A DNA stretch of 64,000 nt, taken from Haloplasma contractile (GTDB lineage Bacteria > Bacillota_I > Bacilli_A > Haloplasmatales > Haloplasmataceae). A model generated the notes under the pieces. That model searched no databases. It saw nothing but the letters and a program-made list of their open reading frames with translations, and had not been told where the DNA came from. A program made the position numbers and the translations under genes. Location of the stretch: contig JAENYC010000013.1 in the NCBI GenBank assembly GCA_016841945.1, forward strand, positions 1-64,000. The letters run 5' to 3'. Positions 1 through 64,000 of the stretch are shown piece by piece; position 1 is the first letter of the stretch; every line of letters starts with the position of its first letter.

Positions 1-59
1 TATTAAGGACTTGATAAATTTAGGTTCAAAAAACTCTATTTACCGACAGCCCCTTCTTA

Positions 60-938
60 TTATATTTCATTATCTTCAATCACTTTTTCAGGTGCTTTTT
101 CTAATATATGAGGGTTTTCCATATATCGTCTAAATATTCTAAATGATTTAGCATAATAGAAACCATCACATATTCTTTCATCAATTACAACCTTCATATC
201 TACAAATCTACGTTCACAAATATCATCATTACGATTAATATATTTTTCTTTATTCTTTATACCAAAAGCGATAAAAATAGAAGTAGTACCGAACTCATAG
301 ATATGATGGTATGCAGGTTGTATACCTAAAGACCCTAAATCAGTAATAAATAAGCTCGTATGAAAAGGACTCACCCGATTAATAATTTTTGGCATCTTTC
401 CATGCTTATCCAACCATTTTAAAAATCCGACAATCCCTTTCACAATAATACCAGGACACAACATTATTAATTTTGCGGTTTTATCTGTATCATTGTTTTC
501 TTCACTATTTTTATTTTCATTAATTGCTTTATTAATCTTTTCAGCAACCTCATATATGGTATCAGTTGGCTCAAATTTTATTTTGATGGTTGTTTCAGGA
601 CTATCTTCTGACATATCTTTTTTAACTGCTAAACTAATATAGATGCCATTACGAGCATATAACTTTCTTCCAGATACAAAACGATTAATCCTTGGTTTTT
701 GAGATATCGTTCTAACCATTGCAGCACATACAATATGTAAGAAACTAATATATTCTTTTTCTTCTCTTTTTTGTTTTAAAAACTTTTCTGTTTTATCTAA
801 CATTATTTTATCATCAAAATAAACTTGAGAATCAACCCTATCTTTCATGATATAAGGTACTATCTTATAAAAAGGATCAATTTTTTTCAATAATTTTCCG
901 TCGTATCTATCTCCAAATCTTCTTCTTTTTCTCTTCAT
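60..938 (-). CDS. E2-like (2-oxoacid dehydrogenase acyltransferase fold) protein
   Basis: This 292-residue protein has the chloramphenicol-acetyltransferase/E2 catalytic fold but no lipoyl or subunit-binding domain, so it is not a normal pyruvate dehydrogenase E2. The stretch SPFHTSLFITDLGSLGI and the C-terminal DERICDGFYYA correspond to the E2 core and its HxxxDG active-site motif. The motif His is Glu here, while the Asp-Gly is kept. From memory, stand-alone Bacillota members of this family often share this DERICDG form, so the protein may bind CoA or an acyl group without classical catalysis. The N terminus is very basic (MKRKRRR). It is a single gene with a strong Shine-Dalgarno sequence just upstream on the minus strand. 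The family call is firm; the reaction is unknown. Confidence 0.8.
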   Translation of the reverse strand: MKRKRRRFGDRYDGKLLKKIDPFYKIVPYIMKDRVDSQVYFDDKIMLDKTEKFLKQKREEKEYISFLHIVCAAMVRTISQKPRINRFVSGRKLYARNGIYISLAVKKDMSEDSPETTIKIKFEPTDTIYEVAEKINKAINENKNSEENNDTDKTAKLIMLCPGIIVKGIVGFLKWLDKHGKMPKIINRVSPFHTSLFITDLGSLGIQPAYHHIYEFGTTSIFIAFGIKNKEKYINRNDDICERRFVDMKVVIDERICDGFYYAKSFRIFRRYMENPHILEKAPEKVIEDNEI

Positions 939-1086
939 TTTCTACTCTCTCCTTAATAGTCTATTCCTTATTATATCATAGAATATAGGGATTGAAAAAT
1001 ATTTTTTATTCTAAAAAAAATATGACGATATATTGTTTTTTTTTATCATTTACTATATACTAAAATAAATGAAAAGAGGTGAAATA

Positions 1087-1329
1087 ATGGGTAATAAAAT
1101 TAATCTGGGATTATTAAATTTAATTGTCTTTTATATATTTTTAAGGTTTGGACATACTGTTGATCTTTCTTGGCAACCTATATTATTTTTTACAACTATA
1201 TTAACTGTTGTTCACGTTTTTGATATCATTTTTGATAAGTTTAATATACTTGCTAATAAAATCATTACTTTTCTTATTGTTGTTATAGTTTTTATACACT
1301 TTATCGTTATATCTGTTAACACATTTTAA
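1087..1329 (+). CDS. Small hydrophobic membrane protein
   Basis: An 80-residue protein that is almost entirely hydrophobic, with probably three transmembrane segments (about residues 5-20, 27-47 and 55-75). The ATG at 1087 is chosen because AAAGAGGTG at 1072-1080 sits at the right distance before it; the upstream ATG at 1069 would lie across that ribosome-binding site. A promoter-like TTGTTT-16-TATACT lies just before the gene. It is followed at once by a terminator shared with lysS. I do not recognise the family. Confidence 0.6.
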   Translation: MGNKINLGLLNLIVFYIFLRFGHTVDLSWQPILFFTTILTVVHVFDIIFDKFNILANKIITFLIVVIVFIHFIVISVNTF

Positions 1330-1353
1330 AAACTGCCGTTTTAGGCAGTTTTT

Positions 1354-1355
<2 letters not shown>
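1329..1355. terminator. Bidirectional terminator between small membrane gene and lysS
   Basis: Nine-base arms 1329-1337 and 1344-1352 pair perfectly around a 6-base loop. A T run follows on the plus strand and an A-rich flank precedes, so it can serve both converging genes. Confidence 0.8.
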
Positions 1356-2886
<1,531 letters not shown>

Positions 2887-2935
2887 TTAACTTTATCTAT
2901 TATACCAAATGTATAATGAAATATTCAACTATATA

Positions 2936-3364
2936 TTATTTATTTTTTAACTCTTTCTTTTTTTTCACTGTTGTCTTTAAATAATAATCATGTAATGTTT
3001 CTTTTTTAACCAAATAGAATACAATTTCTACAATGATACCAATCAAAGTTAGATATAATAATTGTTTCATGATTATTTCTCTAAACAATATTCTACCATA
3101 TGTTATTTTACCCTTTGTCGGTACAACATATAAATCATTTAATGATTTACCCAATGAACCTTCTAGTTTCTTATAAATCATTGGCATCATGATAAAATAT
3201 ATAAATACATTAATCCCAATCATATAATACCAAATATGTTTTAGCTCAATCATCTTTTGATTTAATACATTTAGTCCTACCGTAATCACTAAAAGAACAA
3301 GAGATACAAAAATATAATCATAGGCTAAAGACATTAATCGATCGAGTATATTTTTATTCTTCAT
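2936..3364 (-). CDS. RDD-family membrane protein
   Basis: A 142-residue membrane protein with three likely transmembrane segments (about residues 15-33, 43-60 and 95-117). The stretch GKSLNDLYVVPTKG, then a conserved Arg before the last helix, and LHDYYLKTTVV-like residues after it match the RDD domain pattern. RDD proteins are small membrane proteins, some linked to sodium or compatible-solute transport; the role here is unknown. It sits between dusB and lysS on the same strand and may be co-transcribed with them. The C terminus is very Lys-rich. Confidence 0.65.
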   Translation of the reverse strand: MKNKNILDRLMSLAYDYIFVSLVLLVITVGLNVLNQKMIELKHIWYYMIGINVFIYFIMMPMIYKKLEGSLGKSLNDLYVVPTKGKITYGRILFREIIMKQLLYLTLIGIIVEIVFYLVKKETLHDYYLKTTVKKKKELKNK

Positions 3365-3383
3365 CTATACCACCCTTTATGTT

Positions 3384-4361
3384 TTATTTTAATGATTCTA
3401 GATACTCTCCTAACACTGTCTTTATTTCTTCTGCTTTTTTTATTGTATTTATCTTTCTTTTTATACTCGTTGCACCATATAATCCTTTAATATACCAAGG
3501 GATATGACTTCTCATTTCTAATACAGCTAATTTTTCACCTTTTAATTGTATTAAATCATCCATATGTTTTAATGCTTGTTGTATTTTTTCAAAAGCAGTA
3601 GGTTCATTTAATATTTCATTTGTCTCTAAATAATGAACCGTTTGTTTTATTAACCAAGGATTACCCAGTACTGCTCTTCCCATCATAACCGCATCAACTT
3701 TTGTTTCATCTAACATTCGTTTAGCATCAAGGGGTGTCTTTACATCACCGTTTCCTATGACAGGAATTGTTTTAACTGCTTCTTTTACTTGTCTAATTAT
3801 ATCCCAATCAGCCTGTCCTTCATACATCTCAGAACGGGTTCTACCATGTATCGCAATGGCCTTTGCACCTGCTTTTTCACACTTTTCAGCAATCTCGATG
3901 GCATAAATACTAAATTTATCCCAACCTGTTCTCATCTTTACGGTCACTGGTTTATTAACCGCTTCAATAACACGGCAGACAATTTCATATATTTTATCCG
4001 GTTCTAATAATAGTTTAGCACCCGCATCTGATTTAACTACCTTTTGTACAGGACATCCCATATTAATATCAATGATTTTTGCATCGCAGTGTTTATCAAT
4101 AATTTTAGCACCACTCACGATTGTATCAATCTCGCCTCCAAAAATTTGCATCGCTACGGGTTGTTCTTTTTCTTCTACTTTAAGCATTTCATAAGTCTTA
4201 TCATTTTCATAAATCAATGCTTTATCACTAACCATTTCAGCATAGATTAACCCTGCACCCATTTCCTTACATATTTTTCTAAATGCGACATTACTAACAC
4301 CTGCCATAGGGGCTACAACGACTTGATTATCTATCTCAATATTGTCAATTTTCCACTTCAT
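3384..4361 (-). CDS. dusB: tRNA-dihydrouridine synthase B
   Basis: An FMN-dependent enzyme that reduces uridines in the tRNA D-loop. The 325-residue protein opens with the TIM-barrel signature VVVAPMAGVSNVAFR. The catalytic loop DINMGCPVQKVVKSDAG carries the active-site Cys, and the flavin-phosphate site IPVIGNGDV and VMMGRAVLGNPWL are present. The size is normal. It lies upstream of the RDD gene and lysS on the same strand, as in Bacillus. B-type is inferred from synteny and the Bacillota context. Confidence 0.95.
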   Translation of the reverse strand: MKWKIDNIEIDNQVVVAPMAGVSNVAFRKICKEMGAGLIYAEMVSDKALIYENDKTYEMLKVEEKEQPVAMQIFGGEIDTIVSGAKIIDKHCDAKIIDINMGCPVQKVVKSDAGAKLLLEPDKIYEIVCRVIEAVNKPVTVKMRTGWDKFSIYAIEIAEKCEKAGAKAIAIHGRTRSEMYEGQADWDIIRQVKEAVKTIPVIGNGDVKTPLDAKRMLDETKVDAVMMGRAVLGNPWLIKQTVHYLETNEILNEPTAFEKIQQALKHMDDLIQLKGEKLAVLEMRSHIPWYIKGLYGATSIKRKINTIKKAEEIKTVLGEYLESLK

Positions 4362-4531
4362 GTTATCACCTATTTATATTTTACAATTTTTTCACATTTT
4401 TAGCAATTTATTTTTAAGTTCTTAAGACGGCATACGATTCAATTTACTTGTTATTGTTTTTATAATCCATTCAATAAACAAATATATCCATAAAATATTA
4501 CTGTAGAATTTTATTGAAAGGAGTGAGAAGC

Positions 4532-5569
4532 ATGAAAAAATATGCTAAAAAGAGCACTGATACCAACTTACGAACAAATAAGTTGAAAATATTAAACTCT
4601 TCCATAAGACCTAAATCAACCATCTTTCAATTTGGTGTAAGTGTCATACCAAATCCTAATCTTTGTTATATAAGAAAAACAAATAAAATAGACTTTTCTA
4701 ATATATCAAACCATACACCACTTACATCTATTAGTGATAGCCTACAAACTGTTAATTTTAGTCAAACTTTAAATAAGGGACAAGTTCCTAACACTTGGAT
4801 TGACTGGTCATCTCCACCACAATCTGAATCCTCAAAACCAGATATTCTCTTTTGTAATACTGAAAAATTAACAATAAATTTAACTCAACCCTCTCAAATA
4901 TTTGGTTTTGAATTAGAACCAAATTCTTTTTCTGTATCAACTTATACGATTAACTTCTATAATGGGACAACACTCTTAGATACTATCACACATCAGTTTG
5001 TTGGAGCTTATAATGCGATTTTAGTTGCACTTATATCTGAATGTCCAATCGATTGTGTTGAAATAATGGGTACACGAAGCTATGGTTTTTCAATCGCACA
5101 AATTCGCTATTCAATCGAAAACACTTTTTGCGTCGAACCACCAAATGAAAACATGATACCTTTCACCACAACCATTACCTCACCTTTTGATATCCATGAT
5201 TATGAACAACCCAAATTAGTAGGTTATAATATTGATACTAAATGCACAGTTGATACTTGTTTAGTTCCTATAGACATTCCTCTTCCTAACAATCATAGCA
5301 TTCAATGTTGTACTCCAGTAGATAAACTAACCTTTAAAGGAACAGCCGAACTATTATTATCAGCAAACGTAACAAACGATTTAGATCAACCAAATGGTTT
5401 ACTCTTATTAGTCCTCTATGGAACAGCTAATATTAGTATTGATCAAGTCTTCTATACCTGTAAAGAAGAAGGCCATTCACAAGAACTAATCATAGATACA
5501 ATTAGAATAGGAAGAAACTCACTAAGGGAAATTGTAATATCCGGTACAGTCAAATTTAAGTTAAGTTAA
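4532..5569 (+). CDS. Possible spore-surface protein with beta-sandwich domain
   Basis: A 345-residue protein with no signal peptide. Residues about 100-210 have the pattern of a PEP-CTERM-like or carbohydrate-binding beta-sandwich: a hydrophobic strand with FGFELEPNSF, then TINFYNGTTLLDT, and SYGFSIAQIRYSI. A Cys-containing second half (TKCTVDTC, IQCCTP) is followed by a strand-rich C terminus. Similar soluble Cys-bearing beta proteins occur on spore coats or exosporia, so a spore-surface role is a guess. The ATG at 4532 follows AAAGGAG; the upstream TTG at 4514 lies within the ribosome-binding region. It is alone on the plus strand between minus-strand genes. Confidence 0.55.
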   Translation: MKKYAKKSTDTNLRTNKLKILNSSIRPKSTIFQFGVSVIPNPNLCYIRKTNKIDFSNISNHTPLTSISDSLQTVNFSQTLNKGQVPNTWIDWSSPPQSESSKPDILFCNTEKLTINLTQPSQIFGFELEPNSFSVSTYTINFYNGTTLLDTITHQFVGAYNAILVALISECPIDCVEIMGTRSYGFSIAQIRYSIENTFCVEPPNENMIPFTTTITSPFDIHDYEQPKLVGYNIDTKCTVDTCLVPIDIPLPNNHSIQCCTPVDKLTFKGTAELLLSANVTNDLDQPNGLLLLVLYGTANISIDQVFYTCKEEGHSQELIIDTIRIGRNSLREIVISGTVKFKLS

Positions 5570-5578
5570 AAAATGAAT

Positions 5579-5632
5579 AGGCTGTAACTAAATCCACAAA
5601 TATTGTATTTTTGAGGTTTATACAGCCTTTTT
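5579..5632 (+). terminator. Terminator-like hairpin after the beta-sandwich gene
   Basis: AGGCTGTA (5579-5586) pairs with TACAGCCT (5621-5628), followed by a T run. The loop is long (34 bases), so strength is uncertain. Confidence 0.45.
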
Positions 5633-5683
5633 AACTTATAGTAGGCAATAATATATATAATATTAATTTCATCACTAAAATAC

Positions 5684-5716
5684 AAAAAAGAGGCTAATTA
5701 TTACAAATAGCCTCTT
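5684..5716 (-). terminator. Terminator after yfcE
   Basis: Arms 5708-5716 and 5689-5697 pair perfectly, and on the minus strand they are followed by six T residues. It lies directly after the yfcE stop. Confidence 0.8.
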
Positions 5717-5718
5717 AG

Positions 5719-6255
5719 TTATAGTGTTAATTCTTTAATGACTTCTTGATTGAGATTTTTCAATTGTATCTTATTATTATCATAAATGGCATAAGTACTA
5801 GGATGATTATCTTTTGGTAGTGATATTGAACCTGGATTTAAAATATATACATGTTTCTTTTCTAATATTGGGACATGTATGTGACCATAAACAAAAATCG
5901 TTTGATTTGATACAGGTAAATCTTTTGCTTGATATAAATGGCCATGGGTTAAGAAAAAATTAAAGTTATCCACAAGTACCTGTGTATAATCCGCTCGTAT
6001 TGGGAATTCTAATACCATTTGGTCTACTTCACTATCACAATTTCCACGAACACTGATTATTTTATCTTTATATTGATTTAATATATCAGCCACTTTCATA
6101 GGATCATAATCCTTTGTAAGTGGATTTCTTGGACCATGATATAAAATATCTCCCAATAGTATTAATCGGTCCGCTTGTTCTTCTTTAAATTTTTCTACCA
6201 ATAAATTTACATAATAAGAAGACCCGTGAATATCAGATGCAAAAAAAAGTCTCAA
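5719..6255 (-). CDS. yfcE: YfcE-type metallophosphodiesterase
   Basis: A 178-residue cytoplasmic calcineurin-like phosphodiesterase of the YfcE/MJ0936 type. All metal ligand motifs are visible: SDIHG at the N terminus, LLGDILYHGPRN, RGNCDSE, LTHGH and YGHIH, then the closing NPGSIS. Family members cleave bis-pNPP and phosphodiesters in vitro; the physiological substrate is uncertain. The start is a TTG at 6255, with AAGGAGTG at 6262-6269 at good distance; no in-frame ATG lies nearby. It follows the phospholipase-like gene by 16 bases and is probably co-transcribed with it. Confidence 0.9.
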   Translation of the reverse strand: MRLFFASDIHGSSYYVNLLVEKFKEEQADRLILLGDILYHGPRNPLTKDYDPMKVADILNQYKDKIISVRGNCDSEVDQMVLEFPIRADYTQVLVDNFNFFLTHGHLYQAKDLPVSNQTIFVYGHIHVPILEKKHVYILNPGSISLPKDNHPSTYAIYDNNKIQLKNLNQEVIKELTL

Positions 6256-6271
6256 ATTTCATCACTCCTTA

Positions 6272-7240
6272 CTAAAAGATAACATTAAAATATTTCATTT
6301 TATTATTTTCACTGCATAATAAACCTGTTGAATAAGATAAATCTTTTATATAAGTTTTTAATGTTTCCAAATTTATTTCATTCTTTAAATACTTGTTCAT
6401 CGCTTCTATTTCTTTTGTTGCTTCATTTAACCCTTTATTATATAAATCTAAAAAACTATCTGTTTTTTTTATATGATTTAAAACTGGATGATGCCACTGT
6501 TTTTTCCTTAAGTTTAAGTAATCAATATTAGAATTTATATTCTTATAATAGCATAGTGTTTCTAAAACAAACTTACTCTTTTTATTAAGATATTTATCAA
6601 TAAACCGAGCTAATTTCTTTTTCAATCCAAAAGGATCATAAATAACTTTAGCGTATCGTCGAAAATTTTTACTAGCATTTAGAAATGCCTTACCACCATT
6701 TTTCTTTTGATAGACTTCTTTTAATATATGATTATAGTAAGAAGAAAAAATATTTGTATCTAACTGATAGTTCAATATTTTCTTATGGATTTTAAAATGA
6801 TGAGGAAAAGGCTCATCCCAGTGATTCATAATAAACCAACTATCAATGGCTCTTTCTAATCGAACATGATTTCCTCGATATTTAATATTATCTTTTCCCG
6901 TTACATGATAAACATACGGATGAACATTTCTATCTAGGGTATGATGACTGATAAAACCACATAAATAACTATGTAAACTGACATGATAGTGCGCTTTTAA
7001 ATATTTAATACTTTCTATTAAAAAATGTCCTGCCTTCTCATCATGCATTACATTTCCAAAGTTTCTATACGCTTTATTTCTTTTAATAGATAATAACTGA
7101 TGAAAATAAAAGACATCAGGTCCTTGAGCACCAAGATAGAGTATATATTTATTTTTTATTAAATTATATTTTAACTGAGGATTTTCTATTAAATCGATTA
7201 AATCACGTGCAAAAGTGGCATGTGTTACAACATCTGGCAT
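6272..7240 (-). CDS. Zinc-dependent phospholipase C-like protein
   Basis: A 322-residue protein with the zinc-dependent phospholipase C fold but no signal peptide. His and Asp ligands are spread as in the family: THATFA near the N terminus, GAQGPDVFYFH, MHDEKAGHF, and the His-rich helix LCGFISHHTLDRNVHPYVYH. Cytosolic Bacillota members are common and have no proven substrate. It sits upstream of yfcE on the same strand and diverges from the MFS gene at 7372, with about 130 bases between the starts that can hold both promoters. Confidence 0.8.
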   Translation of the reverse strand: MPDVVTHATFARDLIDLIENPQLKYNLIKNKYILYLGAQGPDVFYFHQLLSIKRNKAYRNFGNVMHDEKAGHFLIESIKYLKAHYHVSLHSYLCGFISHHTLDRNVHPYVYHVTGKDNIKYRGNHVRLERAIDSWFIMNHWDEPFPHHFKIHKKILNYQLDTNIFSSYYNHILKEVYQKKNGGKAFLNASKNFRRYAKVIYDPFGLKKKLARFIDKYLNKKSKFVLETLCYYKNINSNIDYLNLRKKQWHHPVLNHIKKTDSFLDLYNKGLNEATKEIEAMNKYLKNEINLETLKTYIKDLSYSTGLLCSENNKMKYFNVIF

Positions 7241-7371
7241 ATTCTCACCTCTTTTTACAGAATCTTAAATATTTTATCATTTATTTCCTACTAGATTATG
7301 ATATAATATTATCAACACCAAATTATATTATACAACAAAATCATAAAAATTTGAATAAAGGGAGAAAATGT

Positions 7372-8694
7372 ATGTTTGAAAAAGTATTAAAAAAGTTCAC
7401 TTTAGAAGAACGAAGTTGGATAAAATACGATATTGCCAATTCAGCTTACACCTTAACAATTGTAACTGTACTATTTCCTATCCTATATGGATTAGTAACA
7501 GAAGGTGTCTTTAGTAATGACGTGAATGAAAACAAAGATATCGCTAATTCTATTTTCTTATATGTGACAGGAGGTATTTCACTCACTGTCGCAATATTAT
7601 CACCTATACTAGGCACAATGGCAGACTTTAAAGGATATAAAAAGAAATTCTTTAAACTATCTTTAGTTATAGGATTAATATTTGGGGTATTATTAATGAT
7701 TCCTGCCATCCCATGGCAAATCTTATTGGTCATATATTCAATTGCGACAATCGGTTATACCGCTGCTAATGTTTTTTATGATTCATTTTTAACCGATGTC
7801 ACAACAGAAGATAATTATAATAGAGTATCATCTGCTGGATACGCCTGGGGATATATAGGTAGCTGTATTCCATTTGCATTAGGTGTTGCTGTATACGGTT
7901 TAGTCTTTTTAGATATATTATCAATGGATCCTAAAATTGCGATTTCAATCGCATTTGGTATATCACTTCTTTGGTGGTGGTTTTATTCGCTTCCAATGAA
8001 AAAAAATGTTGAACAAAGATACTATTTAGAGAAGTCAGAACATTGGATTAGAGATACTTTTACAAGATTATCTAAAACCATTAAAAAGATTGTTAAACAA
8101 CCTAAATTAGGATTTTACTTACTGGCTTATTTCTTCTTTATAGATGCCGTATACACTATCATTAAATCCGCAATTAGAATTGGTGATAGTCTTGGTGTCA
8201 CTGAAATCCAATTACTTATCGTCACTTTCATTGTTCAAATCATCGCATTCCCTTGTGCCATCTTATTTGGTATTTTTGCCAAAAAATTTGGAGAAGTAAA
8301 AATGATTATCTATGGTATCATTGCCTATGTAGGAATATGTTTAATTGGTTACTTCTTAGGACATATGACCGGTAATATTGGTTATGATTTATTTATATTT
8401 GCGGCCTTAATTGGTTCTGCACAAGGTGGATTACAAGCCATCAGTCGGGCATATTTTGGTAAATTAATACCAAAACATGAATCAGGAGAATATTATGGAT
8501 TCTTTAACATATTCGGACGTTTTGCATCAGTCATGGGACCTTTCTTAATGGCATTAACGATTCAAATCACTAGTACACGTTATGCAACTCTATCTTTAAT
8601 CCCACTACTCATCATAGGATTAATTTTCTTAATCATATCATCCCAATACAGTCTTGAAAAAGATGAGTTAGCCAATGTTAAGTTAAATCATTAA
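7372..8694 (+). CDS. MFS transporter, UMF1/Atg22-like family
   Basis: A 440-residue transporter with about 11-12 transmembrane segments. The start ERSWIKYDIANSAYTL is the family signature (W-x-x-YD-x-ANSA). MFS-type loops follow: GTMADFKGYKKK after the second helix pair and QAISRAYFGKLIPKHESGEYYGFF in the second half. Substrates are unknown in bacteria; yeast Atg22 exports amino acids from the vacuole. The true start is the ATG at 7372 behind AAAGGGAG; the reading frame runs open further upstream but crosses the neighbouring gene's start region. Confidence 0.85.
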   Translation: MFEKVLKKFTLEERSWIKYDIANSAYTLTIVTVLFPILYGLVTEGVFSNDVNENKDIANSIFLYVTGGISLTVAILSPILGTMADFKGYKKKFFKLSLVIGLIFGVLLMIPAIPWQILLVIYSIATIGYTAANVFYDSFLTDVTTEDNYNRVSSAGYAWGYIGSCIPFALGVAVYGLVFLDILSMDPKIAISIAFGISLLWWWFYSLPMKKNVEQRYYLEKSEHWIRDTFTRLSKTIKKIVKQPKLGFYLLAYFFFIDAVYTIIKSAIRIGDSLGVTEIQLLIVTFIVQIIAFPCAILFGIFAKKFGEVKMIIYGIIAYVGICLIGYFLGHMTGNIGYDLFIFAALIGSAQGGLQAISRAYFGKLIPKHESGEYYGFFNIFGRFASVMGPFLMALTIQITSTRYATLSLIPLLIIGLIFLIISSQYSLEKDELANVKLNH

Positions 8695-8718
8695 AGATGG
8701 CATATAGCCATCTTTTTT
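8693..8718 (+). terminator. Terminator after the MFS transporter gene
   Basis: AAAGATGGC (8693-8701) pairs with GCCATCTTT (8707-8715) around a 5-base loop, and a T run follows. Confidence 0.85.
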
Positions 8719-8770
8719 ATATATAAAACTCGTCATATGATTTTTTGTCTGTTATAATAAGGAGACAAGA

Positions 8771-9493
8771 ATGAGAAAGGAATATAATATGAAAGTTTTA
8801 TTTAAATTATTGGGCATTTCTTTATTGATACAACTGATATATTATTTCTTAAATAGACCACTTGATTCATACAATATCGTAAGTGTCATCAATATTTTAT
8901 TTTTCTTAGGTCTATATATTAAAAAAACATTTTACACGATAAAAAATAGTGTGTTTGTATTTATCCTAAATATTATCATCGCTTTGATGATTATTATTGC
9001 TTTATATTCTATTATATTTTCTTTAAGTATCTGGAGTCATATTGGCATTGCATCACTTTATTTGTTTGTCTATGATTTACGTCAACCTATTTTTACTGAC
9101 CCAATGTTTATCAAAACATGGGAATATAACTTAATCACATATCAGTTTATTATTTTTTTACTCAACTTATTTGTTGTTGTCATTAAATCAGAAAATGAAA
9201 AATTAGAAAGAAGAGTCATTCGTATCTATCAAATCTTAACCGCATTAATCATCTTATCTATTTTATTTTTTATGTATTATAATTTACATGCGTTTTATTT
9301 TTTTATCTTCTTCGTTGTTTCTATTCTCATTTTTTGGTTTGCGGTTCCTATCTTTTATAACCTATGTAATCAGTTTCAACACTTCTATGGTGTTTTAATC
9401 GGTTGGTCTGTTGTATCAATTTATTTATGGCAAGTGTTAAACTATATCATGAGTCAACTGAATCGTATTTATGGATACATCTTCATACAATAA
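8771..9493 (+). CDS. Polytopic membrane protein of unknown function
   Basis: A 240-residue protein with about seven transmembrane segments and no recognisable catalytic motif. The ATG at 8771 follows AAGGAG at 8759-8764; a second ATG at 8789 also has an AAAGGA before it, so the N terminus could be six residues shorter. A weak promoter TCGTCA-17-TATAAT lies directly upstream. It precedes maf by 52 bases on the same strand and is probably co-transcribed with it. Confidence 0.65.
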   Translation: MRKEYNMKVLFKLLGISLLIQLIYYFLNRPLDSYNIVSVINILFFLGLYIKKTFYTIKNSVFVFILNIIIALMIIIALYSIIFSLSIWSHIGIASLYLFVYDLRQPIFTDPMFIKTWEYNLITYQFIIFLLNLFVVVIKSENEKLERRVIRIYQILTALIILSILFFMYYNLHAFYFFIFFVVSILIFWFAVPIFYNLCNQFQHFYGVLIGWSVVSIYLWQVLNYIMSQLNRIYGYIFIQ

Positions 9494-9545
9494 TGAATCG
9501 TATAGAATTCATAATCTGATTTATCCTATAATAAAGGAGGTAATC

Positions 9546-10106
9546 ATGAAAATTATACTAGCGAGTCGCTCACCCCGAAGACGCGATTTACTACAATATA
9601 TTTTAGATGATTTTACTGTCACCACAAGTGATGTAGATGAAACCTATGATAAAAACCTATTACCTCATGAAATTGTTTTATTCTTATCAAAACAAAAAGC
9701 AAAGGCAGTAGAAAAGGATTATCCTAACGACTTAATCATTGCTTGTGATACCATTGTCAGTTTAAACAATGAAATCCTTGAAAAACCACTTGATGAAAAT
9801 GATGCTTTTAAGATGCTTAAACGACTATCTCATAAAACCCACCAAGTAATAACGGGTGTTACACTTCTTATGAATCATCAAATGGATAGTTTTTATAGTA
9901 AGACTGATGTTACCTTTTATGATTTAAGTGAAGTTGAAATAAGAGATTATATCAAAACTGGAGAACCCTTTGATAAAGCAGGTGCTTATGGTATTCAAGG
10001 CTATGCTTCTAAATTTGTGAAAGAAGTTAAAGGAGATTATTTCACAGTCGTTGGTTTACCTGTTGGTAAGCTCTATCAGAAATTAAAAAAATTACCAAAG
10101 AAATAA
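9546..10106 (+). CDS. maf: Maf-like nucleoside triphosphate pyrophosphatase
   Basis: A house-cleaning enzyme that hydrolyses non-canonical or excess NTPs (dTTP/UTP type likely) to the monophosphate. The 186-residue protein starts with the family signature IILASRSPRRRDLL. It carries VDETYDKNLLPHEIV, the acidic metal site IACDTIVSLNNEILEKP, and TGEPFDKAGAYGIQGYASKFV near the C terminus. The ATG at 9546 follows AAAGGAGG at 9533-9540. The gene is downstream of a membrane protein gene and converges on hslO. Confidence 0.95.
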   Translation: MKIILASRSPRRRDLLQYILDDFTVTTSDVDETYDKNLLPHEIVLFLSKQKAKAVEKDYPNDLIIACDTIVSLNNEILEKPLDENDAFKMLKRLSHKTHQVITGVTLLMNHQMDSFYSKTDVTFYDLSEVEIRDYIKTGEPFDKAGAYGIQGYASKFVKEVKGDYFTVVGLPVGKLYQKLKKLPKK

Positions 10107-10121
10107 TATTTTCTTTGGTAA
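10092..10121. terminator. Bidirectional hairpin between maf and hslO
   Basis: TTACCAAAGAAA (10092-10103) pairs with TTTCTTTGGTAA (10110-10121) in a 12-bp stem overlapping the maf stop. T-rich sequence follows on the plus strand only weakly. Confidence 0.7.
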
Positions 10122-10129
10122 TAATTATT

Positions 10130-11005
10130 TTATGAGATACTTTTTAGAAGTTCTTTCAATTCTTCTTCTGTAAAATGATATTTATCTTGACAAAAATGAC
10201 ATACTATTTCTGCTTGTTTATCCTCTTCAATAATTTGTTTTAATTCATCCTTTCCAAGGCTTATAAGCCCTCTGGCAAATCTATCTTTATTACAGTGACA
10301 AACAAAACGAATGTCTAAATCAGATAGTATATTAAAAGGTTCATTCTGACAGATTTCTTTAACAATGTCTTCCGGGGTATAACCCTCATGTATCATCTCT
10401 GAGATAGGTTTTATATTTTCTAAAGTTTTTTCTAGTTGGGATATTGTTTCTTCTGTAGCACCGGGCATGACTTGAATAATGAAACCACCTGCAGCTAAAA
10501 CGGCGTTATCGGTATCAACAAAGACACCACAACCAACAGAAGATGGTGTTTGTTCCGATTTAGCAAAGTAATATGTAAAATCTTGCCCTAATTCTCCACT
10601 AATAAGATCAACCGATGAAGTAAAAAAATCTTTCATCCCTAAATCTTTGATCACCTGTATTTCACCTTTTGATCCAACTGCCTTACTCACGTTTAATTTG
10701 CCATCTGGATATTGAAAATGCACATTTGGATTAGACACATAACCTTTGACTTCACCTTTGGCATTAGCATCCACTAATATCTCTCCAATCGGTCCATCAC
10801 CATTCACTTTAATGGTTAATGTTTCCTTTCCTTTTAACATTGCCCCCATCATGGCCCCCACAACAAGTGTTCTCCCTAAAGCCGCTGAAGCTGTCGGCCA
10901 TAACTGATGTCTACGCTGTGCTTCTTTCACTGTATTTGTTGCATTAATCGCATAGATTCTTATTTTATTGTCAAATGATGTTGCTCTTACTAAATAATCT
11001 CTCAT
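10130..11005 (-). CDS. hslO: Redox-activated chaperone Hsp33
   Basis: A cytoplasmic holdase chaperone switched on by oxidation of a zinc-bound Cys cluster. The 291-residue protein has the N-terminal substrate-binding domain (LVGAMMGAMLKG, VKVNGDGPIGEI-like stretch). The C-terminal zinc site is complete: FVCHCNKDRF and, about 32 residues on, IVCHFCQDKY, giving the CxC and CxxC pairs. It lies just downstream of ftsH on the same strand, as in Bacillus. Confidence 0.97.
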   Translation of the reverse strand: MRDYLVRATSFDNKIRIYAINATNTVKEAQRRHQLWPTASAALGRTLVVGAMMGAMLKGKETLTIKVNGDGPIGEILVDANAKGEVKGYVSNPNVHFQYPDGKLNVSKAVGSKGEIQVIKDLGMKDFFTSSVDLISGELGQDFTYYFAKSEQTPSSVGCGVFVDTDNAVLAAGGFIIQVMPGATEETISQLEKTLENIKPISEMIHEGYTPEDIVKEICQNEPFNILSDLDIRFVCHCNKDRFARGLISLGKDELKQIIEEDKQAEIVCHFCQDKYHFTEEELKELLKSIS

Positions 11006-11026
11006 GTTAACTCCTTTACTTAAAAT

Positions 11027-11056
11027 AATCCCTTAAGCAAGCTTAAGGGATTTTTT
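11027..11056. terminator. Strong hairpin between ftsH and hslO
   Basis: AATCCCTTAAGC (11027-11038) and GCTTAAGGGATT (11041-11052) pair perfectly. The T run is better on the plus strand. For the minus-strand operon it may act as partial terminator or mRNA end between ftsH and hslO. Confidence 0.65.
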
Positions 11057-11057
11057 A

Positions 11058-13016
11058 TTAAAAGTCTACTCGTTCATTATTATCTTCTTCTTCTTTTTCT
11101 TCTTTCTGTTCTTCTTTTTTAATCTCTTCTAATTCTTTTGCATCTTTTGCTTTCTTTTCTTCCCACCAACCAACTTTTCCAGTTGTCACTAACTCTTCAA
11201 TATCTTCTCTTGTTAAAGTTTCCATTTCCATTAGTTGATTAGCAATTAAGTCTAATAATTCACGATTATTTTTGATGGCACCTTGTGCACGCTCATAGCA
11301 TTCATCAATAATTCGTCGCACTTCTTTATCTATTTCTAGTGCGATTTGTCCTGAGAAATTACGATCTTTCATATAATCGCGTCCTAAGAATACATTACCA
11401 GAACGTTGTTCATATTGAACAGGTCCTAAACTAGACATCCCGTATTCCGTGACCATTGCACGTGCGATTTTCGTTGCTTTCTCAAAGTCATTGTGTGCAC
11501 CGGTTGTAATTTCACTAAAGACGATTTCTTCTGACACACGACCCCCAAGAAGACCTGTGATTTGGTCTAATAAATCCTGTTTTGTTTTCACAAAACGTTC
11601 TTCTTCAGGAAGCATGAGGTTATATCCTCCGGCTTGACCACGGGGAATAATCGTTACCTTATGTACAATTTCCGCATTATCTAATTTTAATCCAATCACC
11701 GCATGACCAGCTTCATGGAAGGCAACAATTTCTCTATCTCTTTTTGAGTATTTGCGACTTTTTTTCGCTGGACCCATTAAGACTCTATCCATCGCTTCAT
11801 CGATATCTTGCATTTCAATCACTTTACGATTGTATCTCGCTGCAAGTAACGCGGCTTCATTTAATAAGTTTTCTAAATCTGCACCACTAAAGGCTGGTGT
11901 ACGTTTTGCGACTTCAGATAAACGTACATTTTTCGCAAACTTCTTATTTTTTGAATGTACAACCAATATGGCTTCTCTACCGCGCACATCAGGGTTTGTT
12001 ACCATGATTTGACGGTCAAAACGACCAGGACGTAATAACGCAGGGTCTAATACGTCGGGACGGTTTGTCGCTGCCATAACGATAACACCCGTATTGGCTC
12101 CAAATCCATCCATCTCAGCTAGTAACTGATTTAAGGTTTGTTCACGCTCATCGTGTCCACCGCCTAAACCTGCACCTCTTTGACGACCTACCGCATCGAT
12201 TTCATCGATAAAGATAATACATGGGGCATTTTGTTTCGCTGTTTTAAACATATCACGAACACGACTAGCACCAACCCCAACAAACATCTCAACAAAATCA
12301 GAACCTGATATGGAATAGAATGGCACATTTGCCTCACCTGCACAAGCTCTTGCAAGTAAAGTCTTCCCGGTACCAGGAGGCCCTGATAATAAAATTCCTT
12401 TTGGAATTCTTGCACCTATTTCATTATATTTTTTTGGATGTTTAAGGAAATCAACAATCTCAACTAATTCTTCTTTTTCCTCTTCTTGTCCCGCTACATC
12501 ATCAAATGTCACTTCTTTTGTTTTATTTAATTTAGCACGTGAACGTGCAAAATCAAATGCTTTATTATTGCCACCCGCACTCTTAAAGAATATGTAGGCA
12601 AAAATACCGATTAATAGTATTGGGAATAAAAATGATAAGAAAGTAAAAATCCCACCATAAGATTTCGCTGGTTCTACCTTAATATCCACATTATTTTCTA
12701 AAGCTGATTCCTGTACTTTTTCTAATGCATATTCACCAATAATTTTAGCTTCAAAAAATTGTTCACCGATTTTAAAACGGATAAAATTAATATTTTCATT
12801 ATAATCACCCGTCTCCGGTGTAATAGTAAAATCTTCTAATTTTTGTGTATCGTTATTTTCAATTTTTGTAATGACTTCTTCTAAATATATTTGAGTAGGT
12901 TCTCCACTGCCTCTCATGATATATATAATGATGAGAAAAACCACTGAAATAGCAAGAAAATAGACTAGATATCCACTCCAACCATTATTGGGTTTTTTCT
13001 TTATCGTATTTGCCAT
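11058..13016 (-). CDS. ftsH: ATP-dependent zinc metalloprotease FtsH
   Basis: A membrane-anchored AAA+ protease for quality control of membrane and regulatory proteins. The 652-residue protein has two transmembrane segments (about residues 14-34 and 121-145) around an extracytoplasmic domain. Walker A GPPGTGKT is at 212-219 and Walker B IIFIDEID at 267-274. The second region of homology runs through [19 protein letters not shown], and the zinc site HEAGH is at 434-438. The C-terminal tail is a highly charged Lys/Glu run. It lies 12 bases after hpt in the tilS-hpt-ftsH operon. Confidence 0.98.
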
Positions 13017-13028
13017 TGTTTAACCTCC

Positions 13029-13568
13029 TTACTTTGTATACACTTCTTCTTTTAATACCCCTATGTATGGTATATTTCGATAATATTCATTATAATCCAA
13101 ACCATATCCTACAACGAATTCCTTAGGAATCTCAAATCCTACATAATCAGGAACTAGTTCAACCACTCGACCTTCTGGTTTATCTAATAAAGTCACGACT
13201 TTTATACTTTTAGCACCTTTTACTGACAACATTTCTATCACTTTTTTCAATGTTTTACCAGTATCTACGATATCTTCAGCGATTAATACATCGCAACCAT
13301 TAACGGATGAATCTAAATCTTTATTGACTCTTACATGACCGGTTGAAGCTGTTCCTCCGTGATAACTAGAGACGGACATATAATCCATTCTTAATGGAAT
13401 AGAGATATGTTTAACAAGGTCACTAATAAAAGGGACACACCCTTTTAATAATCCAATGACAACAAGATTCTTATCTTTATAATCTAAAGAGATAATATTG
13501 CCTAATTCCTTGCATTTTTCTTCTATATCTTTCTGCGATATCAATATTTTTTTTAAATCACTATGCAT
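13029..13568 (-). CDS. hpt: Hypoxanthine phosphoribosyltransferase
   Basis: A purine salvage enzyme that converts hypoxanthine or guanine plus PRPP to IMP or GMP. The 179-residue protein carries the PRPP-binding loop LIAEDIVDTGKTLK, the GLLKGCVPF loop near the N terminus, MDYMSVSSYHGG (flexible loop) and a C-terminal DYVGFEIPKEFVVGYGLDYNE typical of this family. It sits between tilS and ftsH, 17 bases from tilS, in the usual Bacillota order. Confidence 0.97.
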   Translation of the reverse strand: MHSDLKKILISQKDIEEKCKELGNIISLDYKDKNLVVIGLLKGCVPFISDLVKHISIPLRMDYMSVSSYHGGTASTGHVRVNKDLDSSVNGCDVLIAEDIVDTGKTLKKVIEMLSVKGAKSIKVVTLLDKPEGRVVELVPDYVGFEIPKEFVVGYGLDYNEYYRNIPYIGVLKEEVYTK

Positions 13569-13585
13569 CTATATACCTCCACTAA

Positions 13586-14932
13586 TTATAAAACTTCTAT
13601 CATGACATTTTCTTCCCCATTAGGTAACAAACTAAAATCAGGTTTTTGTATGCCAATCACCCATAAAACATGGCCTTGTTTATCCACTAATAACGGCCAT
13701 GTTTTCCGCATATTCACAGGGATTTTTGCATCTATAAATATACGATTAACTTTTTTTGTCCCTATTTTAGTTTTAATTTCATCACCTTTTTTTCTCGTTC
13801 TAACGGTGAATGGCCATATAGTGCTATTATAACATAAAATTAAGCTTTTGTTATTAAATTTACGTTTTTCTTCAACTTTTTTAACCCTTAATATCATTCC
13901 ATTTGGAAGGTCATAATCTTTAAAATCATCTATTATAATACCATATGCTTCATAATCTTTTTGACCTATTTCAAAAGAAATTTTATTATAAGCTTTCACA
14001 CAATACATTTGATTTCCTAAATCAAATGTAATATTCGGTTTTTCACTATGAATAATATTGATAAGATTCTTCAATTTCTCATAGGTTAATTCAAAAGATT
14101 CTTCACAGAGTTCATTTACAACACTCAATAATATGTAACGAATGATTGCTATATGAGTGTTTTTTAATTTTGAAACATCTAGTATTATTCTATCTTTTTC
14201 ACAAGAAATTATCATTTCTTTCAGTAATATTTTCGAATTTTGTTTTAAATAATCATCTACTTCTACTAATTGATCATGTAACTGCATGATTTTATTACTA
14301 AAATCAGATTGAATTTCATCAAAGGTTGGGATGATATTGTTTCTAATATAATTTCTTGTATAGATATTTTTAAAATTGGATGAATCAATCATAAAAGGAA
14401 CTTGATACTTATGACAATAACTCAATATATCACTTTTAGTGACATTTAGAAATGGACGAATAATCGTAATATTATCATCTATCATAAAACTTTTCTTCAT
14501 CCCAATGTATCCACTAATATGATTACCTCTTGCGATTTTAAACAAGATGGTTTCAACTTGATCATCCTCATGATGCGCTAGGACGATTTTATTGGCCTCT
14601 AACTTTTTTGCTAGTTGTAAAAAGTATTGATATCTGTAATCCCTTGCTTCTTCATGAAAATTCTTTTTTCCTCTTTTATTAAAATGACCCACATATAGTG
14701 GCAATTGATATAAAGCACAAAATTTTTGAATCATTTCTTCTTCTTTAGTATTCTCTTCTTCTCTTGTATGGTGATTTACATGCGCAACATATAGTGTTAA
14801 TTGATACTTTTCTTGAAGCGACATTAAAAAATGGAGTAAGCCCATCGAATCTGGTCCTCCAGAAACACCTATAACTAAACGGTCATTTAATTCGATTAAA
14901 TTATTTTGATTTAAGATATTTTCATAAATCAT
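13586..14932 (-). CDS. tilS: tRNA(Ile)-lysidine synthetase
   Basis: Modifies C34 of the tRNA-Ile CAU anticodon to lysidine using ATP and lysine. The 448-residue protein has the PP-loop SGGPDS at residues 24-29, AHVNHHTREEE, and AHHEDDQVETILFKIARG, all catalytic-domain signatures. The C-terminal TilS domain is also present (NGMILRVKKVEE, NRIFIDAKIPVNMRKTWPLL). It is the first gene of the tilS-hpt-ftsH operon; its promoter overlaps the terminator of spoIIE. Confidence 0.97.
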   Translation of the reverse strand: MIYENILNQNNLIELNDRLVIGVSGGPDSMGLLHFLMSLQEKYQLTLYVAHVNHHTREEENTKEEEMIQKFCALYQLPLYVGHFNKRGKKNFHEEARDYRYQYFLQLAKKLEANKIVLAHHEDDQVETILFKIARGNHISGYIGMKKSFMIDDNITIIRPFLNVTKSDILSYCHKYQVPFMIDSSNFKNIYTRNYIRNNIIPTFDEIQSDFSNKIMQLHDQLVEVDDYLKQNSKILLKEMIISCEKDRIILDVSKLKNTHIAIIRYILLSVVNELCEESFELTYEKLKNLINIIHSEKPNITFDLGNQMYCVKAYNKISFEIGQKDYEAYGIIIDDFKDYDLPNGMILRVKKVEEKRKFNNKSLILCYNSTIWPFTVRTRKKGDEIKTKIGTKKVNRIFIDAKIPVNMRKTWPLLVDKQGHVLWVIGIQKPDFSLLPNGEENVMIEVL

Positions 14933-14963
14933 AGAATCACCATCACAAAATAGCCATATAGTT

Positions 14964-14991
14964 ATTATATACGGATATTTAAAAAAGTCAA
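14964..14991 (-). promoter_or_regulatory. Promoter of tilS-hpt-ftsH, overlapping the spoIIE terminator
   Basis: On the minus strand TTGACT (14991-14986), a 16-base spacer and TATAAT (14969-14964). The -35 box is the distal arm of the spoIIE terminator, so termination and restart share bases. Confidence 0.55.
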
Positions 14992-15006
14992 GAAATCCTT
15001 GACTTT
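14979..15006 (-). terminator. Terminator after spoIIE
   Basis: AAAGTCAAG and CTTGACTTT (15006-14998 and 14992-14984 on the minus strand) pair around a 5-base loop and run into T residues. Confidence 0.85.
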
Positions 15007-15029
15007 ACAAACTAGTAATATATGACAGA

Positions 15030-17339
15030 CTAAGCACTTTGTTTATTTTTTCGATGATTGACCTTTATCACAATCGCGGTCATATCATCGACGATTTTAC
15101 CACCAAACTCAGTAATCGCAGCCCTAATAATATCATGTGCCATTTGAATAGAGGAAGTTCTAATCATTTGCGTAAGTATTTTTTCAAATTTATTGATATT
15201 ATTAAACCTTTCCACAACCCCATCACTGACTACAACGACAATATCATTAGCTTCTAATTCTAGTGTAATTTTATCTATTTCTTTTGATACACCGATTGGT
15301 AAGTTATCATTTAATATCTGTATGACTTTATTTCCTCTAATGATAAAACTCGGTGCACTACCTATTTTATAAAAATCAATAGTGCCTAAACTTTTATTAA
15401 TGGTCACATAATCTAACGTTGAGAATCGTTCGTTATATTCTTTTAAGGATAATAAGGTATTGATAATGGATACTGCTGTATGGTCATCAGCACCGGTTAA
15501 AAGCATCTTATTTAATAATTCTAAGGTGCTTTTACTCTCTATGTGTGCAGAGTATCCATTTCCCATTCCATCACTTAAAGCGATGACCGTATTACCATTA
15601 TGCATATCGCATTTTAAGAAGTTATCTCCAGATATTCTAGAACCATCTTTCCCAATATAACTTGTCCCAAATTCTAAATCAATGAGTTGTTTAGAAACCA
15701 CTTTTATTTTATGAGTGGATTTACTATCTTTTAATGTGATGAGTTCAACATCTTCCTTCAATAAGTCATTAATCAAATGACAGATTAAATGATCATACCG
15801 CTGTTCATAATCTCTTATCCCAAAATCAATATCTATATTTTTCTTTTTAATACTATTGACTTTTAAATAAGATATATTCATCCCTAATTTAATCATCTTA
15901 TCTCGCATCTTTTCAATCTTTATCGTTTCACTTTCATAATCGGTATTCACTTCTATCGCATAATCTTGAAGGATTTTAGAGAGTCCTTCTAATTGTGACT
16001 GAAAGATTAAATTATGATTATTTTGTTTTTTATTTCCTAATATATACTCCTGATTTAACTCAATCGCTGTATTAATGACATCAAAGGCATTTAAACAAAA
16101 CATGCCAAACAAATCTAAAAATCGTTTTTTATTCGTACTTAATATATTTTCTCCCTCTTTAAGCAACTGACTAAAATAATTATAGGTTTTTATATGATTA
16201 CTATTTAAACATAATTCTTTTTTTAAACAATTCTTACAATGCTTGTCTATCATCTCATCAATTGCTTCATCCACTTTTACTAGTTCATTATTGGTATCTA
16301 ATGATTTATTCGCAAAGGCATTGAATAATTCCGCAAAGTTTAAAAGTCGTTGTGAAACATCTTCGCGAAAGTTTTCAACATAGATTTGATAATATTTAGA
16401 TTCCTCATATTTAGGTACTAATATATTATATAATTTATTTTGAAAATGAAAACTAACCGCATAAAAAATTGTGGTTGTGATGGCAACACTCACAAAGACA
16501 TGTAGAATATCACCTGATATAAAATTTAAATAGTATAAAACTGGTGTTAAGATATAAAAACTAAAGGTTTTTAAATATAGGTTTTTAGGATAAAACGCAG
16601 AGATTAATCCTAAAAACGGAATGAGTTCAATACCTGTGATATTAAGGTTTGCATAGGTTAAGACTAAATAAGTAATCAATGAGAAGCCAATGGTATAGGT
16701 TTTATATGTCATGATGCCTAAAAACATAATCATTAATAATGTGATCATATAACCGATATTAATAAAATATAACTCAATTGTATATAACCCAAGTAATAAG
16801 TTTAATCCTAAAGCTAAAATGGCGATGATTTCTTCTTTAAAGAAGAAATTCTTTTTTTGTTGATTAATCTCAACAACATTTTGATAAAGTGAATAAAACG
16901 CAAGATTAAACAAAATGATAAATAAACTATAAATTAGATTTAATTCAACGATATTAAAAATAGTATTAATACAATAGGACATATAAGAAACTAACACTAA
17001 AACTAAAAAATTAAGGATTTTTTTATTATCACGATGTATTAATAACACAATGGGAATAAATGAAAGAATGATAGATAAAGATAATTGATAATTAATGAGT
17101 AAAGCGAGTCCACTTATCACAACCATTGTATAATAAGCGAGTTTTTTTTCTAATTGCATGAGCACACATAAAAGAGGAAGCATAAAAAGTGCTCCCAATT
17201 TATAATTGAGGGATAAAACTAAAATGGAAAAAACAAAAGACAAACTTATTCTCTTAAGCATTTCTTTTGAAAATAAGTCTCTCTTTTCTTTAATCTGTTT
17301 ATTCATTTTTTCATTAATCGCAAGTAGTGTTTGACTCAT
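15030..17339 (-). CDS. spoIIE: Stage II sporulation protein E (PP2C phosphatase)
   Basis: A polar-septum phosphatase that dephosphorylates SpoIIAA and so activates sigma-F in the forespore. The 769-residue protein is slightly shorter than the Bacillus form (about 827). About ten transmembrane segments fill residues 30-300, then a coiled central region with a Cys cluster (KHCKNCLKKELCLN), then a PP2C/SpoIIE domain from about residue 555. Metal and active-site motifs are LSDGMGNG (about 590) and VVVVSDGVVERF (about 705). The start follows GGGAGAGG. It occupies its ancestral place between yabQ and tilS. Confidence 0.96.
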   Translation of the reverse strand: MSQTLLAINEKMNKQIKEKRDLFSKEMLKRISLSFVFSILVLSLNYKLGALFMLPLLCVLMQLEKKLAYYTMVVISGLALLINYQLSLSIILSFIPIVLLIHRDNKKILNFLVLVLVSYMSYCINTIFNIVELNLIYSLFIILFNLAFYSLYQNVVEINQQKKNFFFKEEIIAILALGLNLLLGLYTIELYFINIGYMITLLMIMFLGIMTYKTYTIGFSLITYLVLTYANLNITGIELIPFLGLISAFYPKNLYLKTFSFYILTPVLYYLNFISGDILHVFVSVAITTTIFYAVSFHFQNKLYNILVPKYEESKYYQIYVENFREDVSQRLLNFAELFNAFANKSLDTNNELVKVDEAIDEMIDKHCKNCLKKELCLNSNHIKTYNYFSQLLKEGENILSTNKKRFLDLFGMFCLNAFDVINTAIELNQEYILGNKKQNNHNLIFQSQLEGLSKILQDYAIEVNTDYESETIKIEKMRDKMIKLGMNISYLKVNSIKKKNIDIDFGIRDYEQRYDHLICHLINDLLKEDVELITLKDSKSTHKIKVVSKQLIDLEFGTSYIGKDGSRISGDNFLKCDMHNGNTVIALSDGMGNGYSAHIESKSTLELLNKMLLTGADDHTAVSIINTLLSLKEYNERFSTLDYVTINKSLGTIDFYKIGSAPSFIIRGNKVIQILNDNLPIGVSKEIDKITLELEANDIVVVVSDGVVERFNNINKFEKILTQMIRTSSIQMAHDIIRAAITEFGGKIVDDMTAIVIKVNHRKNKQSA

Positions 17340-17371
17340 ATAAACCTCTCCCTATTTATACTATGACTATT

Positions 17372-17405
17372 ATTATAAAGAATCTAACTTTATAATTCTG
17401 TTGAA
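17372..17405 (-). promoter_or_regulatory. Candidate Spo0A-type promoter of spoIIE
   Basis: Minus-strand TATAAT (17377-17372) has no normal -35 at 17 bases. Instead TTCAAC lies 22 bases upstream (17405-17400), within TTCAACA (17405-17399), one base off the inverse of the 0A-box core TGTCGAA. Bacillus spoIIE and spoIIG promoters are known for such long 21-22 base spacers. This is inference from one site. Confidence 0.4.
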
Positions 17406-17460
17406 ATATGGGAGATATTTATTTTTTTATATTTTATCTTAAAAACACTATTTTTAATCC

Positions 17461-17562
17461 TTATATTTGATTTAATTGATGATTAATAATCAGGTAAGTA
17501 AATAGAAATAAAAGAAAATAAATCAGGATAAAAAACATAATCCATGGTTTTTTAAGTTTCAT
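17461..17562 (-). CDS. 33-residue single-helix peptide in the divIC position
   Basis: An ATG at 17562 overlaps the last 11 bases of yabQ in another frame and opens a 33-residue ORF: MKLKKPW, a run of about 20 hydrophobic residues (IMFFILIYFLLFLFTYLII), then NHQLNQI. In Bacillus the gene after yabQ is divIC, whose product has a short basic N terminus, one helix and a coiled coil. Here only the first two parts exist. It may be a divIC remnant, or a coupled membrane peptide. No coding continuation is visible in any frame down to spoIIE. No typical ribosome-binding site beyond the AAAAGAAA of the yabQ end is present, so translation would depend on coupling. Confidence 0.4.
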   Translation of the reverse strand: MKLKKPWIMFFILIYFLLFLFTYLIINHQLNQI

Positions 17563-18049
17563 TTTGTTTCTTTTTCGCTTTTTTTGTTTCTTTATGTCTT
17601 TTAATTCTTTTACGAACATATTTAACACAACCTATGATTTTCTTCTTCAGATATAGATATATACTATATAAAAATTGATAAGTGTCAATAAATGGTTTAA
17701 TGAATATATAGTGAAATACCTTGAGTAATTTATTTAAGATGCCATATATCATTTTTCTTAATGGAACAATATTTGATTCATAATAACGTTGTGAGTAACT
17801 ATAGTAAATGAGAAAACCAATCCCCATAAATATATAACAATAAAATGGAACAATACCAGCATTAATCTTATAGATGACTTGAAAGACAATAAAACCTTGT
17901 AAGATGAAAAATAGAATATCACATACATATTTAATAACTTTCTTTAGATGAATAAAAATAAAATAATAAAATAAATCATAGGTTGCCCCTAAATAGACAC
18001 CGATAAAGAAAGAATAAAGAAATAATTCAAACTGTGTTTTTAAATCCAT
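17552..18049 (-). CDS. yabQ: Spore cortex biosynthesis protein YabQ
   Basis: A forespore-outer-membrane protein needed for cortex formation in Bacillus. The 165-residue protein starts QFELFLYSFFIGVYLGATYD, the conserved first helix of the family. Three or four further helices follow and then a strongly basic Lys/Arg tail. Its ATG overlaps the yabP stop (TAATG), so the two are translationally coupled. A tiny ORF overlaps its 3' end where divIC is expected. Confidence 0.92.
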   Translation of the reverse strand: MDLKTQFELFLYSFFIGVYLGATYDLFYYFIFIHLKKVIKYVCDILFFILQGFIVFQVIYKINAGIVPFYCYIFMGIGFLIYYSYSQRYYESNIVPLRKMIYGILNKLLKVFHYIFIKPFIDTYQFLYSIYLYLKKKIIGCVKYVRKRIKRHKETKKAKKKQNET

Positions 18050-18366
18050 TATTTAAACAACTTACTAAAGAAACCTTTAGGGGTAGCCACTGTATCTTGA
18101 TGATCATAATATTCTATTTTTGTGACATAACCAGCAATTAGTATTTCACCTTTTTCAACACTAAAGTTAATCATTTCTAAATCTTGTCCACTTATGGTCA
18201 TATATCCAAGTATGGTTTCTAATACAAATTCTTCACAATTTAAACTTTCAATTCTCTTGACACCAGTTATTTCAATTGATTTTCTTTCTCTTACCATCAT
18301 GTGATGATTTTTTATATTATTATTTGTTTCTTTCAAATTTTTATTTAAAAAATCATTTTGATTCAT
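18049..18366 (-). CDS. yabP: Sporulation protein YabP
   Basis: A 105-residue YabP/YqfC-family protein, required for spore cortex in Bacillus. Residues about 25-85 show the family pattern: HHMMVRERKSIEITGVKRIESLNCEEF, then TILGYMTISGQDLEM and LSVEKGEILIAGYVTKIEYYD-like strands. It starts at the ATG at 18366 behind AAGGGGGA; the frame is open further upstream but without a ribosome-binding site. It overlaps yabQ by one base. Its usual upstream partner rqcP lies 5.2 kb away because a plus-strand block is inserted between them. Confidence 0.92.
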   Translation of the reverse strand: MNQNDFLNKNLKETNNNIKNHHMMVRERKSIEITGVKRIESLNCEEFVLETILGYMTISGQDLEMINFSVEKGEILIAGYVTKIEYYDHQDTVATPKGFFSKLFK

Positions 18367-18459
18367 ATAAAAATCCCCCTTTATATAAACTATCATTAAA
18401 TTATATTACCAATTCAAGATAGTTATGATATATATGTACCCATTCCGAAAGAAAAAAAT

Positions 18460-18511
18460 ATAAAAAGTATGATTTTTACTCTCATATGAGACCGGTTTAC
18501 ATACTTTTTAT
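18460..18511. terminator. Hairpin between yabP promoter region and export module
   Basis: ATAAAAAGTATG (18460-18471) pairs perfectly with CATACTTTTTAT (18500-18511). The 28-base loop contains a perfect palindrome ctcatatgag (18481-18490). It marks the left edge of the inserted block. Its function is uncertain. Confidence 0.45.
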
Positions 18512-18901
18512 AAATTTTAACTATCAATGATTTTTTATGATATAATTATATTTAAAGATTTAAATATATGGAGTTAATATGGTTGATTATATATCTATGA
18601 ATTGACCAAGAATGTTTAATAAGAAAGTTCTAAACAATCTCTAAGATAATAGGGCCAACACGAAAAAGAATGATTTTTAAATTATCTTATACTACTAGTT
18701 CAGATTAGTAATTGTGCGTATCGAGACACAACAAGAACCTATTAGAAAATTCTCATTTTAAGTCGAATTCATTTTAACATACTTACTCTAAGTTTTAAGT
18801 CTAGTATTAATTCTAACATCAATATTGTATTTTTTTGTTACTCAGAATGATATTTTTTTAAATATGCTCCATTTAATAATTTAGAATATATTCATTTAAA
18901 G
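18512..18901 (+). promoter_or_regulatory. Promoter and long untranslated or decayed leader of the export module
   Basis: TTAACT (18517-18522), 18 bases, TATAAT (18541-18546) form a plausible promoter. The next 350 bases hold only tiny ORFs (for example an 8-codon one at 18580) and a stop-broken hydrophobic stretch around 18770-18880. This could be the remains of a gene or signal peptide. Confidence 0.35.
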
Positions 18902-19768
18902 GTGGTTATAATTAGTTATTATTTTAATAGCATATTCATTTTTACATCTTTAGGATTAGAACCCGATTCAGAAACTGATTATTTTGATCCATGGCACGGT
19001 AAATACACAAAGAAAAAAGTAACAGAGATATCATATTACTCATATCCATCCTCAACTCCAAGAAGGGAATTTATTGTTCAAGACACTTTCTTTGATAAAA
19101 ATGCAGGGATAAAATGGGTTCCAAATGGATTTTCTGTGGATGTTAATAGTTATTATACACGGACATATACAAACTCTATTGGATATGAGAATACCATAGC
19201 TAATACAAGTACTATGGGGCTATCTGGTTCTATACCTTATACAAATATTAATTTAAGTTATAGTATTCAGTCTAAAATTGAAGATAAACTAAATGTTGAT
19301 TTCAGCAGTTCTGAATCCTTTGCTATATCTCAATCTTACAATTTTAAATATGAATGCGATGATGGTACGCAATGTGTTAGAGTGCTTTATAAAAACGCTA
19401 ATACAAACATGATAAAAATAACTACAACTTACTATCAACGCGAAATTTCTGCAACGTGTTTCCTTAATACTTGCTGGAATTTTGAGTATGGTCCTTGGGG
19501 TGCCTATTCTTCTTCTATAGATTATTTATATTCTACTAGACCTACTGATATAGGTTATGCTTTTGATTTTGAATCATATGAACATAGAGAAGCATATCGG
19601 CATTACCTCGAAACTTTATCGCCTATTAATGGTGTTACACATCCATTGAGAGCAAGGTATGAATTAAACCCTACTTTTATTGAAACATCATATGCAGTTA
19701 AATTAAAGGATGATTATTTAAATCAATATGGCTGGACATACATATCAGATAATAGGTATATTCGTTAA
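18902..19768 (+). CDS. Unknown, possibly secreted protein heading the export operon
   Basis: A 288-residue protein without a recognised family. The N terminus is hydrophobic (about residues 3-19), as in a shortened signal peptide. The body is rich in Tyr, Ser and Asn, with a Cys pair (YECDDGTQCVRV) and a second (ATCFLNTCWNFEYGPWG) and predicted beta strands. The start is doubtful: GTG at 18902 lies inside the AAAGGTGG ribosome-binding-like sequence, and the next ATG-type start is missing. The open frame begins at a TGA at 18848. It may be 5'-truncated. Its place before an ABC export system makes it the candidate cargo. Confidence 0.45.
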   Translation: MVIISYYFNSIFIFTSLGLEPDSETDYFDPWHGKYTKKKVTEISYYSYPSSTPRREFIVQDTFFDKNAGIKWVPNGFSVDVNSYYTRTYTNSIGYENTIANTSTMGLSGSIPYTNINLSYSIQSKIEDKLNVDFSSSESFAISQSYNFKYECDDGTQCVRVLYKNANTNMIKITTTYYQREISATCFLNTCWNFEYGPWGAYSSSIDYLYSTRPTDIGYAFDFESYEHREAYRHYLETLSPINGVTHPLRARYELNPTFIETSYAVKLKDDYLNQYGWTYISDNRYIR

Positions 19769-19802
19769 CTAATTATAATTCATGAAATGGGATGGGATAA
19801 TA

Positions 19803-20771
19803 ATGTTTAAAAAAAATGATGTGCTTTTTATTTTGATTATCAGTACGCTTGTATTAGTAATAACCATATTTATTATTTTTAAAGAACATAATAGTAGTAC
19901 TGTAACAAGCCAAAATTCAGATATTACTTCGACTACAAATGAGATAACTATTTATGAAGACTTTATATATATATTTAAAAATGATTTGATATATTATGAA
20001 ACTGCGGAAAAAATAGTGTTTCCAATTGTTGTGATGGTAAATAATGATCAGCCCATCACTTCATTTGATGTTAGTTACATTAATTCAAATACAGATGAAT
20101 TGAATCATCAGATAAAAGAAGTTTATGACGCTTTTGCTCATCATTCATATAGTTATTTTAATGAAGAAAGAAATGTCAAAACTTATACATGTTATGTTGT
20201 ATTTGATGAATCAGTAGAAAGTATTCAAGTCAATAAAGTAGGGATTAAATTAAATGGTAATCCAGTCGAAGAAGTTGACATAGGGAATATAACAATAACA
20301 AAAGTAATAAATCCTACTGAAGATTTATTTATAGATATAATAGGTGGTTATTTGAATGATCAGATAGAATATGTTAAATCATGTAGTAATAATAATTGTT
20401 TTCAATCTAAAAGAAATATTGGAAATGAGGCAAATTTAACTCTACATAACAAACGAATGTATGATATTGATATAATTAACCTAGAAATAGTTAATTCAAT
20501 TAATTCAGATGTCTCATTTGTTAGTAATTCTAATAATATACTAGAACCAAATTTAACTTTAAAACCATATGAAGATATATTTATACAAACTACTGGCTAC
20601 AGCAATAATATAACGGTATCTAATTACCAAATTAAGGCGATATACATGATAGAGGAGGAAGAAAAAATTAATTATAGTAATGAAATTCTTTTTCGTCCTA
20701 TTGCTAACAACGATTTTGTCGATTATATTGCGAAAGAAGTATTAAATTCAAAGGAGGTACAAAATGATTAA
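19803..20771 (+). CDS. Membrane-anchored extracytoplasmic protein of unknown family
   Basis: A 322-residue protein with one N-terminal helix (about residues 7-27) followed by a long extracytoplasmic part, Asn-rich and probably beta-structured, with a Cys pair (SCSNNNCF). The ATG at 19803 gives the usual short basic start MFKKND before the helix; an upstream ATG at 19782 has no ribosome-binding site. Its last codons overlap the ribosome-binding site and start of the membrane-fusion protein gene by 8 bases. This suggests it is a part of, or a substrate for, the export system. Confidence 0.55.
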   Translation: MFKKNDVLFILIISTLVLVITIFIIFKEHNSSTVTSQNSDITSTTNEITIYEDFIYIFKNDLIYYETAEKIVFPIVVMVNNDQPITSFDVSYINSNTDELNHQIKEVYDAFAHHSYSYFNEERNVKTYTCYVVFDESVESIQVNKVGIKLNGNPVEEVDIGNITITKVINPTEDLFIDIIGGYLNDQIEYVKSCSNNNCFQSKRNIGNEANLTLHNKRMYDIDIINLEIVNSINSDVSFVSNSNNILEPNLTLKPYEDIFIQTTGYSNNITVSNYQIKAIYMIEEEEKINYSNEILFRPIANNDFVDYIAKEVLNSKEVQND

Positions 20772-21582
20772 AAAAGTATTTACTGTGATGATCATCTTAA
20801 TCTTTTTCTCAATGGTTATGTATTTATTTTTACGACTTAATAATCTAGAAGAAGAGCTTAATAATGATAATTCAAATATAGATAATATAGTTAACGATAA
20901 TGTGATTAGCCAATTTCCAACTAGTAAAGTCATTAAAATGACAATAAAGGATTTAGTTAAAACAACTGGTGTTGCTTATACGTTAGAATCAAGAGAAATA
21001 ATATTTCAAAATATGACTGTTGAAGATTTTATTATTATGGAAAATAGTTTGGTAACTAAAAATCAAATTCTTGATCATTCTGGAAATTTAGTTAGCAACT
21101 TCTTTGGGGTAGTTTTGAGTATAGTACAAGTTGATAATGATGTTAAAATTACATATGACAATTATGAAAAAATGGGTGTATCTGTTTATGTGCCTCAAAA
21201 CGATTCATTTAAATTATTAAATGATAATATGGTTGAAATACAGTTTTTGCAAGAAAAAATGGCTGGAAAAATTATAAAAATAGCTAACGAATATACAGAG
21301 GGAGACCCTAAGTTAAAAATTGATTTAGAATTTGATAACGATTTTTCATTTATTAGGCCAAACGCTATACTAAATGTCAATTTTGTTTATAAGGAATATC
21401 AAAATATTACATGTGTTAGTACTGAGTTTTTATATAATAGTGATGGGACATTTGGTGTTGTTTATGTAATAAGAGATGAAAAAATTGTTCCTGTTATTGT
21501 TCAAATAGGAATGGAATACAATCACAAAATTGAGATTATTGCTGGTGACATTCAAGTTGGCGATATATTAGTCAAATTATAG
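20764..21582 (+). CDS. Membrane-fusion (HlyD/MacA/YknX-like) subunit
   Basis: A 272-residue protein with one N-terminal helix (residues 5-23), a short coiled coil (NNLEEELNN) and a beta-rich remainder. The end is the typical adaptor closing pattern: YVIRDEKIVPVIVQIGMEY, then KIEIIAGDIQVGDILV. It lacks a long hairpin, as in Gram-positive YknX-type adaptors. A strong AAAGGAGG precedes the ATG. It lies directly before the MacB-type ATPase and permease, so together they resemble the YknXYZ type of exporter. Confidence 0.7.
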   Translation: MIKKVFTVMIILIFFSMVMYLFLRLNNLEEELNNDNSNIDNIVNDNVISQFPTSKVIKMTIKDLVKTTGVAYTLESREIIFQNMTVEDFIIMENSLVTKNQILDHSGNLVSNFFGVVLSIVQVDNDVKITYDNYEKMGVSVYVPQNDSFKLLNDNMVEIQFLQEKMAGKIIKIANEYTEGDPKLKIDLEFDNDFSFIRPNAILNVNFVYKEYQNITCVSTEFLYNSDGTFGVVYVIRDEKIVPVIVQIGMEYNHKIEIIAGDIQVGDILVKL

Positions 21583-21590
21583 GTGTTAAT

Positions 21591-22256
21591 ATGATAGTAA
21601 TTGATAATGGTACGAAATCTTATGACGGATCACAAAACATTCTAAAAGACATCTCATTTAGTATTAATAGTGGCGACATGATAGCGATTACTGGTAAATC
21701 GGGTTCTGGAAAATCAACATTATTAAACCTTATTGGACAACTTGATACCTTTAGCTCAGGTTCTTTATTTATAAAAGGGATTGATACAGCACATTTAAAT
21801 GATAAGCATCGTTCAAAATTAAGAAACGAATTATTTGGTTTTATATTTCAATCTTATTATTTAATCCCTAATACTTCAGTTTTAGAAAATGTCATATTAC
21901 CTTTGTATTATTCTAATAAAAAAATATCCTATCAAATAAAGCTTGAATTAGTTAAAAAGCAACTTAAGTCTGTTGATATTGAAGATTTAATGTACAAAAA
22001 GGTTGATTTATTATCAGGTGGTGAAATGCAGAGAGTTGCGATAGCTCGCTCATTAATTAATAACCCAGAAATTATATTGGCTGATGAACCAACAGGTAAT
22101 TTAGATAAATATAATTCTCAAAATGTATTTGATACTTTAAACACTTTGAATAAAACTGGTAAAACCATCATCATCGTTACACATGATGATAGTTTAGCAA
22201 GCAAGTGTGATAAAATATTAAGATTAAATAATGGTAATTTGGAGGATTATATATGA
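21591..22256 (+). CDS. ABC transporter ATPase, MacB/LolD type
   Basis: A 221-residue nucleotide-binding subunit. Walker A GKSGSGKS is at residues 35-42, the Q-loop FIFQSYYLIP follows, then signature LSGGEMQRVAIARSL and Walker B IILADEPTGNLD, the last being characteristic of the MacB/LolD/FtsE group. The H-loop is IIVTHD. It starts 8 bases after the adaptor gene, and its stop overlaps the permease start (ATGA), so the subunits are coupled. Confidence 0.93.
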   Translation: MIVIDNGTKSYDGSQNILKDISFSINSGDMIAITGKSGSGKSTLLNLIGQLDTFSSGSLFIKGIDTAHLNDKHRSKLRNELFGFIFQSYYLIPNTSVLENVILPLYYSNKKISYQIKLELVKKQLKSVDIEDLMYKKVDLLSGGEMQRVAIARSLINNPEIILADEPTGNLDKYNSQNVFDTLNTLNKTGKTIIIVTHDDSLASKCDKILRLNNGNLEDYI

Positions 22257-23500
22257 GCAGTATAAAAAAATTAATACATATCACCTATATTAGTATTGAA
22301 TCTAATATTATATTTTTAAGTTTCGCTATTATATCTTTCGTTATATCATATATGCTTCTTACTAACACTACAATTAGTTTAAATTCTTCATATATTAACA
22401 CATATCGGCAAGTACAAAACTTCGATGATCATCTTTTAATATTGAATAACTCTGTCACATATGACATTTTTTACGATATTGATAGTCATGCGGTATTTGA
22501 TTATAGTCCAATTTCTGAAGTAATGAGTAATCAAATATTTTATATTGATAATGTTCCTTATACCATTACCTCAAATATAAAAGGGGTATCTAACCTATAC
22601 TTTTCAATAGGAAATCCAAGTAATATAAATAATACATATAGTTTTGATAAAGTTAAGTTATTAAAAGGTAGTATTTGGGGGGATAATGATGATAAGATTG
22701 GATCTAGTGTTGTAATAATTGATGAATTTACCTCAAACTATATATATGGAACCACCGAATCAATTGGTATGACAATAAATTTAATATCTACTAGTGGCAA
22801 ACGCGAAAAATTTTTTGTTTGTGGAGTTGTAGAAAATTCATCAACTCAAAATCAATTAATAAAAGATTTATCTCATTTAGATAAAAATAAAAATCCTCAC
22901 GATTATGTTAAATTACAGTTTTACATCCCCTATTACACCTATGAACAATTTTTAGATACTCCAGATCATTTAATAGATGCTAATCAGATTTTATTTTATA
23001 CTCATAATAAAGAAGAATTATCACATTTAGAAGAAAGTTTAATTCATTATAATTTAGTTAATTATGTCACTCAACAGCGAATTGAAGATATATTCAATCA
23101 AAATTTTAAAGATGATTATTTAGAAACCATTAGTTTTATAGTAATTATGATAATTATTAGTTGCACAAATATGATCAATGTTACTTTATTTTCAATTAAA
23201 TCTAGACGTCAAGAAATTGGAATTAGAAGAGCATTAGGAGCAACAAGAACTAATATTTATCTACAATTTACTTTTGAAATGATAATATTTTTATTAATCA
23301 GTGGTGGAATAGGTATTTCTTTATCTTTATTTATTAATATGTTTCAAGCCTATGTTTTTAATAATTCATTTATCATACTAGATTTAAATTCAATATTAAT
23401 TATGTTTATTTCAACTATCATATTTGGGATTATATTTGGTATTATACCTTCATATAAAGCTTCAAAGATTAAAATAGCTGAATCCTTAAGATTAAAATAA
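22253..23500 (+). CDS. ABC transporter permease, MacB/FtsX type
   Basis: A 415-residue permease with one N-terminal helix (about residues 15-37), a large extracytoplasmic domain (about 40-290, MacB periplasmic-core-like) and three C-terminal helices. The coupling region KSRRQEIGIRRALGATRTNIYLQF between the second and third helices is the FtsX-family hallmark. With the ATPase and the adaptor it makes a tripartite mechanotransmission-type exporter, which in Gram-positives often exports or resists peptides. It is the last gene of the module. Confidence 0.9.
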   Translation: MSSIKKLIHITYISIESNIIFLSFAIISFVISYMLLTNTTISLNSSYINTYRQVQNFDDHLLILNNSVTYDIFYDIDSHAVFDYSPISEVMSNQIFYIDNVPYTITSNIKGVSNLYFSIGNPSNINNTYSFDKVKLLKGSIWGDNDDKIGSSVVIIDEFTSNYIYGTTESIGMTINLISTSGKREKFFVCGVVENSSTQNQLIKDLSHLDKNKNPHDYVKLQFYIPYYTYEQFLDTPDHLIDANQILFYTHNKEELSHLEESLIHYNLVNYVTQQRIEDIFNQNFKDDYLETISFIVIMIIISCTNMINVTLFSIKSRRQEIGIRRALGATRTNIYLQFTFEMIIFLLISGGIGISLSLFINMFQAYVFNNSFIILDLNSILIMFISTIIFGIIFGIIPSYKASKIKIAESLRLK

Positions 23501-23502
23501 TC

Positions 23503-23540
23503 AATTAAACCTATTAGTATTTATACTAATAGGTTTAATT
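23503..23540. terminator. Bidirectional terminator at right edge of the export module
   Basis: An 18-base perfect inverted repeat, 23503-23520 and 23523-23540, lies between converging genes. Confidence 0.8.
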
Positions 23541-23544
23541 TACT

Positions 23545-23799
23545 CTATATTCTTTCTTCACTTACAATTTCATACATACTTAATGCTTCTTCTTTTCTAC
23601 TTGATTCTTGAATACGGGTTATTTTAACTTGTACTAGTTTATTACCATATCCAATGGTAATAATATCACCAATTGATACTTCTGAGCTAGGTTTAGCGAC
23701 TACATCATTAATTTTAACTCTTCCTTTAGCACATACTTCTTTAGCGATTGTTCTTCTTTTAATTAAACGTGATACTTTTAAAAATTTATCTAATCTCAT
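23545..23799 (-). CDS. rqcP: RqcP, S4-domain ribosome quality control factor
   Basis: An 84-residue S4-domain protein (YabO/RqcP). It works with RqcH on stalled 50S subunits during alanine tailing. MRLDKFLKVSRLIKRRTIAKEVC is the S4 RNA-binding helix pair, followed by GRVKINDVVAKPSSEVSIGD. In Bacillus it directly precedes yabP; here a 5-kb plus-strand block lies between. It is 25 bases after the DUF554 gene on the same strand. Confidence 0.93.
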   Translation of the reverse strand: MRLDKFLKVSRLIKRRTIAKEVCAKGRVKINDVVAKPSSEVSIGDIITIGYGNKLVQVKITRIQESSRKEEALSMYEIVSEERI

Positions 23800-23824
23800 C
23801 TTTCTCTCCTTACTTTAGTATTTT

Positions 23825-24541
23825 CTAGATATTTAGTATAAACATTATATAATAAGTGAATATGGGGATAAATATACTAGGAAGCATATCAGCAACCTTG
23901 AATTTTTTGATTTCTACTAATTCTAAACCAATTCCTATAATGAGAATATTACCAATAATTGTCATTTGATTTTTAACGACTTCTTGTAAAAATGAGTCAA
24001 AAAAATAAGCAAGTATGGTAATAGAACCTTGATAAAACAAAACAGGGATAAATGAAAATAAAACACCAAAACCAAATTTAGAGGCAAGTATCATAGATGT
24101 AATGCCATCTAAAATGGATTTTATCGCAAGTAATGTATAATCGCCTGACATGCCATCATTAATAGAACCCATAATAGCCATAGCGCCTACACAAAAGATG
24201 ATAGAAGCCGTGACAAAGCCTTTAGAGAATTGACTATTATCTTTTGAATATTTTTTTTCTATTCTATCACCAAATTGATTTAATCGTTTTTCAATCTTTA
24301 AAAATGTCCCAATTACGCCACCTAATACAATACTCAGTATTATTATTAGACCGATTAACCGCTCAGTTGAATCAAACAAACCTTCTATCGCACCAAACAT
24401 CCCAATGACAACCGTTGTTAAACCAACCCCTTGAATCATGACGAGTTTATATTGATCTTTTAAATTGTGTTTTAATATTAAACCAAAAGTACTCCCTATT
24501 ATAATCGCAATGACATTTATTATTGTTCCTAATCCAATCAT
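23825..24541 (-). CDS. DUF554 (YqgA/YdfK-like) membrane protein
   Basis: A 238-residue protein with about seven transmembrane segments. The start GLGTIINVIAIIIGSTFGLILK and the stretch FCVGAMAIMGSINDGMSGDYTLLAIKSILDG are DUF554 signatures. The function is unknown. The start is the ATG at 24541 behind AAGGAAGGA. It diverges from folT and reads into rqcP. Confidence 0.88.
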   Translation of the reverse strand: MIGLGTIINVIAIIIGSTFGLILKHNLKDQYKLVMIQGVGLTTVVIGMFGAIEGLFDSTERLIGLIIILSIVLGGVIGTFLKIEKRLNQFGDRIEKKYSKDNSQFSKGFVTASIIFCVGAMAIMGSINDGMSGDYTLLAIKSILDGITSMILASKFGFGVLFSFIPVLFYQGSITILAYFFDSFLQEVVKNQMTIIGNILIIGIGLELVEIKKFKVADMLPSIFIPIFTYYIMFILNI

Positions 24542-24627
24542 TTTATAATCCTTCCTTAAATAACATATATTCAATATTTTAATACAATTTCTCTTATTTT
24601 TCTACTAATTTTAAAAATGAATGTATA

Positions 24628-24660
24628 TTGGTTTCAATGTAAGCACTTACATGTTATAAT
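24628..24660 (+). promoter_or_regulatory. folT promoter with a 7-2-7 palindrome in the spacer
   Basis: TTTCAA (24632-24637), 17 bases, TATAAT (24655-24660). The spacer holds ATGTAAG-ca-CTTACAT (24638-24653), an inverted repeat placed like a repressor operator. Confidence 0.5.
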
Positions 24661-24666
24661 GCATAT

Positions 24667-24756
24667 ACAGAGTAGATTAACAGCGTTAAGTGCTATAGGA
24701 TGGGATGTTGCCTATAGACGAAAGGATTTCCTACGGTTGTTAATCGCGTCCGCTGT
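24667..24756 (+). ncRNA. Tetrahydrofolate (THF) riboswitch, folT leader
   Basis: The sequence agangTAGATtaacagCGTTAAGTG, then GGATGGGATGTTGCC, an ACGAAAGGATT loop region, a conserved CGGTTGTTAATCGCGTCCGC end and short closing P1 arms (ACAG/CTGT) follows the THF riboswitch consensus. It lies right behind a promoter and before an ECF folate transporter gene, the family's most common target. It senses reduced folates and would reduce folT expression when they are plentiful. Confidence 0.93.
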
Positions 24757-24786
24757 AAAAATGTATGTGGAGTATGTTTTTGTTGT

Positions 24787-24823
24787 GGACTTCTGTAAAA
24801 ACTATAATACGGAGGTCTTTTTT
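24787..24823 (+). terminator. Expression platform of the THF riboswitch
   Basis: GGACTTC (24787-24793) can pair with GAGGTCT (24812-24818), followed by T residues. The right arm includes the folT Shine-Dalgarno sequence CGGAGG, so the same hairpin could end transcription or hide the ribosome-binding site. Confidence 0.6.
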
Positions 24824-25381
24824 ATGAAGTCATCAATAATAATCAGAAAAATTGTTTATGGCGCAGTATTCACAAGTATCGCTATTGTAATCAAACTTTT
24901 CATCACATTTGAAACACCATTTTTCAGACTATCTTTCTTTGAATTTCCATTAATGCTTTGTAGTATACTTTTAGGACCACTATACGGAGCATTAGCTGGT
25001 TTCATCACTGACTTAAACTATATCATCATAAACCCAAGAGCGATGATAGTAGCCCTTAACTGGTTTACACTAGAAAGCATTACCTTTGGTCTAGTACCAG
25101 GTTTATTCTTTCACTACATCAAATACAACAAGAAAAAACTAATGATAATACTACTAATAACAATGATTTTAGGATTCACATTCAATACACTAGGTATCAA
25201 TATGTACTATGGCACTGGTTATGCAGTATCATCTATTCCCCTAAGATTACTACGTGATACCTTAAAATATCCACTATATTTATATCTAATACACCTATTC
25301 ATCACAGATTCACGTTTTAGCTCATTTAATTTCTTTTACCAGTTTTCAAAAAAACATGGTTTAAAAAAACAAAATTATTAA
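24824..25381 (+). CDS. folT: ECF transporter S component FolT
   Basis: A 185-residue membrane protein with about six helices. It is the substrate-binding subunit for folate uptake, working with a shared ECF energy module encoded elsewhere. Family marks are FRLSFFEFPLMLCSILLGPLYGALAGFITD and SIPLRLLRDTLKYPLYL. The ATG at 24824 follows CGGAGG; the long open frame upstream only reads through the riboswitch. Regulation by the THF riboswitch supports the folate assignment. Confidence 0.93.
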   Translation: MKSSIIIRKIVYGAVFTSIAIVIKLFITFETPFFRLSFFEFPLMLCSILLGPLYGALAGFITDLNYIIINPRAMIVALNWFTLESITFGLVPGLFFHYIKYNKKKLMIILLITMILGFTFNTLGINMYYGTGYAVSSIPLRLLRDTLKYPLYLYLIHLFITDSRFSSFNFFYQFSKKHGLKKQNY

Positions 25382-25423
25382 TAAATTTAAAGGAAAAAGA
25401 AACAACTAACATATAAGGAGATG

Positions 25424-25465
25424 GCAGGATTCGGACGTGGGTTTGTCTCCCGCCATTGTAACTGT
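25424..25465 (+). repeat. tmRNA 3'-end-like fragment R1
   Basis: GGACGTGGGTTTGTCTCCCGCC closely resembles the T-arm end of bacterial tmRNA (typically GGACGTGGGTTCGACTCCCACC). The upstream AGATGGC can pair with GCCAT after it. There is no complete ssrA gene around it, so this is a fragment, perhaps an old attachment site at the left edge of the accessory region. Confidence 0.5.
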
Positions 25466-25510
25466 TGGTGTGACTGACATTAAAAAACTAAATAATTAAA
25501 TTATATATAA

Positions 25511-25549
25511 AAAAGTAGAGTTATACATAATTGTAAACTCTATTTTTTA
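25511..25549. terminator. Hairpin with flanking A and T runs
   Basis: Arms AGAGTT (25517-25522) and AACTCT (25536-25541), flanked by A-rich and T-rich runs. It can end both the folT transcript and the SUKH pseudogene. Confidence 0.6.
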
Positions 25550-26076
25550 TTAATTATATTCCCAGGCTTTTTTTGTTCTTCTAAAAAGTCAGGATCTATA
25601 CTTACACTTATAACCTCATAGTCTGTTTCGTCAATTTCATTAATATCAGCAGGTTTTAATTCCTTGAGTAATTGATTTATATTTTTTGCTATAAGATTCA
25701 GATCGTTTAAATTAATTTAAAGTTCTTCATGATCCCAAAAATAAATGTATCCATAATTCTTCTTGTTCAAATTGAGTAAAAGTTAATTTCCACCTTCTAA
25801 TCTTGCTATTGGCAGACATTTAAATGGGTAATCTTTGTTATAATTCTTATAATGTAATTCTAAGTCATTAATGTGAGTAACATCTTCATCATTAATAGGT
25901 GAAGCATCAATACCTAGAAACTCATTAATAGCAATATTGTTATTTTCAAGTGAACCACCATTATATTTTATTAAAAAGTCAATATAGTCATTTGGTAATT
26001 TAATATTGTGTTCTTTTTCAAAGGTGCTAATTCTTTTCTTATTAATTAATGGATTATTTGAATTTATTACTAACAT
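25540..26076 (-). pseudogene. SUKH (SMI1/KNR4) immunity-family pseudogene
   Basis: The first 97 codons (26076-25783) match the SUKH fold: FEKEHNIKLPNDYIDFLIKYNGG near the N terminus, then LPIARLEGGN. The same frame goes on after a TAA with NYGYIYFWDHEEL, the family's second motif, then a second TAA, then 64 more sense codons to a TAG at 25540. Two in-frame nonsense codons break an otherwise intact reading frame. SUKH proteins neutralise polymorphic or contact-dependent toxins. No toxin gene is present here. Confidence 0.85.
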
Positions 26077-26180
26077 ATAAATACCTCCTAATAAGTAAAT
26101 AATATTTGATAAATAAGTAAAAATGAAAATAAATTAATATATTTAATGGCAAAAGGTTGTTTAAATTCAACACAATTTTT

Positions 26181-26948
26181 TTATAGTGTAAGATTATATT
26201 TTTTTAATATCTCATTGAATGTATTTTCATTAATATTTTCCCAGTAACAATCAGATAGTAACCAATAAAGTGATCGTAACCTATTATATACTAATTTGTA
26301 TACAATAGTTGTTTCTCGTTTATTTAGCTCATAAAAATTAATTTGATAAACCATAACTAAATCAGAGGATTTATAAATCGGTAAAAGATCTATTACATTT
26401 TGAAAATCTTTTAATTCTTTAAAAACTTCAGGAATTATAACCTTCTTTTTATAACCATCTAATCTTATCTTACATCTCCAATAAATTAATAGGTATGCAT
26501 AATAATATTTTTCTACATCTATATTGGTAACCTTTAACTCATTATCAATCGATAATGAATTTTTAATCTTCTCTATAGGATTTTCTTCCGTAAAGAATAA
26601 CTTAGGGTAATATTTATCTTCTGTAAATTTAGAAAAGTCTTGTAATTCATTACAAATACCAACAGACCATAACAGAGGTGCTAAAGATTCAATTAACCAT
26701 GTAGCCTCTCCCATCTCGTCTAATGTTAAAGTGTTCAATTCTTTCATGAATAGTTCTCTTTCGTGAGAAGACATCCAGTCTAAACAATTTTCCTTTTTAA
26801 CCCATTTAAGAATTGCTCCTCTAACTTTTTTTATTTTCTTTACGTCAATATTATCTTGTATATTTTTATCTTCATATCCTCTATCAATAGTAATCTGTAA
26901 TGCTAATATTCTTTTAATAACGTCATCGACGCTTTTAATAATTTGCAT
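26181..26948 (-). CDS. DUF4272-domain protein
   Basis: A 255-residue soluble protein. VDDVIKRILALQITIDRGYED, then RELFMKELNTLTLDEMGEATWLIESLAPLLWSVGICNEL fit the DUF4272 pattern, a family often found near immunity genes of polymorphic toxins. The start is uncertain: ATG 26948 (255 residues) or TTG 26960. Its function is unknown. It lies after the SUKH pseudogene on the same strand and may be another orphan immunity-type gene. Confidence 0.65.
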   Translation of the reverse strand: MQIIKSVDDVIKRILALQITIDRGYEDKNIQDNIDVKKIKKVRGAILKWVKKENCLDWMSSHERELFMKELNTLTLDEMGEATWLIESLAPLLWSVGICNELQDFSKFTEDKYYPKLFFTEENPIEKIKNSLSIDNELKVTNIDVEKYYYAYLLIYWRCKIRLDGYKKKVIIPEVFKELKDFQNVIDLLPIYKSSDLVMVYQINFYELNKRETTIVYKLVYNRLRSLYWLLSDCYWENINENTFNEILKKYNLTL

Positions 26949-27086
26949 TAAATTCACCAACCCCTATATAGTCTTTAAATATCATATTATACTATGTAAT
27001 TAATAGAGTCAAGGTCGAACGATTTAACTAGCATTTTTTTGATATATTTGTGATTTTTTAAATGTAGCGGATATAGTAATATACGC

Positions 27087-27103
27087 CCCATCTCCACCAT
27101 ATT
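27087..27103 (+). repeat. tmRNA 3'-terminus-like fragment R2
   Basis: CCCCATCTCCACCA followed by an AT-rich flank matches the CCA end of tmRNA genes (CCATCTCCACCA). A partly similar sequence is at 37291-37312. Confidence 0.4.
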
Positions 27104-27119
27104 ATTCTCGTACGAGAAT
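27104..27119. repeat. Perfect 16-base palindrome
   Basis: ATTCTCGTACGAGAAT is its own complement. It lies directly after fragment R2 and before promoter element A; an operator or integration-site core is possible. Confidence 0.5.
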
Positions 27120-27143
27120 GACAAAATAAAGTAAATATAATTA

Positions 27144-27190
27144 TAGAAATGATAACTCTTGTGGTTTATAATAGAACTACAGGAGTTTTT
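27144..27190 (+). promoter_or_regulatory. Hairpin-promoter element, copy A
   Basis: TAGAAA (27144-27149), 17 bases, TATAAT (27167-27172). The arms AACTCTTGTGGTT (27154-27166) and AACTACAGGAGTT (27175-27187) pair over 13 positions, two of them G-U, with the -10 box in the loop and T residues after the right arm. It drives the gene at 27326. Confidence 0.65.
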
Positions 27191-27235
27191 ATTTACGTAA
27201 AATTAACTGCTTTTCAATAAAATAGGGGCAAAAAT

Positions 27236-27275
27236 GGCTAAAACGGACGCGGGTTCGGTCCGAGTCTGTCTAAAG
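27236..27275 (+). repeat. tmRNA-like fragment R3
   Basis: GGACGCGGGTTCGGTCC resembles the first half of the tmRNA T-arm, then diverges. It lies within the leader of the gene at 27326. Confidence 0.4.
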
Positions 27276-27325
27276 TAATAACAATCAAAATGAAGATTAT
27301 AGCATAGTATGAAGGGGGTTGAATC

Positions 27326-27994
27326 ATGAAACATTATAAGTATAAGTTTTCCAAAAGGGTTATTAAGAAATTTCATAAGTTGAGAGTAAATGAATTAGAA
27401 GAAAAGATGAGGATGAAATACAAGAAACGTGAATTAGTTGATAGAATCTTCTCAGTATTATTTTTATCGCTGATGATTGGTATCTTATTTTTAATGATAA
27501 TTTTAAAGAATTCAGAAATTGTCTCAGGTATAAACAAGACAATATTTATTATCATTGTTATTTTTTCTTCAATTTTTCTGCCTGCAATAATAGTGTTTTT
27601 CCCTTATAATCATTTAAGTGAAAAATATCCGTATCAATCTTTACCGAATGTTACTAGGAAAATGATCAGAAAATGTAGTGAACCATTAATGAAATATTAT
27701 AAAATTCAGGGTGACCATATCATAACTAAGTGCTATGATAGTTCAAATTCATTTTTAGTTGATAAAGATTTAATTTTATTTTTCCATAGGGGTAGATTAA
27801 GAATTGTTAATGACTTTACGACTACAATTAAAGATTTTGGATGTTATGAATTTTCTATTGATGAAATTGATGTATTTTATGAACAAAGAGATAAATTACT
27901 GACAACAATTATCAAGTCAAAAAAATTAACATTGGTATTAGGAAAAAAAGCAAAACCGTTTATAGTAAATAACAGAGGTTATTATGAAAGTTAA
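27326..27994 (+). CDS. Two-helix membrane protein of unknown function
   Basis: A 222-residue protein. It has a very basic N terminus with a charged helix (residues 1-40), two transmembrane helices (about 43-62 and 70-90), then a cytoplasmic domain of about 120 residues with alternating strands (DHIITKCYD, DLILFFHRGRLRIV, KKLTLVLGKKAKPF), perhaps PH-like. The ATG follows GAAGGGGG. Promoter element A is 150 bases upstream. I do not recognise the family; the area suggests an orphan immunity or stress gene. Confidence 0.5.
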   Translation: MKHYKYKFSKRVIKKFHKLRVNELEEKMRMKYKKRELVDRIFSVLFLSLMIGILFLMIILKNSEIVSGINKTIFIIIVIFSSIFLPAIIVFFPYNHLSEKYPYQSLPNVTRKMIRKCSEPLMKYYKIQGDHIITKCYDSSNSFLVDKDLILFFHRGRLRIVNDFTTTIKDFGCYEFSIDEIDVFYEQRDKLLTTIIKSKKLTLVLGKKAKPFIVNNRGYYES

Positions 27995-28085
27995 ATATTA
28001 AGTTTGAATTTTTCTAACTATAATTTAAAACTATAAAATATATCAACGTTAAAGTAGCAGCGTAGGAAGAAATGGAGATGAGAAG

Positions 28086-28801
28086 ATGCATGCTATAATT
28101 CGTTGTGGAAAAGGAGAATATCAACCGTTTTTGGTTATTTTTGTAAAATAACTGCTACAGATAATTATCAAAAGTATCTTGAAGGTATACATAATCAGTA
28201 TCATCTTGTGTTGGATAAAGATAAAAAAAAACTAATTAAACAGAATACTTTTAATAAATCTAGCAAGAATTTAGACCCCTCAATATTGATTGTTGAATCC
28301 AATAATGAGGACTGGAAATTAGATGAAAATGGTTATGGATGTGTTAAATTTCTAAGTGACGTTAATCAAGATATAATTGAAGATGAATTGCCAGACCACC
28401 TCCTAATGAAATGTATTACTATTGATTTTGAATACAAATATGAGCCGTTCCAGGAGATCAGAACACAGGTTGATATAGAAAACTTGATGAGCGTTTCGGG
28501 AGGTTTCCATGATGCCTTTATTAAAGAATATAAACAAATTGATGATGGATCACTATATTTGTTATTCGATGGAACGTGGGGATGTAAGATTGAAGTATGG
28601 TTTGATGGAGATGTTTCTTACAGCATAGCAAGTAGAATAGGTGATAATTGTGACCCTTATTGGTTTGGTTCGACAGTGTTAATTAATGATGGATATGTTT
28701 ACTTTATGGATGAAGAAGGTATGTCTGTTTTAGACATTGACGATGACTATTGTTGGTTTAAAGCCATGCGCATGAAGTATCATGTGATACCAAATGAATA
28801 A
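28086..28801 (+). pseudogene. Frameshifted member of an immunity-like family
   Basis: The ATG at 28086 opens MHAIIRCGKGEY. After that the protein goes on in another frame as TVFGYFCKITATDNYQKYL and runs intact to 28801. One missing base near 28120 (for example T in TATTCAACC) would restore a single protein of about 238 residues. The C-terminal half (SGGFHDAFIKE, LYLLFDGTWGCKIEVWF, DPYWFGSTV) looks like a family seen in Bacillota from memory, without known function. It may be a real decay or a sequencing error. Confidence 0.6.
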
Positions 28802-29135
28802 GGCAGTAATGCAAACTATGTTTAAGAAAAACATGTACATTATTGCTTTGCAAAGTAGCATATCCTGAACAATATAGTGAATAAAATTCTTTTAAAAGAT
28901 TTGGTAGTTTATGGGGGTTATTCTTTGCTTCATCTAATTTTCGTATCAATGCACGTGTCTTAAATTCTGTAACACTAAAATACTTGAAGAAGTTTTTACT
29001 TAAGTCATACTTATTACCTAATTCATTACTTTTGTTACTAAATAAATCTGCATAATCATCTTGACTAAAAGCATTTCCAAATTCATCATGCTCAAATATA
29101 AAAATCAAAACACAACGAAACCAATGAAAATTATA
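28758..29135 (-). pseudogene. Gene fragment ending at tmRNA-like repeat R4
   Basis: A minus-strand frame with protein-like content (EHDEFGNAFSQDDYADLF, FFKYFSVTEFKTRALIRKLDE) but without a normal start: only a TTG at 29108, with sense codons running upstream of it. It overlaps the 3' end of the converging gene. The 5' part is cut near 29135, where fragment R4 begins. I do not recognise the family. Confidence 0.45.
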
Positions 29136-29141
29136 TAAAAT

Positions 29142-29175
29142 AGACGTGGGTTTATAGTGGAGTGATGCTTCACCA
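29142..29175 (+). repeat. tmRNA-like fragment R4
   Basis: AGACGTGGGTTTATAGTGG begins like the tmRNA T-arm in R1 and then diverges, followed by CTTCACCATATTA, which resembles the flank of R2. It is a weak but positioned match at the cut end of a gene fragment. Confidence 0.3.
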
Positions 29176-29260
29176 TATTAGAAAATCATTTAGTCGATAC
29201 GATAGATATTACATAAAATTTAGATTATTTAAATTACTAAGAATTGGAGGAATGTTATTT

Positions 29261-31546
29261 ATGGAAAATGAATTAAAAAATTATTCAGAAAAGCAACTTT
29301 TAAAAGCAGAAACATTTTTTAAAGATTATATAAAAAAAATACATTCATTGTATGGTATTGTAGCATCACATTCAATTTCTGCTATTTTTAGAGATATTAT
29401 TGCTATAATTAACAATACATTTACTGGTAAGTTTAAAGTGGAAGACTTATCAAAAGCACAACTTAAGTTATTACGCAGAAGGTATCGCGAAGTCTATAGG
29501 AATATTGAATCACTTCTTAAAGGCAATAATGACCTGTATTATAATCTTGAACATAAACTGGAACTAACAGATGTATTTAAGGAATATCTTTTTATAGCTT
29601 ATGATATAATACGGGAAAAAATGGAATTGTATGGATATAATACAAATACATCTACAGGTAAACTAGAACTAAAACATACACTAAGGTACCCTCTACTAGA
29701 AGAAAATCACCCTTTAAAGAGATTTATTAATTCTGACTTAAATTTAGTTCATTTGAATAGACAAAGAAAAAGGAATGTTATTTTATATGATAACAATTCC
29801 CATCAAATTATTTATGATTTGTTAGATGAAGTACTACTCATTAACCCAAAAATTCCTTTTTCAGACTTTGAGCATGACAATAATAGAAAATTTACTGAAC
29901 GAATCTGTATTGACTTCTTATATAATTTTGAGAAGAAAAGGGATTACTTTTTGAAATTGCTAAATCAAGATAAAATACTATATAATAAAGAAATCAGTAT
30001 TGTTGAAGGAAAGGAAAAGCCTAGTGGCGATGATTTGCTTGTTTTAATTTCTTTATTAGGGAGGTTAGATCAACAAAACAAATGGGGTCCAATTTCAGTT
30101 TTTAAAAAAGATAAATTATACCCAAATTTAATCCAAAATCATTCAACTAATTTAGAATACATTAAAGAATTAATTTTAACTTTAGAGGGATATAGACAAT
30201 TACTTCATATCGATAATTCTCCGATTTTACAATTATCTAATGTTTATTTTGATGTAATGAAAACTGATATTCAAAATATTATGTATTATATAGAACCAAT
30301 AAAAGAAAATAAAATCTTTAATAAGTCAAATGTATCTACTAATAAGAGAATAGGAAATGTTGAAAGCCCTAACTATCTCGAATCATTCTTTAGAAAGTTT
30401 TCTCAACTTGACAGATTTGAAGATGTAGTTCCGTATTTGAATAATAATGAAGATTTAGTTGAGTGGATTGATTTTACAAAAAGATATATGATTATTCCAA
30501 CGCAACCTGATTTTATTACTTCTGGAAAAATTAGGGCAATTTTAAGTGAATACAGTGTTGAAGAAATAGTCATTTCAGTACACGATGTCTATGATTTTTC
30601 AAAAAAGAATACTTATAGTAAAAAAGTAGCGAAACACCTTATCAATTTGTCAAAAGATATATTATCCGAATTTTACCGTTTGTACTTTATATTTAATACA
30701 CATATTGAAAGAGAAAGACTTAGTTTTATTGATAATGAATTGAACTTACATCAAAGCAATTATAATGACAACTATCTATCGATCACTTCAGATATGCACT
30801 TTAATAATCTTCAAAATTATGAAAAATCAAACTTCTCGAGTAACTTCAATGTTGTAGCTGGTGATTTTACTGATAACTTATACCATCGTGGTAATGCACA
30901 ATTAGAAGGTTGTATTGATATACATGGTATTGGTGTTTTAGGGAATCATGACATCTATTTATCAAATGATACAACATTTGATTTAACTAGAGAAATTAAG
31001 TCGAACTATAAAAAATCAATTTATAAGTTAAAGAAATCTTTCCCTAATATAAAAATATTGAATGATGAAATTTTATATAAAGACGGGTATGCAATAATTG
31101 GTATAACACTTGTATATGATATTGATAAAGGGGTTAGAACCTTCTTTGCTAATGAAGAATGGGGAAATAAGTTTGCTAATGATGATTACATAAAAAGGGC
31201 GGAAGATTTACTTGATAAAGTTCCAAGTGATATACCAATTGTTTTTATATCCCATTCACCGTTTAAAGAATATGCTGTATGTTCCAATAAGACAATAGGT
31301 GTACCTTCTGATAAAATCTTTAAAAATTATCCTAATGTTAAAGTTTACATACATGGTCATGGACATTCTTTGCCTAATAAAAAGATTATTGATGGAGTTT
31401 TATGTATTACTAATCCAATTATATTAGGTAGTAGTATATCAGAGGTATCATTTAGTCTAGATGAAATCTATAATATTTTAGGTCTAGATTCTAAAAAGAT
31501 TAAGATGTTAAATAATAATGATATTGTATCTCCTCAGTCAGAATGA
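29261..31546 (+). CDS. Large calcineurin-like metallophosphoesterase
   Basis: A 761-residue protein. The first 500 residues are helix-rich, with no family I recognise. Residues about 505-745 form a complete calcineurin-like phosphoesterase: SDMHFNN, VAGDFTDN, LGNHDIYL, FISHSPF and IHGHGHS supply all metal ligands. The start is the ATG at 29261, 10 bases after GGAGG; the longer frame from 29162 reads through a repeat. There is no signal peptide. The island setting and the large extra domain would fit a defence or nucleotide-signal enzyme, but this is inference. Confidence 0.75.
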   Translation: MENELKNYSEKQLLKAETFFKDYIKKIHSLYGIVASHSISAIFRDIIAIINNTFTGKFKVEDLSKAQLKLLRRRYREVYRNIESLLKGNNDLYYNLEHKLELTDVFKEYLFIAYDIIREKMELYGYNTNTSTGKLELKHTLRYPLLEENHPLKRFINSDLNLVHLNRQRKRNVILYDNNSHQIIYDLLDEVLLINPKIPFSDFEHDNNRKFTERICIDFLYNFEKKRDYFLKLLNQDKILYNKEISIVEGKEKPSGDDLLVLISLLGRLDQQNKWGPISVFKKDKLYPNLIQNHSTNLEYIKELILTLEGYRQLLHIDNSPILQLSNVYFDVMKTDIQNIMYYIEPIKENKIFNKSNVSTNKRIGNVESPNYLESFFRKFSQLDRFEDVVPYLNNNEDLVEWIDFTKRYMIIPTQPDFITSGKIRAILSEYSVEEIVISVHDVYDFSKKNTYSKKVAKHLINLSKDILSEFYRLYFIFNTHIERERLSFIDNELNLHQSNYNDNYLSITSDMHFNNLQNYEKSNFSSNFNVVAGDFTDNLYHRGNAQLEGCIDIHGIGVLGNHDIYLSNDTTFDLTREIKSNYKKSIYKLKKSFPNIKILNDEILYKDGYAIIGITLVYDIDKGVRTFFANEEWGNKFANDDYIKRAEDLLDKVPSDIPIVFISHSPFKEYAVCSNKTIGVPSDKIFKNYPNVKVYIHGHGHSLPNKKIIDGVLCITNPIILGSSISEVSFSLDEIYNILGLDSKKIKMLNNNDIVSPQSE

Positions 31547-31623
31547 TCGTTAGATAGTTATTTGGGATTAAATTTTCATTTTCTATAGTAAATAATTTAG
31601 ATATCTACAATATGCACCGAAAC

Positions 31624-31647
31624 AAAGCCCTTTTGGGCTTTTTATTT
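31624..31647 (+). terminator. Terminator after the metallophosphoesterase gene
   Basis: AAAGCCC and GGGCTTT (31624-31630, 31635-31641) pair around TTTT and run into a T-rich tract. It lies 78 bases after the stop. Confidence 0.8.
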
Positions 31648-31807
31648 TACAATATCAAATTGAACTATTTGAGTTCGAATCCTTACTGTCTTGGTGGTAT
31701 ATATTTATTGAAGTATGGTATAATGATACAAATACTATAAAGAATATTAAATTCAATCGATTATATACATCCTAAATATGTAGGCACTAGAAAAGGATTG
31801 ATATCAA

Positions 31808-34450
31808 ATGAAAAAAGTAGTTATAGGAATATTGGCTCATGTGGATGCTGGTAAGACCACTTTATCAGAGGCACTACTCTATATGAGCGGTAAGATTAGA
31901 AAACTTGGTCGTGTAGATAAAATGGATGCTTACTTAGATACCTATGAGTTAGAAAAAGAAAGAGGCATAACCATATTCTCAAAACAGGCTATATTTAATA
32001 TAGAAGATTTACAGATAACTTTACTGGATACACCAGGGCATGTGGATTTTTCCACTGAAATGGAAAGAACATTACAACTTCTTGATTATGCAATCTTAGT
32101 TATTAGTGGTGCAGATGGCATTCAGGGACACACGAAGACTTTATGGATGCTCTTAAAATTATATAAAATTCCTGTTTTTATTTTTATAAACAAAATGGAT
32201 CAATATGGAACAGATAAAAAAAGCTTAATCAAAGAACTGAAAAATCAACTAAGTGATGGATGTATTGAGTTTAGACAGACTAAAACAGAAAACTTTTATG
32301 ACCAACTTGCTATGTGTGATGAAAGGATAATGGAAACCTTCATAGATACAGGACATATCGAAACACGTGATATACAAAAATTAGTTGAAAAAAGAAAAGT
32401 TTTTCCTTGCTTTTTTGGTTCAGCTTTAAAACTAGATGGTGTTGAAAACATGATACGAGGGTTGACTGACTATATCATTCCACCAGTTTATTTTGATGAT
32501 TTCGGAGCTAAAGTGTTTAAAATAACGAGGGATGAAAAAGGAAATCGCTTAACTCATATGAAAATAACTGGTGGAAAATTAAAAGTAAAAGATGTTTTGA
32601 AATCTAATGATTGGGAAGAAAAAGTCAATCAAATTAGAATCTATTCAGGAGAAAAATTTCATACTGTCAATGAGATAGATTCTGGCTCTATTTGTACTGT
32701 TACTGGACTTAGTAAAGCGATGCCAGGAGACGGTTTTGGAATTGAGAAATCACATTATGAACCAATGCTTGAACCAGTACTTTTTTATCGGATGATACTT
32801 CCCGATGGATATGATCATAGAGTAATGCTACCGAAACTACGTGAAATCGAAGAAGAAGAACCAGAACTTCATATTGTATGGGATGAAAAACTACAAGAGA
32901 TACAAGTAAGAATCATGGGTGAAATTCAACTTGAAATTCTTCAAAGTATCATTCAAAGGCGATTTGGCGTTTTAGTAGAGTTTGATGATGGTGGTATAAT
33001 CTATAAAGAAACAATTGCCAACACTGTTGAAGGAGTAGGGCATTTTGAACCACTAAGACATTATGCAGAGGTTCACCTTTTGTTAGAACCAGGTGAACCA
33101 GGAAGTGGATTAGTCTATGATAATAGATGCAGTGAGGATACACTGAGTGGAAACTTCCAACGACTAGTTCTACAACATCTAAAAGAAAAAGCACATAAGG
33201 GTGTTTTAACAGGTTCAGAAATTACTGATATGCGTATTACACTCGTCTCTGGAAAGGCACACAATAAGCATACAGAAGGTGGCGACTTCAGAGAGGCGAC
33301 TTGGCGCGCAGTAAGACAAGGCTTAATGGAAGCTCAATCAGTTTTACTAGAACCCTACTATTCATTCAGCTTAGAAATACCTGAGAATATGGTAGGAAAG
33401 GCTATGACTGATATTAGTCAAATGAGTGGCACTTGTGAAATCACAGAAACAGATGGTGATATGGTAGTTGTTGAGGGGAGTGCCCCTGTAAGAAACATGA
33501 GAAATTATCATAAAGAAGTAATGGCTTATACCAAGGGTTATGGCAAATTACTTTACAACTTGAAAGGATATGAACCTTGTCTTAATAGTGATAAGATAAT
33601 AGAGGAAATTGGATATGACCCAACAAGAGACAAAGATAATACCTCTAGTTCAGTTTTTTGTTCACAAGGTTCAGGTTATATTGTTGAATGGAACGAAGTA
33701 AAAAAATATATGCATTTAGATAGTCATCTTAAGGAAAAGAGTAACAAAGATAAAGAATCAATTCCTCATCAATCCAACCATTCACAAGATGGATTTATTA
33801 GTGATGAAGAAGTTAAACACATTTTCCAAAAAACCTTCTATACGAATGCAAATAAGGCAAAGGGTACTGTGTGGAATAAACAAAAAACAGTAAGTAATTA
33901 TTCAAAAAACAATAATATCAATAAAGAAAAAACAGTCAAAAAAGAGTATCTACTTGTCGATGGTTATAATATTATTTATGCTTGGCCTGAGTTAAAAGAA
34001 TTAGTAGAACATAATATGGAAGCGGCTAGAATGCAATTAATAGATATTTTAAGTAATTATCAAGGGATGAGAAAATGTAAAATTATTGTTGTGTTTGATG
34101 CTTACCGTGTTCAGGGTCATCCAGAAGAGGTTATCACATACAATAACATTTATATAGTTTATACCAAAGAGGCCCAGACAGCTGATCAATATATCGAAAA
34201 ATTTGCGGTTGAACATAATGAAAAATACAACATTTCAGTGGCAACATCAGATGCCTTACAACAACTAATCGTTCGTGGGCAAGGATGTCTTTTATTATCA
34301 GCTAGAGAACTAAAACTAGAAATCGAAAGAGTCAATGAAAATGTTAGGCATCAATTACAGAAAAATAATCAAAAACTAAACAAAACATTATCTACTACCT
34401 CAAAAGAAAAATTACACGGCCTTATTAATAAGGATAATAAAGAAGATTAA
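31808..34450 (+). CDS. Tet(M)/EF-G-like GTPase fused to a YacP/Rae1-type NYN nuclease
   Basis: An 880-residue protein. Residues 1-640 are a ribosomal-protection/EF-G-like GTPase of Tet(M) length: G1 AHVDAGKTT, G2 ERGITI, G3 LDTPGHVDF, G4 INKMDQ, then domains II-V with ITGGKLKVKDV and SGTCEITETDG. After a linker (about 640-710) follows an NYN domain (about 713-870): LLVDGYNIIYAWPEL, IIVVFDAYRVQGH, TADQYIEKFA, VATSDALQQLIVRGQG, and SARELKLEIE. These match B. subtilis YacP/Rae1, the A-site mRNA endonuclease. The start follows AAAAGGA. The gene is intact among broken neighbours. It may confer drug tolerance, stalled-ribosome rescue, or both. Confidence 0.9.
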   Translation: MKKVVIGILAHVDAGKTTLSEALLYMSGKIRKLGRVDKMDAYLDTYELEKERGITIFSKQAIFNIEDLQITLLDTPGHVDFSTEMERTLQLLDYAILVISGADGIQGHTKTLWMLLKLYKIPVFIFINKMDQYGTDKKSLIKELKNQLSDGCIEFRQTKTENFYDQLAMCDERIMETFIDTGHIETRDIQKLVEKRKVFPCFFGSALKLDGVENMIRGLTDYIIPPVYFDDFGAKVFKITRDEKGNRLTHMKITGGKLKVKDVLKSNDWEEKVNQIRIYSGEKFHTVNEIDSGSICTVTGLSKAMPGDGFGIEKSHYEPMLEPVLFYRMILPDGYDHRVMLPKLREIEEEEPELHIVWDEKLQEIQVRIMGEIQLEILQSIIQRRFGVLVEFDDGGIIYKETIANTVEGVGHFEPLRHYAEVHLLLEPGEPGSGLVYDNRCSEDTLSGNFQRLVLQHLKEKAHKGVLTGSEITDMRITLVSGKAHNKHTEGGDFREATWRAVRQGLMEAQSVLLEPYYSFSLEIPENMVGKAMTDISQMSGTCEITETDGDMVVVEGSAPVRNMRNYHKEVMAYTKGYGKLLYNLKGYEPCLNSDKIIEEIGYDPTRDKDNTSSSVFCSQGSGYIVEWNEVKKYMHLDSHLKEKSNKDKESIPHQSNHSQDGFISDEEVKHIFQKTFYTNANKAKGTVWNKQKTVSNYSKNNNINKEKTVKKEYLLVDGYNIIYAWPELKELVEHNMEAARMQLIDILSNYQGMRKCKIIVVFDAYRVQGHPEEVITYNNIYIVYTKEAQTADQYIEKFAVEHNEKYNISVATSDALQQLIVRGQGCLLLSARELKLEIERVNENVRHQLQKNNQKLNKTLSTTSKEKLHGLINKDNKED

Positions 34451-34477
34451 ATGTAGATGTGGATAAATAATGACCTC

Positions 34478-34575
34478 CACCACAATCTAATTCTACGATA
34501 ACACCAATATAAAATATAAGTATAGAAATGTTAACTCTTCTAGTTTATAATGAAACTAGAAGAGTTTTTATATAA
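34478..34575 (+). promoter_or_regulatory. Hairpin-promoter element, copy B
   Basis: TAGAAA (34523-34528), 17 bases, TATAAT (34546-34551). Arms 34533-34545 and 34554-34566 pair perfectly over 13 bases, with the -10 box in the loop and a T run behind. It lies between the GTPase-NYN gene and the ABC exporter pseudogene, so it can end the first and start the second. CTCCACCA upstream (34473-34480) recalls R2. Confidence 0.7.
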
Positions 34576-34606
34576 ATAATATAATCCAACTTTTTAGGGA
34601 GTAAAT

Positions 34607-36225
34607 ATGTCTATCAAGCATCAATTATTATCTGAGAAAGGATTATGGTTAGTATTAATGCTGTTTAGTATATTAGAAATTCTTATGTTTATGACTACGC
34701 CATTTATATATCAATACTTCATAGATAATGTAATTGAAAACAAGGCTATAGAATTTTTATTTTTAATTGTATTATTATATTTTCTTTCGTATGTAATTTT
34801 AGTTCTTTTCGGATTTCTCAAGGAAATAGTAACAACAAAACTATCTCAAAACGTTATTCAAAAAACAAGGAATAATTATTATATTCAACTAAAAAAATCA
34901 AAACCAACATATATTGGTCAGGTTAAATTAGGCTCTGAAATCACTGTACTAATAAATGAAATTAGTGATGTAATTACTCAATCTGTCATTGGCTATAAAA
35001 ATGTAATTGTAAATTCTTTGAGAATAATTATTGCTTGTGTGATATTATTTTTCCTAAATTATAAACTATTACTTTTGTTACTTTTTTTATTACCCATATA
35101 TATTCTTTTAACTTACACCTTTAAGGGTAAAATCGATAAAAATGCAAAAGAATATAATAAAATAAGAGAAGCATATACCAATACAATCCATGATGGCATA
35201 GAAGGCTATGAAGATATATTAATCTTTAATAAACATGAATGGGATATAAACAATGTTATAAACGGAAGTAAAAGATTTATTAAGAACAGAGTTCAAAACA
35301 CAATATTACTAAGAGCAGCATCCGATATTTCGTATCTTTTCTACTGGGGTGTTATTTGTATAATTTACTACATAAGTGCGGTAAACATAATAGAAAGCAA
35401 GTTCACTTTAGGGTTAATGTTAGTTTATGTAGCGTATTTAGATAATATATACTCTCCAAGTAGAATCATATTATCATCTATTGCTATACTGAAAAATGCT
35501 AAATCGCTTGCATCAAATGTTAATAATAAAATGACAACAATGAAAGAACAAGAAGATAATTTCCCTAATACTATATTTTACAACATAAATAGTATAGATG
35601 AGATCTGTTTTAAAGGTATAAGATTTCAATATATAAAAGATGGGTTCCATTTAAGGTCGATCACATTAAGTTAAAGTCTGGTGAACAAATAGGCTTTTTA
35701 GGGGAAAGTGGATGTGGTAAAACGACAATCTTAAAAGTTTTATCGGGTCTATACATGCCTAATAAAGGAACTATACATTTAAATGATAAGCCAATTTTAG
35801 GATATGAACTACGTAAATACACTATTTTATGTAGTCAAAATCCACATCTTTTTTCAATGGAACTAACTGATAATATTAACTTTTCTAATATAATTACTAA
35901 GGATCACAACTATATAAATTATGTATATAAGGCACTAGGTATTAATGATTTCATTAATAAGAGTGCAATAGAACTATCAGGTGGACAATACCACCGAATT
36001 GCCCTTGCTAGAGCATTAATTAGTGAAGCAAAATTATACATATTCGATGAACCAACAGCAAGCATTGACAAGGAGAGAAGAAAATAATTTTATAAAATAC
36101 TTGAACGATTAAAAAATCAGAATAAAATAATTATTGTGATAACTCACAATGTAAATGAAATATCAAAATTTGATAAAGTTTACAAAGTATATCAAGGAGT
36201 TCTCGATAAGATATTACTCTATTAA
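34607..36225 (+). pseudogene. ABC exporter half-transporter, broken by frameshift and nonsense
   Basis: The first 355 codons encode the six-helix membrane domain of a type I exporter, up to FKGIRFQYIKDGFHLRSITL. Then a single base is missing near 35665 (an A in TTAAAG would restore KLKSGEQIGFLGESGCGKTT, the Walker A). The second piece runs to LSGGQYHRIALARAL and FDEPTASIDKERRK, meets a TAA at 36085, and continues in frame with FYKILERLKNQNKIIIVITHN to a stop at 36223. All exporter motifs remain but in three pieces. The likely original was about 538 residues. Confidence 0.88.
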
Positions 36226-36289
36226 TGTGAAAATCTAGAAGTATTAAATATATTAAAAAGAAAGTAGATTAATTAATAGAACTAGTTAA

Positions 36290-36588
36290 AGATTGCTTCC
36301 CTAGTTGAAGACGATGGCATTTATGTATCCTAGCTTCAGGATGATATTCGATTAATAATGAACTATCAAAACATTATAGATAATCGAAAACTGGTCTTAG
36401 TAAAGTTTAAACCTCTGGTTTATTGTTTCTTTTTCTAGTTCTAGTAGTACTTTCTCTTATATTTTAAATCCATTTACAAGTATGATTAAACTTGATGATA
36501 TCACTAAACTAAACTCTTGAATACAATCACTGCAAGTAGTATCTGTACTTTTATCTTTAGAAACATCGATTCCTAATACTGGTTTCAT
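36290..36588 (-). mobile_element. IS110-family transposase remnant
   Basis: On the minus strand an ATG at 36588 opens MKPVLGIDVSKDKS, the DEDD-catalytic start of IS110 transposases. Broken stretches (EKVLLELEKETINQ; ILKLGYINAIVFN) match later parts of the family's N-terminal half in shifting frames. The C-terminal half and the ends are gone, so the element is dead. Confidence 0.6.
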
Positions 36589-36690
36589 AAACTATTATAG
36601 AGCTCTATAACAACTATTCTAACACCTAGGGTAACCAATCATAATATATTATCCACGTCCAATTTGTCTAAATAAAATTAAATATAATTA

Positions 36691-36735
36691 TAGAAATTAC
36701 AAAGTCTTTGTTTTATAATAGAATTAAGTACTTTT
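36691..36735 (+). promoter_or_regulatory. Hairpin-promoter element, copy D (decayed)
   Basis: TAGAAA (36691-36696), 17 bases, TATAAT (36714-36719). The flanking arms pair with mismatches. It is 790 bases before the next intact gene. Confidence 0.4.
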
Positions 36736-37509
36736 ACTACAAGTATTAATAGAATTGAAAAGACGATGTTGTAAATATTTTCTCTAAAGTAAACAGCAAC
36801 AAAATATCTTTAATAGGTATTTTGCTTTTTATTTGTATATAAACTTAATAACTTTGTCATAAAACTGTGAAACATGTTTTCATTTAAAAATTTTTAACAA
36901 GCAGAGAAAATATAGTGTATTTTGGCCAACTTGTTGAAAAAAACATCATGAAAATAAGAAGATATTAGTTGCTTCATTTGAAAATATAGAAATTTATCAT
37001 GGGATAGAAGTAGTATATTTTGATGATATATAATACAACTTTGGCATAAGCCATAGACAAATACAAGAAAAAATATCAAGGTATTGGATAGATATAAAAG
37101 CACTCTCAAATAGTTTAGTAACTGAAAAGTTAATTATTAATAGTACCATTACAAAATCTTAAAGGTAACGATTATTTATCATTATTAGTATCTAATAACC
37201 AAATATATTGTTGTACATAGTATATTAGAAGCACTAAAACGAGCAAACGATAACCTAGAGAATCATAAAAAAGTGGATATGGTAACATGTAGAAACGGGC
37301 CATCTATACCATATTGTATTTTACTTATTTCTTGATTCATCTAGAATATCATTTAAATAACAACAGTTGAAGCTTATGTTTCTTGTTTTAAATATTAATT
37401 ATTAAAGCTTATGATAGTAATTTCATTTTAAACTATGAATATAAACTTGATTTTATTTATTAGTTGATTTTAAAAACTACTAAAACTATATTCTAATGGA
37501 GAGATGTAA
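36736..37509. other. Gene-poor stretch before the methyltransferase gene
   Basis: There is a hairpin with CAAAATA and TATTTTG arms around 36795-36828, scattered stop-broken frames, and a sequence at 37291-37312 (GGGCCATCTATACCATATTG) that recalls tmRNA-like fragment R2. I see no gene that can be named. It looks like decayed mobile or island DNA. Confidence 0.4.
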
Positions 37510-38571
37510 ATGGATATGTTAATCTTAAATAATCTTATTTCACCAATAAGTAAGGAAAAATTGAGTTATGAAGATGAAAATGAAATTTTAACGTCTGTAT
37601 TAAGTAAAGAAAAATTTAAATTGCTTTATCAAATCCCTATTTTAATTCCATCAACTGATGTTGCTGATTATAGTAACAATATCTTGGAAATCTTGTATGG
37701 GGAAAAAACAAAAGAGATTGAAGATTATTACTATGATAAATATAAAGGTGACCCTTATATAGAATTAACAAAAAAAATAAAAAAAGATTTTGACAAAGAT
37801 TTAATAATTAGTAAATTTATAGAGTATTCAAAGTTAGAAAATAGTGAAAAACTAAAATGGTTGATAAAGGTTGATAAATATAATAAACAAATAAGTAAAG
37901 CATCCATTTTAAAAGGATTTTCTTATACAACTGTCGATAATGGTAAAAAGAGAATTGAGATAACAAAAGAAATGAAAGTAAGTTGGGCAATCCATTTAGA
38001 TGACTATGCTAAATTAGTAACTGAAAGCAATCCAAAATTTATTCTAGAGCTTGCTACTGGAGCTGGTATAGGAACTTGTGGCATCATTGAATCTGGCTTA
38101 AAAAACAGTAAACTGTATACTATTGACATAGATTTCGATTGCGTTTGTAATGCTAAAGGTATCGCTAAATATTGTAATTTAGAAAAACAAGTAATTCCCG
38201 TAGTAGCAAATTTTTGGTATTTACCTTTTAAAAATAATAGTATGGACATGATTTGTTCTCATTATGGTTTAGATGAATCCCGAGAAATAACGAGAATTAT
38301 TGAAGAAGTTAGTAGAGTATTAAAAAAAGATGGCAACTTTGTTTTAATAACGAGAAAAGACCCATCAATACGTTTGAAACAAACACTAGATGGATTTAAT
38401 TTTACCTATAATGAATTGATATATTTAGCTAAATTAGGTGGATTATTTAGCGGTTTAGAGAACTTAATTAATATAGCTAAAACATACAATTTAAAATTAG
38501 ATTTTATTAATGAATACTCTCCTAAAAATTCGCATGACAGAATTCTGTATAGGTTTGTAAAAAATTATTAA
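37510..38571 (+). CDS. Class I SAM-dependent methyltransferase, Trm112-like N terminus
   Basis: A 353-residue protein. The first 45 residues (LISPISKEKLSYE, LYQIPILIP) follow the pattern of Trm112-like leader domains fused to methyltransferases, but the zinc-binding Cys are lost. The methyltransferase core begins near residue 178 with ILELATGAGIGTCGI (SAM-binding), then LYTIDIDFD, and FWYLPFKNNSMDMICSHYGLDE and VLKKDGNFVLITR. The substrate is unknown. The ATG follows GGAGAG. It ends 20 bases before hairpin-promoter copy C. Confidence 0.75.
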   Translation: MDMLILNNLISPISKEKLSYEDENEILTSVLSKEKFKLLYQIPILIPSTDVADYSNNILEILYGEKTKEIEDYYYDKYKGDPYIELTKKIKKDFDKDLIISKFIEYSKLENSEKLKWLIKVDKYNKQISKASILKGFSYTTVDNGKKRIEITKEMKVSWAIHLDDYAKLVTESNPKFILELATGAGIGTCGIIESGLKNSKLYTIDIDFDCVCNAKGIAKYCNLEKQVIPVVANFWYLPFKNNSMDMICSHYGLDESREITRIIEEVSRVLKKDGNFVLITRKDPSIRLKQTLDGFNFTYNELIYLAKLGGLFSGLENLINIAKTYNLKLDFINEYSPKNSHDRILYRFVKNY

Positions 38572-38592
38572 GAAAGTAATTAAATATTAGTA

Positions 38593-38640
38593 TAGAAATG
38601 AAAACACCTATAGTTTATAATGGAACTATAGGTGTTTTCT
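38593..38640 (+). promoter_or_regulatory. Hairpin-promoter element, copy C
   Basis: TAGAAA (38593-38598), 17 bases, TATAAT (38616-38621). Arms 38601-38615 and 38624-38638 pair perfectly over 15 bases, with the -10 box in the loop. The right arm ends in a T run. It serves the oxidoreductase-kinase operon. Confidence 0.7.
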
Positions 38641-38681
38641 TATCTAAATTTAATGTTAAATAATTTGTTGAGGTGAAAAGT

Positions 38682-39986
38682 ATGATTACGATTTCTTTAA
38701 TAGGTGCTGGTCAACGTGGACTTGATACCTATGCTAAATACGTTTCTAAAGTGAATAAAGATATTAAATTTGTCTCAGTTTGTGATATTGATGAAACTAG
38801 AAGAAATCAATTTAAAGAATATTTTAAAGTTGATGATTCAATGATTTTTAATAATACAGAATCATTTTTCTCAAAAGATAAATTAAGTGACTTAATCATA
38901 ATCGCAACACTTGATGATAGTCATTATGAAATCGCAAAAAAAGCTTTAAATAAAAGATATGATGTAATACTTGAAAAACCTATTGCGCAAAATTTAACTC
39001 AAATACTAGAATTACAACAACTTGCTAAAAAGTTAAATCGTCAAGTCATTGTTTGCCATGTATTAAGATATCATCCCATGTGGCAAAAGATAAAATCAAT
39101 TCTTGATGAAGGAAAACTCGGTAAAATCATGACCATTCAACATAATGAAAATATCGGACATTATCATTATGCACATAGTTATGCAAGAGGTAATTGGAGA
39201 AATAAAGAAACAAGTGGACCTATTATACTCACAAAATCAAGTCATGATTTAGACATCTTGTTTTACTTAGTCAATAGTAAAGTGAAAAAAGTTGCATCTT
39301 TTGGCACAAGAGGCTACTTTATACCTGAAAATGCTCCAAAGGATTCAGCTGAACGTTGTTTTGATTGTAAACATCAATCTATTTGTAAATATAGTGGCAT
39401 GAGAATGTATACAAGTGAAGGTGGTTTTTTCCCACTATTCACAAAGAATAAATATACAAAAAAAGCAATAAAAGAAGGACTTAAAAAAACAGACTATGGA
39501 AAATGTATATATACAATAGACCACGATGTCATGGAAAGTCAATCAACCATATTAGAGTTTGAAAATGGTGTTAATGCAACATTTAACCTTAATGCTTTTA
39601 CTAGAAAAATGCATCGTTCAATTAAAATTATGTGTGAATACGGAGAAATTAGAGCCAATGAAAAAGAAATTGAAGTCACCACATTTCATTTACGACCTTT
39701 AATAAGAGGTTTATTATCTAATATACTAAATATAAATCCTAAAATAAAAACCAAATATAAAATTTATAAATGGTATGACTTCAGTAGATTCTTAGGACAT
39801 ATAAAAGCAGATCATCATTTTATTAAAACCGTATTAGAAGAATATCAAACAAATAAAAAGTTCTTTACCACAATTGATGAGTCACTCCATTCACATATTG
39901 TAGCGTTTGCTGCGGATTCATCAAGAATTGATGAATCTGTTATTAATATTAAATCTTATGAAAATGAACATAAATTAAATGATTAA
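38682..39986 (+). CDS. Gfo/Idh/MocA-family oxidoreductase
   Basis: A 434-residue NAD(P)-dependent sugar-type oxidoreductase. The Rossmann start is ISLIGAGQRGLDTYAKYV. The EKP motif is in VILEKPIAQNL, and TKSSHDLDILFYLV carries the catalytic His/Asp region. A Cys cluster (ERCFDCKHQSICKYSG) in the second half resembles a variant of this family that may bind zinc. The ATG at 38682 follows GAGGTG; a GTG at 38673 is part of that site. It is the first gene of an operon with two kinases and a GNAT-HIT protein. Confidence 0.88.
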   Translation: MITISLIGAGQRGLDTYAKYVSKVNKDIKFVSVCDIDETRRNQFKEYFKVDDSMIFNNTESFFSKDKLSDLIIIATLDDSHYEIAKKALNKRYDVILEKPIAQNLTQILELQQLAKKLNRQVIVCHVLRYHPMWQKIKSILDEGKLGKIMTIQHNENIGHYHYAHSYARGNWRNKETSGPIILTKSSHDLDILFYLVNSKVKKVASFGTRGYFIPENAPKDSAERCFDCKHQSICKYSGMRMYTSEGGFFPLFTKNKYTKKAIKEGLKKTDYGKCIYTIDHDVMESQSTILEFENGVNATFNLNAFTRKMHRSIKIMCEYGEIRANEKEIEVTTFHLRPLIRGLLSNILNINPKIKTKYKIYKWYDFSRFLGHIKADHHFIKTVLEEYQTNKKFFTTIDESLHSHIVAFAADSSRIDESVINIKSYENEHKLND

Positions 39987-39995
39987 TGAGGAAAT

Positions 39996-41030
39996 ATGGA
40001 AATTAAAAAACAATTAATAAAAAATTATCCTGAACTACAAAAACATATAAAAGATATTATTGATATTCAACCTATAAATGATGGTATGAGTGGAAGTTTA
40101 ATTTATATACTGTATGATAAAAATCATAAAGCATCATATCTAAAAATTACTCTTAGTGACCGGATCCCACATTATTTACTAGAACGCAATCCTTACTTTT
40201 TAGAATCAGAGTATTTATTTTATACACAAATTGTACCAAAATTAAGCACAAAACTGTTTCCTAAAATAGTTGGTAATGGCTATAATCAAGGTAAATATAA
40301 TTTTCTAATCCTAGAGGATTTATCAAAGTATTATGAATTCTATAGAGAAAATCACCATTGGTCAGAAAATCAATTTAAGTCGATTTTAAAAACATATGCT
40401 GTTATTCATGCCAGAGGAGAAATCGCATTAAAGAATAATCAATACAAATTTCTAGGAATAGATATAAGAGAAAAAATAACAAAAAACACTGTACATAATT
40501 GTTTCAAACAACTGTATGAAAACGATTGGACTCATAAATATGTTAAAGATTTATATACACATCCACACTTTGTCAATCTAATTGAAAAAGTGGAAACATC
40601 ACTTAACCATCTTCCTGTGACAATCAATCATAATGATTTTTATCCTTTGAATATTGGGTATAATGCAAAAAATAATACATCAATTATTATTGATTGGCAA
40701 TTAGTTGGAAAAGGCCCTGCCTTCATTGATTTATCTGATATTGGTTTATTCAATAATGATTTCAAAAAATATGGATTTGATTTAAATACAATGCTTCATT
40801 ACTATCTAAAAGAATATAGTCGTCTAACTAAAAAACAAATTAACTTTAATCAATTTTATATAGAATGTCGATATGCAAATCTAATTAAATGGGGTACATT
40901 TTTAACTAATATTGTTCATGTTATGTATGAATGCAATAAACACAAAACTCAATTTGGTGATTGGATGATGAATCAGTTTAAACAATGTGTTTATGCTTGG
41001 TCAAATTCATTTGATCTTATCAACAAATAG
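39996..41030 (+). CDS. APH/choline-kinase-fold phosphotransferase 1
   Basis: A 344-residue small-molecule kinase of the aminoglycoside phosphotransferase/choline kinase fold. The catalytic loop is TINHNDFYPLNIGYN (H-N-D, with Asn for metal) and the metal Asp is in IIIDWQLVGKGPAFIDL. The N-terminal lobe has the nucleotide-binding pattern NDGMSGSLIYILY. The gene starts 10 bases after the oxidoreductase. The substrate cannot be told from sequence; sugars, choline or antibiotics are all possible. Confidence 0.8.
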   Translation: MEIKKQLIKNYPELQKHIKDIIDIQPINDGMSGSLIYILYDKNHKASYLKITLSDRIPHYLLERNPYFLESEYLFYTQIVPKLSTKLFPKIVGNGYNQGKYNFLILEDLSKYYEFYRENHHWSENQFKSILKTYAVIHARGEIALKNNQYKFLGIDIREKITKNTVHNCFKQLYENDWTHKYVKDLYTHPHFVNLIEKVETSLNHLPVTINHNDFYPLNIGYNAKNNTSIIIDWQLVGKGPAFIDLSDIGLFNNDFKKYGFDLNTMLHYYLKEYSRLTKKQINFNQFYIECRYANLIKWGTFLTNIVHVMYECNKHKTQFGDWMMNQFKQCVYAWSNSFDLINK

Positions 41031-41050
41031 AAATTTATCTAATCTAATTA

Positions 41051-41095
41051 TAGAAAAGTCATTGTATTTATTATAAAATAAAAACAATAACTTAT
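41051..41095 (+). promoter_or_regulatory. Hairpin-promoter element, copy E
   Basis: TAGAAA (41051-41056), 17 bases, TAAAAT (41074-41079). Arms AAGTCATTGT (41055-41064) and ACAATAACTT (41084-41093) pair with one mismatch around the -10 box. It is placed before the second kinase. Confidence 0.45.
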
Positions 41096-41144
41096 TAAAT
41101 GATATATGAATTATATTTATATAATTAAAGATTTGGAGATAAAT

Positions 41145-42467
41145 ATGAAAAAATTATATTTTGTGTTATTTAATCAATCATTGACTAAGGTTTTTTCAGT
41201 AAATAATGACCTACCATTATATGACACTAAAGTCAAAATAAATGTTGGGTTTAATGATCCTACTGAATATAATAAATGGTTTTATGAGAAATTTAATATT
41301 TTAGTTTATAGACGTTATGCCATTGATTCTCTTCATATAAAAAACGTCTATTTTATAGTTGAACCAGTTAAATACAATGATAATTTAAACTGGACTCATA
41401 TTAGTCATTTATCTAAAGAGGTACAAAAAGTCATTTATAAAATTGCTGAAAACTATCATAAGAGTTTTAATGTACCTTGGATGAACTCAGGATTTAGAAA
41501 ATTTATTGACTTTGGAATAGAAAGTTTATATAAAAAAGGTGTAAATGAAATCATAAAGATAGAACAGGTTAAAAATGCTTATGTATCGACTGTTTTTAAA
41601 TATAAAACAGATATTGGGGATTTTTATCTTAAAATAGTTGGTGGTAATTTTATTAAAGAAATTGAAATATTAAAAAATTTATTATCTAAAGAATATATAC
41701 CTAAAGTTGATGTAATTAATATAAATGAAGATAAAACAGCCTATCTAATGAGTGATATGGGTGGGAATAATTTAGAAAACAATTTTAAATTCGAACATAT
41801 TTTAGATACAACACAACTAATCGCAAAACTACAAAAACAAGTGATACATGACTTTAATAAAACAAATTTTTATGATTTAACACTTCCAACAATAAATAAA
41901 TTAATTGATGAAATACCTTATTCATATAAAGAATTATTAAAAGAATCTCCTTATCAACTAACTCATGAAGAAGAAAATGATTTACTAAATTCTTTAGAAA
42001 TATATAAGAAGAAACTTAAACTCATTCAACAAATAAATGTTGTTCCTAATTCTATAGACCACGGAGACTTAAGACCTGGTAATATTAGAGTGAATACCGA
42101 AAAAGGACAAATCATATATGATTGGGCATGGAGTTCTTACACACATCCTTTTTTCACCATGATTCAATTTATCCACATTATTAGAAATCAAATATCTCCG
42201 ATAAATAAAGAAAAAATCATCAATACATATTTAAGTTATTGGTTAGATTATGGAAGTCTATATAACTTAAAAGAAATATATACAAAATTAGTGAGTATAA
42301 TACGACTTCACCATTATGTGATTGATAAATATTGGCTAGAAGCAATAAAAAAAGATTATCCAGAAAATAATATCGATCCATACTCCATGGATGGATGGTT
42401 ATATGATAGAAGACAGTACTATTATTATGGCGTACTGAAAAAATTAATTAAAATAAAAGGAGAATGA
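41145..42467 (+). CDS. APH-fold phosphotransferase 2
   Basis: A 440-residue protein. An N-terminal region of about 130 residues, without a family I recognise, precedes an aminoglycoside-phosphotransferase-like kinase. Its catalytic loop is SIDHGDLRPGNIRVN and the metal Asp is in IIYDWAWSSYTHPFF. The first domain has strand and loop content (YFVLFNQSLTKVF) as in adapter or sensor parts. The start is the ATG at 41145 after TTGGAGAT. It ends 4 bases before the GNAT-HIT gene, so the two are co-translated. Confidence 0.75.
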   Translation: MKKLYFVLFNQSLTKVFSVNNDLPLYDTKVKINVGFNDPTEYNKWFYEKFNILVYRRYAIDSLHIKNVYFIVEPVKYNDNLNWTHISHLSKEVQKVIYKIAENYHKSFNVPWMNSGFRKFIDFGIESLYKKGVNEIIKIEQVKNAYVSTVFKYKTDIGDFYLKIVGGNFIKEIEILKNLLSKEYIPKVDVININEDKTAYLMSDMGGNNLENNFKFEHILDTTQLIAKLQKQVIHDFNKTNFYDLTLPTINKLIDEIPYSYKELLKESPYQLTHEEENDLLNSLEIYKKKLKLIQQINVVPNSIDHGDLRPGNIRVNTEKGQIIYDWAWSSYTHPFFTMIQFIHIIRNQISPINKEKIINTYLSYWLDYGSLYNLKEIYTKLVSIIRLHHYVIDKYWLEAIKKDYPENNIDPYSMDGWLYDRRQYYYYGVLKKLIKIKGE

Positions 42468-42470
42468 TAA

Positions 42471-43427
42471 ATGTTAATCAGATGGGCAACTAAAGATGAT
42501 AAGAAAGCTTGGCTAAAACTATCACAAGAATATGATAAGTACATTCTAGAACTAACTTCAGATTTAGCACTATGGTATGATGGTTATGATGGATTCAATA
42601 AGTATATGGATCTAAAAATTAAAAAGAATAACGTTGTGATTGCTTTAGATAGAATGAGTAATCATTGTAACGGTGTGATTGCTTTTTCAAAAACACATAA
42701 TAGAATTACTTTTTTTGCGGTCAGTGAAAAAGCTGATTTTGATAAAACATCAGATAAACTATTAACTGTAGCTCTACGTCAACTCAATACTAATAAAGAT
42801 ATAACGGTTCAATTTCCTATTGGTATTTGTACAATATTTAGAAAAATCATCTCAGCATTTGAAAATAAAGGTTTTAAAGTTATAAATGATTGTATGATGG
42901 CTGGTGTAAAGGCCCATCATCTAATAAGAAAAGCTACTAGTGAAAAAAGAGGAAAAAGTTTTCATTACAATTATGATGACTATCTAAAAGGTTCAGAAAA
43001 ACAGTTTTGCTTGTTTTGTAATAATCATCCTGCACCAGTTGGACATTATCAAATCGCAGATTTAAAACATTCATATGCATATATTGAAAAAAATGTACAG
43101 GAAAAACTATTCGGTAAGGGTTATGTCATATCAAAAACACATATAGTAGATTTTGAAGAAATGCCTCCAAAAGAAATGGAAGGCTTTATGAGAGAGGTCC
43201 AATTAGTTTCAAAAGCACTAAAAAGAATTACCGGCGCAATAAAAATAAACTATGAAATTCATGGTAATACTGGCCCTCATCTACATTGTCATCTCTTTCC
43301 ACGCTATCTTGATGATAACTTTCCTGGTATGTCATCCATTAATTGTCATTTAACTGAGTTATCTCCATATGATAATGATGAAGAATTTATGTGGTTTGTC
43401 AATAAAATGAGAGAAGAATTAAACTAG
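42471..43427 (+). CDS. GNAT-like domain fused to a HIT-family domain
   Basis: A 318-residue two-domain protein. Residues 1-160 look like a GNAT acyltransferase fold (LIRWATKDDKKAWLKLSQEYDKY; NGVIAFSKTHNRITFFAVSE). Residues about 180-315 are a histidine-triad protein: FCLFCNNHPAPVGHYQ at its start and the triad GPHLHCHLFPRY. HIT proteins hydrolyse or transfer nucleotide monophosphates. The pairing suggests processing of a nucleotide-activated small molecule made by the kinases upstream, which is inference. Confidence 0.8.
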   Translation: MLIRWATKDDKKAWLKLSQEYDKYILELTSDLALWYDGYDGFNKYMDLKIKKNNVVIALDRMSNHCNGVIAFSKTHNRITFFAVSEKADFDKTSDKLLTVALRQLNTNKDITVQFPIGICTIFRKIISAFENKGFKVINDCMMAGVKAHHLIRKATSEKRGKSFHYNYDDYLKGSEKQFCLFCNNHPAPVGHYQIADLKHSYAYIEKNVQEKLFGKGYVISKTHIVDFEEMPPKEMEGFMREVQLVSKALKRITGAIKINYEIHGNTGPHLHCHLFPRYLDDNFPGMSSINCHLTELSPYDNDEEFMWFVNKMREELN

Positions 43428-43435
43428 ATTTTATA

Positions 43436-44143
43436 TTATTTTAACTTTTCTGCTTCTTCATAAGCCCATTTTGCCTCTTCAGGTTCGTCATTTTCTTCCA
43501 TCCACTTTGCTAATTCTTTAAAAGCTTGTATTGCTTCTTCTGTTTTACCTAAACGTCTGTATAAGAAAGCCTTACTATATCGTGCATCAGCATATTCCTT
43601 ATCATATTTGATACATTCATCCCAATAATAAAAAGCATCATTAAATTTTCCTAAATCCTGACTAATTTCTCCTGCATATAGTAATACCGCAGGATGTTTT
43701 GGTTCTAATTTAATTGCTGTTTGACATACTTTCCATGCGTCATTTGGTTGATTTGCGCATAAATAAGCAGAGATTAAAAAGATATAATGATATATTTTAT
43801 CTGGTTCTTTTTCTAATAATTTCTTATATTTATCAATAGATAGATGACTTTGATTATTTCTTGAATAAACCCAAATTAACTGAAAACTAACTTTTCTAAA
43901 AATAAACTCATTATTTTGTTCTTTAGCTATTTCTAATGCATATTCTAAGTTTTTTATCGCTAGATTTAAATAGTCTCTAGAACGATAATCATTCATTACG
44001 CCAAATGTCCAATATGCCTCTAAATCATTAGGATTTTCATCTAATATTTTTTCATATTCATTATAAGCTTTCGTAAAAGCTTCTAAATCATTTCGATTTC
44101 TTTCATATCGTTCAAAGTATGTCTCTAACTCTTTTCTATCCAT
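43436..44143 (-). CDS. Tetratricopeptide-repeat protein
   Basis: A 235-residue soluble protein made of five or six TPR-like helix pairs (for example DAWKVCQTAIKLEPKHPAVLLYAGEI; YADARYSKAFLYRRLGKTEEAIQAF). It is a protein-interaction scaffold. It is the last of three genes with the ECF sigma factor and a small protein, with tight spacing: its GGGAG overlaps the preceding stop. It may bind the sigma factor or its regulator. Confidence 0.8.
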   Translation of the reverse strand: MDRKELETYFERYERNRNDLEAFTKAYNEYEKILDENPNDLEAYWTFGVMNDYRSRDYLNLAIKNLEYALEIAKEQNNEFIFRKVSFQLIWVYSRNNQSHLSIDKYKKLLEKEPDKIYHYIFLISAYLCANQPNDAWKVCQTAIKLEPKHPAVLLYAGEISQDLGKFNDAFYYWDECIKYDKEYADARYSKAFLYRRLGKTEEAIQAFKELAKWMEENDEPEEAKWAYEEAEKLK

Positions 44144-44147
44144 AAAA

Positions 44148-44366
44148 TCAAGCTCCCATCCTATTTTTTTTATTTATTTTAGATAAATATTCTAAACGAA
44201 AATCAATTAACTCTTTACCTTGAGGATCTCTAAAATCTTCAAGTGACTTTAATAAGTCAGCAGCTAACTCATGAGCAATTCTTTTTTTTATTAAACACCA
44301 ATTATTTGATGTATTTTCTTTATAATGATTTATAATCATTTCTTTTAATATTTTATCCACAATCAT
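44148..44366 (-). CDS. Small soluble protein between sigma factor and TPR gene
   Basis: A 72-residue charged protein, no transmembrane helix. It starts within the last codons of the sigma gene (ATG at 44366, overlap of 14 bases) behind AGAGGTG and is therefore coupled to it. It stands where an anti-sigma factor would be, but it has no ASD-type zinc motif or membrane anchor. I do not recognise a family. Confidence 0.6.
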   Translation of the reverse strand: MIVDKILKEMIINHYKENTSNNWCLIKKRIAHELAADLLKSLEDFRDPQGKELIDFRLEYLSKINKKNRMGA

Positions 44367-44871
44367 CACCTCTTGTCTTCTTCTCTAAAATTTTTAATGC
44401 TTCTCGGTATTTCCATCTAACAGTACCTTCCTTCATATTTAAAATGTTCGCAATCTCAAAATGTTTGAATCCTTCAAATACATAGAGCAAGACAATTTGT
44501 TTACTTATATCATCTAAATCATTAAGCAACTCATAAGTCGCATAATCATCGATAGTATTATCTTTTGATGTAATGTCTATATCAGATTGTTCTACAAAAC
44601 GTATATATCTTTTCTGTTTTCTAATGTAATCAATAGATAAATTCCTTACAATCTTGTAAATCCAAGCCTTGGCATTTGTATAATCCATATAGGTTGATGC
44701 CTTATGATATATTTGTAAGAATGCATCCTGAACAATATCTGATGCTATATCATTATTATTTACAATCGATAATGAAAATGCAAATAAAGCTACATGCATT
44801 TCATTATAAATAGTTTCTAATGCATTTACATTGCCTTGTTTTAATTTAATCATCACTTCATCTAAATTCAA
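44353..44871 (-). CDS. ECF-type RNA polymerase sigma factor
   Basis: A 172-residue sigma factor. Region 2 is at residues 25-90 (DIASDIVQDAFLQIYHKASTY, AWIYKIVRNLSIDYIRKQKR), region 4 at about 115-165 (LNDLDDISKQIVLLYVFEGFKHFEIANILNMKEGTVRWKYREALKILEK, here quoted in short parts only: ISKQIVLLYVFEGF, IANILNMKEGTVRWKY). The start is a TTG at 44871 with GGAG seven bases upstream. It heads the operon with a small protein and a TPR protein. Its targets are not visible. Confidence 0.9.
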   Translation of the reverse strand: MNLDEVMIKLKQGNVNALETIYNEMHVALFAFSLSIVNNNDIASDIVQDAFLQIYHKASTYMDYTNAKAWIYKIVRNLSIDYIRKQKRYIRFVEQSDIDITSKDNTIDDYATYELLNDLDDISKQIVLLYVFEGFKHFEIANILNMKEGTVRWKYREALKILEKKTRGDDCG

Positions 44872-45052
44872 ATTGTCACTCCTCTCACATATATAACGAA
44901 TACAAACTCCTTTTTGTTGGAATTTTTTTAATTTTTTCCATTATAACATTAATTCATTACAATAGGTTTAGAAGTTATAAATAATCTCTTTTTTTAGAAG
45001 AAAGAAGATAAAACGATGTGTTAATGTTAAAATTATGTACTATATATTAATA

Positions 45053-45100
45053 TTGAAACAATAATACCTATGGTTTATAATAATTATAGGTACATATTTT
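45053..45100 (+). promoter_or_regulatory. Hairpin-promoter element, copy F
   Basis: TTGAAA (45053-45058), 17 bases, TATAAT (45076-45081). Arms 45066-45075 and 45082-45091 pair over 10 positions, with two G-U. A T run follows the right arm. It lies directly before the nitrilase operon. Confidence 0.55.
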
Positions 45101-45117
45101 TATATAGGGAGATTATG

Positions 45118-45849
45118 ATGAGAATAGGATTAGTATCAAAAGAATTTAAAAATAAAGACATAGAATTTAATATAAATCAAATAAAAGAAACTGCCATTCA
45201 ATATAAAAATAAAAATATTGATTTTTTGTGTTTTGGTGAGGCATTCCTTCAAGGATTTGATGCTTTTACATGGGAAGTTGAACATGACCAAAAAATAGCG
45301 ATTTCAAAAAACTCATATATCATAGAAGCATTAAAAAAGATTGCTAAAATAAATCATGTAGGATTAGCGTTTGGTTATCTGGAAAAGGAAGATAAAACAT
45401 TCTATAGTAGTTATATTTTCATTAATTCTTATGAACAAGAAATTTATAAATACCGAAGATATACAAAAGGTTGGAAAGAAAATGGTGTAGATGATAATAT
45501 TTATTTAGAAGGTAATAAGATAGGTCAATTTAATTATAGAAATAAAAAAATCACAGTTGGTTTATGTGGTGACTTTTGGGATGAAGGATATGATTACGTT
45601 AAAAAGGTTTCAGAAATGACTAAAGATATTGTTATATGGCCTGTTTATATCAACTTCTCTCTAACTGATTGGGAAAAAGAAGAGAGTGTCTATGCTAAAC
45701 AATCATTATTATTTGGAGATAAAGTTTTAATGATTAATAGTATTAGTAAATTACCAAGATCATTTGGAGGATGTTTCGATTTTCAAAATGGACACACAAA
45801 ACAAAAACTACCCTTTGATGTTGAAGGTGTTCTTTTTGTTGAAGTTTAA
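45118..45849 (+). CDS. Nitrilase-superfamily carbon-nitrogen hydrolase
   Basis: A 243-residue amidase-fold enzyme. The catalytic triad can be placed: Glu in CFGEAFLQGFD, Lys in KYRRYTKGW (or its neighbours), and Cys in VGLCGDFWDEG. It cleaves an amide or similar C-N bond; the substrate is unknown. ATGs at 45115 and 45118 both follow GGGAG. It lies before a methyltransferase and a Nudix gene on the same strand, 16 bases from the first. Confidence 0.8.
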   Translation: MRIGLVSKEFKNKDIEFNINQIKETAIQYKNKNIDFLCFGEAFLQGFDAFTWEVEHDQKIAISKNSYIIEALKKIAKINHVGLAFGYLEKEDKTFYSSYIFINSYEQEIYKYRRYTKGWKENGVDDNIYLEGNKIGQFNYRNKKITVGLCGDFWDEGYDYVKKVSEMTKDIVIWPVYINFSLTDWEKEESVYAKQSLLFGDKVLMINSISKLPRSFGGCFDFQNGHTKQKLPFDVEGVLFVEV

Positions 45850-45865
45850 ATATCTGGAGGGACTA

Positions 45866-46624
45866 ATGAAAAATTATAGAGAAAAAAACAAACAAGCTTG
45901 GGAATTCAATGCATACGATTTTTGGGTCGAGCATTTAGGTTATCCAATAGAGAGAGCTAAAAAAGATATAGAAAACCCAAAACAAAGATTAAAAAAACAT
46001 GCACAATATTTTGAAAATTATAAAGATGTGAAAGTGGCAAATATTTGTGGTTCTTGTGGTAAAAAAGCTATTCCTTTGGCACTACTTGGATCAGATGTCA
46101 CAGTATTTGATATTTCTGAACAGAATAAGAAATATGCTTCTGAAGTAGCTCAAGCAGCACAAACAAAGATTGATTATGTTGTAGGCGATGTATTAGAAAT
46201 AAATTTATCTAAATATAGAAATTATTTTGACATAGTTTTCATGGAAGGCGGTATCCTACACTATTTTCATAATATTGATCAGTTTATGAGTATTATGAAT
46301 CAGTTACTAAAACCTGGTGGGAAAATGATTTGTAGTGATTTTCATCCCTTTACTAAAATTTCGGATGTTTTGGATTATGATATGCCAACAATGAACTATT
46401 TTTCAACAGAAGTAATTGAAGGTGAAATGGCACATGCTAGATTTTATCCACAAGAAATAAGAAATAAGTTCCCTTTGTGTAGTTATCGGAAATATACCAT
46501 AAGTGAAATTATTAACTCTGTAATTAATAATAATTTTACTATAAAACAATTTGATGAACATCCTTCTTGGAACAATGAAAAATATCCAGGAGAGTTCACG
46601 CTCATTGGTATAAAAGATAATTAG
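45866..46624 (+). CDS. Class I SAM-dependent methyltransferase
   Basis: A 252-residue cytoplasmic methyltransferase. The SAM motif is VANICGSCGKKAIPLALLGSD (short core: ICGSCGKKA), then VTVFDISEQNKKYA, and IVFMEGGILHYF. The later part LLKPGGKMICSDFHPF is the usual motif III. The N terminus YREKNKQAWEFNAYDFW is typical of small-molecule methyltransferases. The ATG at 45866 follows CTGGAGGG. It is co-transcribed with the nitrilase-like gene. Confidence 0.88.
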   Translation: MKNYREKNKQAWEFNAYDFWVEHLGYPIERAKKDIENPKQRLKKHAQYFENYKDVKVANICGSCGKKAIPLALLGSDVTVFDISEQNKKYASEVAQAAQTKIDYVVGDVLEINLSKYRNYFDIVFMEGGILHYFHNIDQFMSIMNQLLKPGGKMICSDFHPFTKISDVLDYDMPTMNYFSTEVIEGEMAHARFYPQEIRNKFPLCSYRKYTISEIINSVINNNFTIKQFDEHPSWNNEKYPGEFTLIGIKDN

Positions 46625-46693
46625 TATCACAGTTTTTACTACTGTATATTTACATTAACAAACATACAGAATAATATATAAAGGAGAATCATA

Positions 46694-47221
46694 ATGATCT
46701 TTAATGAAGTCTTAAAACCAGATGGTCATATTACAAGGAATTTTCCAGTTCTTAATCGCGAAGCTGTTAGAGCAGTCATTATAAAATACGATAAGATATT
46801 AATGGTTCGTTCAAATAAAGGGGATTATAAATTACCGGGTGGTGGAATAGAAGCACAAGAAGATCACGTTAAAGCAATTAAACGTGAAGTTAGGGAAGAA
46901 ACAGGATACCTTGTTTCAAAAGTCTCAAATAAAATTGGTCAAGTATTTGAACAAAAACTAGATCAGTTCGATTCTGCCAAAATATTTGAAATGACTTCTC
47001 ATTATTATACCTGTGAAATAAAAGAAAATATCAGGTTAAGTTTACAACTTTCTCGAAGTGAAACGAAACTAGCATTACGACCTACATGGATTTCAATAGT
47101 CGATGCAATTAAAGCAAATAATCAAGTTCTTAATGGAATACAAAATAATATAAATAGTTGGGTAAATAGGGAGAGTTTAGTCTTACGAATATTAAAAAAG
47201 CATTATAGTCATTTAAAATAA
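46694..47221 (+). CDS. Nudix hydrolase
   Basis: A 175-residue hydrolase of nucleoside diphosphates linked to another moiety. The complete Nudix box is GGIEAQEDHVKAIKREV then REETGY (G-x5-E-x7-RE-x2-EE-x-G). The ATG follows AAAGGAG. It lies last in the nitrilase-methyltransferase set. The substrate is unknown. Confidence 0.92.
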   Translation: MIFNEVLKPDGHITRNFPVLNREAVRAVIIKYDKILMVRSNKGDYKLPGGGIEAQEDHVKAIKREVREETGYLVSKVSNKIGQVFEQKLDQFDSAKIFEMTSHYYTCEIKENIRLSLQLSRSETKLALRPTWISIVDAIKANNQVLNGIQNNINSWVNRESLVLRILKKHYSHLK

Positions 47222-47231
47222 ACAGTAATAG

Positions 47232-47267
47232 AGTCTTTGGTTGAAAATGAAGCCAAAGACTTTTTTA
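47232..47267 (+). terminator. Terminator after the Nudix gene
   Basis: AGTCTTTGG (47232-47240) and CCAAAGACT (47253-47261) pair perfectly; six T residues follow. Confidence 0.85.
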
Positions 47268-47382
47268 GACGACATATAAGGACAGATTAATATATGAAAA
47301 TATAATATAATTTAATCACAAATATCATATCATTTGTAGATGATATTATGATGATTTTCAAATATAAAAAGTGGAGGGGTAT

Positions 47383-47766
47383 AATCAAGAGATTAATATT
47401 TATAACAATAAATTCTAATGATTACTATTACTTTAGGATGTGAATCACAAAGAGATTCAGATACCAAGCAATAAATATGGAACAAGCTTAGATTTATTAA
47501 GTTTAGGGTTAACAGCAAGTGAAAATGTAGATGGAGATTTAACAAATAGTATAACTGTAAATATTAGTGATACAACAACTCAATAGGTATGATGCATTTA
47601 GTGATAGCAACTTAACAAGTTTGATAATTCCAGAAAGTGTCACATCAATAGGCGATTGGGCATTTTATTACAATGCTTTAACAACCATAACAATTGAAGG
47701 AGATAATACAAGATATAATGATAGATGAACAGTAATTGGATTTCCAGAAGAATTAAGACCTGAATA
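47383..47766 (+). pseudogene. BspA-like leucine-rich-repeat lipoprotein pseudogene
   Basis: Pieces in shifting frames show a lipobox (ITLGCES around 47430), then a surface-protein beta domain (SLGLTASENVDGDLTNSI), and BspA-type repeats (LTSLIIPESVTSIGDWAFYY). Stops and frameshifts break it at several points. It is much shorter than the intact relative at 49429. It may be a dead paralogue. Confidence 0.7.
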
Positions 47767-47957
47767 ACAAAAATAATTCTACTTACAACAACCTATATAA
47801 AAGTGTTGTTAATCTTCCATGAAAGTAATTAATATTAGTAATTATTAATAACTTTGATTATTTAAAGGTTTTCATTAAATGAGTTTGTTTTAATTCATGT
47901 CCTAACAAATTATCCCATACGATATTTATCATATATATCTAAAATAATAAAAAAATA

Positions 47958-47986
47958 TAGAAATTCATATTGATATAAACTATAAT
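47958..47986 (+). promoter_or_regulatory. Promoter of the hairpin-promoter class, copy G
   Basis: TAGAAA (47958-47963), 17 bases, TATAAT (47981-47986). The inverted repeat is not kept. It precedes the gene at 48118. Confidence 0.45.
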
Positions 47987-48117
47987 AGAAGTACTATATT
48001 TAAAATATTAATTTTGTATTATCAATATGATTAATTATCATTTTTCAAGTACCATGTTAGGAAGGAGAAGTGTATTCATGTACTTTTTATTAGTACGTGG
48101 GTGTATAACTAAATATT

Positions 48118-49248
48118 ATGAAAAAGTATCGATATTTCATTTATCTTGTTTTGATTAACATTCTTATACTTGGAGGTATGTATTTTTTAAATCAATATCA
48201 ATTTAGTAGAAAGCAAAAAGAATATGAGACTCATTTTGATAATCACATATATACAACCATTTCACTAGTCAAACACATAAATATCATGATACACAACAAA
48301 CCAACGGATGAATATATTGATTTATTCAAAGAAGAATTGAATAGTAACCTAACATCAATTGAAAATCGTTTAGTACTACTAGAAAAAGATAAAAATGGTT
48401 ATTCTTATTTCCCAAAAGAAAAACAGGCTTTATATAATCATATTCTCTATACAATACAGTTATCAAAGGATATCTGCTTTAATATGATGGAATCACTTAA
48501 TAAATATGAAAGCACAACCTATGATTCTGATGTTGACTTTAATATTTGGACTGACTTGTACAACTACGACCGAATACTTGAAGAATTATATGAACTATAT
48601 GATAATGCATATGATTCAAAAGAACAATACGCCAATTATGAACCTCCTCTTATTGAAGTTCATAATTTAAAAATAATTAATAATGATAAAGTTGAATTTA
48701 AATATAAACTATTTAATGAATTTAAGTCAGTGAAAGTTCTTAACATTGTACTATTTCGTAATGAAAATGAAGTTGTGGAGGAATTATCCTACAATATTAC
48801 CTCTTTATACACATGTGAAACTATTATATTTGATCATTTATTAACTGGTGAACAATATGGAATAAAGTTTTATACTGAAAATGAAGAAGAACTATATTCA
48901 TATACATTTAGGACTGCTCATGCGGTTACTGCAGAAATCATTAATCCTGAATTTATAGATGGTGTCTTAAAATTTGACTTATTAGTCATCGACACTGATC
49001 AAACAATAAAGACTGTTGTAGTGGAATTGGTTGAGGATATTCCCGAACCTCATAGCTGGTTTAGATATACAAACATCATTATAAACGATTTAAATGAAGG
49101 GATTGAAATGCCATCATTAGTTATAATAGAAAATACATATTTTAAAATATCAGTATTAGTCACCTATAAATGGGAAGATAATGATAACGAACAAATAGAA
49201 GAAGTGTTAACTGAATATAGATTCTTTACTGGTAATTACAGCAATTAA
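48118..49248 (+). CDS. Membrane-anchored extracytoplasmic protein
   Basis: A 376-residue protein with an N-terminal membrane helix (about residues 7-25) and a long outside part: a helical first half (to about residue 180) and a beta-rich second half with strands alternating in a fibronectin-like way (KVEFKYKLFNEFKSVKVL, GIKFYTENEEELYSYTFRTA). No family is recognised. It has no ribosome-binding site of normal strength directly before the ATG. Confidence 0.55.
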   Translation: MKKYRYFIYLVLINILILGGMYFLNQYQFSRKQKEYETHFDNHIYTTISLVKHINIMIHNKPTDEYIDLFKEELNSNLTSIENRLVLLEKDKNGYSYFPKEKQALYNHILYTIQLSKDICFNMMESLNKYESTTYDSDVDFNIWTDLYNYDRILEELYELYDNAYDSKEQYANYEPPLIEVHNLKIINNDKVEFKYKLFNEFKSVKVLNIVLFRNENEVVEELSYNITSLYTCETIIFDHLLTGEQYGIKFYTENEEELYSYTFRTAHAVTAEIINPEFIDGVLKFDLLVIDTDQTIKTVVVELVEDIPEPHSWFRYTNIIINDLNEGIEMPSLVIIENTYFKISVLVTYKWEDNDNEQIEEVLTEYRFFTGNYSN

Positions 49249-49367
49249 GAAACAATAATAGAAAATAATTTTAAAAAATGAAACCATAGAACGTTACCAA
49301 TATTATTAATCATGTAAATATCATGAGTTGACTTATGACTAATTATCAATATATAACTAAATATAAT

Positions 49368-49396
49368 TGATGTTACATATTATGCATTGTATAATA
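49368..49396 (+). promoter_or_regulatory. Promoter of the leucine-rich-repeat lipoprotein gene
   Basis: TTGATG (49368-49373), 17 bases, TATAAT (49391-49396), 33 bases before the gene. Confidence 0.6.
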
Positions 49397-49431
49397 AATT
49401 ATAATTTTTTTTTAAAAAGAGGGGATTAATG

Positions 49432-51267
49432 ATGAGAAAAATATGCTATCTGATTATAATTATAGGTTTATCATATAGTTTATTTGGATGTAATGAATCT
49501 GAAGTAAACACAACAATTATAAGTACGAATGAGGGGTCAACTACGAGTACGAATGAAGAACTAGGAGAGCTTACTATATCTAATATTCCAGAACAACTAG
49601 TGATTAAATATGGAGAGAAAATTAATTCTCGTGATTTAGGTATAACAGCAACTGATGAAGTTGGAAACGACATATCAAATGATTTATTAATAGAAATTGA
49701 AGATACATCTGATTTGTTAATTGGAGACCATGATATCACATTATCAATCACAATTGAAAACGAAACTAAAATCTATGAAATTAATCTAACAGTTGAAGAT
49801 CACGATACACTTCAAGATGGTGTCAATACTATTATAGCTACTATTCCTGAGTATGAACAAACAACCGTTGATGATTACTTTAAGGTCGTTTATGTAGCAA
49901 AGGCTATGATGGAAGGTATATACCCACCAACAAGAATTGATGTTCATGAAAAAGTGTGTCCACTAGCATATGAACTACACCTATCCATTAGGCATTGTCG
50001 GGATGTTATTAAGGATCAAGAAATTCCAGATGGTGACCGGTTCTTTCATGAAAATGGCTTGATTTACTTGGATGAATCTAAAACTTATCTCGTAGGTGCT
50101 GACTTTTCTTCATACCGTGAAATTCCTGATTCTGTTACTACAATAGGAGATTTAGTTTATGCAAATCATAAAGTCTGGATAGATTTTTATCTTCCTGAGG
50201 GCATTAAAGTGATAGGGGATTATGCATTTTATGATATTGAAATAAAAGGTAAATTTAATATACCAGATTCAGTTGAAGTGATAGGTAATGGGGCATTCTT
50301 ACTAATGAGCTATCACAATGCTTCTGGAGAAACTATAAATGTTCCAGATAACCTAATATCAGTAGGGAAAAGAGCATTTGCATACTTACCATTAGAAGAA
50401 AACATTATTTTAAATGAAAACATAGAATACATAGGAGAAGGTGCCTTCTCATATGCATATTGCTTAGATAGATTAAAAGTACCTGATGGTAATCCCTATT
50501 ATCAAACTATTGATGATGTTTTATACGATAAAGATTTAACCACAATAATTCATTATCCTAGAACAGGAGGAACAGTTACTGATTTTCCAAGCACGATTAC
50601 AACCATCAGCTCTGGTGCTTTTCGTCGTACAGAACTTCCAATTGGTTTTATAGTTCCTAATACCATAACTAAAATAGGTGCTGATGCATTTAGTGAGTCA
50701 TCATTAGACGATGAATTAATCTTACCTACTGAACTAGAAGAGATTGGAAATTATGCATTCTATAATATAGATATTTCAGGAGAATTAAATCTACCTAGCA
50801 CACTTATTAAAATTGGAGCCCATGCATTTGATCGAACAAATATTGATGGTCAACTCTTTATTCCTAATTCTGTAAAGATAATAGGAGGAGATGCTTTTAA
50901 CAGCACTTTAATTGAATCATTAATCTTAGGAGATAGTGTTGAACAAATTCACTCTGGTGCATTCTCAACAAATTCCTTAAAAGGGACAGTAATTATTTCT
51001 GATTCTGTCATAATTATTGGAAGAGAAGCTTTTTACCACAGTCGAATAACTACTGTTGTTATTGGCGAAAACGTAGTAGCCATAGATAATCATGCATTTC
51101 CTACCACTTTAGAAAATGCTTATTTCAAAGGTTTACAAGCACCAACAATTGAAGAAGATTCATTTGATTGTTATTCTTCTACATTAGTACTATATTATAA
51201 AGAAGGAGCAGTTGGTTTTGATGCTCCAGTCTGGCAAAACTTTACTTTAGTATGTTACAACGACTAA
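49432..51267 (+). CDS. BspA-like leucine-rich-repeat lipoprotein
   Basis: A surface lipoprotein of about 611 residues. The signal peptide ends in a lipobox (YSLFGCNES). A short Ig-like domain (residues about 45-125; VKYGEKINSRDLGITATDE) is followed by 11-13 BspA/LRR_5 repeats (for example PDSVEVIGNGAFLLM, PNTITKIGADAFSES, PTELEEIGNYAFYNI). The C terminus is the usual cap VLYYKEGAVGFDAPVW. Such proteins bind host or matrix molecules. ATGs at 49429 and 49432 both suit the AGAGGGG site; the second has the better spacing. Confidence 0.9.
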   Translation: MRKICYLIIIIGLSYSLFGCNESEVNTTIISTNEGSTTSTNEELGELTISNIPEQLVIKYGEKINSRDLGITATDEVGNDISNDLLIEIEDTSDLLIGDHDITLSITIENETKIYEINLTVEDHDTLQDGVNTIIATIPEYEQTTVDDYFKVVYVAKAMMEGIYPPTRIDVHEKVCPLAYELHLSIRHCRDVIKDQEIPDGDRFFHENGLIYLDESKTYLVGADFSSYREIPDSVTTIGDLVYANHKVWIDFYLPEGIKVIGDYAFYDIEIKGKFNIPDSVEVIGNGAFLLMSYHNASGETINVPDNLISVGKRAFAYLPLEENIILNENIEYIGEGAFSYAYCLDRLKVPDGNPYYQTIDDVLYDKDLTTIIHYPRTGGTVTDFPSTITTISSGAFRRTELPIGFIVPNTITKIGADAFSESSLDDELILPTELEEIGNYAFYNIDISGELNLPSTLIKIGAHAFDRTNIDGQLFIPNSVKIIGGDAFNSTLIESLILGDSVEQIHSGAFSTNSLKGTVIISDSVIIIGREAFYHSRITTVVIGENVVAIDNHAFPTTLENAYFKGLQAPTIEEDSFDCYSSTLVLYYKEGAVGFDAPVWQNFTLVCYND

Positions 51268-51279
51268 TTAAAAGTAAAG

Positions 51280-51313
51280 AAAGCGTGAGAAAATAATTAT
51301 TTTCACGCTTTTT
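51280..51313 (+). terminator. Terminator after the leucine-rich-repeat lipoprotein gene
   Basis: AAAGCGTGA (51280-51288) and TCACGCTTT (51303-51311) pair, with an inner AT-rich arm; a T-rich tail follows. Confidence 0.8.
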
Positions 51314-51392
51314 ATTTAACACATTATACAACATTATGACTTAACTATGATATAATTTCTTAATAGAGACAGTAAAATAGAGGTATATAATT

Positions 51393-52301
51393 ATGAAAGT
51401 TGAAAATTTAAAAAAGAATAGATTAGATGAATTCATAAACTATTGTATGAAACATCGTAATAATATTGATAATTCCTTTCTCTATGATGAAGACCTTATC
51501 AATTTTATTCCAAACGAAGAAAATCCTACTTATATTGTTGTTGACGAAGAACATATAATAGCTGCTGCTTCACTCATCATTGATGATTACAATAGACGAG
51601 GGCAAAGAGCAAGATTTAGAATCTTTCATTCAAAAATAAGAGAACCTTATATTTATCAATTGCTAATGGATGCTTTATTAAAACATACTCAGAATTTAAA
51701 AAAATTAATTTTGTTTGTACCATTACAAAATGAAAACTATAAAAAAATAATTGAAAGTATCAACTTTAAGGTTGAACGATTTTCTTTTGTCCTTATTAGA
51801 AAAACTGAAGAAGTACCACAAATTAATTTACCTAAAAACTATAAAATAAAATCCTTTCGTCCTAGATTAGACGAGTTAGTTTGGTGTCATATTAGAAATA
51901 AATGTTTTGCTCAATTAAAGGGAAATCAAACACCAATTATCCCTACAATGATGAGTAAATCAATAAAAAAAACTAACTATATAGAAGGAGGTTTAAAAAT
52001 CCTATATCATTTAGACAAACCTATTGGTATAGTCAGAGGAAATAAGGACGAGGATGAAGGAATCTCTGTTTTAAATATTGGACCCTTAGCCGTTTTACCA
52101 GAATATCAAGGGAAAGGTTTAGGAACGGCATTATTAAGAACGATTATAAAGTTTGCAAAAGATAAACAATTTAAGAAAGTAATATTATGTGTAAATGCGG
52201 AAAATGAAAAAGCCAAACGATTATATATTCAAGAAGGATTTCAACAAATAGAATCAGTTGCCTGCTATAGATATGAATTAACACAAGATAATGACATATA
52301 A
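51393..52301 (+). CDS. Double GNAT-type acetyltransferase
   Basis: A 302-residue protein with two GNAT-fold halves, as in mycothiol-synthase-like enzymes. The N-terminal half is degenerate (residues 1-140). The C-terminal half (about 160-298) has the acetyl-CoA site LAVLPEYQGKGLGTALL and LCVNAENEKAKRLYIQEGF. The substrate is unknown. The gene is single, transcribed from its own weak promoter region. Confidence 0.85.
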   Translation: MKVENLKKNRLDEFINYCMKHRNNIDNSFLYDEDLINFIPNEENPTYIVVDEEHIIAAASLIIDDYNRRGQRARFRIFHSKIREPYIYQLLMDALLKHTQNLKKLILFVPLQNENYKKIIESINFKVERFSFVLIRKTEEVPQINLPKNYKIKSFRPRLDELVWCHIRNKCFAQLKGNQTPIIPTMMSKSIKKTNYIEGGLKILYHLDKPIGIVRGNKDEDEGISVLNIGPLAVLPEYQGKGLGTALLRTIIKFAKDKQFKKVILCVNAENEKAKRLYIQEGFQQIESVACYRYELTQDNDI

Positions 52302-52394
52302 GTAAACTTTATTTATTTGTTTTAAGATTTATTGATATTTCCTTTAAATCAAATATAGGAGTTAAATATAAAAACATTATTTTATTAAAAACAT

Positions 52395-52427
52395 AATAGG
52401 TTAAGCTTTTTTAGCTTAACCTATTTT
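52395..52427. terminator. Bidirectional terminator
   Basis: AATAGGTTAAGCT and AGCTTAACCTATT pair perfectly around a short T-rich loop, followed by T residues on the plus strand. The stop codon of the minus-strand gene lies inside it. Confidence 0.8.
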
Positions 52428-53868
52428 TGTTTTTATTTAATAAATCAATAAATATGATTATGAGTGTTAACCCGCCACAAAGAATAAAACCTAACTTAAT
52501 ATAGTTATTGTATTGATCTATAGTATCTTGAATTTTATCAGATTCAATACAGAAATTATCATTCCATTCCTGTTCTATCTTTATATTAAAGAAGTGTAAA
52601 TAAGTCGGTCCACAAATATCTTGCTCAATTGAACATTGATAAATATCATCTACAATTTTATATTCACCTGCGATATATAAATCACTATTTACTTCATGAA
52701 GCATCCCATCTGAATAGGCATACTCATATTTTTCATCTTGATATTGATTACTTTCTAAAATCATCGAACCAATAAAATGATTATCATCCATCTTTAACAA
52801 GATCAAAGCATTTCGCCACTTGCCACGTATTCCTTCACCTTGTCTTTTACTCATATGGTTGTCTGAACTGAATGTTAGAGCGATAATCATTTCATCTTGA
52901 TCATCTAGTATAACACCTTGAAGTGTGACACCATAAACTACATCATGATATATTCCTATTTCTGTGATGAGTTGATCTGATTTAGTTTCTAATGTCTCTT
53001 TATTTAAACGCATTAATTTGATTTGTGCAAAATGATAATCTTTGTTTACTTTCAACTTCTCATGCTCGATGTAAAAAATCAAAATGTCACCTTGATGGTC
53101 AAATTTAATCATTGAAAAATGCAATGTATAATCAGATTTAAACTTAATTTCTCGTTCTACATTATTATTTTGATCATCCGCGCATTTAATTCGTAACTTA
53201 TATTCTTCAGTATCACGCTTATTTATTCGGCATAACTTTTTCTCATTGTAAATAAATCGGTAATAGTTCATACTAACATCAATTTCATAAGCGTTTTCTT
53301 TTTGTTTTAATAAATCTTTATTTAGTGAAACGAGTATACCATTAGAAGTTAGCAATGCGACACCATCATTCGTTTTGAAGCTATCTTTAGTAGATTCTTC
53401 TTCTAAAGGCCATTCTAGCCTTTTTATAATTGATAAATCACCTATCTTAATCTTTAAAATTTGGTGATCTTGTATAATTAAAAATGAATCTTCATCATTT
53501 CTATGAATGTTTATTAAATTACCACTGTATAGACTATAGTCTTTTGATATATACTCCTCATTATTATAATTATACAAAACACAATACATTAAATCTCGCT
53601 TCAGTGATTCCCAATCGTATTCACCACAACTAATTGATATAGTATCATTTACGTATATAGTTTTTCTTGAGTAATTCCCATATGTCTTAATATTAAATGA
53701 TTCTTCATCTAAAAGATTTAGTAAATTATCCGTTTCTCCCTTAAACAAAGAGCCTTTATCTTCTCCACTAATACTATAATCATCTAGATAATTATATTTT
53801 ATAATGGTTAATGTTAAAGTAACAACAAATAAAATAATTACATCCCATATTAATACTCTTTTAATCAT
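52411..53868 (-). CDS. Membrane protein with large outside domain
   Basis: A 485-residue protein with one N-terminal helix (about residues 5-25) and one C-terminal helix (about 455-475), with about 420 extracytoplasmic residues between them. This part is beta-rich, with strands such as GVALLTSNGILVSLNKD, suggesting a propeller-like fold. The ATG at 53868 follows GAGGGGGA; the frame is open further upstream but without a start site of this quality. No family is recognised. Confidence 0.55.
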   Translation of the reverse strand: MIKRVLIWDVIILFVVTLTLTIIKYNYLDDYSISGEDKGSLFKGETDNLLNLLDEESFNIKTYGNYSRKTIYVNDTISISCGEYDWESLKRDLMYCVLYNYNNEEYISKDYSLYSGNLINIHRNDEDSFLIIQDHQILKIKIGDLSIIKRLEWPLEEESTKDSFKTNDGVALLTSNGILVSLNKDLLKQKENAYEIDVSMNYYRFIYNEKKLCRINKRDTEEYKLRIKCADDQNNNVEREIKFKSDYTLHFSMIKFDHQGDILIFYIEHEKLKVNKDYHFAQIKLMRLNKETLETKSDQLITEIGIYHDVVYGVTLQGVILDDQDEMIIALTFSSDNHMSKRQGEGIRGKWRNALILLKMDDNHFIGSMILESNQYQDEKYEYAYSDGMLHEVNSDLYIAGEYKIVDDIYQCSIEQDICGPTYLHFFNIKIEQEWNDNFCIESDKIQDTIDQYNNYIKLGFILCGGLTLIIIFIDLLNKNKNRLS

Positions 53869-54076
53869 CAAAATCCCCCTCAAACTTTTTATTATTGTTT
53901 TAAAATAACGCCTAATATAATTATAAATCAAACAATCACATATTACCATATATTGTTTTAATAATTCTATTGTTAATTTTATATTTATCAAGCCATTATT
54001 ATAATTTAAACTATTGTCACTTTTAAGATATTACTCACATATGATAAACTGAATCAATAGAAAGGGAGGATTTTTC

Positions 54077-54409
54077 TTGTATTACGATGACTATTATGAT
54101 GATTTTAATGCGATAAATCAACAACAATTTTACGGACAACCAAGCTATTTTCCTGCTGGTGAAGAGATAACACCCATGATTGCACCACCATCATTTTCAC
54201 CACCTATTCCTGCATGGCAAAGTGGTCCCAGTGGTATAAGACGTTGTATAAATCGAAATACTTATATATGGTTAAGAAATAGAAGTAGTTTATGGTTTTT
54301 CCCGACTTTTGTTTCAAGAGATGTTCTTATAGGATTCCGTTGGAGCCGTATTGGTTGGACTAGAAGTCGAATTAATTTACGAGATATAGTATCTTATCAA
54401 TGTTTCTAA
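54077..54409 (+). CDS. Small Tyr/Trp/Arg-rich protein (clostridial family)
   Basis: A 110-residue protein starting with TTG at 54077 behind AAAGGGAGG. The N terminus is rich in Tyr and Asp (YYDDYYDDF), then Pro and Gln. The C terminus has Trp/Arg-rich repeats (NTYIWLRNRSSLWFFPTF, GFRWSRIGWTRSRINLRDIVSYQCF in part). From memory, similar proteins occur in spore-forming Clostridia without proven function. It lies before the gene at 54503, possibly in one unit. Confidence 0.6.
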   Translation: MYYDDYYDDFNAINQQQFYGQPSYFPAGEEITPMIAPPSFSPPIPAWQSGPSGIRRCINRNTYIWLRNRSSLWFFPTFVSRDVLIGFRWSRIGWTRSRINLRDIVSYQCF

Positions 54410-54502
54410 ATACATAAATGATATCATAAGACTTGATTTTGATATATATCGAAGTTAAGTCTTTTATCTTTTTGATTTTATATATACTAGGAGGATGATA
54501 AA

Positions 54503-55000
54503 GTGATTAATTTTAAATCATTTGCTGGTACCATAACCTATATAGATGAATTCTTTACTGGAAATGAACAAGAAGCTGGTTGCTATAAGATAATAACCAT
54601 ACAAGGTAATGATGGGAATATCGTAAAATTTGTCATTCAACCTAATACTTATGTAGTCGATCGTATGATGTTAACTATAGGTGATAAAGTTATAGGATAC
54701 TATGATGCACTTGCACCTGTTCCACTGATTTATCCACCACAATATCGTGCAATTGTCATCGCCAAAAGTAGCGCTATACAAAATGTAAAAGTAAGCTATT
54801 TTAATGATCAATTAATAAGTACTGATGGTCAATTACAATTATATATTACACCATATACGCTAGTACTACTTGAAAACGGACAGTTATTTACAGGTAATAT
54901 TGCCAAAAGAAACTTAGTTGTTTTATATGGTTTGACTACAAAGAGTATTCCCGCACAAACAACGCCTTTAAAGGTAATCGTATTGTGTACTATAAAATAA
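54503..55000 (+). CDS. Unknown protein of a clostridial family
   Basis: A 165-residue soluble beta-rich protein with two similar halves. The start FKSFAGTITYIDEFFTGNE, then PVPLIYPPQYRAIVIAK and NRNLVVLYGLTTKSIPAQTTPLKVIVLC-like closing strands resemble a family of spore-forming Clostridia from memory. No function is known. The start follows CTAGGAGG. Confidence 0.6.
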   Translation: MINFKSFAGTITYIDEFFTGNEQEAGCYKIITIQGNDGNIVKFVIQPNTYVVDRMMLTIGDKVIGYYDALAPVPLIYPPQYRAIVIAKSSAIQNVKVSYFNDQLISTDGQLQLYITPYTLVLLENGQLFTGNIAKRNLVVLYGLTTKSIPAQTTPLKVIVLCTIK

Positions 55001-55057
55001 TGAATGAATATTATCTGATAATATAATATTAATTCATCACAAAATTTGGTGATTATA

Positions 55058-55226
55058 ATGTTTGAATGGACACAAAAGGACCATGAAGAAATTAAAAAAT
55101 TCTTAGAAAATATTATTAATTAAAGAATCTAGTAGAGCAAAGGCTAATAGAGTCAATATGAGCAAAGATATCGCAAAACTACAACAACAAATAAATGAAT
55201 TAAAAAGAATCATAAATAAAGGTTAG
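55058..55226 (+). pseudogene. Small coiled-coil protein gene, broken by one frameshift
   Basis: The ATG at 55058 opens MFEWTQKDHEEIKKFLEN, which stops after 21 codons. In a shifted frame the sequence continues with IKESSRAKANRVNMSKDIAKL, then a Lys/Glu-rich helix to 55226. The two parts together would give a helical protein of about 55 residues. Confidence 0.5.
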
Positions 55227-55256
55227 ACAATTAACATTGGCTAACCTTTATTTATT
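55214..55256. terminator. Terminator between small genes and the lipoprotein gene
   Basis: AAATAAAGGTTAG (55214-55226) and CTAACCTTTATTT (55241-55253) pair perfectly, with T and A runs outside. It serves both converging units. Confidence 0.8.
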
Positions 55257-55263
55257 TTTTAGT

Positions 55264-58200
55264 TTATGATATTTTCTCTGTTACCTCAACAAATACCAAT
55301 CGATTAGATGCTCTATCGATACTAAAGATATAGATAATGCCATCAATCTCAATGATTTCATTCACTGGATAGCCGGTATTAATTTTTGCATGTGGATTAT
55401 ATCCATTTTCAACAGTTGCAATATAGATATCTCCATTCTCTAAAGCCTAGTAAACTAAATCCGTTGTTGTGTTAAAATCCATTCCTCTAAACTCAAATCC
55501 TAAATCACTTTCATAATTCATTTCTGGTTTCGACTCATATTCTGCATATGCAAAGTATGTACCAATCGATGTAAATAAATAATCTTGATATGGTGAGATA
55601 AATATTTTATCACCATATTCAAATTCTTCATCATTTTGAGTCGAATATGTACCTAAACACTCAGACCCATTTACTTCATATTTTTTAATACCTTTTGGAT
55701 ACTCATTTCTAGACTCATATAAGTAACCTGTGTTTTGATCGATTTTTAAATCTTGCTTTCCATAAATTCTACAACTTTTTCCTAAATATTCTAACGTGTC
55801 TTTATTATAGGCATGTATATTTGACCATTGTCCACTACCTGGACCAATATATAAATAATCGTTATAGATATGGATACTGTATGGGTCTATATTAATATCA
55901 AATGTATTTGTTAGTGTAAAGGTATCTAAATCAACAATCGCTATTTTTCCTATTTGATCTTCATCCCACCAGTTTATAGAGTGTTCTCCCATTAATATTG
56001 TCACATATAATTTATTTTCATCTTTAAGCATATGTTCAGGTTGTTTGTCAAATACAATCTCTGTTGTACTATTATCTAATAAACTATACTTCACTAATTT
56101 TTTATTTTCATAATCGATATAATAAAATGCATTTCTTTCTATATCAAGTACAACATCTGTTACATCAGCAGTAAGATTAATGGGGGATACATTATAATCT
56201 AAATTGATAGGTTCCACTGTAATATTTACCGTTTTGTAACTTGTATTCCCTTTACTATCAGTCGCTTTATATATGACTTCATAATCCCCAAGTTTATTGG
56301 AATTTACCTTACTCTCAACTAACTCACAAGTAACTTCTCCATCTACGTTATCAATAGCTGTGCAACCCGCAGGTGAATAAGATTCTCCCACATTAATACT
56401 TGCTCCATCATCATTTATGGTAATTTCTGGTCCTACATCATCGATCACATTGACATAGAGTATTAATTCCCTATCGACCTCTACATCACCTATTTTTGTG
56501 ACATCATATTTTACTTCATATGTACCAACCGTTGATGTATCTAAATTATTACTGATGAGACCTAACTCATAAAGTCCACCTGTAACAGTATTTATATATT
56601 GTGTTGGGTCAAAATATACATCAACACCAACATCATTCACAATTATTTCTGATACTATTTCATCATTAGAACGTGGTGCTAATATTTCAATATAATCTTC
56701 AAATACATTAAATACTCGACCATCACTGTAATGTAGGGCATCTGAGTTCCCTGAATAAACCATTACATATTGTAATTCATTACTACTATAGGTAGCTATT
56801 ACATTTTCTTTACTATAATATATTAAAGCATCCGTATCATTAAATGCAACTTGATAAAATTCAAAACCAATATTTTGAGTGATTTCGGTGTCTTGTTCTA
56901 TAAACTTTGTTAATTCATAAACAATACCATTTCCACTATATATTTTAGTACCATCACCGGATACTTTTAAACTATGATTATCAAATCCGTCATTTCCTTG
57001 TCTATGTGGCGTAAAAATTCCTCTATCAAGAGAAAAAATCTCAAAATTATTATTTGTAGTGTTATTATCTGCTTCATAAATACAATCAGTATAATCACTG
57101 TACAATAATGTACCATCAAAATATACATTACCGATACTATCAATTTTCATTCCACTTATTGGACTGAATGACTCAATTAATGTATGCTGATTAGACCCGT
57201 GTATAATATAAACGATGTTATATTTATCCACCACAATATCACCAGGGTCAAATTTAATATCAAATACATTTTCTATTTCCAATTTTTCTGCATCAACAAC
57301 TGCAAATGCACCATATTGTTCTTCTTCTGGCCAACTATATTTATGTTCTCCCCCAAATAATGTAACATACACTCTTCCATATCTTAAATAAATATGCTCT
57401 GGAAATAAATCAAATTGTATTGATTTTATTTGGTGTGTTTCGTAGTTATAAGCATATAGAAATTTAGAATCAGATAATGTATAGTATACTTGATTATTTT
57501 GTTCATCAACTAAACTATCAACAATAGACGCATCAACATCTACAAGCACTGTTGATGTATCTTTAACCTCATCATATAATGCATCTATTGGTATTGCTAA
57601 TTCAAAACTTGTAGTATCTATATTTGTTTCTCTATAAACTGCACTTTCTACTGAATTAATTTGTTGTGAATTATCATCATCTAATAAATAATTTAATAAT
57701 GAAGTATAATCATATTCAAATTCTATTATGTTGTTTACATCATAATCTGTTTTTATCCTTAATGTGATTAAATCATAATGATTAGATAAAATCGTATATA
57801 ACTCTTCAGATTCAATATCATATAACTCTAGAATATCAATTGTATCAACGATATCTGCTGCCATACTAATACTAAAATTATTAGGCGTTAATGGAATTTG
57901 AAATGTCTTAGACACATTATCTTCTTCAATCGTATATACATCTGTGATTCCAACTAATAAATCATTTATTGTCTTATCACCTAGTATGGATGATTCATCT
58001 AAATAATCTTCCATTGACATTACTTGATTTAACCACTCATAATTCGTTTCAAAACTTTTAGTATATATATTTATATTATTCGTATCCAAATATAAATACC
58101 ATTCTATCCTATCTATTTCACCATTCAAATTTTGTTCTTGATTAATATGAAACAAACTATTCCAATTTAATTGGTTAAAATAATATTCATAATCCGAATC

Positions 58201-58707
58201 TATTTGTATATGTTTTGTTTCATTATTGTAATTATATGTTACATCATTTATTGTTTGATACCTTAAATATTCTGAATTATAAATATGAACTAATAAATAA
58301 ATTAGTCTACTTCGATAATTAGTTTCATTTGTATTACTCTTTTCATTTACAGTAATTTGAAGAACATAACTTACAGATTTTTCATTATCTAAGTATAATT
58401 TAAATTCTACGTCAAATACACCAACTTCATCAAAAGTTGTCTTTTCATCAAATGATGATACAACTTCATAGTCTAAAACCAATTCTGAATCTAAAATTAA
58501 GTAATCATTAAAATCAGGAATATCATCATCAACATAAAACTCTGTTTCTAAATCTTCATTGATTGAAGCATAATCATCAAAAGAAATATTAGTTGAAATT
58601 ACTTCACTCGTTGAACTTGTATGGTTTTGTTTAAAACTATCAAACAAATTACAACTAACTAACAACATTATAATAGTCAAAAAAAGATAATATTTTAATG
58701 ATTTCAT
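55264..58707 (-). pseudogene. Propeller/Ig-like surface lipoprotein, truncated by an amber codon
   Basis: A lipoprotein gene (lipobox MLLVSCNLF) of 1,086 codons up to a TAG at 55447, then 59 further in-frame sense codons that match the end of the paralogue at 58744. A Tyr codon of the paralogue is replaced by TAG. Domains: Ig-like (about 40-125), a helical part, a propeller-like part (about 395-700), one DUF5011/Ig-like domain (about 745-830; ITVEPI close), and a second propeller (about 837-1086). The protein may still work without the last blade. Confidence 0.8.
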
Positions 58708-58743
58708 GGTTCCCCCTTCTTAATATAGATAATATATCCTAAC

Positions 58744-61700
58744 TTATTTTTCTGTTACTTCAACAAAAACCAATCGATTAAATGTCCTATCAATACTAAA
58801 AATATAGATGGTACCATCAATCTCAATGATTTCACTTACTGGGTAGCCGGTATTAATTTCTGCATGTGGATTATATCCATTTTCAACAGTTGCGATATAG
58901 ATATATCCATTCGCTAGACCATAGTATACTAAATCAGTTGTTGTGTTAAAATACATGCCTCTAAACTCAAACCCTAAATCACCATCATAACCCATTTCCG
59001 AATTTGTTTCAGAACTTGCATATGCATAATAGATTCCATTTGTTGAAAATAAATGGTCTTGATATGGTGATATAAATAGTTGATTATCGATTTTATATTC
59101 CCCATGATAATCCTCATATTTTATCCCTAAACACTCTACACCATTTACCATATATTTTAAAATATCTGGTGGATGGTAACCCCGACTAGGTCCATATAAG
59201 TAACCTGTGTTTTGATCTATTTTTAAATCCAGCTTATCATCTACTCTACAACTTGTTCCTAAAAATTCCATCGTGTCTTTATTATATACATGTATATTCC
59301 CCGATTGTCCACTACCCGGACCAATATATAAAAGGTCGTTATAAATATTGATACTATAAGGATCTATATTAATATCAAATGTATCTGTTAGTGTAAAGGT
59401 ATCTAAATCAACAATCACTATTTTTCCTATTTGATCTTCGCTCCTCCAGTTACTAGCGTGTCCTCCCATTAATATTGTCACATATAATTTATTTCCATCC
59501 TTAAGCATGTGTTCAGGTTGTTTATCAAATACAATCTCTGTTGTACTATTATCTAATAAACTAAACTTTACTAATTTTTTATTTTCATAATCGATATAGT
59601 AGAATGCATTTCTATCTATATCAAGTTCAACATCTGTTACATCAGCATTAATATTAATAGGTGATACATTATACTCTAAATTGGCAAGTTCCACTGTAAT
59701 GAATGTCGTTTTGTAACTTGTATTCCCTTTACTATCAGTCGCTTTATATACAACTTCATAATCCCCTATTTTACTCGGATTTACTTTGCTTTCAAATAAC
59801 TCACAACTAACTTCTCCATCTACGTTATCAATTGCTGTACAACCTGCAGGTGAATAAGAATCTCCAACATTAATACTTGTTGGCTCATCATTTATAGTAA
59901 TTTCTGGCCCTATATCATCAATCACATTGACAAAGAGCGTTAATTCCCTATCGACCTCTACATTTCCTATTTTTGTAACATCATATTTCACTTCATAGGT
60001 ACCAACAGTAGATGTATCTAAATAATTACTGATGAGACTTAACTCATACAATCCACCTGTAACAGTATGAATATATTGTATAGGATTAAAAGTTTCATCT
60101 TTACTAATATGAGTAACTAATTTTTCTTTCACCGTTTCAGAATCTATCACTGGATTTAATACCTCAATATACCGGTCAAATATATTAAACAATAAACCAT
60201 CGCCATAATGTAATGCATCTGATATGCCTGAATAATACATCGCATATTCTACTTCATCATTACTATCAACAGTAACAATAATTTCATCCATACTAAAATA
60301 TCTTAATCCGTCTGTTTCATTGAAAGCAATATGATAAAACTCAAATCCTAATTCCTCAGTAACAAACGTGTCAAAATCAGCTTGATTAGATAAATTAAAG
60401 ACAACACCATTGCCACTATATATATCAGTACCATAACTTGATACTTTCAAACTACTTCTATTAAAACCATCATTCCCTCTAAATGCTTCAGATAATATTC
60501 CTCTATCTAAAGAGAAAACTTCAAAATTAGAAGCGTTATATTCTACTTCATAAATACGATTGGTGTAATCACTGTATAGTAAAGTTCCTCTATAATCAAC
60601 ACCACCAACACTATCAATTTTCATTCCACTGATTGGATTAAATGATTCAATTGCACAATAATGGTTTGAACCGTGAATAATATAAACGATATTATCTATA
60701 TCTACTACGATATCACCTGGATCAAAGCCTATATTAAACACATTATCAACTTCGATATTTTCTGCATCTACAACCGCAAATGCACCATATTGTTCATCTA
60801 TTGGCCAATAATATTTATGTTCTCCACCATATAAAGAAACATAAACTTTACCATTTCTTAAATAGATATGTTCTGGATATAATTCAAAAGGAACATGATG
60901 TAGCTCATGTGTATCATAATTATATGCATATAAATATTTAGAGTCTGATACAGTATAAAATATTTGATTATTTTCTTCGTCAACTAGGCTATCAACAATA
61001 ATATCATCAGCATCAACGAGTGTTGTAGTAGGTTGTTTTACATCTTTATATAATACTTCATCAGGTATTGTTAATACAAAATGTTCGGTATTGTAATTCA
61101 TCTCTTTATAAATAGCATAATCAAAAGAATAATTTAACTCTGAAGTCGACAATAGATGTAACCCTGAATCATCATCTTGTAATAAATAATTTAATAATAA
61201 AGTATAATCATATTCTATTTCTAGTATCTTAGATAAACCTAAATTTGTTTTAATCTTTACGGTAATTAAATCATAATTTTCAGATAAAATATTAAATAAC
61301 TCATCAGATTCAGTATCATATAATCCAAATAAATAAACTGTATCAATTATATCTGATACCATGCTTATACTAAAATTATCATTTGATAATGGAATTTGAA
61401 ATGTTTTAGAAGCACTATCATCTTCAATAGAATGAACCACAGTTATTCCATCTAATAAATTAGCCATTGTTTTGTCACCATAAAGAGATACTTCTTCTAA
61501 ATATTCTTCTATTGAAATAACTTCATTCACCCATTCATAGTTTGTTTCAAAACTATAATTGTAAAAATTAATATTATACATATCAAAGTAGAAGTAAGAT
61601 TCTAAATAATCTATCTCACCATTTATATCATATTCTTGATAAACATGAAATAGATTTTCTCCTGTATATTGATGAAAGTAATACTCGTAATCTGAGTTTG

Positions 61701-62184
61701 ACTGCAGATGGTCAGTTCCGTTATAAGACACATCATTTATAGTACTGTATCTTAAATATTCTGCATTATTTGTATTATTCAATAATTGATATAGATTAGA
61801 ACGATAGTTATATGGAGTTCCTGTCTTCTCATTGACTGTGATTTCTAAGACATAACTCACAGAATATTCATCCTCAAAACTTAAAATAAACTCTACAGTA
61901 TAATTTCCAATTTCTTCAAAATATAACTCACCTTCAAGCTCAGTTACTATTTCAATATCAAACTCTAAATCTGAAGTTAAAATTAAGTATTCAGAAAAAT
62001 CAGGTACTTCATCATCAACTTCAAAGACTGTTTCTAGTTCTTTATTAATTGAAGCATAATCACTAAAAGAGACTCCTTCTTCTGTCGTTATAGTACTATC
62101 AGTTGTAGTACTTTTTTGAAATAAATCACAACTCGCTAACAATAAAAATAAAGTTATTATAAACACAAATTTTAATACCTTCAT
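58744..62184 (-). CDS. Propeller/Ig-like surface lipoprotein, intact paralogue
   Basis: A 1,146-residue lipoprotein (lipobox LLLASCDLF). Domain order is as in its neighbour: an Ig-like N-terminal domain, two propeller-like regions with repeated motifs (PEHIYLRNGKVYVSLYGGEH and PEHMLKDGNKLYVTILMGGH), and an Ig-like domain between them (about 753-835; GDSYSPAGCTAIDNVDGEVSC). The end is FNRLVFVEVTEK. The start is the ATG at 62184 after AAGGGGGA. The two genes are tandem duplicates of different age. A role in adhesion or glycan binding is inference. Confidence 0.85.
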   Translation of the reverse strand: MKVLKFVFIITLFLLLASCDLFQKSTTTDSTITTEEGVSFSDYASINKELETVFEVDDEVPDFSEYLILTSDLEFDIEIVTELEGELYFEEIGNYTVEFILSFEDEYSVSYVLEITVNEKTGTPYNYRSNLYQLLNNTNNAEYLRYSTINDVSYNGTDHLQSNSDYEYYFHQYTGENLFHVYQEYDINGEIDYLESYFYFDMYNINFYNYSFETNYEWVNEVISIEEYLEEVSLYGDKTMANLLDGITVVHSIEDDSASKTFQIPLSNDNFSISMVSDIIDTVYLFGLYDTESDELFNILSENYDLITVKIKTNLGLSKILEIEYDYTLLLNYLLQDDDSGLHLLSTSELNYSFDYAIYKEMNYNTEHFVLTIPDEVLYKDVKQPTTTLVDADDIIVDSLVDEENNQIFYTVSDSKYLYAYNYDTHELHHVPFELYPEHIYLRNGKVYVSLYGGEHKYYWPIDEQYGAFAVVDAENIEVDNVFNIGFDPGDIVVDIDNIVYIIHGSNHYCAIESFNPISGMKIDSVGGVDYRGTLLYSDYTNRIYEVEYNASNFEVFSLDRGILSEAFRGNDGFNRSSLKVSSYGTDIYSGNGVVFNLSNQADFDTFVTEELGFEFYHIAFNETDGLRYFSMDEIIVTVDSNDEVEYAMYYSGISDALHYGDGLLFNIFDRYIEVLNPVIDSETVKEKLVTHISKDETFNPIQYIHTVTGGLYELSLISNYLDTSTVGTYEVKYDVTKIGNVEVDRELTLFVNVIDDIGPEITINDEPTSINVGDSYSPAGCTAIDNVDGEVSCELFESKVNPSKIGDYEVVYKATDSKGNTSYKTTFITVELANLEYNVSPININADVTDVELDIDRNAFYYIDYENKKLVKFSLLDNSTTEIVFDKQPEHMLKDGNKLYVTILMGGHASNWRSEDQIGKIVIVDLDTFTLTDTFDINIDPYSINIYNDLLYIGPGSGQSGNIHVYNKDTMEFLGTSCRVDDKLDLKIDQNTGYLYGPSRGYHPPDILKYMVNGVECLGIKYEDYHGEYKIDNQLFISPYQDHLFSTNGIYYAYASSETNSEMGYDGDLGFEFRGMYFNTTTDLVYYGLANGYIYIATVENGYNPHAEINTGYPVSEIIEIDGTIYIFSIDRTFNRLVFVEVTEK

Positions 62185-62379
62185 TTTTCCCCCTTGTAAA
62201 ACCATATTTTTAAGATATAGATAATATAATTATATCAGTTATCATTAACGATTAGAATATATTTTTTAAATTATATTAATAATCTCTATATATAAGTTCC
62301 TAAATACTAAATTTCATATTAATTTTGTCAAACTAATATACAAATCGAGAATTAGAAAAGAAAATGCTTTGTTTCTTCA

Positions 62380-63204
62380 TTATTCATTAAGCAACGTGAA
62401 TATTTCTAGGTTATCATTTTCTAAAGCTATTTCTATCGCTCTTCGACCATCATCATTCCTTAATTCTTTATTAGCTTCATTATTTAATAAATACATGACA
62501 ACTTCTTTAGCATTACTTCTACAAGCAAACATTAGTGCTGTATAACCTGAATCATTCTGTAAATTTATTGTTGCAATATCATGATCTAATAGATATTCTA
62601 CTACTAATACATTGTTATTTACTGCTGCATAAAAAATTAAATTTCCATAACTACCTGTATTATGAACATTGCCTCCTTGTTCAATTAACCATATAATAAA
62701 GGTTAATTGTGCTTGATCTCTTTCAAAAGAATATTGGTTATAATAATTCTTCAGTGTTGCTGCAAGCGCATTTTCACCATTTCCATTATTGCTTCTATAA
62801 TTTATGTTAGCACCACTTTCAATTAAATACCTAGATATTTTCAATCTCATTTCATCATCTTGACAGCTTAATGCACTATTTAAAGGACTTAATTGATTGA
62901 CTGCATTTGTATTATTTACATTTGTACCATGATCAACTAATAACTTTACTGCCTCATAATTTTCTAAACAAGCTGCCGTATGTAAAGCAGGTATATCTCC
63001 TACACAGTCAATACATATTACATGTGTCTTGGCATCTATATTACCTCTTTTTTCTAACAAATACTCTAACCGTTTTAAATCATAATTCTCAATAGCTCTT
63101 GTTAGTCTGATGGCATAATAATGATTATGATAAATAGATTGTATTAAATACACCATACTTATCAAACAAACAAAAATCAAAGACAGAAAAATATATTTTC
63201 TCAT
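62380..63204 (-). CDS. Ankyrin-repeat protein with N-terminal membrane anchor
   Basis: A 274-residue protein. One N-terminal helix (about residues 5-22) precedes five or six ankyrin repeats (for example PALHTAACLENYEAVKLLVDHGTNVN, in short LHTAACLENYEAVKLL; SGYTALMFACRSNAKEVVMYLL; GRRAIEIALENDNLEIFTLL). The anchor with the ankyrin domain outside or inside is not clear. It is on the same strand as the lipoproteins and may belong to the surface set. Confidence 0.85.
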   Translation of the reverse strand: MRKYIFLSLIFVCLISMVYLIQSIYHNHYYAIRLTRAIENYDLKRLEYLLEKRGNIDAKTHVICIDCVGDIPALHTAACLENYEAVKLLVDHGTNVNNTNAVNQLSPLNSALSCQDDEMRLKISRYLIESGANINYRSNNGNGENALAATLKNYYNQYSFERDQAQLTFIIWLIEQGGNVHNTGSYGNLIFYAAVNNNVLVVEYLLDHDIATINLQNDSGYTALMFACRSNAKEVVMYLLNNEANKELRNDDGRRAIEIALENDNLEIFTLLNE

Positions 63205-63265
63205 ATACTCTTTTCCTCCAAAATAACATGTTTATTTAATTATAGCATAATTTTCAAAAAAAAAT

Positions 63266-63290
63266 CTGAAAGTCTAATCTAGACTCTCAG
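63266..63290. terminator. Hairpin with flanking A and T runs
   Basis: Arms 63266-63276 and 63280-63290 pair with one mismatch; there is an A run on the left and a T run on the right. It can end the minus-strand gene at 63301. Confidence 0.75.
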
Positions 63291-63300
63291 TTTTTTATTC

Positions 63301-63498
63301 TTACTTGTTAAATGATTGTAAATTAATCCCTATATAACCTGTTATAAAAAGACATGCACCAACTATAGAAGTAGGAATTAAGGATATTAAGTCAAAAATA
63401 TTACTATCAATTGCTAGAATAGCTATAATGATTAAAATCAATAGTCCTAAAATGGTTGTCACAATATTACTCATATATATCATTTTTTTATTATTCAA
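63301..63498 (-). CDS. Small two-helix membrane protein
   Basis: A 65-residue protein with two transmembrane segments (about residues 10-29 and 36-56). No family is recognised. The start follows GGAG at good distance. It lies after the SPFH gene on the same strand, but a strong terminator separates them. Confidence 0.55.
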   Translation of the reverse strand: MNNKKMIYMSNIVTTILGLLILIIIAILAIDSNIFDLISLIPTSIVGACLFITGYIGINLQSFNK

Positions 63499-63528
63499 TT
63501 TGCTTTTCTCCTTTAATATTATTTTAAC

Positions 63529-63553
63529 TAAAAAAGGGGGAAATCTCCCCCTT
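63529..63553 (-). terminator. Terminator after the SPFH gene
   Basis: AAGGGGG and CCCCCTT (63534-63540, 63547-63553) pair around 6 bases; on the minus strand a T run follows. Confidence 0.85.
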
Positions 63554-63566
63554 AATTTTGTTTTTA

Positions 63567-64000
63567 CTATTCTTTATTTTTTTCTTCTTGTTCTTCTTCA
63601 ATAATTGTATCTTTTCTTGCTAATTCAGAAACACTGGTGACTAAACTCGCAAGGTTTTGAATATCTGATGGCACAATAATTTTTGTTGCTTTACCATCTG
63701 CTGCTTTTATAAACGCTTCATATGATTTTAGCGTTAAAACTTGTTCTGTTGGTTTTGCAAGATTTAATTTCTTTAAACCTTCTGCAGTTGCAGTTTGTAC
63801 TTTAAGAATTGCTTCAGATTGCCCTTCAGCACGACGGATTTGCGCTTCTTTATCTGCTTCTGCGGTTAATATTTTAGCGCGTTTTTCCCCTTCAGCCAAT
63901 TTAATCGCAGCTTCTCTTTGACCATCGGCTTTAAGGATTGCAGCACGTCTTTCACGTTCTGCACGCATTTGTTTTTCCATTGCTTCTTGAATATCACGTG
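63567..64000 (-). CDS. SPFH/Band 7 protein, C-terminal part (cut by window edge)
   Basis: The visible 144 residues are the C-terminal coiled coil of a stomatin/QmcA-type membrane protein: repeated Ala/Glu/Arg heptads (RAERERRAAILKADGQREA, AEGEKRAKILTAEADKEA) and the end LAKPTEQVLTLKSYEAFIKAADGKATKIIVP, typical of Bacillota SPFH proteins (in parts). The gene runs past position 64000 without interruption. Such proteins scaffold membrane microdomains and often guard FtsH-type proteases. Confidence 0.93.
   Translation of the reverse strand, partial: RDIQEAMEKQMRAERERRAAILKADGQREAAIKLAEGEKRAKILTAEADKEAQIRRAEGQSEAILKVQTATAEGLKKLNLAKPTEQVLTLKSYEAFIKAADGKATKIIVPSDIQNLASLVTSVSELARKDTIIEEEQEEKNKE

Follow-up and report, generated by a model that had tools for sequence, protein, structure and literature searches.

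A translational GTPase fused to a Rae1-like NYN nuclease in Haloplasma contractile, a candidate ribosome-guided mRNA endonuclease

Rae1 cleaves mRNA in a translation-dependent manner, in the A site of the ribosome. What, then, is the role of a protein that carries a Rae1-like nuclease and a translational GTPase in one chain? The question is raised by a gene of Haloplasma contractile (assembly GCA_016841945.1) that lies in positions 1 to 64,000 of contig JAENYC010000013.1, the stretch of DNA analysed here and called the window below. As the preliminary description of this DNA had stated, the gene is intact: one open reading frame of 880 residues, with an ATG start and no internal stops (Table 1).

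The novelty that the preliminary description gave to this architecture was overstated, since an NYN fusion was already described in 2015. The main text of that study (Atkinson 2015, PMC4342817) reports that the Tet proteins of ten Clostridiales species gained a YacP-like NYN RNase domain, for which it proposes RNase activity with a role in resistance. The group described there combines the same two parts in one chain, an EF-G/Tet-type GTPase and a YacP-like NYN, but its hosts are Clostridia, whereas the host of the window gene, a horizontal gain, lies outside them. The main text does not include a link to the loss of free Rae1, an analysis of loop III in the fused group, a linker motif or truncated forms. 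In NCBI annotation these fusions go under 'translation factor GTPase family protein' or 'TetM/TetW/TetO/TetS family', and searches of a collection of open-access papers found no functional study of an NYN-fused GTPase. The window gene is a further member of a known architecture, with new comparative evidence on function; added here are the replacement of rae1, unfused sister pairs, a GTPase outside the Tet(M/O/S/W) clade, a linker helix with truncated forms, and a horizontal origin.

Table 1. Features of the fusion gene and its flanks in the window (residues refer to the 880-residue protein)
Feature	Residues	Position	Strand	Basis
Terminator-like hairpin, 5' side of the gene		31624-31641		
Putative extended -10 promoter element TGGTATAAT		31716..31724	+	read from sequence
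Ribosome-binding-like AAAAGGAT		5' of the ORF		read from sequence
Fusion gene, translational GTPase-linker-NYN nuclease	880 aa	31808..34450	+	ATG start; internal stops: none
G domain	4-223	31817..32476	+	Pfam GTP_EFTU 9.8e-52
Domain II	233-305	32504..32722	+	Pfam EF-G_D2 4.9e-7
Domain III	323-392	32774..32983	+	Pfam EFG_III 6.2e-7
Domain IV	397-510	32996..33337	+	Pfam EFG_IV 3.2e-19
Domain IV loop III tip GKAHNKHTEGGDFR	482-495	33251..33292	+	alignment
Domain V	512-592	33341..33583	+	Pfam EFG_C 1.9e-20
Clade-specific C-terminal extension of the GTPase, ...SVFC.QGSGY.V.WNEVKKYMH	593-637	33584..33718	+	alignment
Linker, fast-evolving, predicted disordered except one helix	638-712	33719..33943	+	pLDDT mostly <50
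Conserved linker helix motif ISDEEVKHIFQKTFY	664-678	33797..33841	+	AlphaFold2 helix 666-677
NYN_YacP / Rae1-like nuclease domain	715-870	33950..34417	+	Pfam 3.6e-54; PDB match
Putative catalytic Asp718 (VDGYN)	718	33959..33961	+	invariant 58/58
Putative catalytic Asp764 (VFDAY)	764	34097..34099	+	invariant 58/58
Putative catalytic Asp793 (TAD)	793	34184..34186	+	invariant 58/58
Putative catalytic Asp815 (TSD)	815	34250..34252	+	invariant 58/58
Terminator-like hairpin, 3' of the gene		34533..34566	+	

On the NYN_YacP model (PF05991) the window protein scored 183.7 bits, against a cut-off of 24.6. Among solved structures, Rae1 was the closest to the NYN half (Bacillus subtilis Rae1/YacP, 5MQ8/5MQ9, 2.8e-28). 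The putative catalytic aspartates on which the preliminary description let the nuclease assignment depend are kept here and in every one of the aligned NYN domains, a set that combined fused and free ones, and B. subtilis Rae1 shares all four. Rae1 differs from the fusion in being a free protein of ~170 aa, encoded between rlmB and sigH, without GTPase and without linker motif.

The alignment showed that the G domain motifs of the other half are intact (G1 AHVDAGKTT, switch I RGIT, G3 DTPGH with His78, G4 NKMD and G5 GSALK). With G1 to G5, the catalytic His and domains II to V in place, the fusion is, as judged from its sequence, a translational GTPase of the EF2/EF-G family. The GTPase half matched TetO (1.6e-81), TetM and EF-G, and the best PDB matches of the fusion in Foldseek were EF-G. 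Its likeness to EF-G lies in the fold and in the domain IV tip histidine: His485 aligns with the tip His of EF-G and is, with H488, T489, G491, G492, D493, F494 and R495, invariant in loop III among 25 sequences. AlphaFold2, with 25 sequences, gave two folded parts and a joining linker (mean pLDDT 77.8, pTM 0.57). The host's own EF-G is a separate gene (contig C7), ~26% identical to the fusion. Of the preliminary description of the protein as a complete Tet(M)/EF-G-like GTPase joined to a Rae1-like NYN domain, the complete GTPase and the NYN are borne out, while the Tet(M)-type part is not. The same genome encodes a second, unfused Tet/EF-G-like GTPase (G000 contig C2:21742-23610, L062), which is 34% identical to the fusion, scores 552 bits against the resistance cut-off of 775 described below and has a loop III of yet another kind.

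A tet(M)-like leader or attenuator was searched for in the window, in G006 and in L012, and no Shine-Dalgarno-bearing leader ORF was found. An apparent anti-Shine-Dalgarno pairing upstream of several Lachnospirales copies overlaps a TTGTCA-17-TATAAT-type promoter, is therefore probably untranscribed, and was dropped. One 5' leader of the fusion (L153, G513) has a hairpin, ACAGGCC...GGTCTGT, followed by AATTTTTT, a possible attenuator; the leader hairpins of G628, G693 and G734 resemble it but are weaker. On one side of the window gene, positions 29162-31546 encode a protein of 794 aa that ends in a calcineurin-like phosphoesterase domain; its long N-terminal part has no Pfam match. On the other, in a region that the preliminary description called full of broken genes, there is one split ABC transporter (34607-36087), a broken gene of which 355 aa are the membrane part and 110 aa the ATPase part.

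In a homologue search the full-length architecture recurred in dozens of independent genomes, and several of these consist of a single contig (G030, G174). This recurrence argues that the fusion is neither a chance nor an assembly join and agrees with the earlier reading of one gene rather than two separate halves. The clostridial relatives that had been anticipated do exist: the same architecture occurs in Clostridiales and Lachnospiraceae genomes, with full-length relatives up to 66% identical in Lachnospirales-type genomes, and the orthologue in G006 is 82% identical to the window protein. Unusually long fused ORFs, 1095-1190 aa from stop to stop and perhaps with extra domains, were seen at G153:C94, G708:C68 and G959:C47. 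Phage carriage was considered for two 'Bacteriophage sp.' entries (L081, L082; MT835514.1, MT835563.1) and rejected: by inspection these look like bacterial chromosome fragments, with FeoB-, GreA-, glycerol-kinase- and DapF-like genes, and were taken as bacterial contigs. Plasmid carriage, also rejected, was rare and confined to large replicons (Monoglobus 518 kb, Agathobacter 252 kb) with no mobile signature.

The fusion and free Rae1 are rarely found in one genome. The host genome has one NYN_YacP domain in all, that of the fusion. In the host class, 28 of 296 and 38 of 392 genomes carried an above-cut-off NYN_YacP, almost always in ORFs of more than 800 aa; for the class of [Clostridium] fimetarium the figure was 217 of 341. 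Within Lachnospiraceae the domain was present in 135 of 150 genomes, and 120 of 138 matches lay in ORFs of at least 800 aa. The 148 clostridial genomes among the matches listed comprised 82 with the fused form only, 56 with the free form only, 8 of unclear length, one with both forms (G822) and one with two fusions (G625); second NYN matches in G628, G693 and G734 were below the cut-off and were discarded as spurious. By these counts, the fusion comes close to being a core gene of Lachnospiraceae, and it and free Rae1 all but exclude each other. This exclusivity stands for few evolutionary events, not 140 independent ones.

Gene order pointed in the same direction. In Paenibacillus, Aquibacillus, Clostridium, G822 and several Lachnospiraceae, free rae1 separates rlmB from sigH, whereas in six fused genomes, including that of the host, rlmB is directly followed by sigH and rae1 is missing (cysS-mrnC-rlmB-sigH in the host versus cysS-mrnC-rlmB-rae1-sigH with the free gene). 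The unfused sister GTPase and free Rae1 occur together in C. intestinale, Paenibacillus and Aquibacillus, and the sister GTPase is present in five of eight free-Rae1 Lachnospiraceae. The GTPase was also missing from four genomes of this family that had no NYN at all. G001, of the same genus as the host, has no NYN_YacP, and many related genomes have neither form, so the fusion is dispensable.

We built a GTPase tree with IQ-TREE (LG+C20), rooted on one long EF-G branch and leaving out Tet(Q), OtrA and TetB(P). Fused proteins and unfused sisters from Clostridium, Paenibacillus and Aquibacillus formed one 61-row clade (SH-aLRT 99) that stands apart from Tet(M/O/S/W). The window gene, G006 and G002/L012 fell inside a Lachnospirales-type clade (SH-aLRT 98), and a topology that joined the window-type genes to fused genes from their own class was rejected (p-AU 0.00017). 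The GC content of the gene is 33.5%, versus 28% for the window. We conclude from the trees that the window copy descends horizontally from a Lachnospirales-type gene. A single origin of the fusion is compatible with the topology tests (p-AU 0.31 and 0.40); the NYN tree by itself, with two label changes and p-AU 0.40 for one clade, fits one fusion event as well as two.

One alternative is that the two halves act separately, as an EF-G-like factor and a Rae1, and are fused only for co-expression. Unfused pairs occur, and the linker is long and variable; it is 57% identical to that of G006, compared with 85% for the domains. Each half has also been lost alone in some lineages. In Ligilactobacillus salivarius the tree places the GTPase within or near the fused clade with the NYN missing, which indicates that the GTPase can act alone; the copy on the megaplasmid (L084) adjoins rpsN (S14), and this NYN-less gene recurs on many plasmids of L. 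salivarius. Most genomes of genus g49 carry the full fusion of 810-870 aa, but G060 and G988 keep the G domain, domains II and III and the NYN with domains IV-V missing, and five to six genomes have only linker motif and NYN (201-226 aa), with no family GTPase found elsewhere in the genome. Linker motif and NYN persist throughout this truncation series (L070, L169, L170, L172 and L173); these shortened forms come from draft genomes, several of them <80% complete. In two unrelated groups (L150, L151 and L152; L170, L172 and L173), a dihydrouridine-synthase-like gene adjoins the fusion or the NYN-only form, as read from ORF starts.

Against separate action, however, the linker retains a conserved helix. 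With a pattern loosened after inspection, its motif was found in 44 of 50 fused linkers versus 5% of shuffled ones, several of the six exceptions being near-variants, and a pattern search found it absent from free Rae1 proteins. Moreover, the fusion has lasted across a large part of Lachnospiraceae and in a second class, and each of its halves is conserved there. We regard independent action of the two halves as unlikely. Comparing the window gene with its G006 orthologue by NG86, we obtained dN/dS values of 0.079/0.564 (~0.14) in the GTPase, 0.081/0.711 (~0.11) in the NYN and 0.285/0.727 in the linker. The low ratios of GTPase and NYN indicate purifying selection on both halves, which upholds the earlier view that the gene is under selection.

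Our preferred reading, which we consider probable, is that the fusion is a GTPase-tethered Rae1, that is, a ribosome-guided mRNA endonuclease for paused ribosomes. That this protein binds ribosomes and cuts in the A site is inferred, as are the sequence of steps and the physiological trigger. GTPase domains I-V would bind the factor site of ribosomes with a free or paused A site, and GTP hydrolysis would free domain IV from the A site. The NYN, tethered nearby by the ~75-residue linker, would then enter the vacated A site and cut the mRNA, after which decay of that message would start and the ribosome could be rescued. In Lachnospiraceae and relatives, the fusion would stand in for the free Rae1 of other Bacillota. 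Several features argue for a tethered Rae1: the Rae1-closest NYN with its acidic residues, the intact GTPase motifs, the exclusivity with rae1 and its positional loss, the unfused partner pairs (a Rosetta Stone relationship), the near-core status, and the g49 derivatives that keep motif and NYN. Speaking against it, Rae1 and a domain IV of the EF-G type are rivals for the A site, the exclusivity represents few events, some relatives have neither form, the L. salivarius copy is without NYN, and the truncations come from draft genomes. Since domain IV and NYN cannot share the A site, they would have to occupy it sequentially by way of the long linker; the g49 forms that have lost domains IV-V and kept the NYN would fit the NYN as the part acting there. 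More tentatively, the nuclease may be timed by GTP: domain IV of this EF-G paralogue would open or test the A site and, once GTP is hydrolysed, yield it to the tethered Rae1, which would cut the mRNA, and the linker helix would serve to dock the nuclease on the ribosome or on a partner. The comparative evidence for a tethered Rae1 is in line with the earlier proposal of a GTPase that delivers a nuclease to ribosomes that have stalled; translation quality control is the best-supported branch of that proposal, whereas its phage-defence branch is without support.

The label that such proteins often bear points to another function, namely ribosomal protection against tetracycline or another A-site drug, to which the nuclease would add a further means of resistance. 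The GTPase half resembles TetO and TetM over its whole length (1.6e-81), sharing the five domains, ~30% identity and an equal core length with Tet(M)/Tet(O); some NCBI annotations read 'TetM/TetW/TetO/TetS family', and the main text of Atkinson 2015 (PMC4342817) places such proteins in a Tet subfamily and suggests a resistance role. On the curated NCBIfam resistance model NF012153 (cut-off 775 bits), however, the window protein scored 441, whereas the controls Tet(M) and L011 reached 874 and 964; unfused sisters and another fused protein scored 376-435. Loop III reads GKAHNKHTEGGDFR, compared with YYSPVSTPADFR in Tet(M/O/S/W), and is without the S508-P509-V510 of the Tet loop. The Tet C-terminal extension is replaced by one of another type (SVFC..G.G..V.W.EV..YMH), which also ends the unfused sister GTPases. 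In Tet(M), P509 is located at C1054 within the drug site (PMC8161019), and both loop III and the C-terminal helix are important to its function (PMC4750697). Triple-Ala loop III mutants of Tet(M) can nevertheless retain activity (PMC4750697), which keeps the loop argument from being absolute. The separate clade and the added NYN also set the fusion apart from Tet(M)/Tet(O). Finally, this is a nearly core gene of Lachnospiraceae, yet Roseburia intestinalis M50/1, which likely carries the fusion, has a tetracycline MIC of 0.019 ug/ml without tet(O) (PMC11913394). The fusion is thus probably not a tetracycline-resistance gene, a drug-protection role of any such kind is improbable, and the Tet(M)-type assignment and tetracycline release of the preliminary description are not supported.

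It has also been put forward, in the main text of Atkinson 2015 citing Anantharaman and Aravind (PMC4342817), that the NYN cuts rRNA, and one could add tRNA, rather than mRNA, leading to ribosome inactivation or rRNA maturation. We give this little credence, as the closest solved relative, Rae1, acts translation-dependently on mRNA and the exchange of the fusion with rae1, in position and in presence or absence, implies the same job. An anti-phage or abortive-infection effector is most improbable: ribosome-targeted nucleases can be effectors and the window copy was gained horizontally, but PADLOC models gave no match at E 0.01 for the fusion and five neighbours, ten related loci are ordinary chromosomal settings by inspection, and this is a core gene of one family.

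Collectively, our results make quality control and mRNA decay the best-supported reading of the fusion, with resistance, rRNA cleavage and phage defence less likely. They suggest that a gene of gut commensals to which a tetracycline-resistance label is often given more likely encodes a core factor that acts with the ribosome in mRNA decay or quality control, a reassignment that affects resistome annotation. The natural fusion, the unfused pairs and the truncations provide material on how a Rae1-type nuclease reaches the A site, so far modelled. If true, a GTP-timed A-site nuclease would be a new way to target an mRNase to paused ribosomes and would be the main Rae1-type decay route in Lachnospiraceae.
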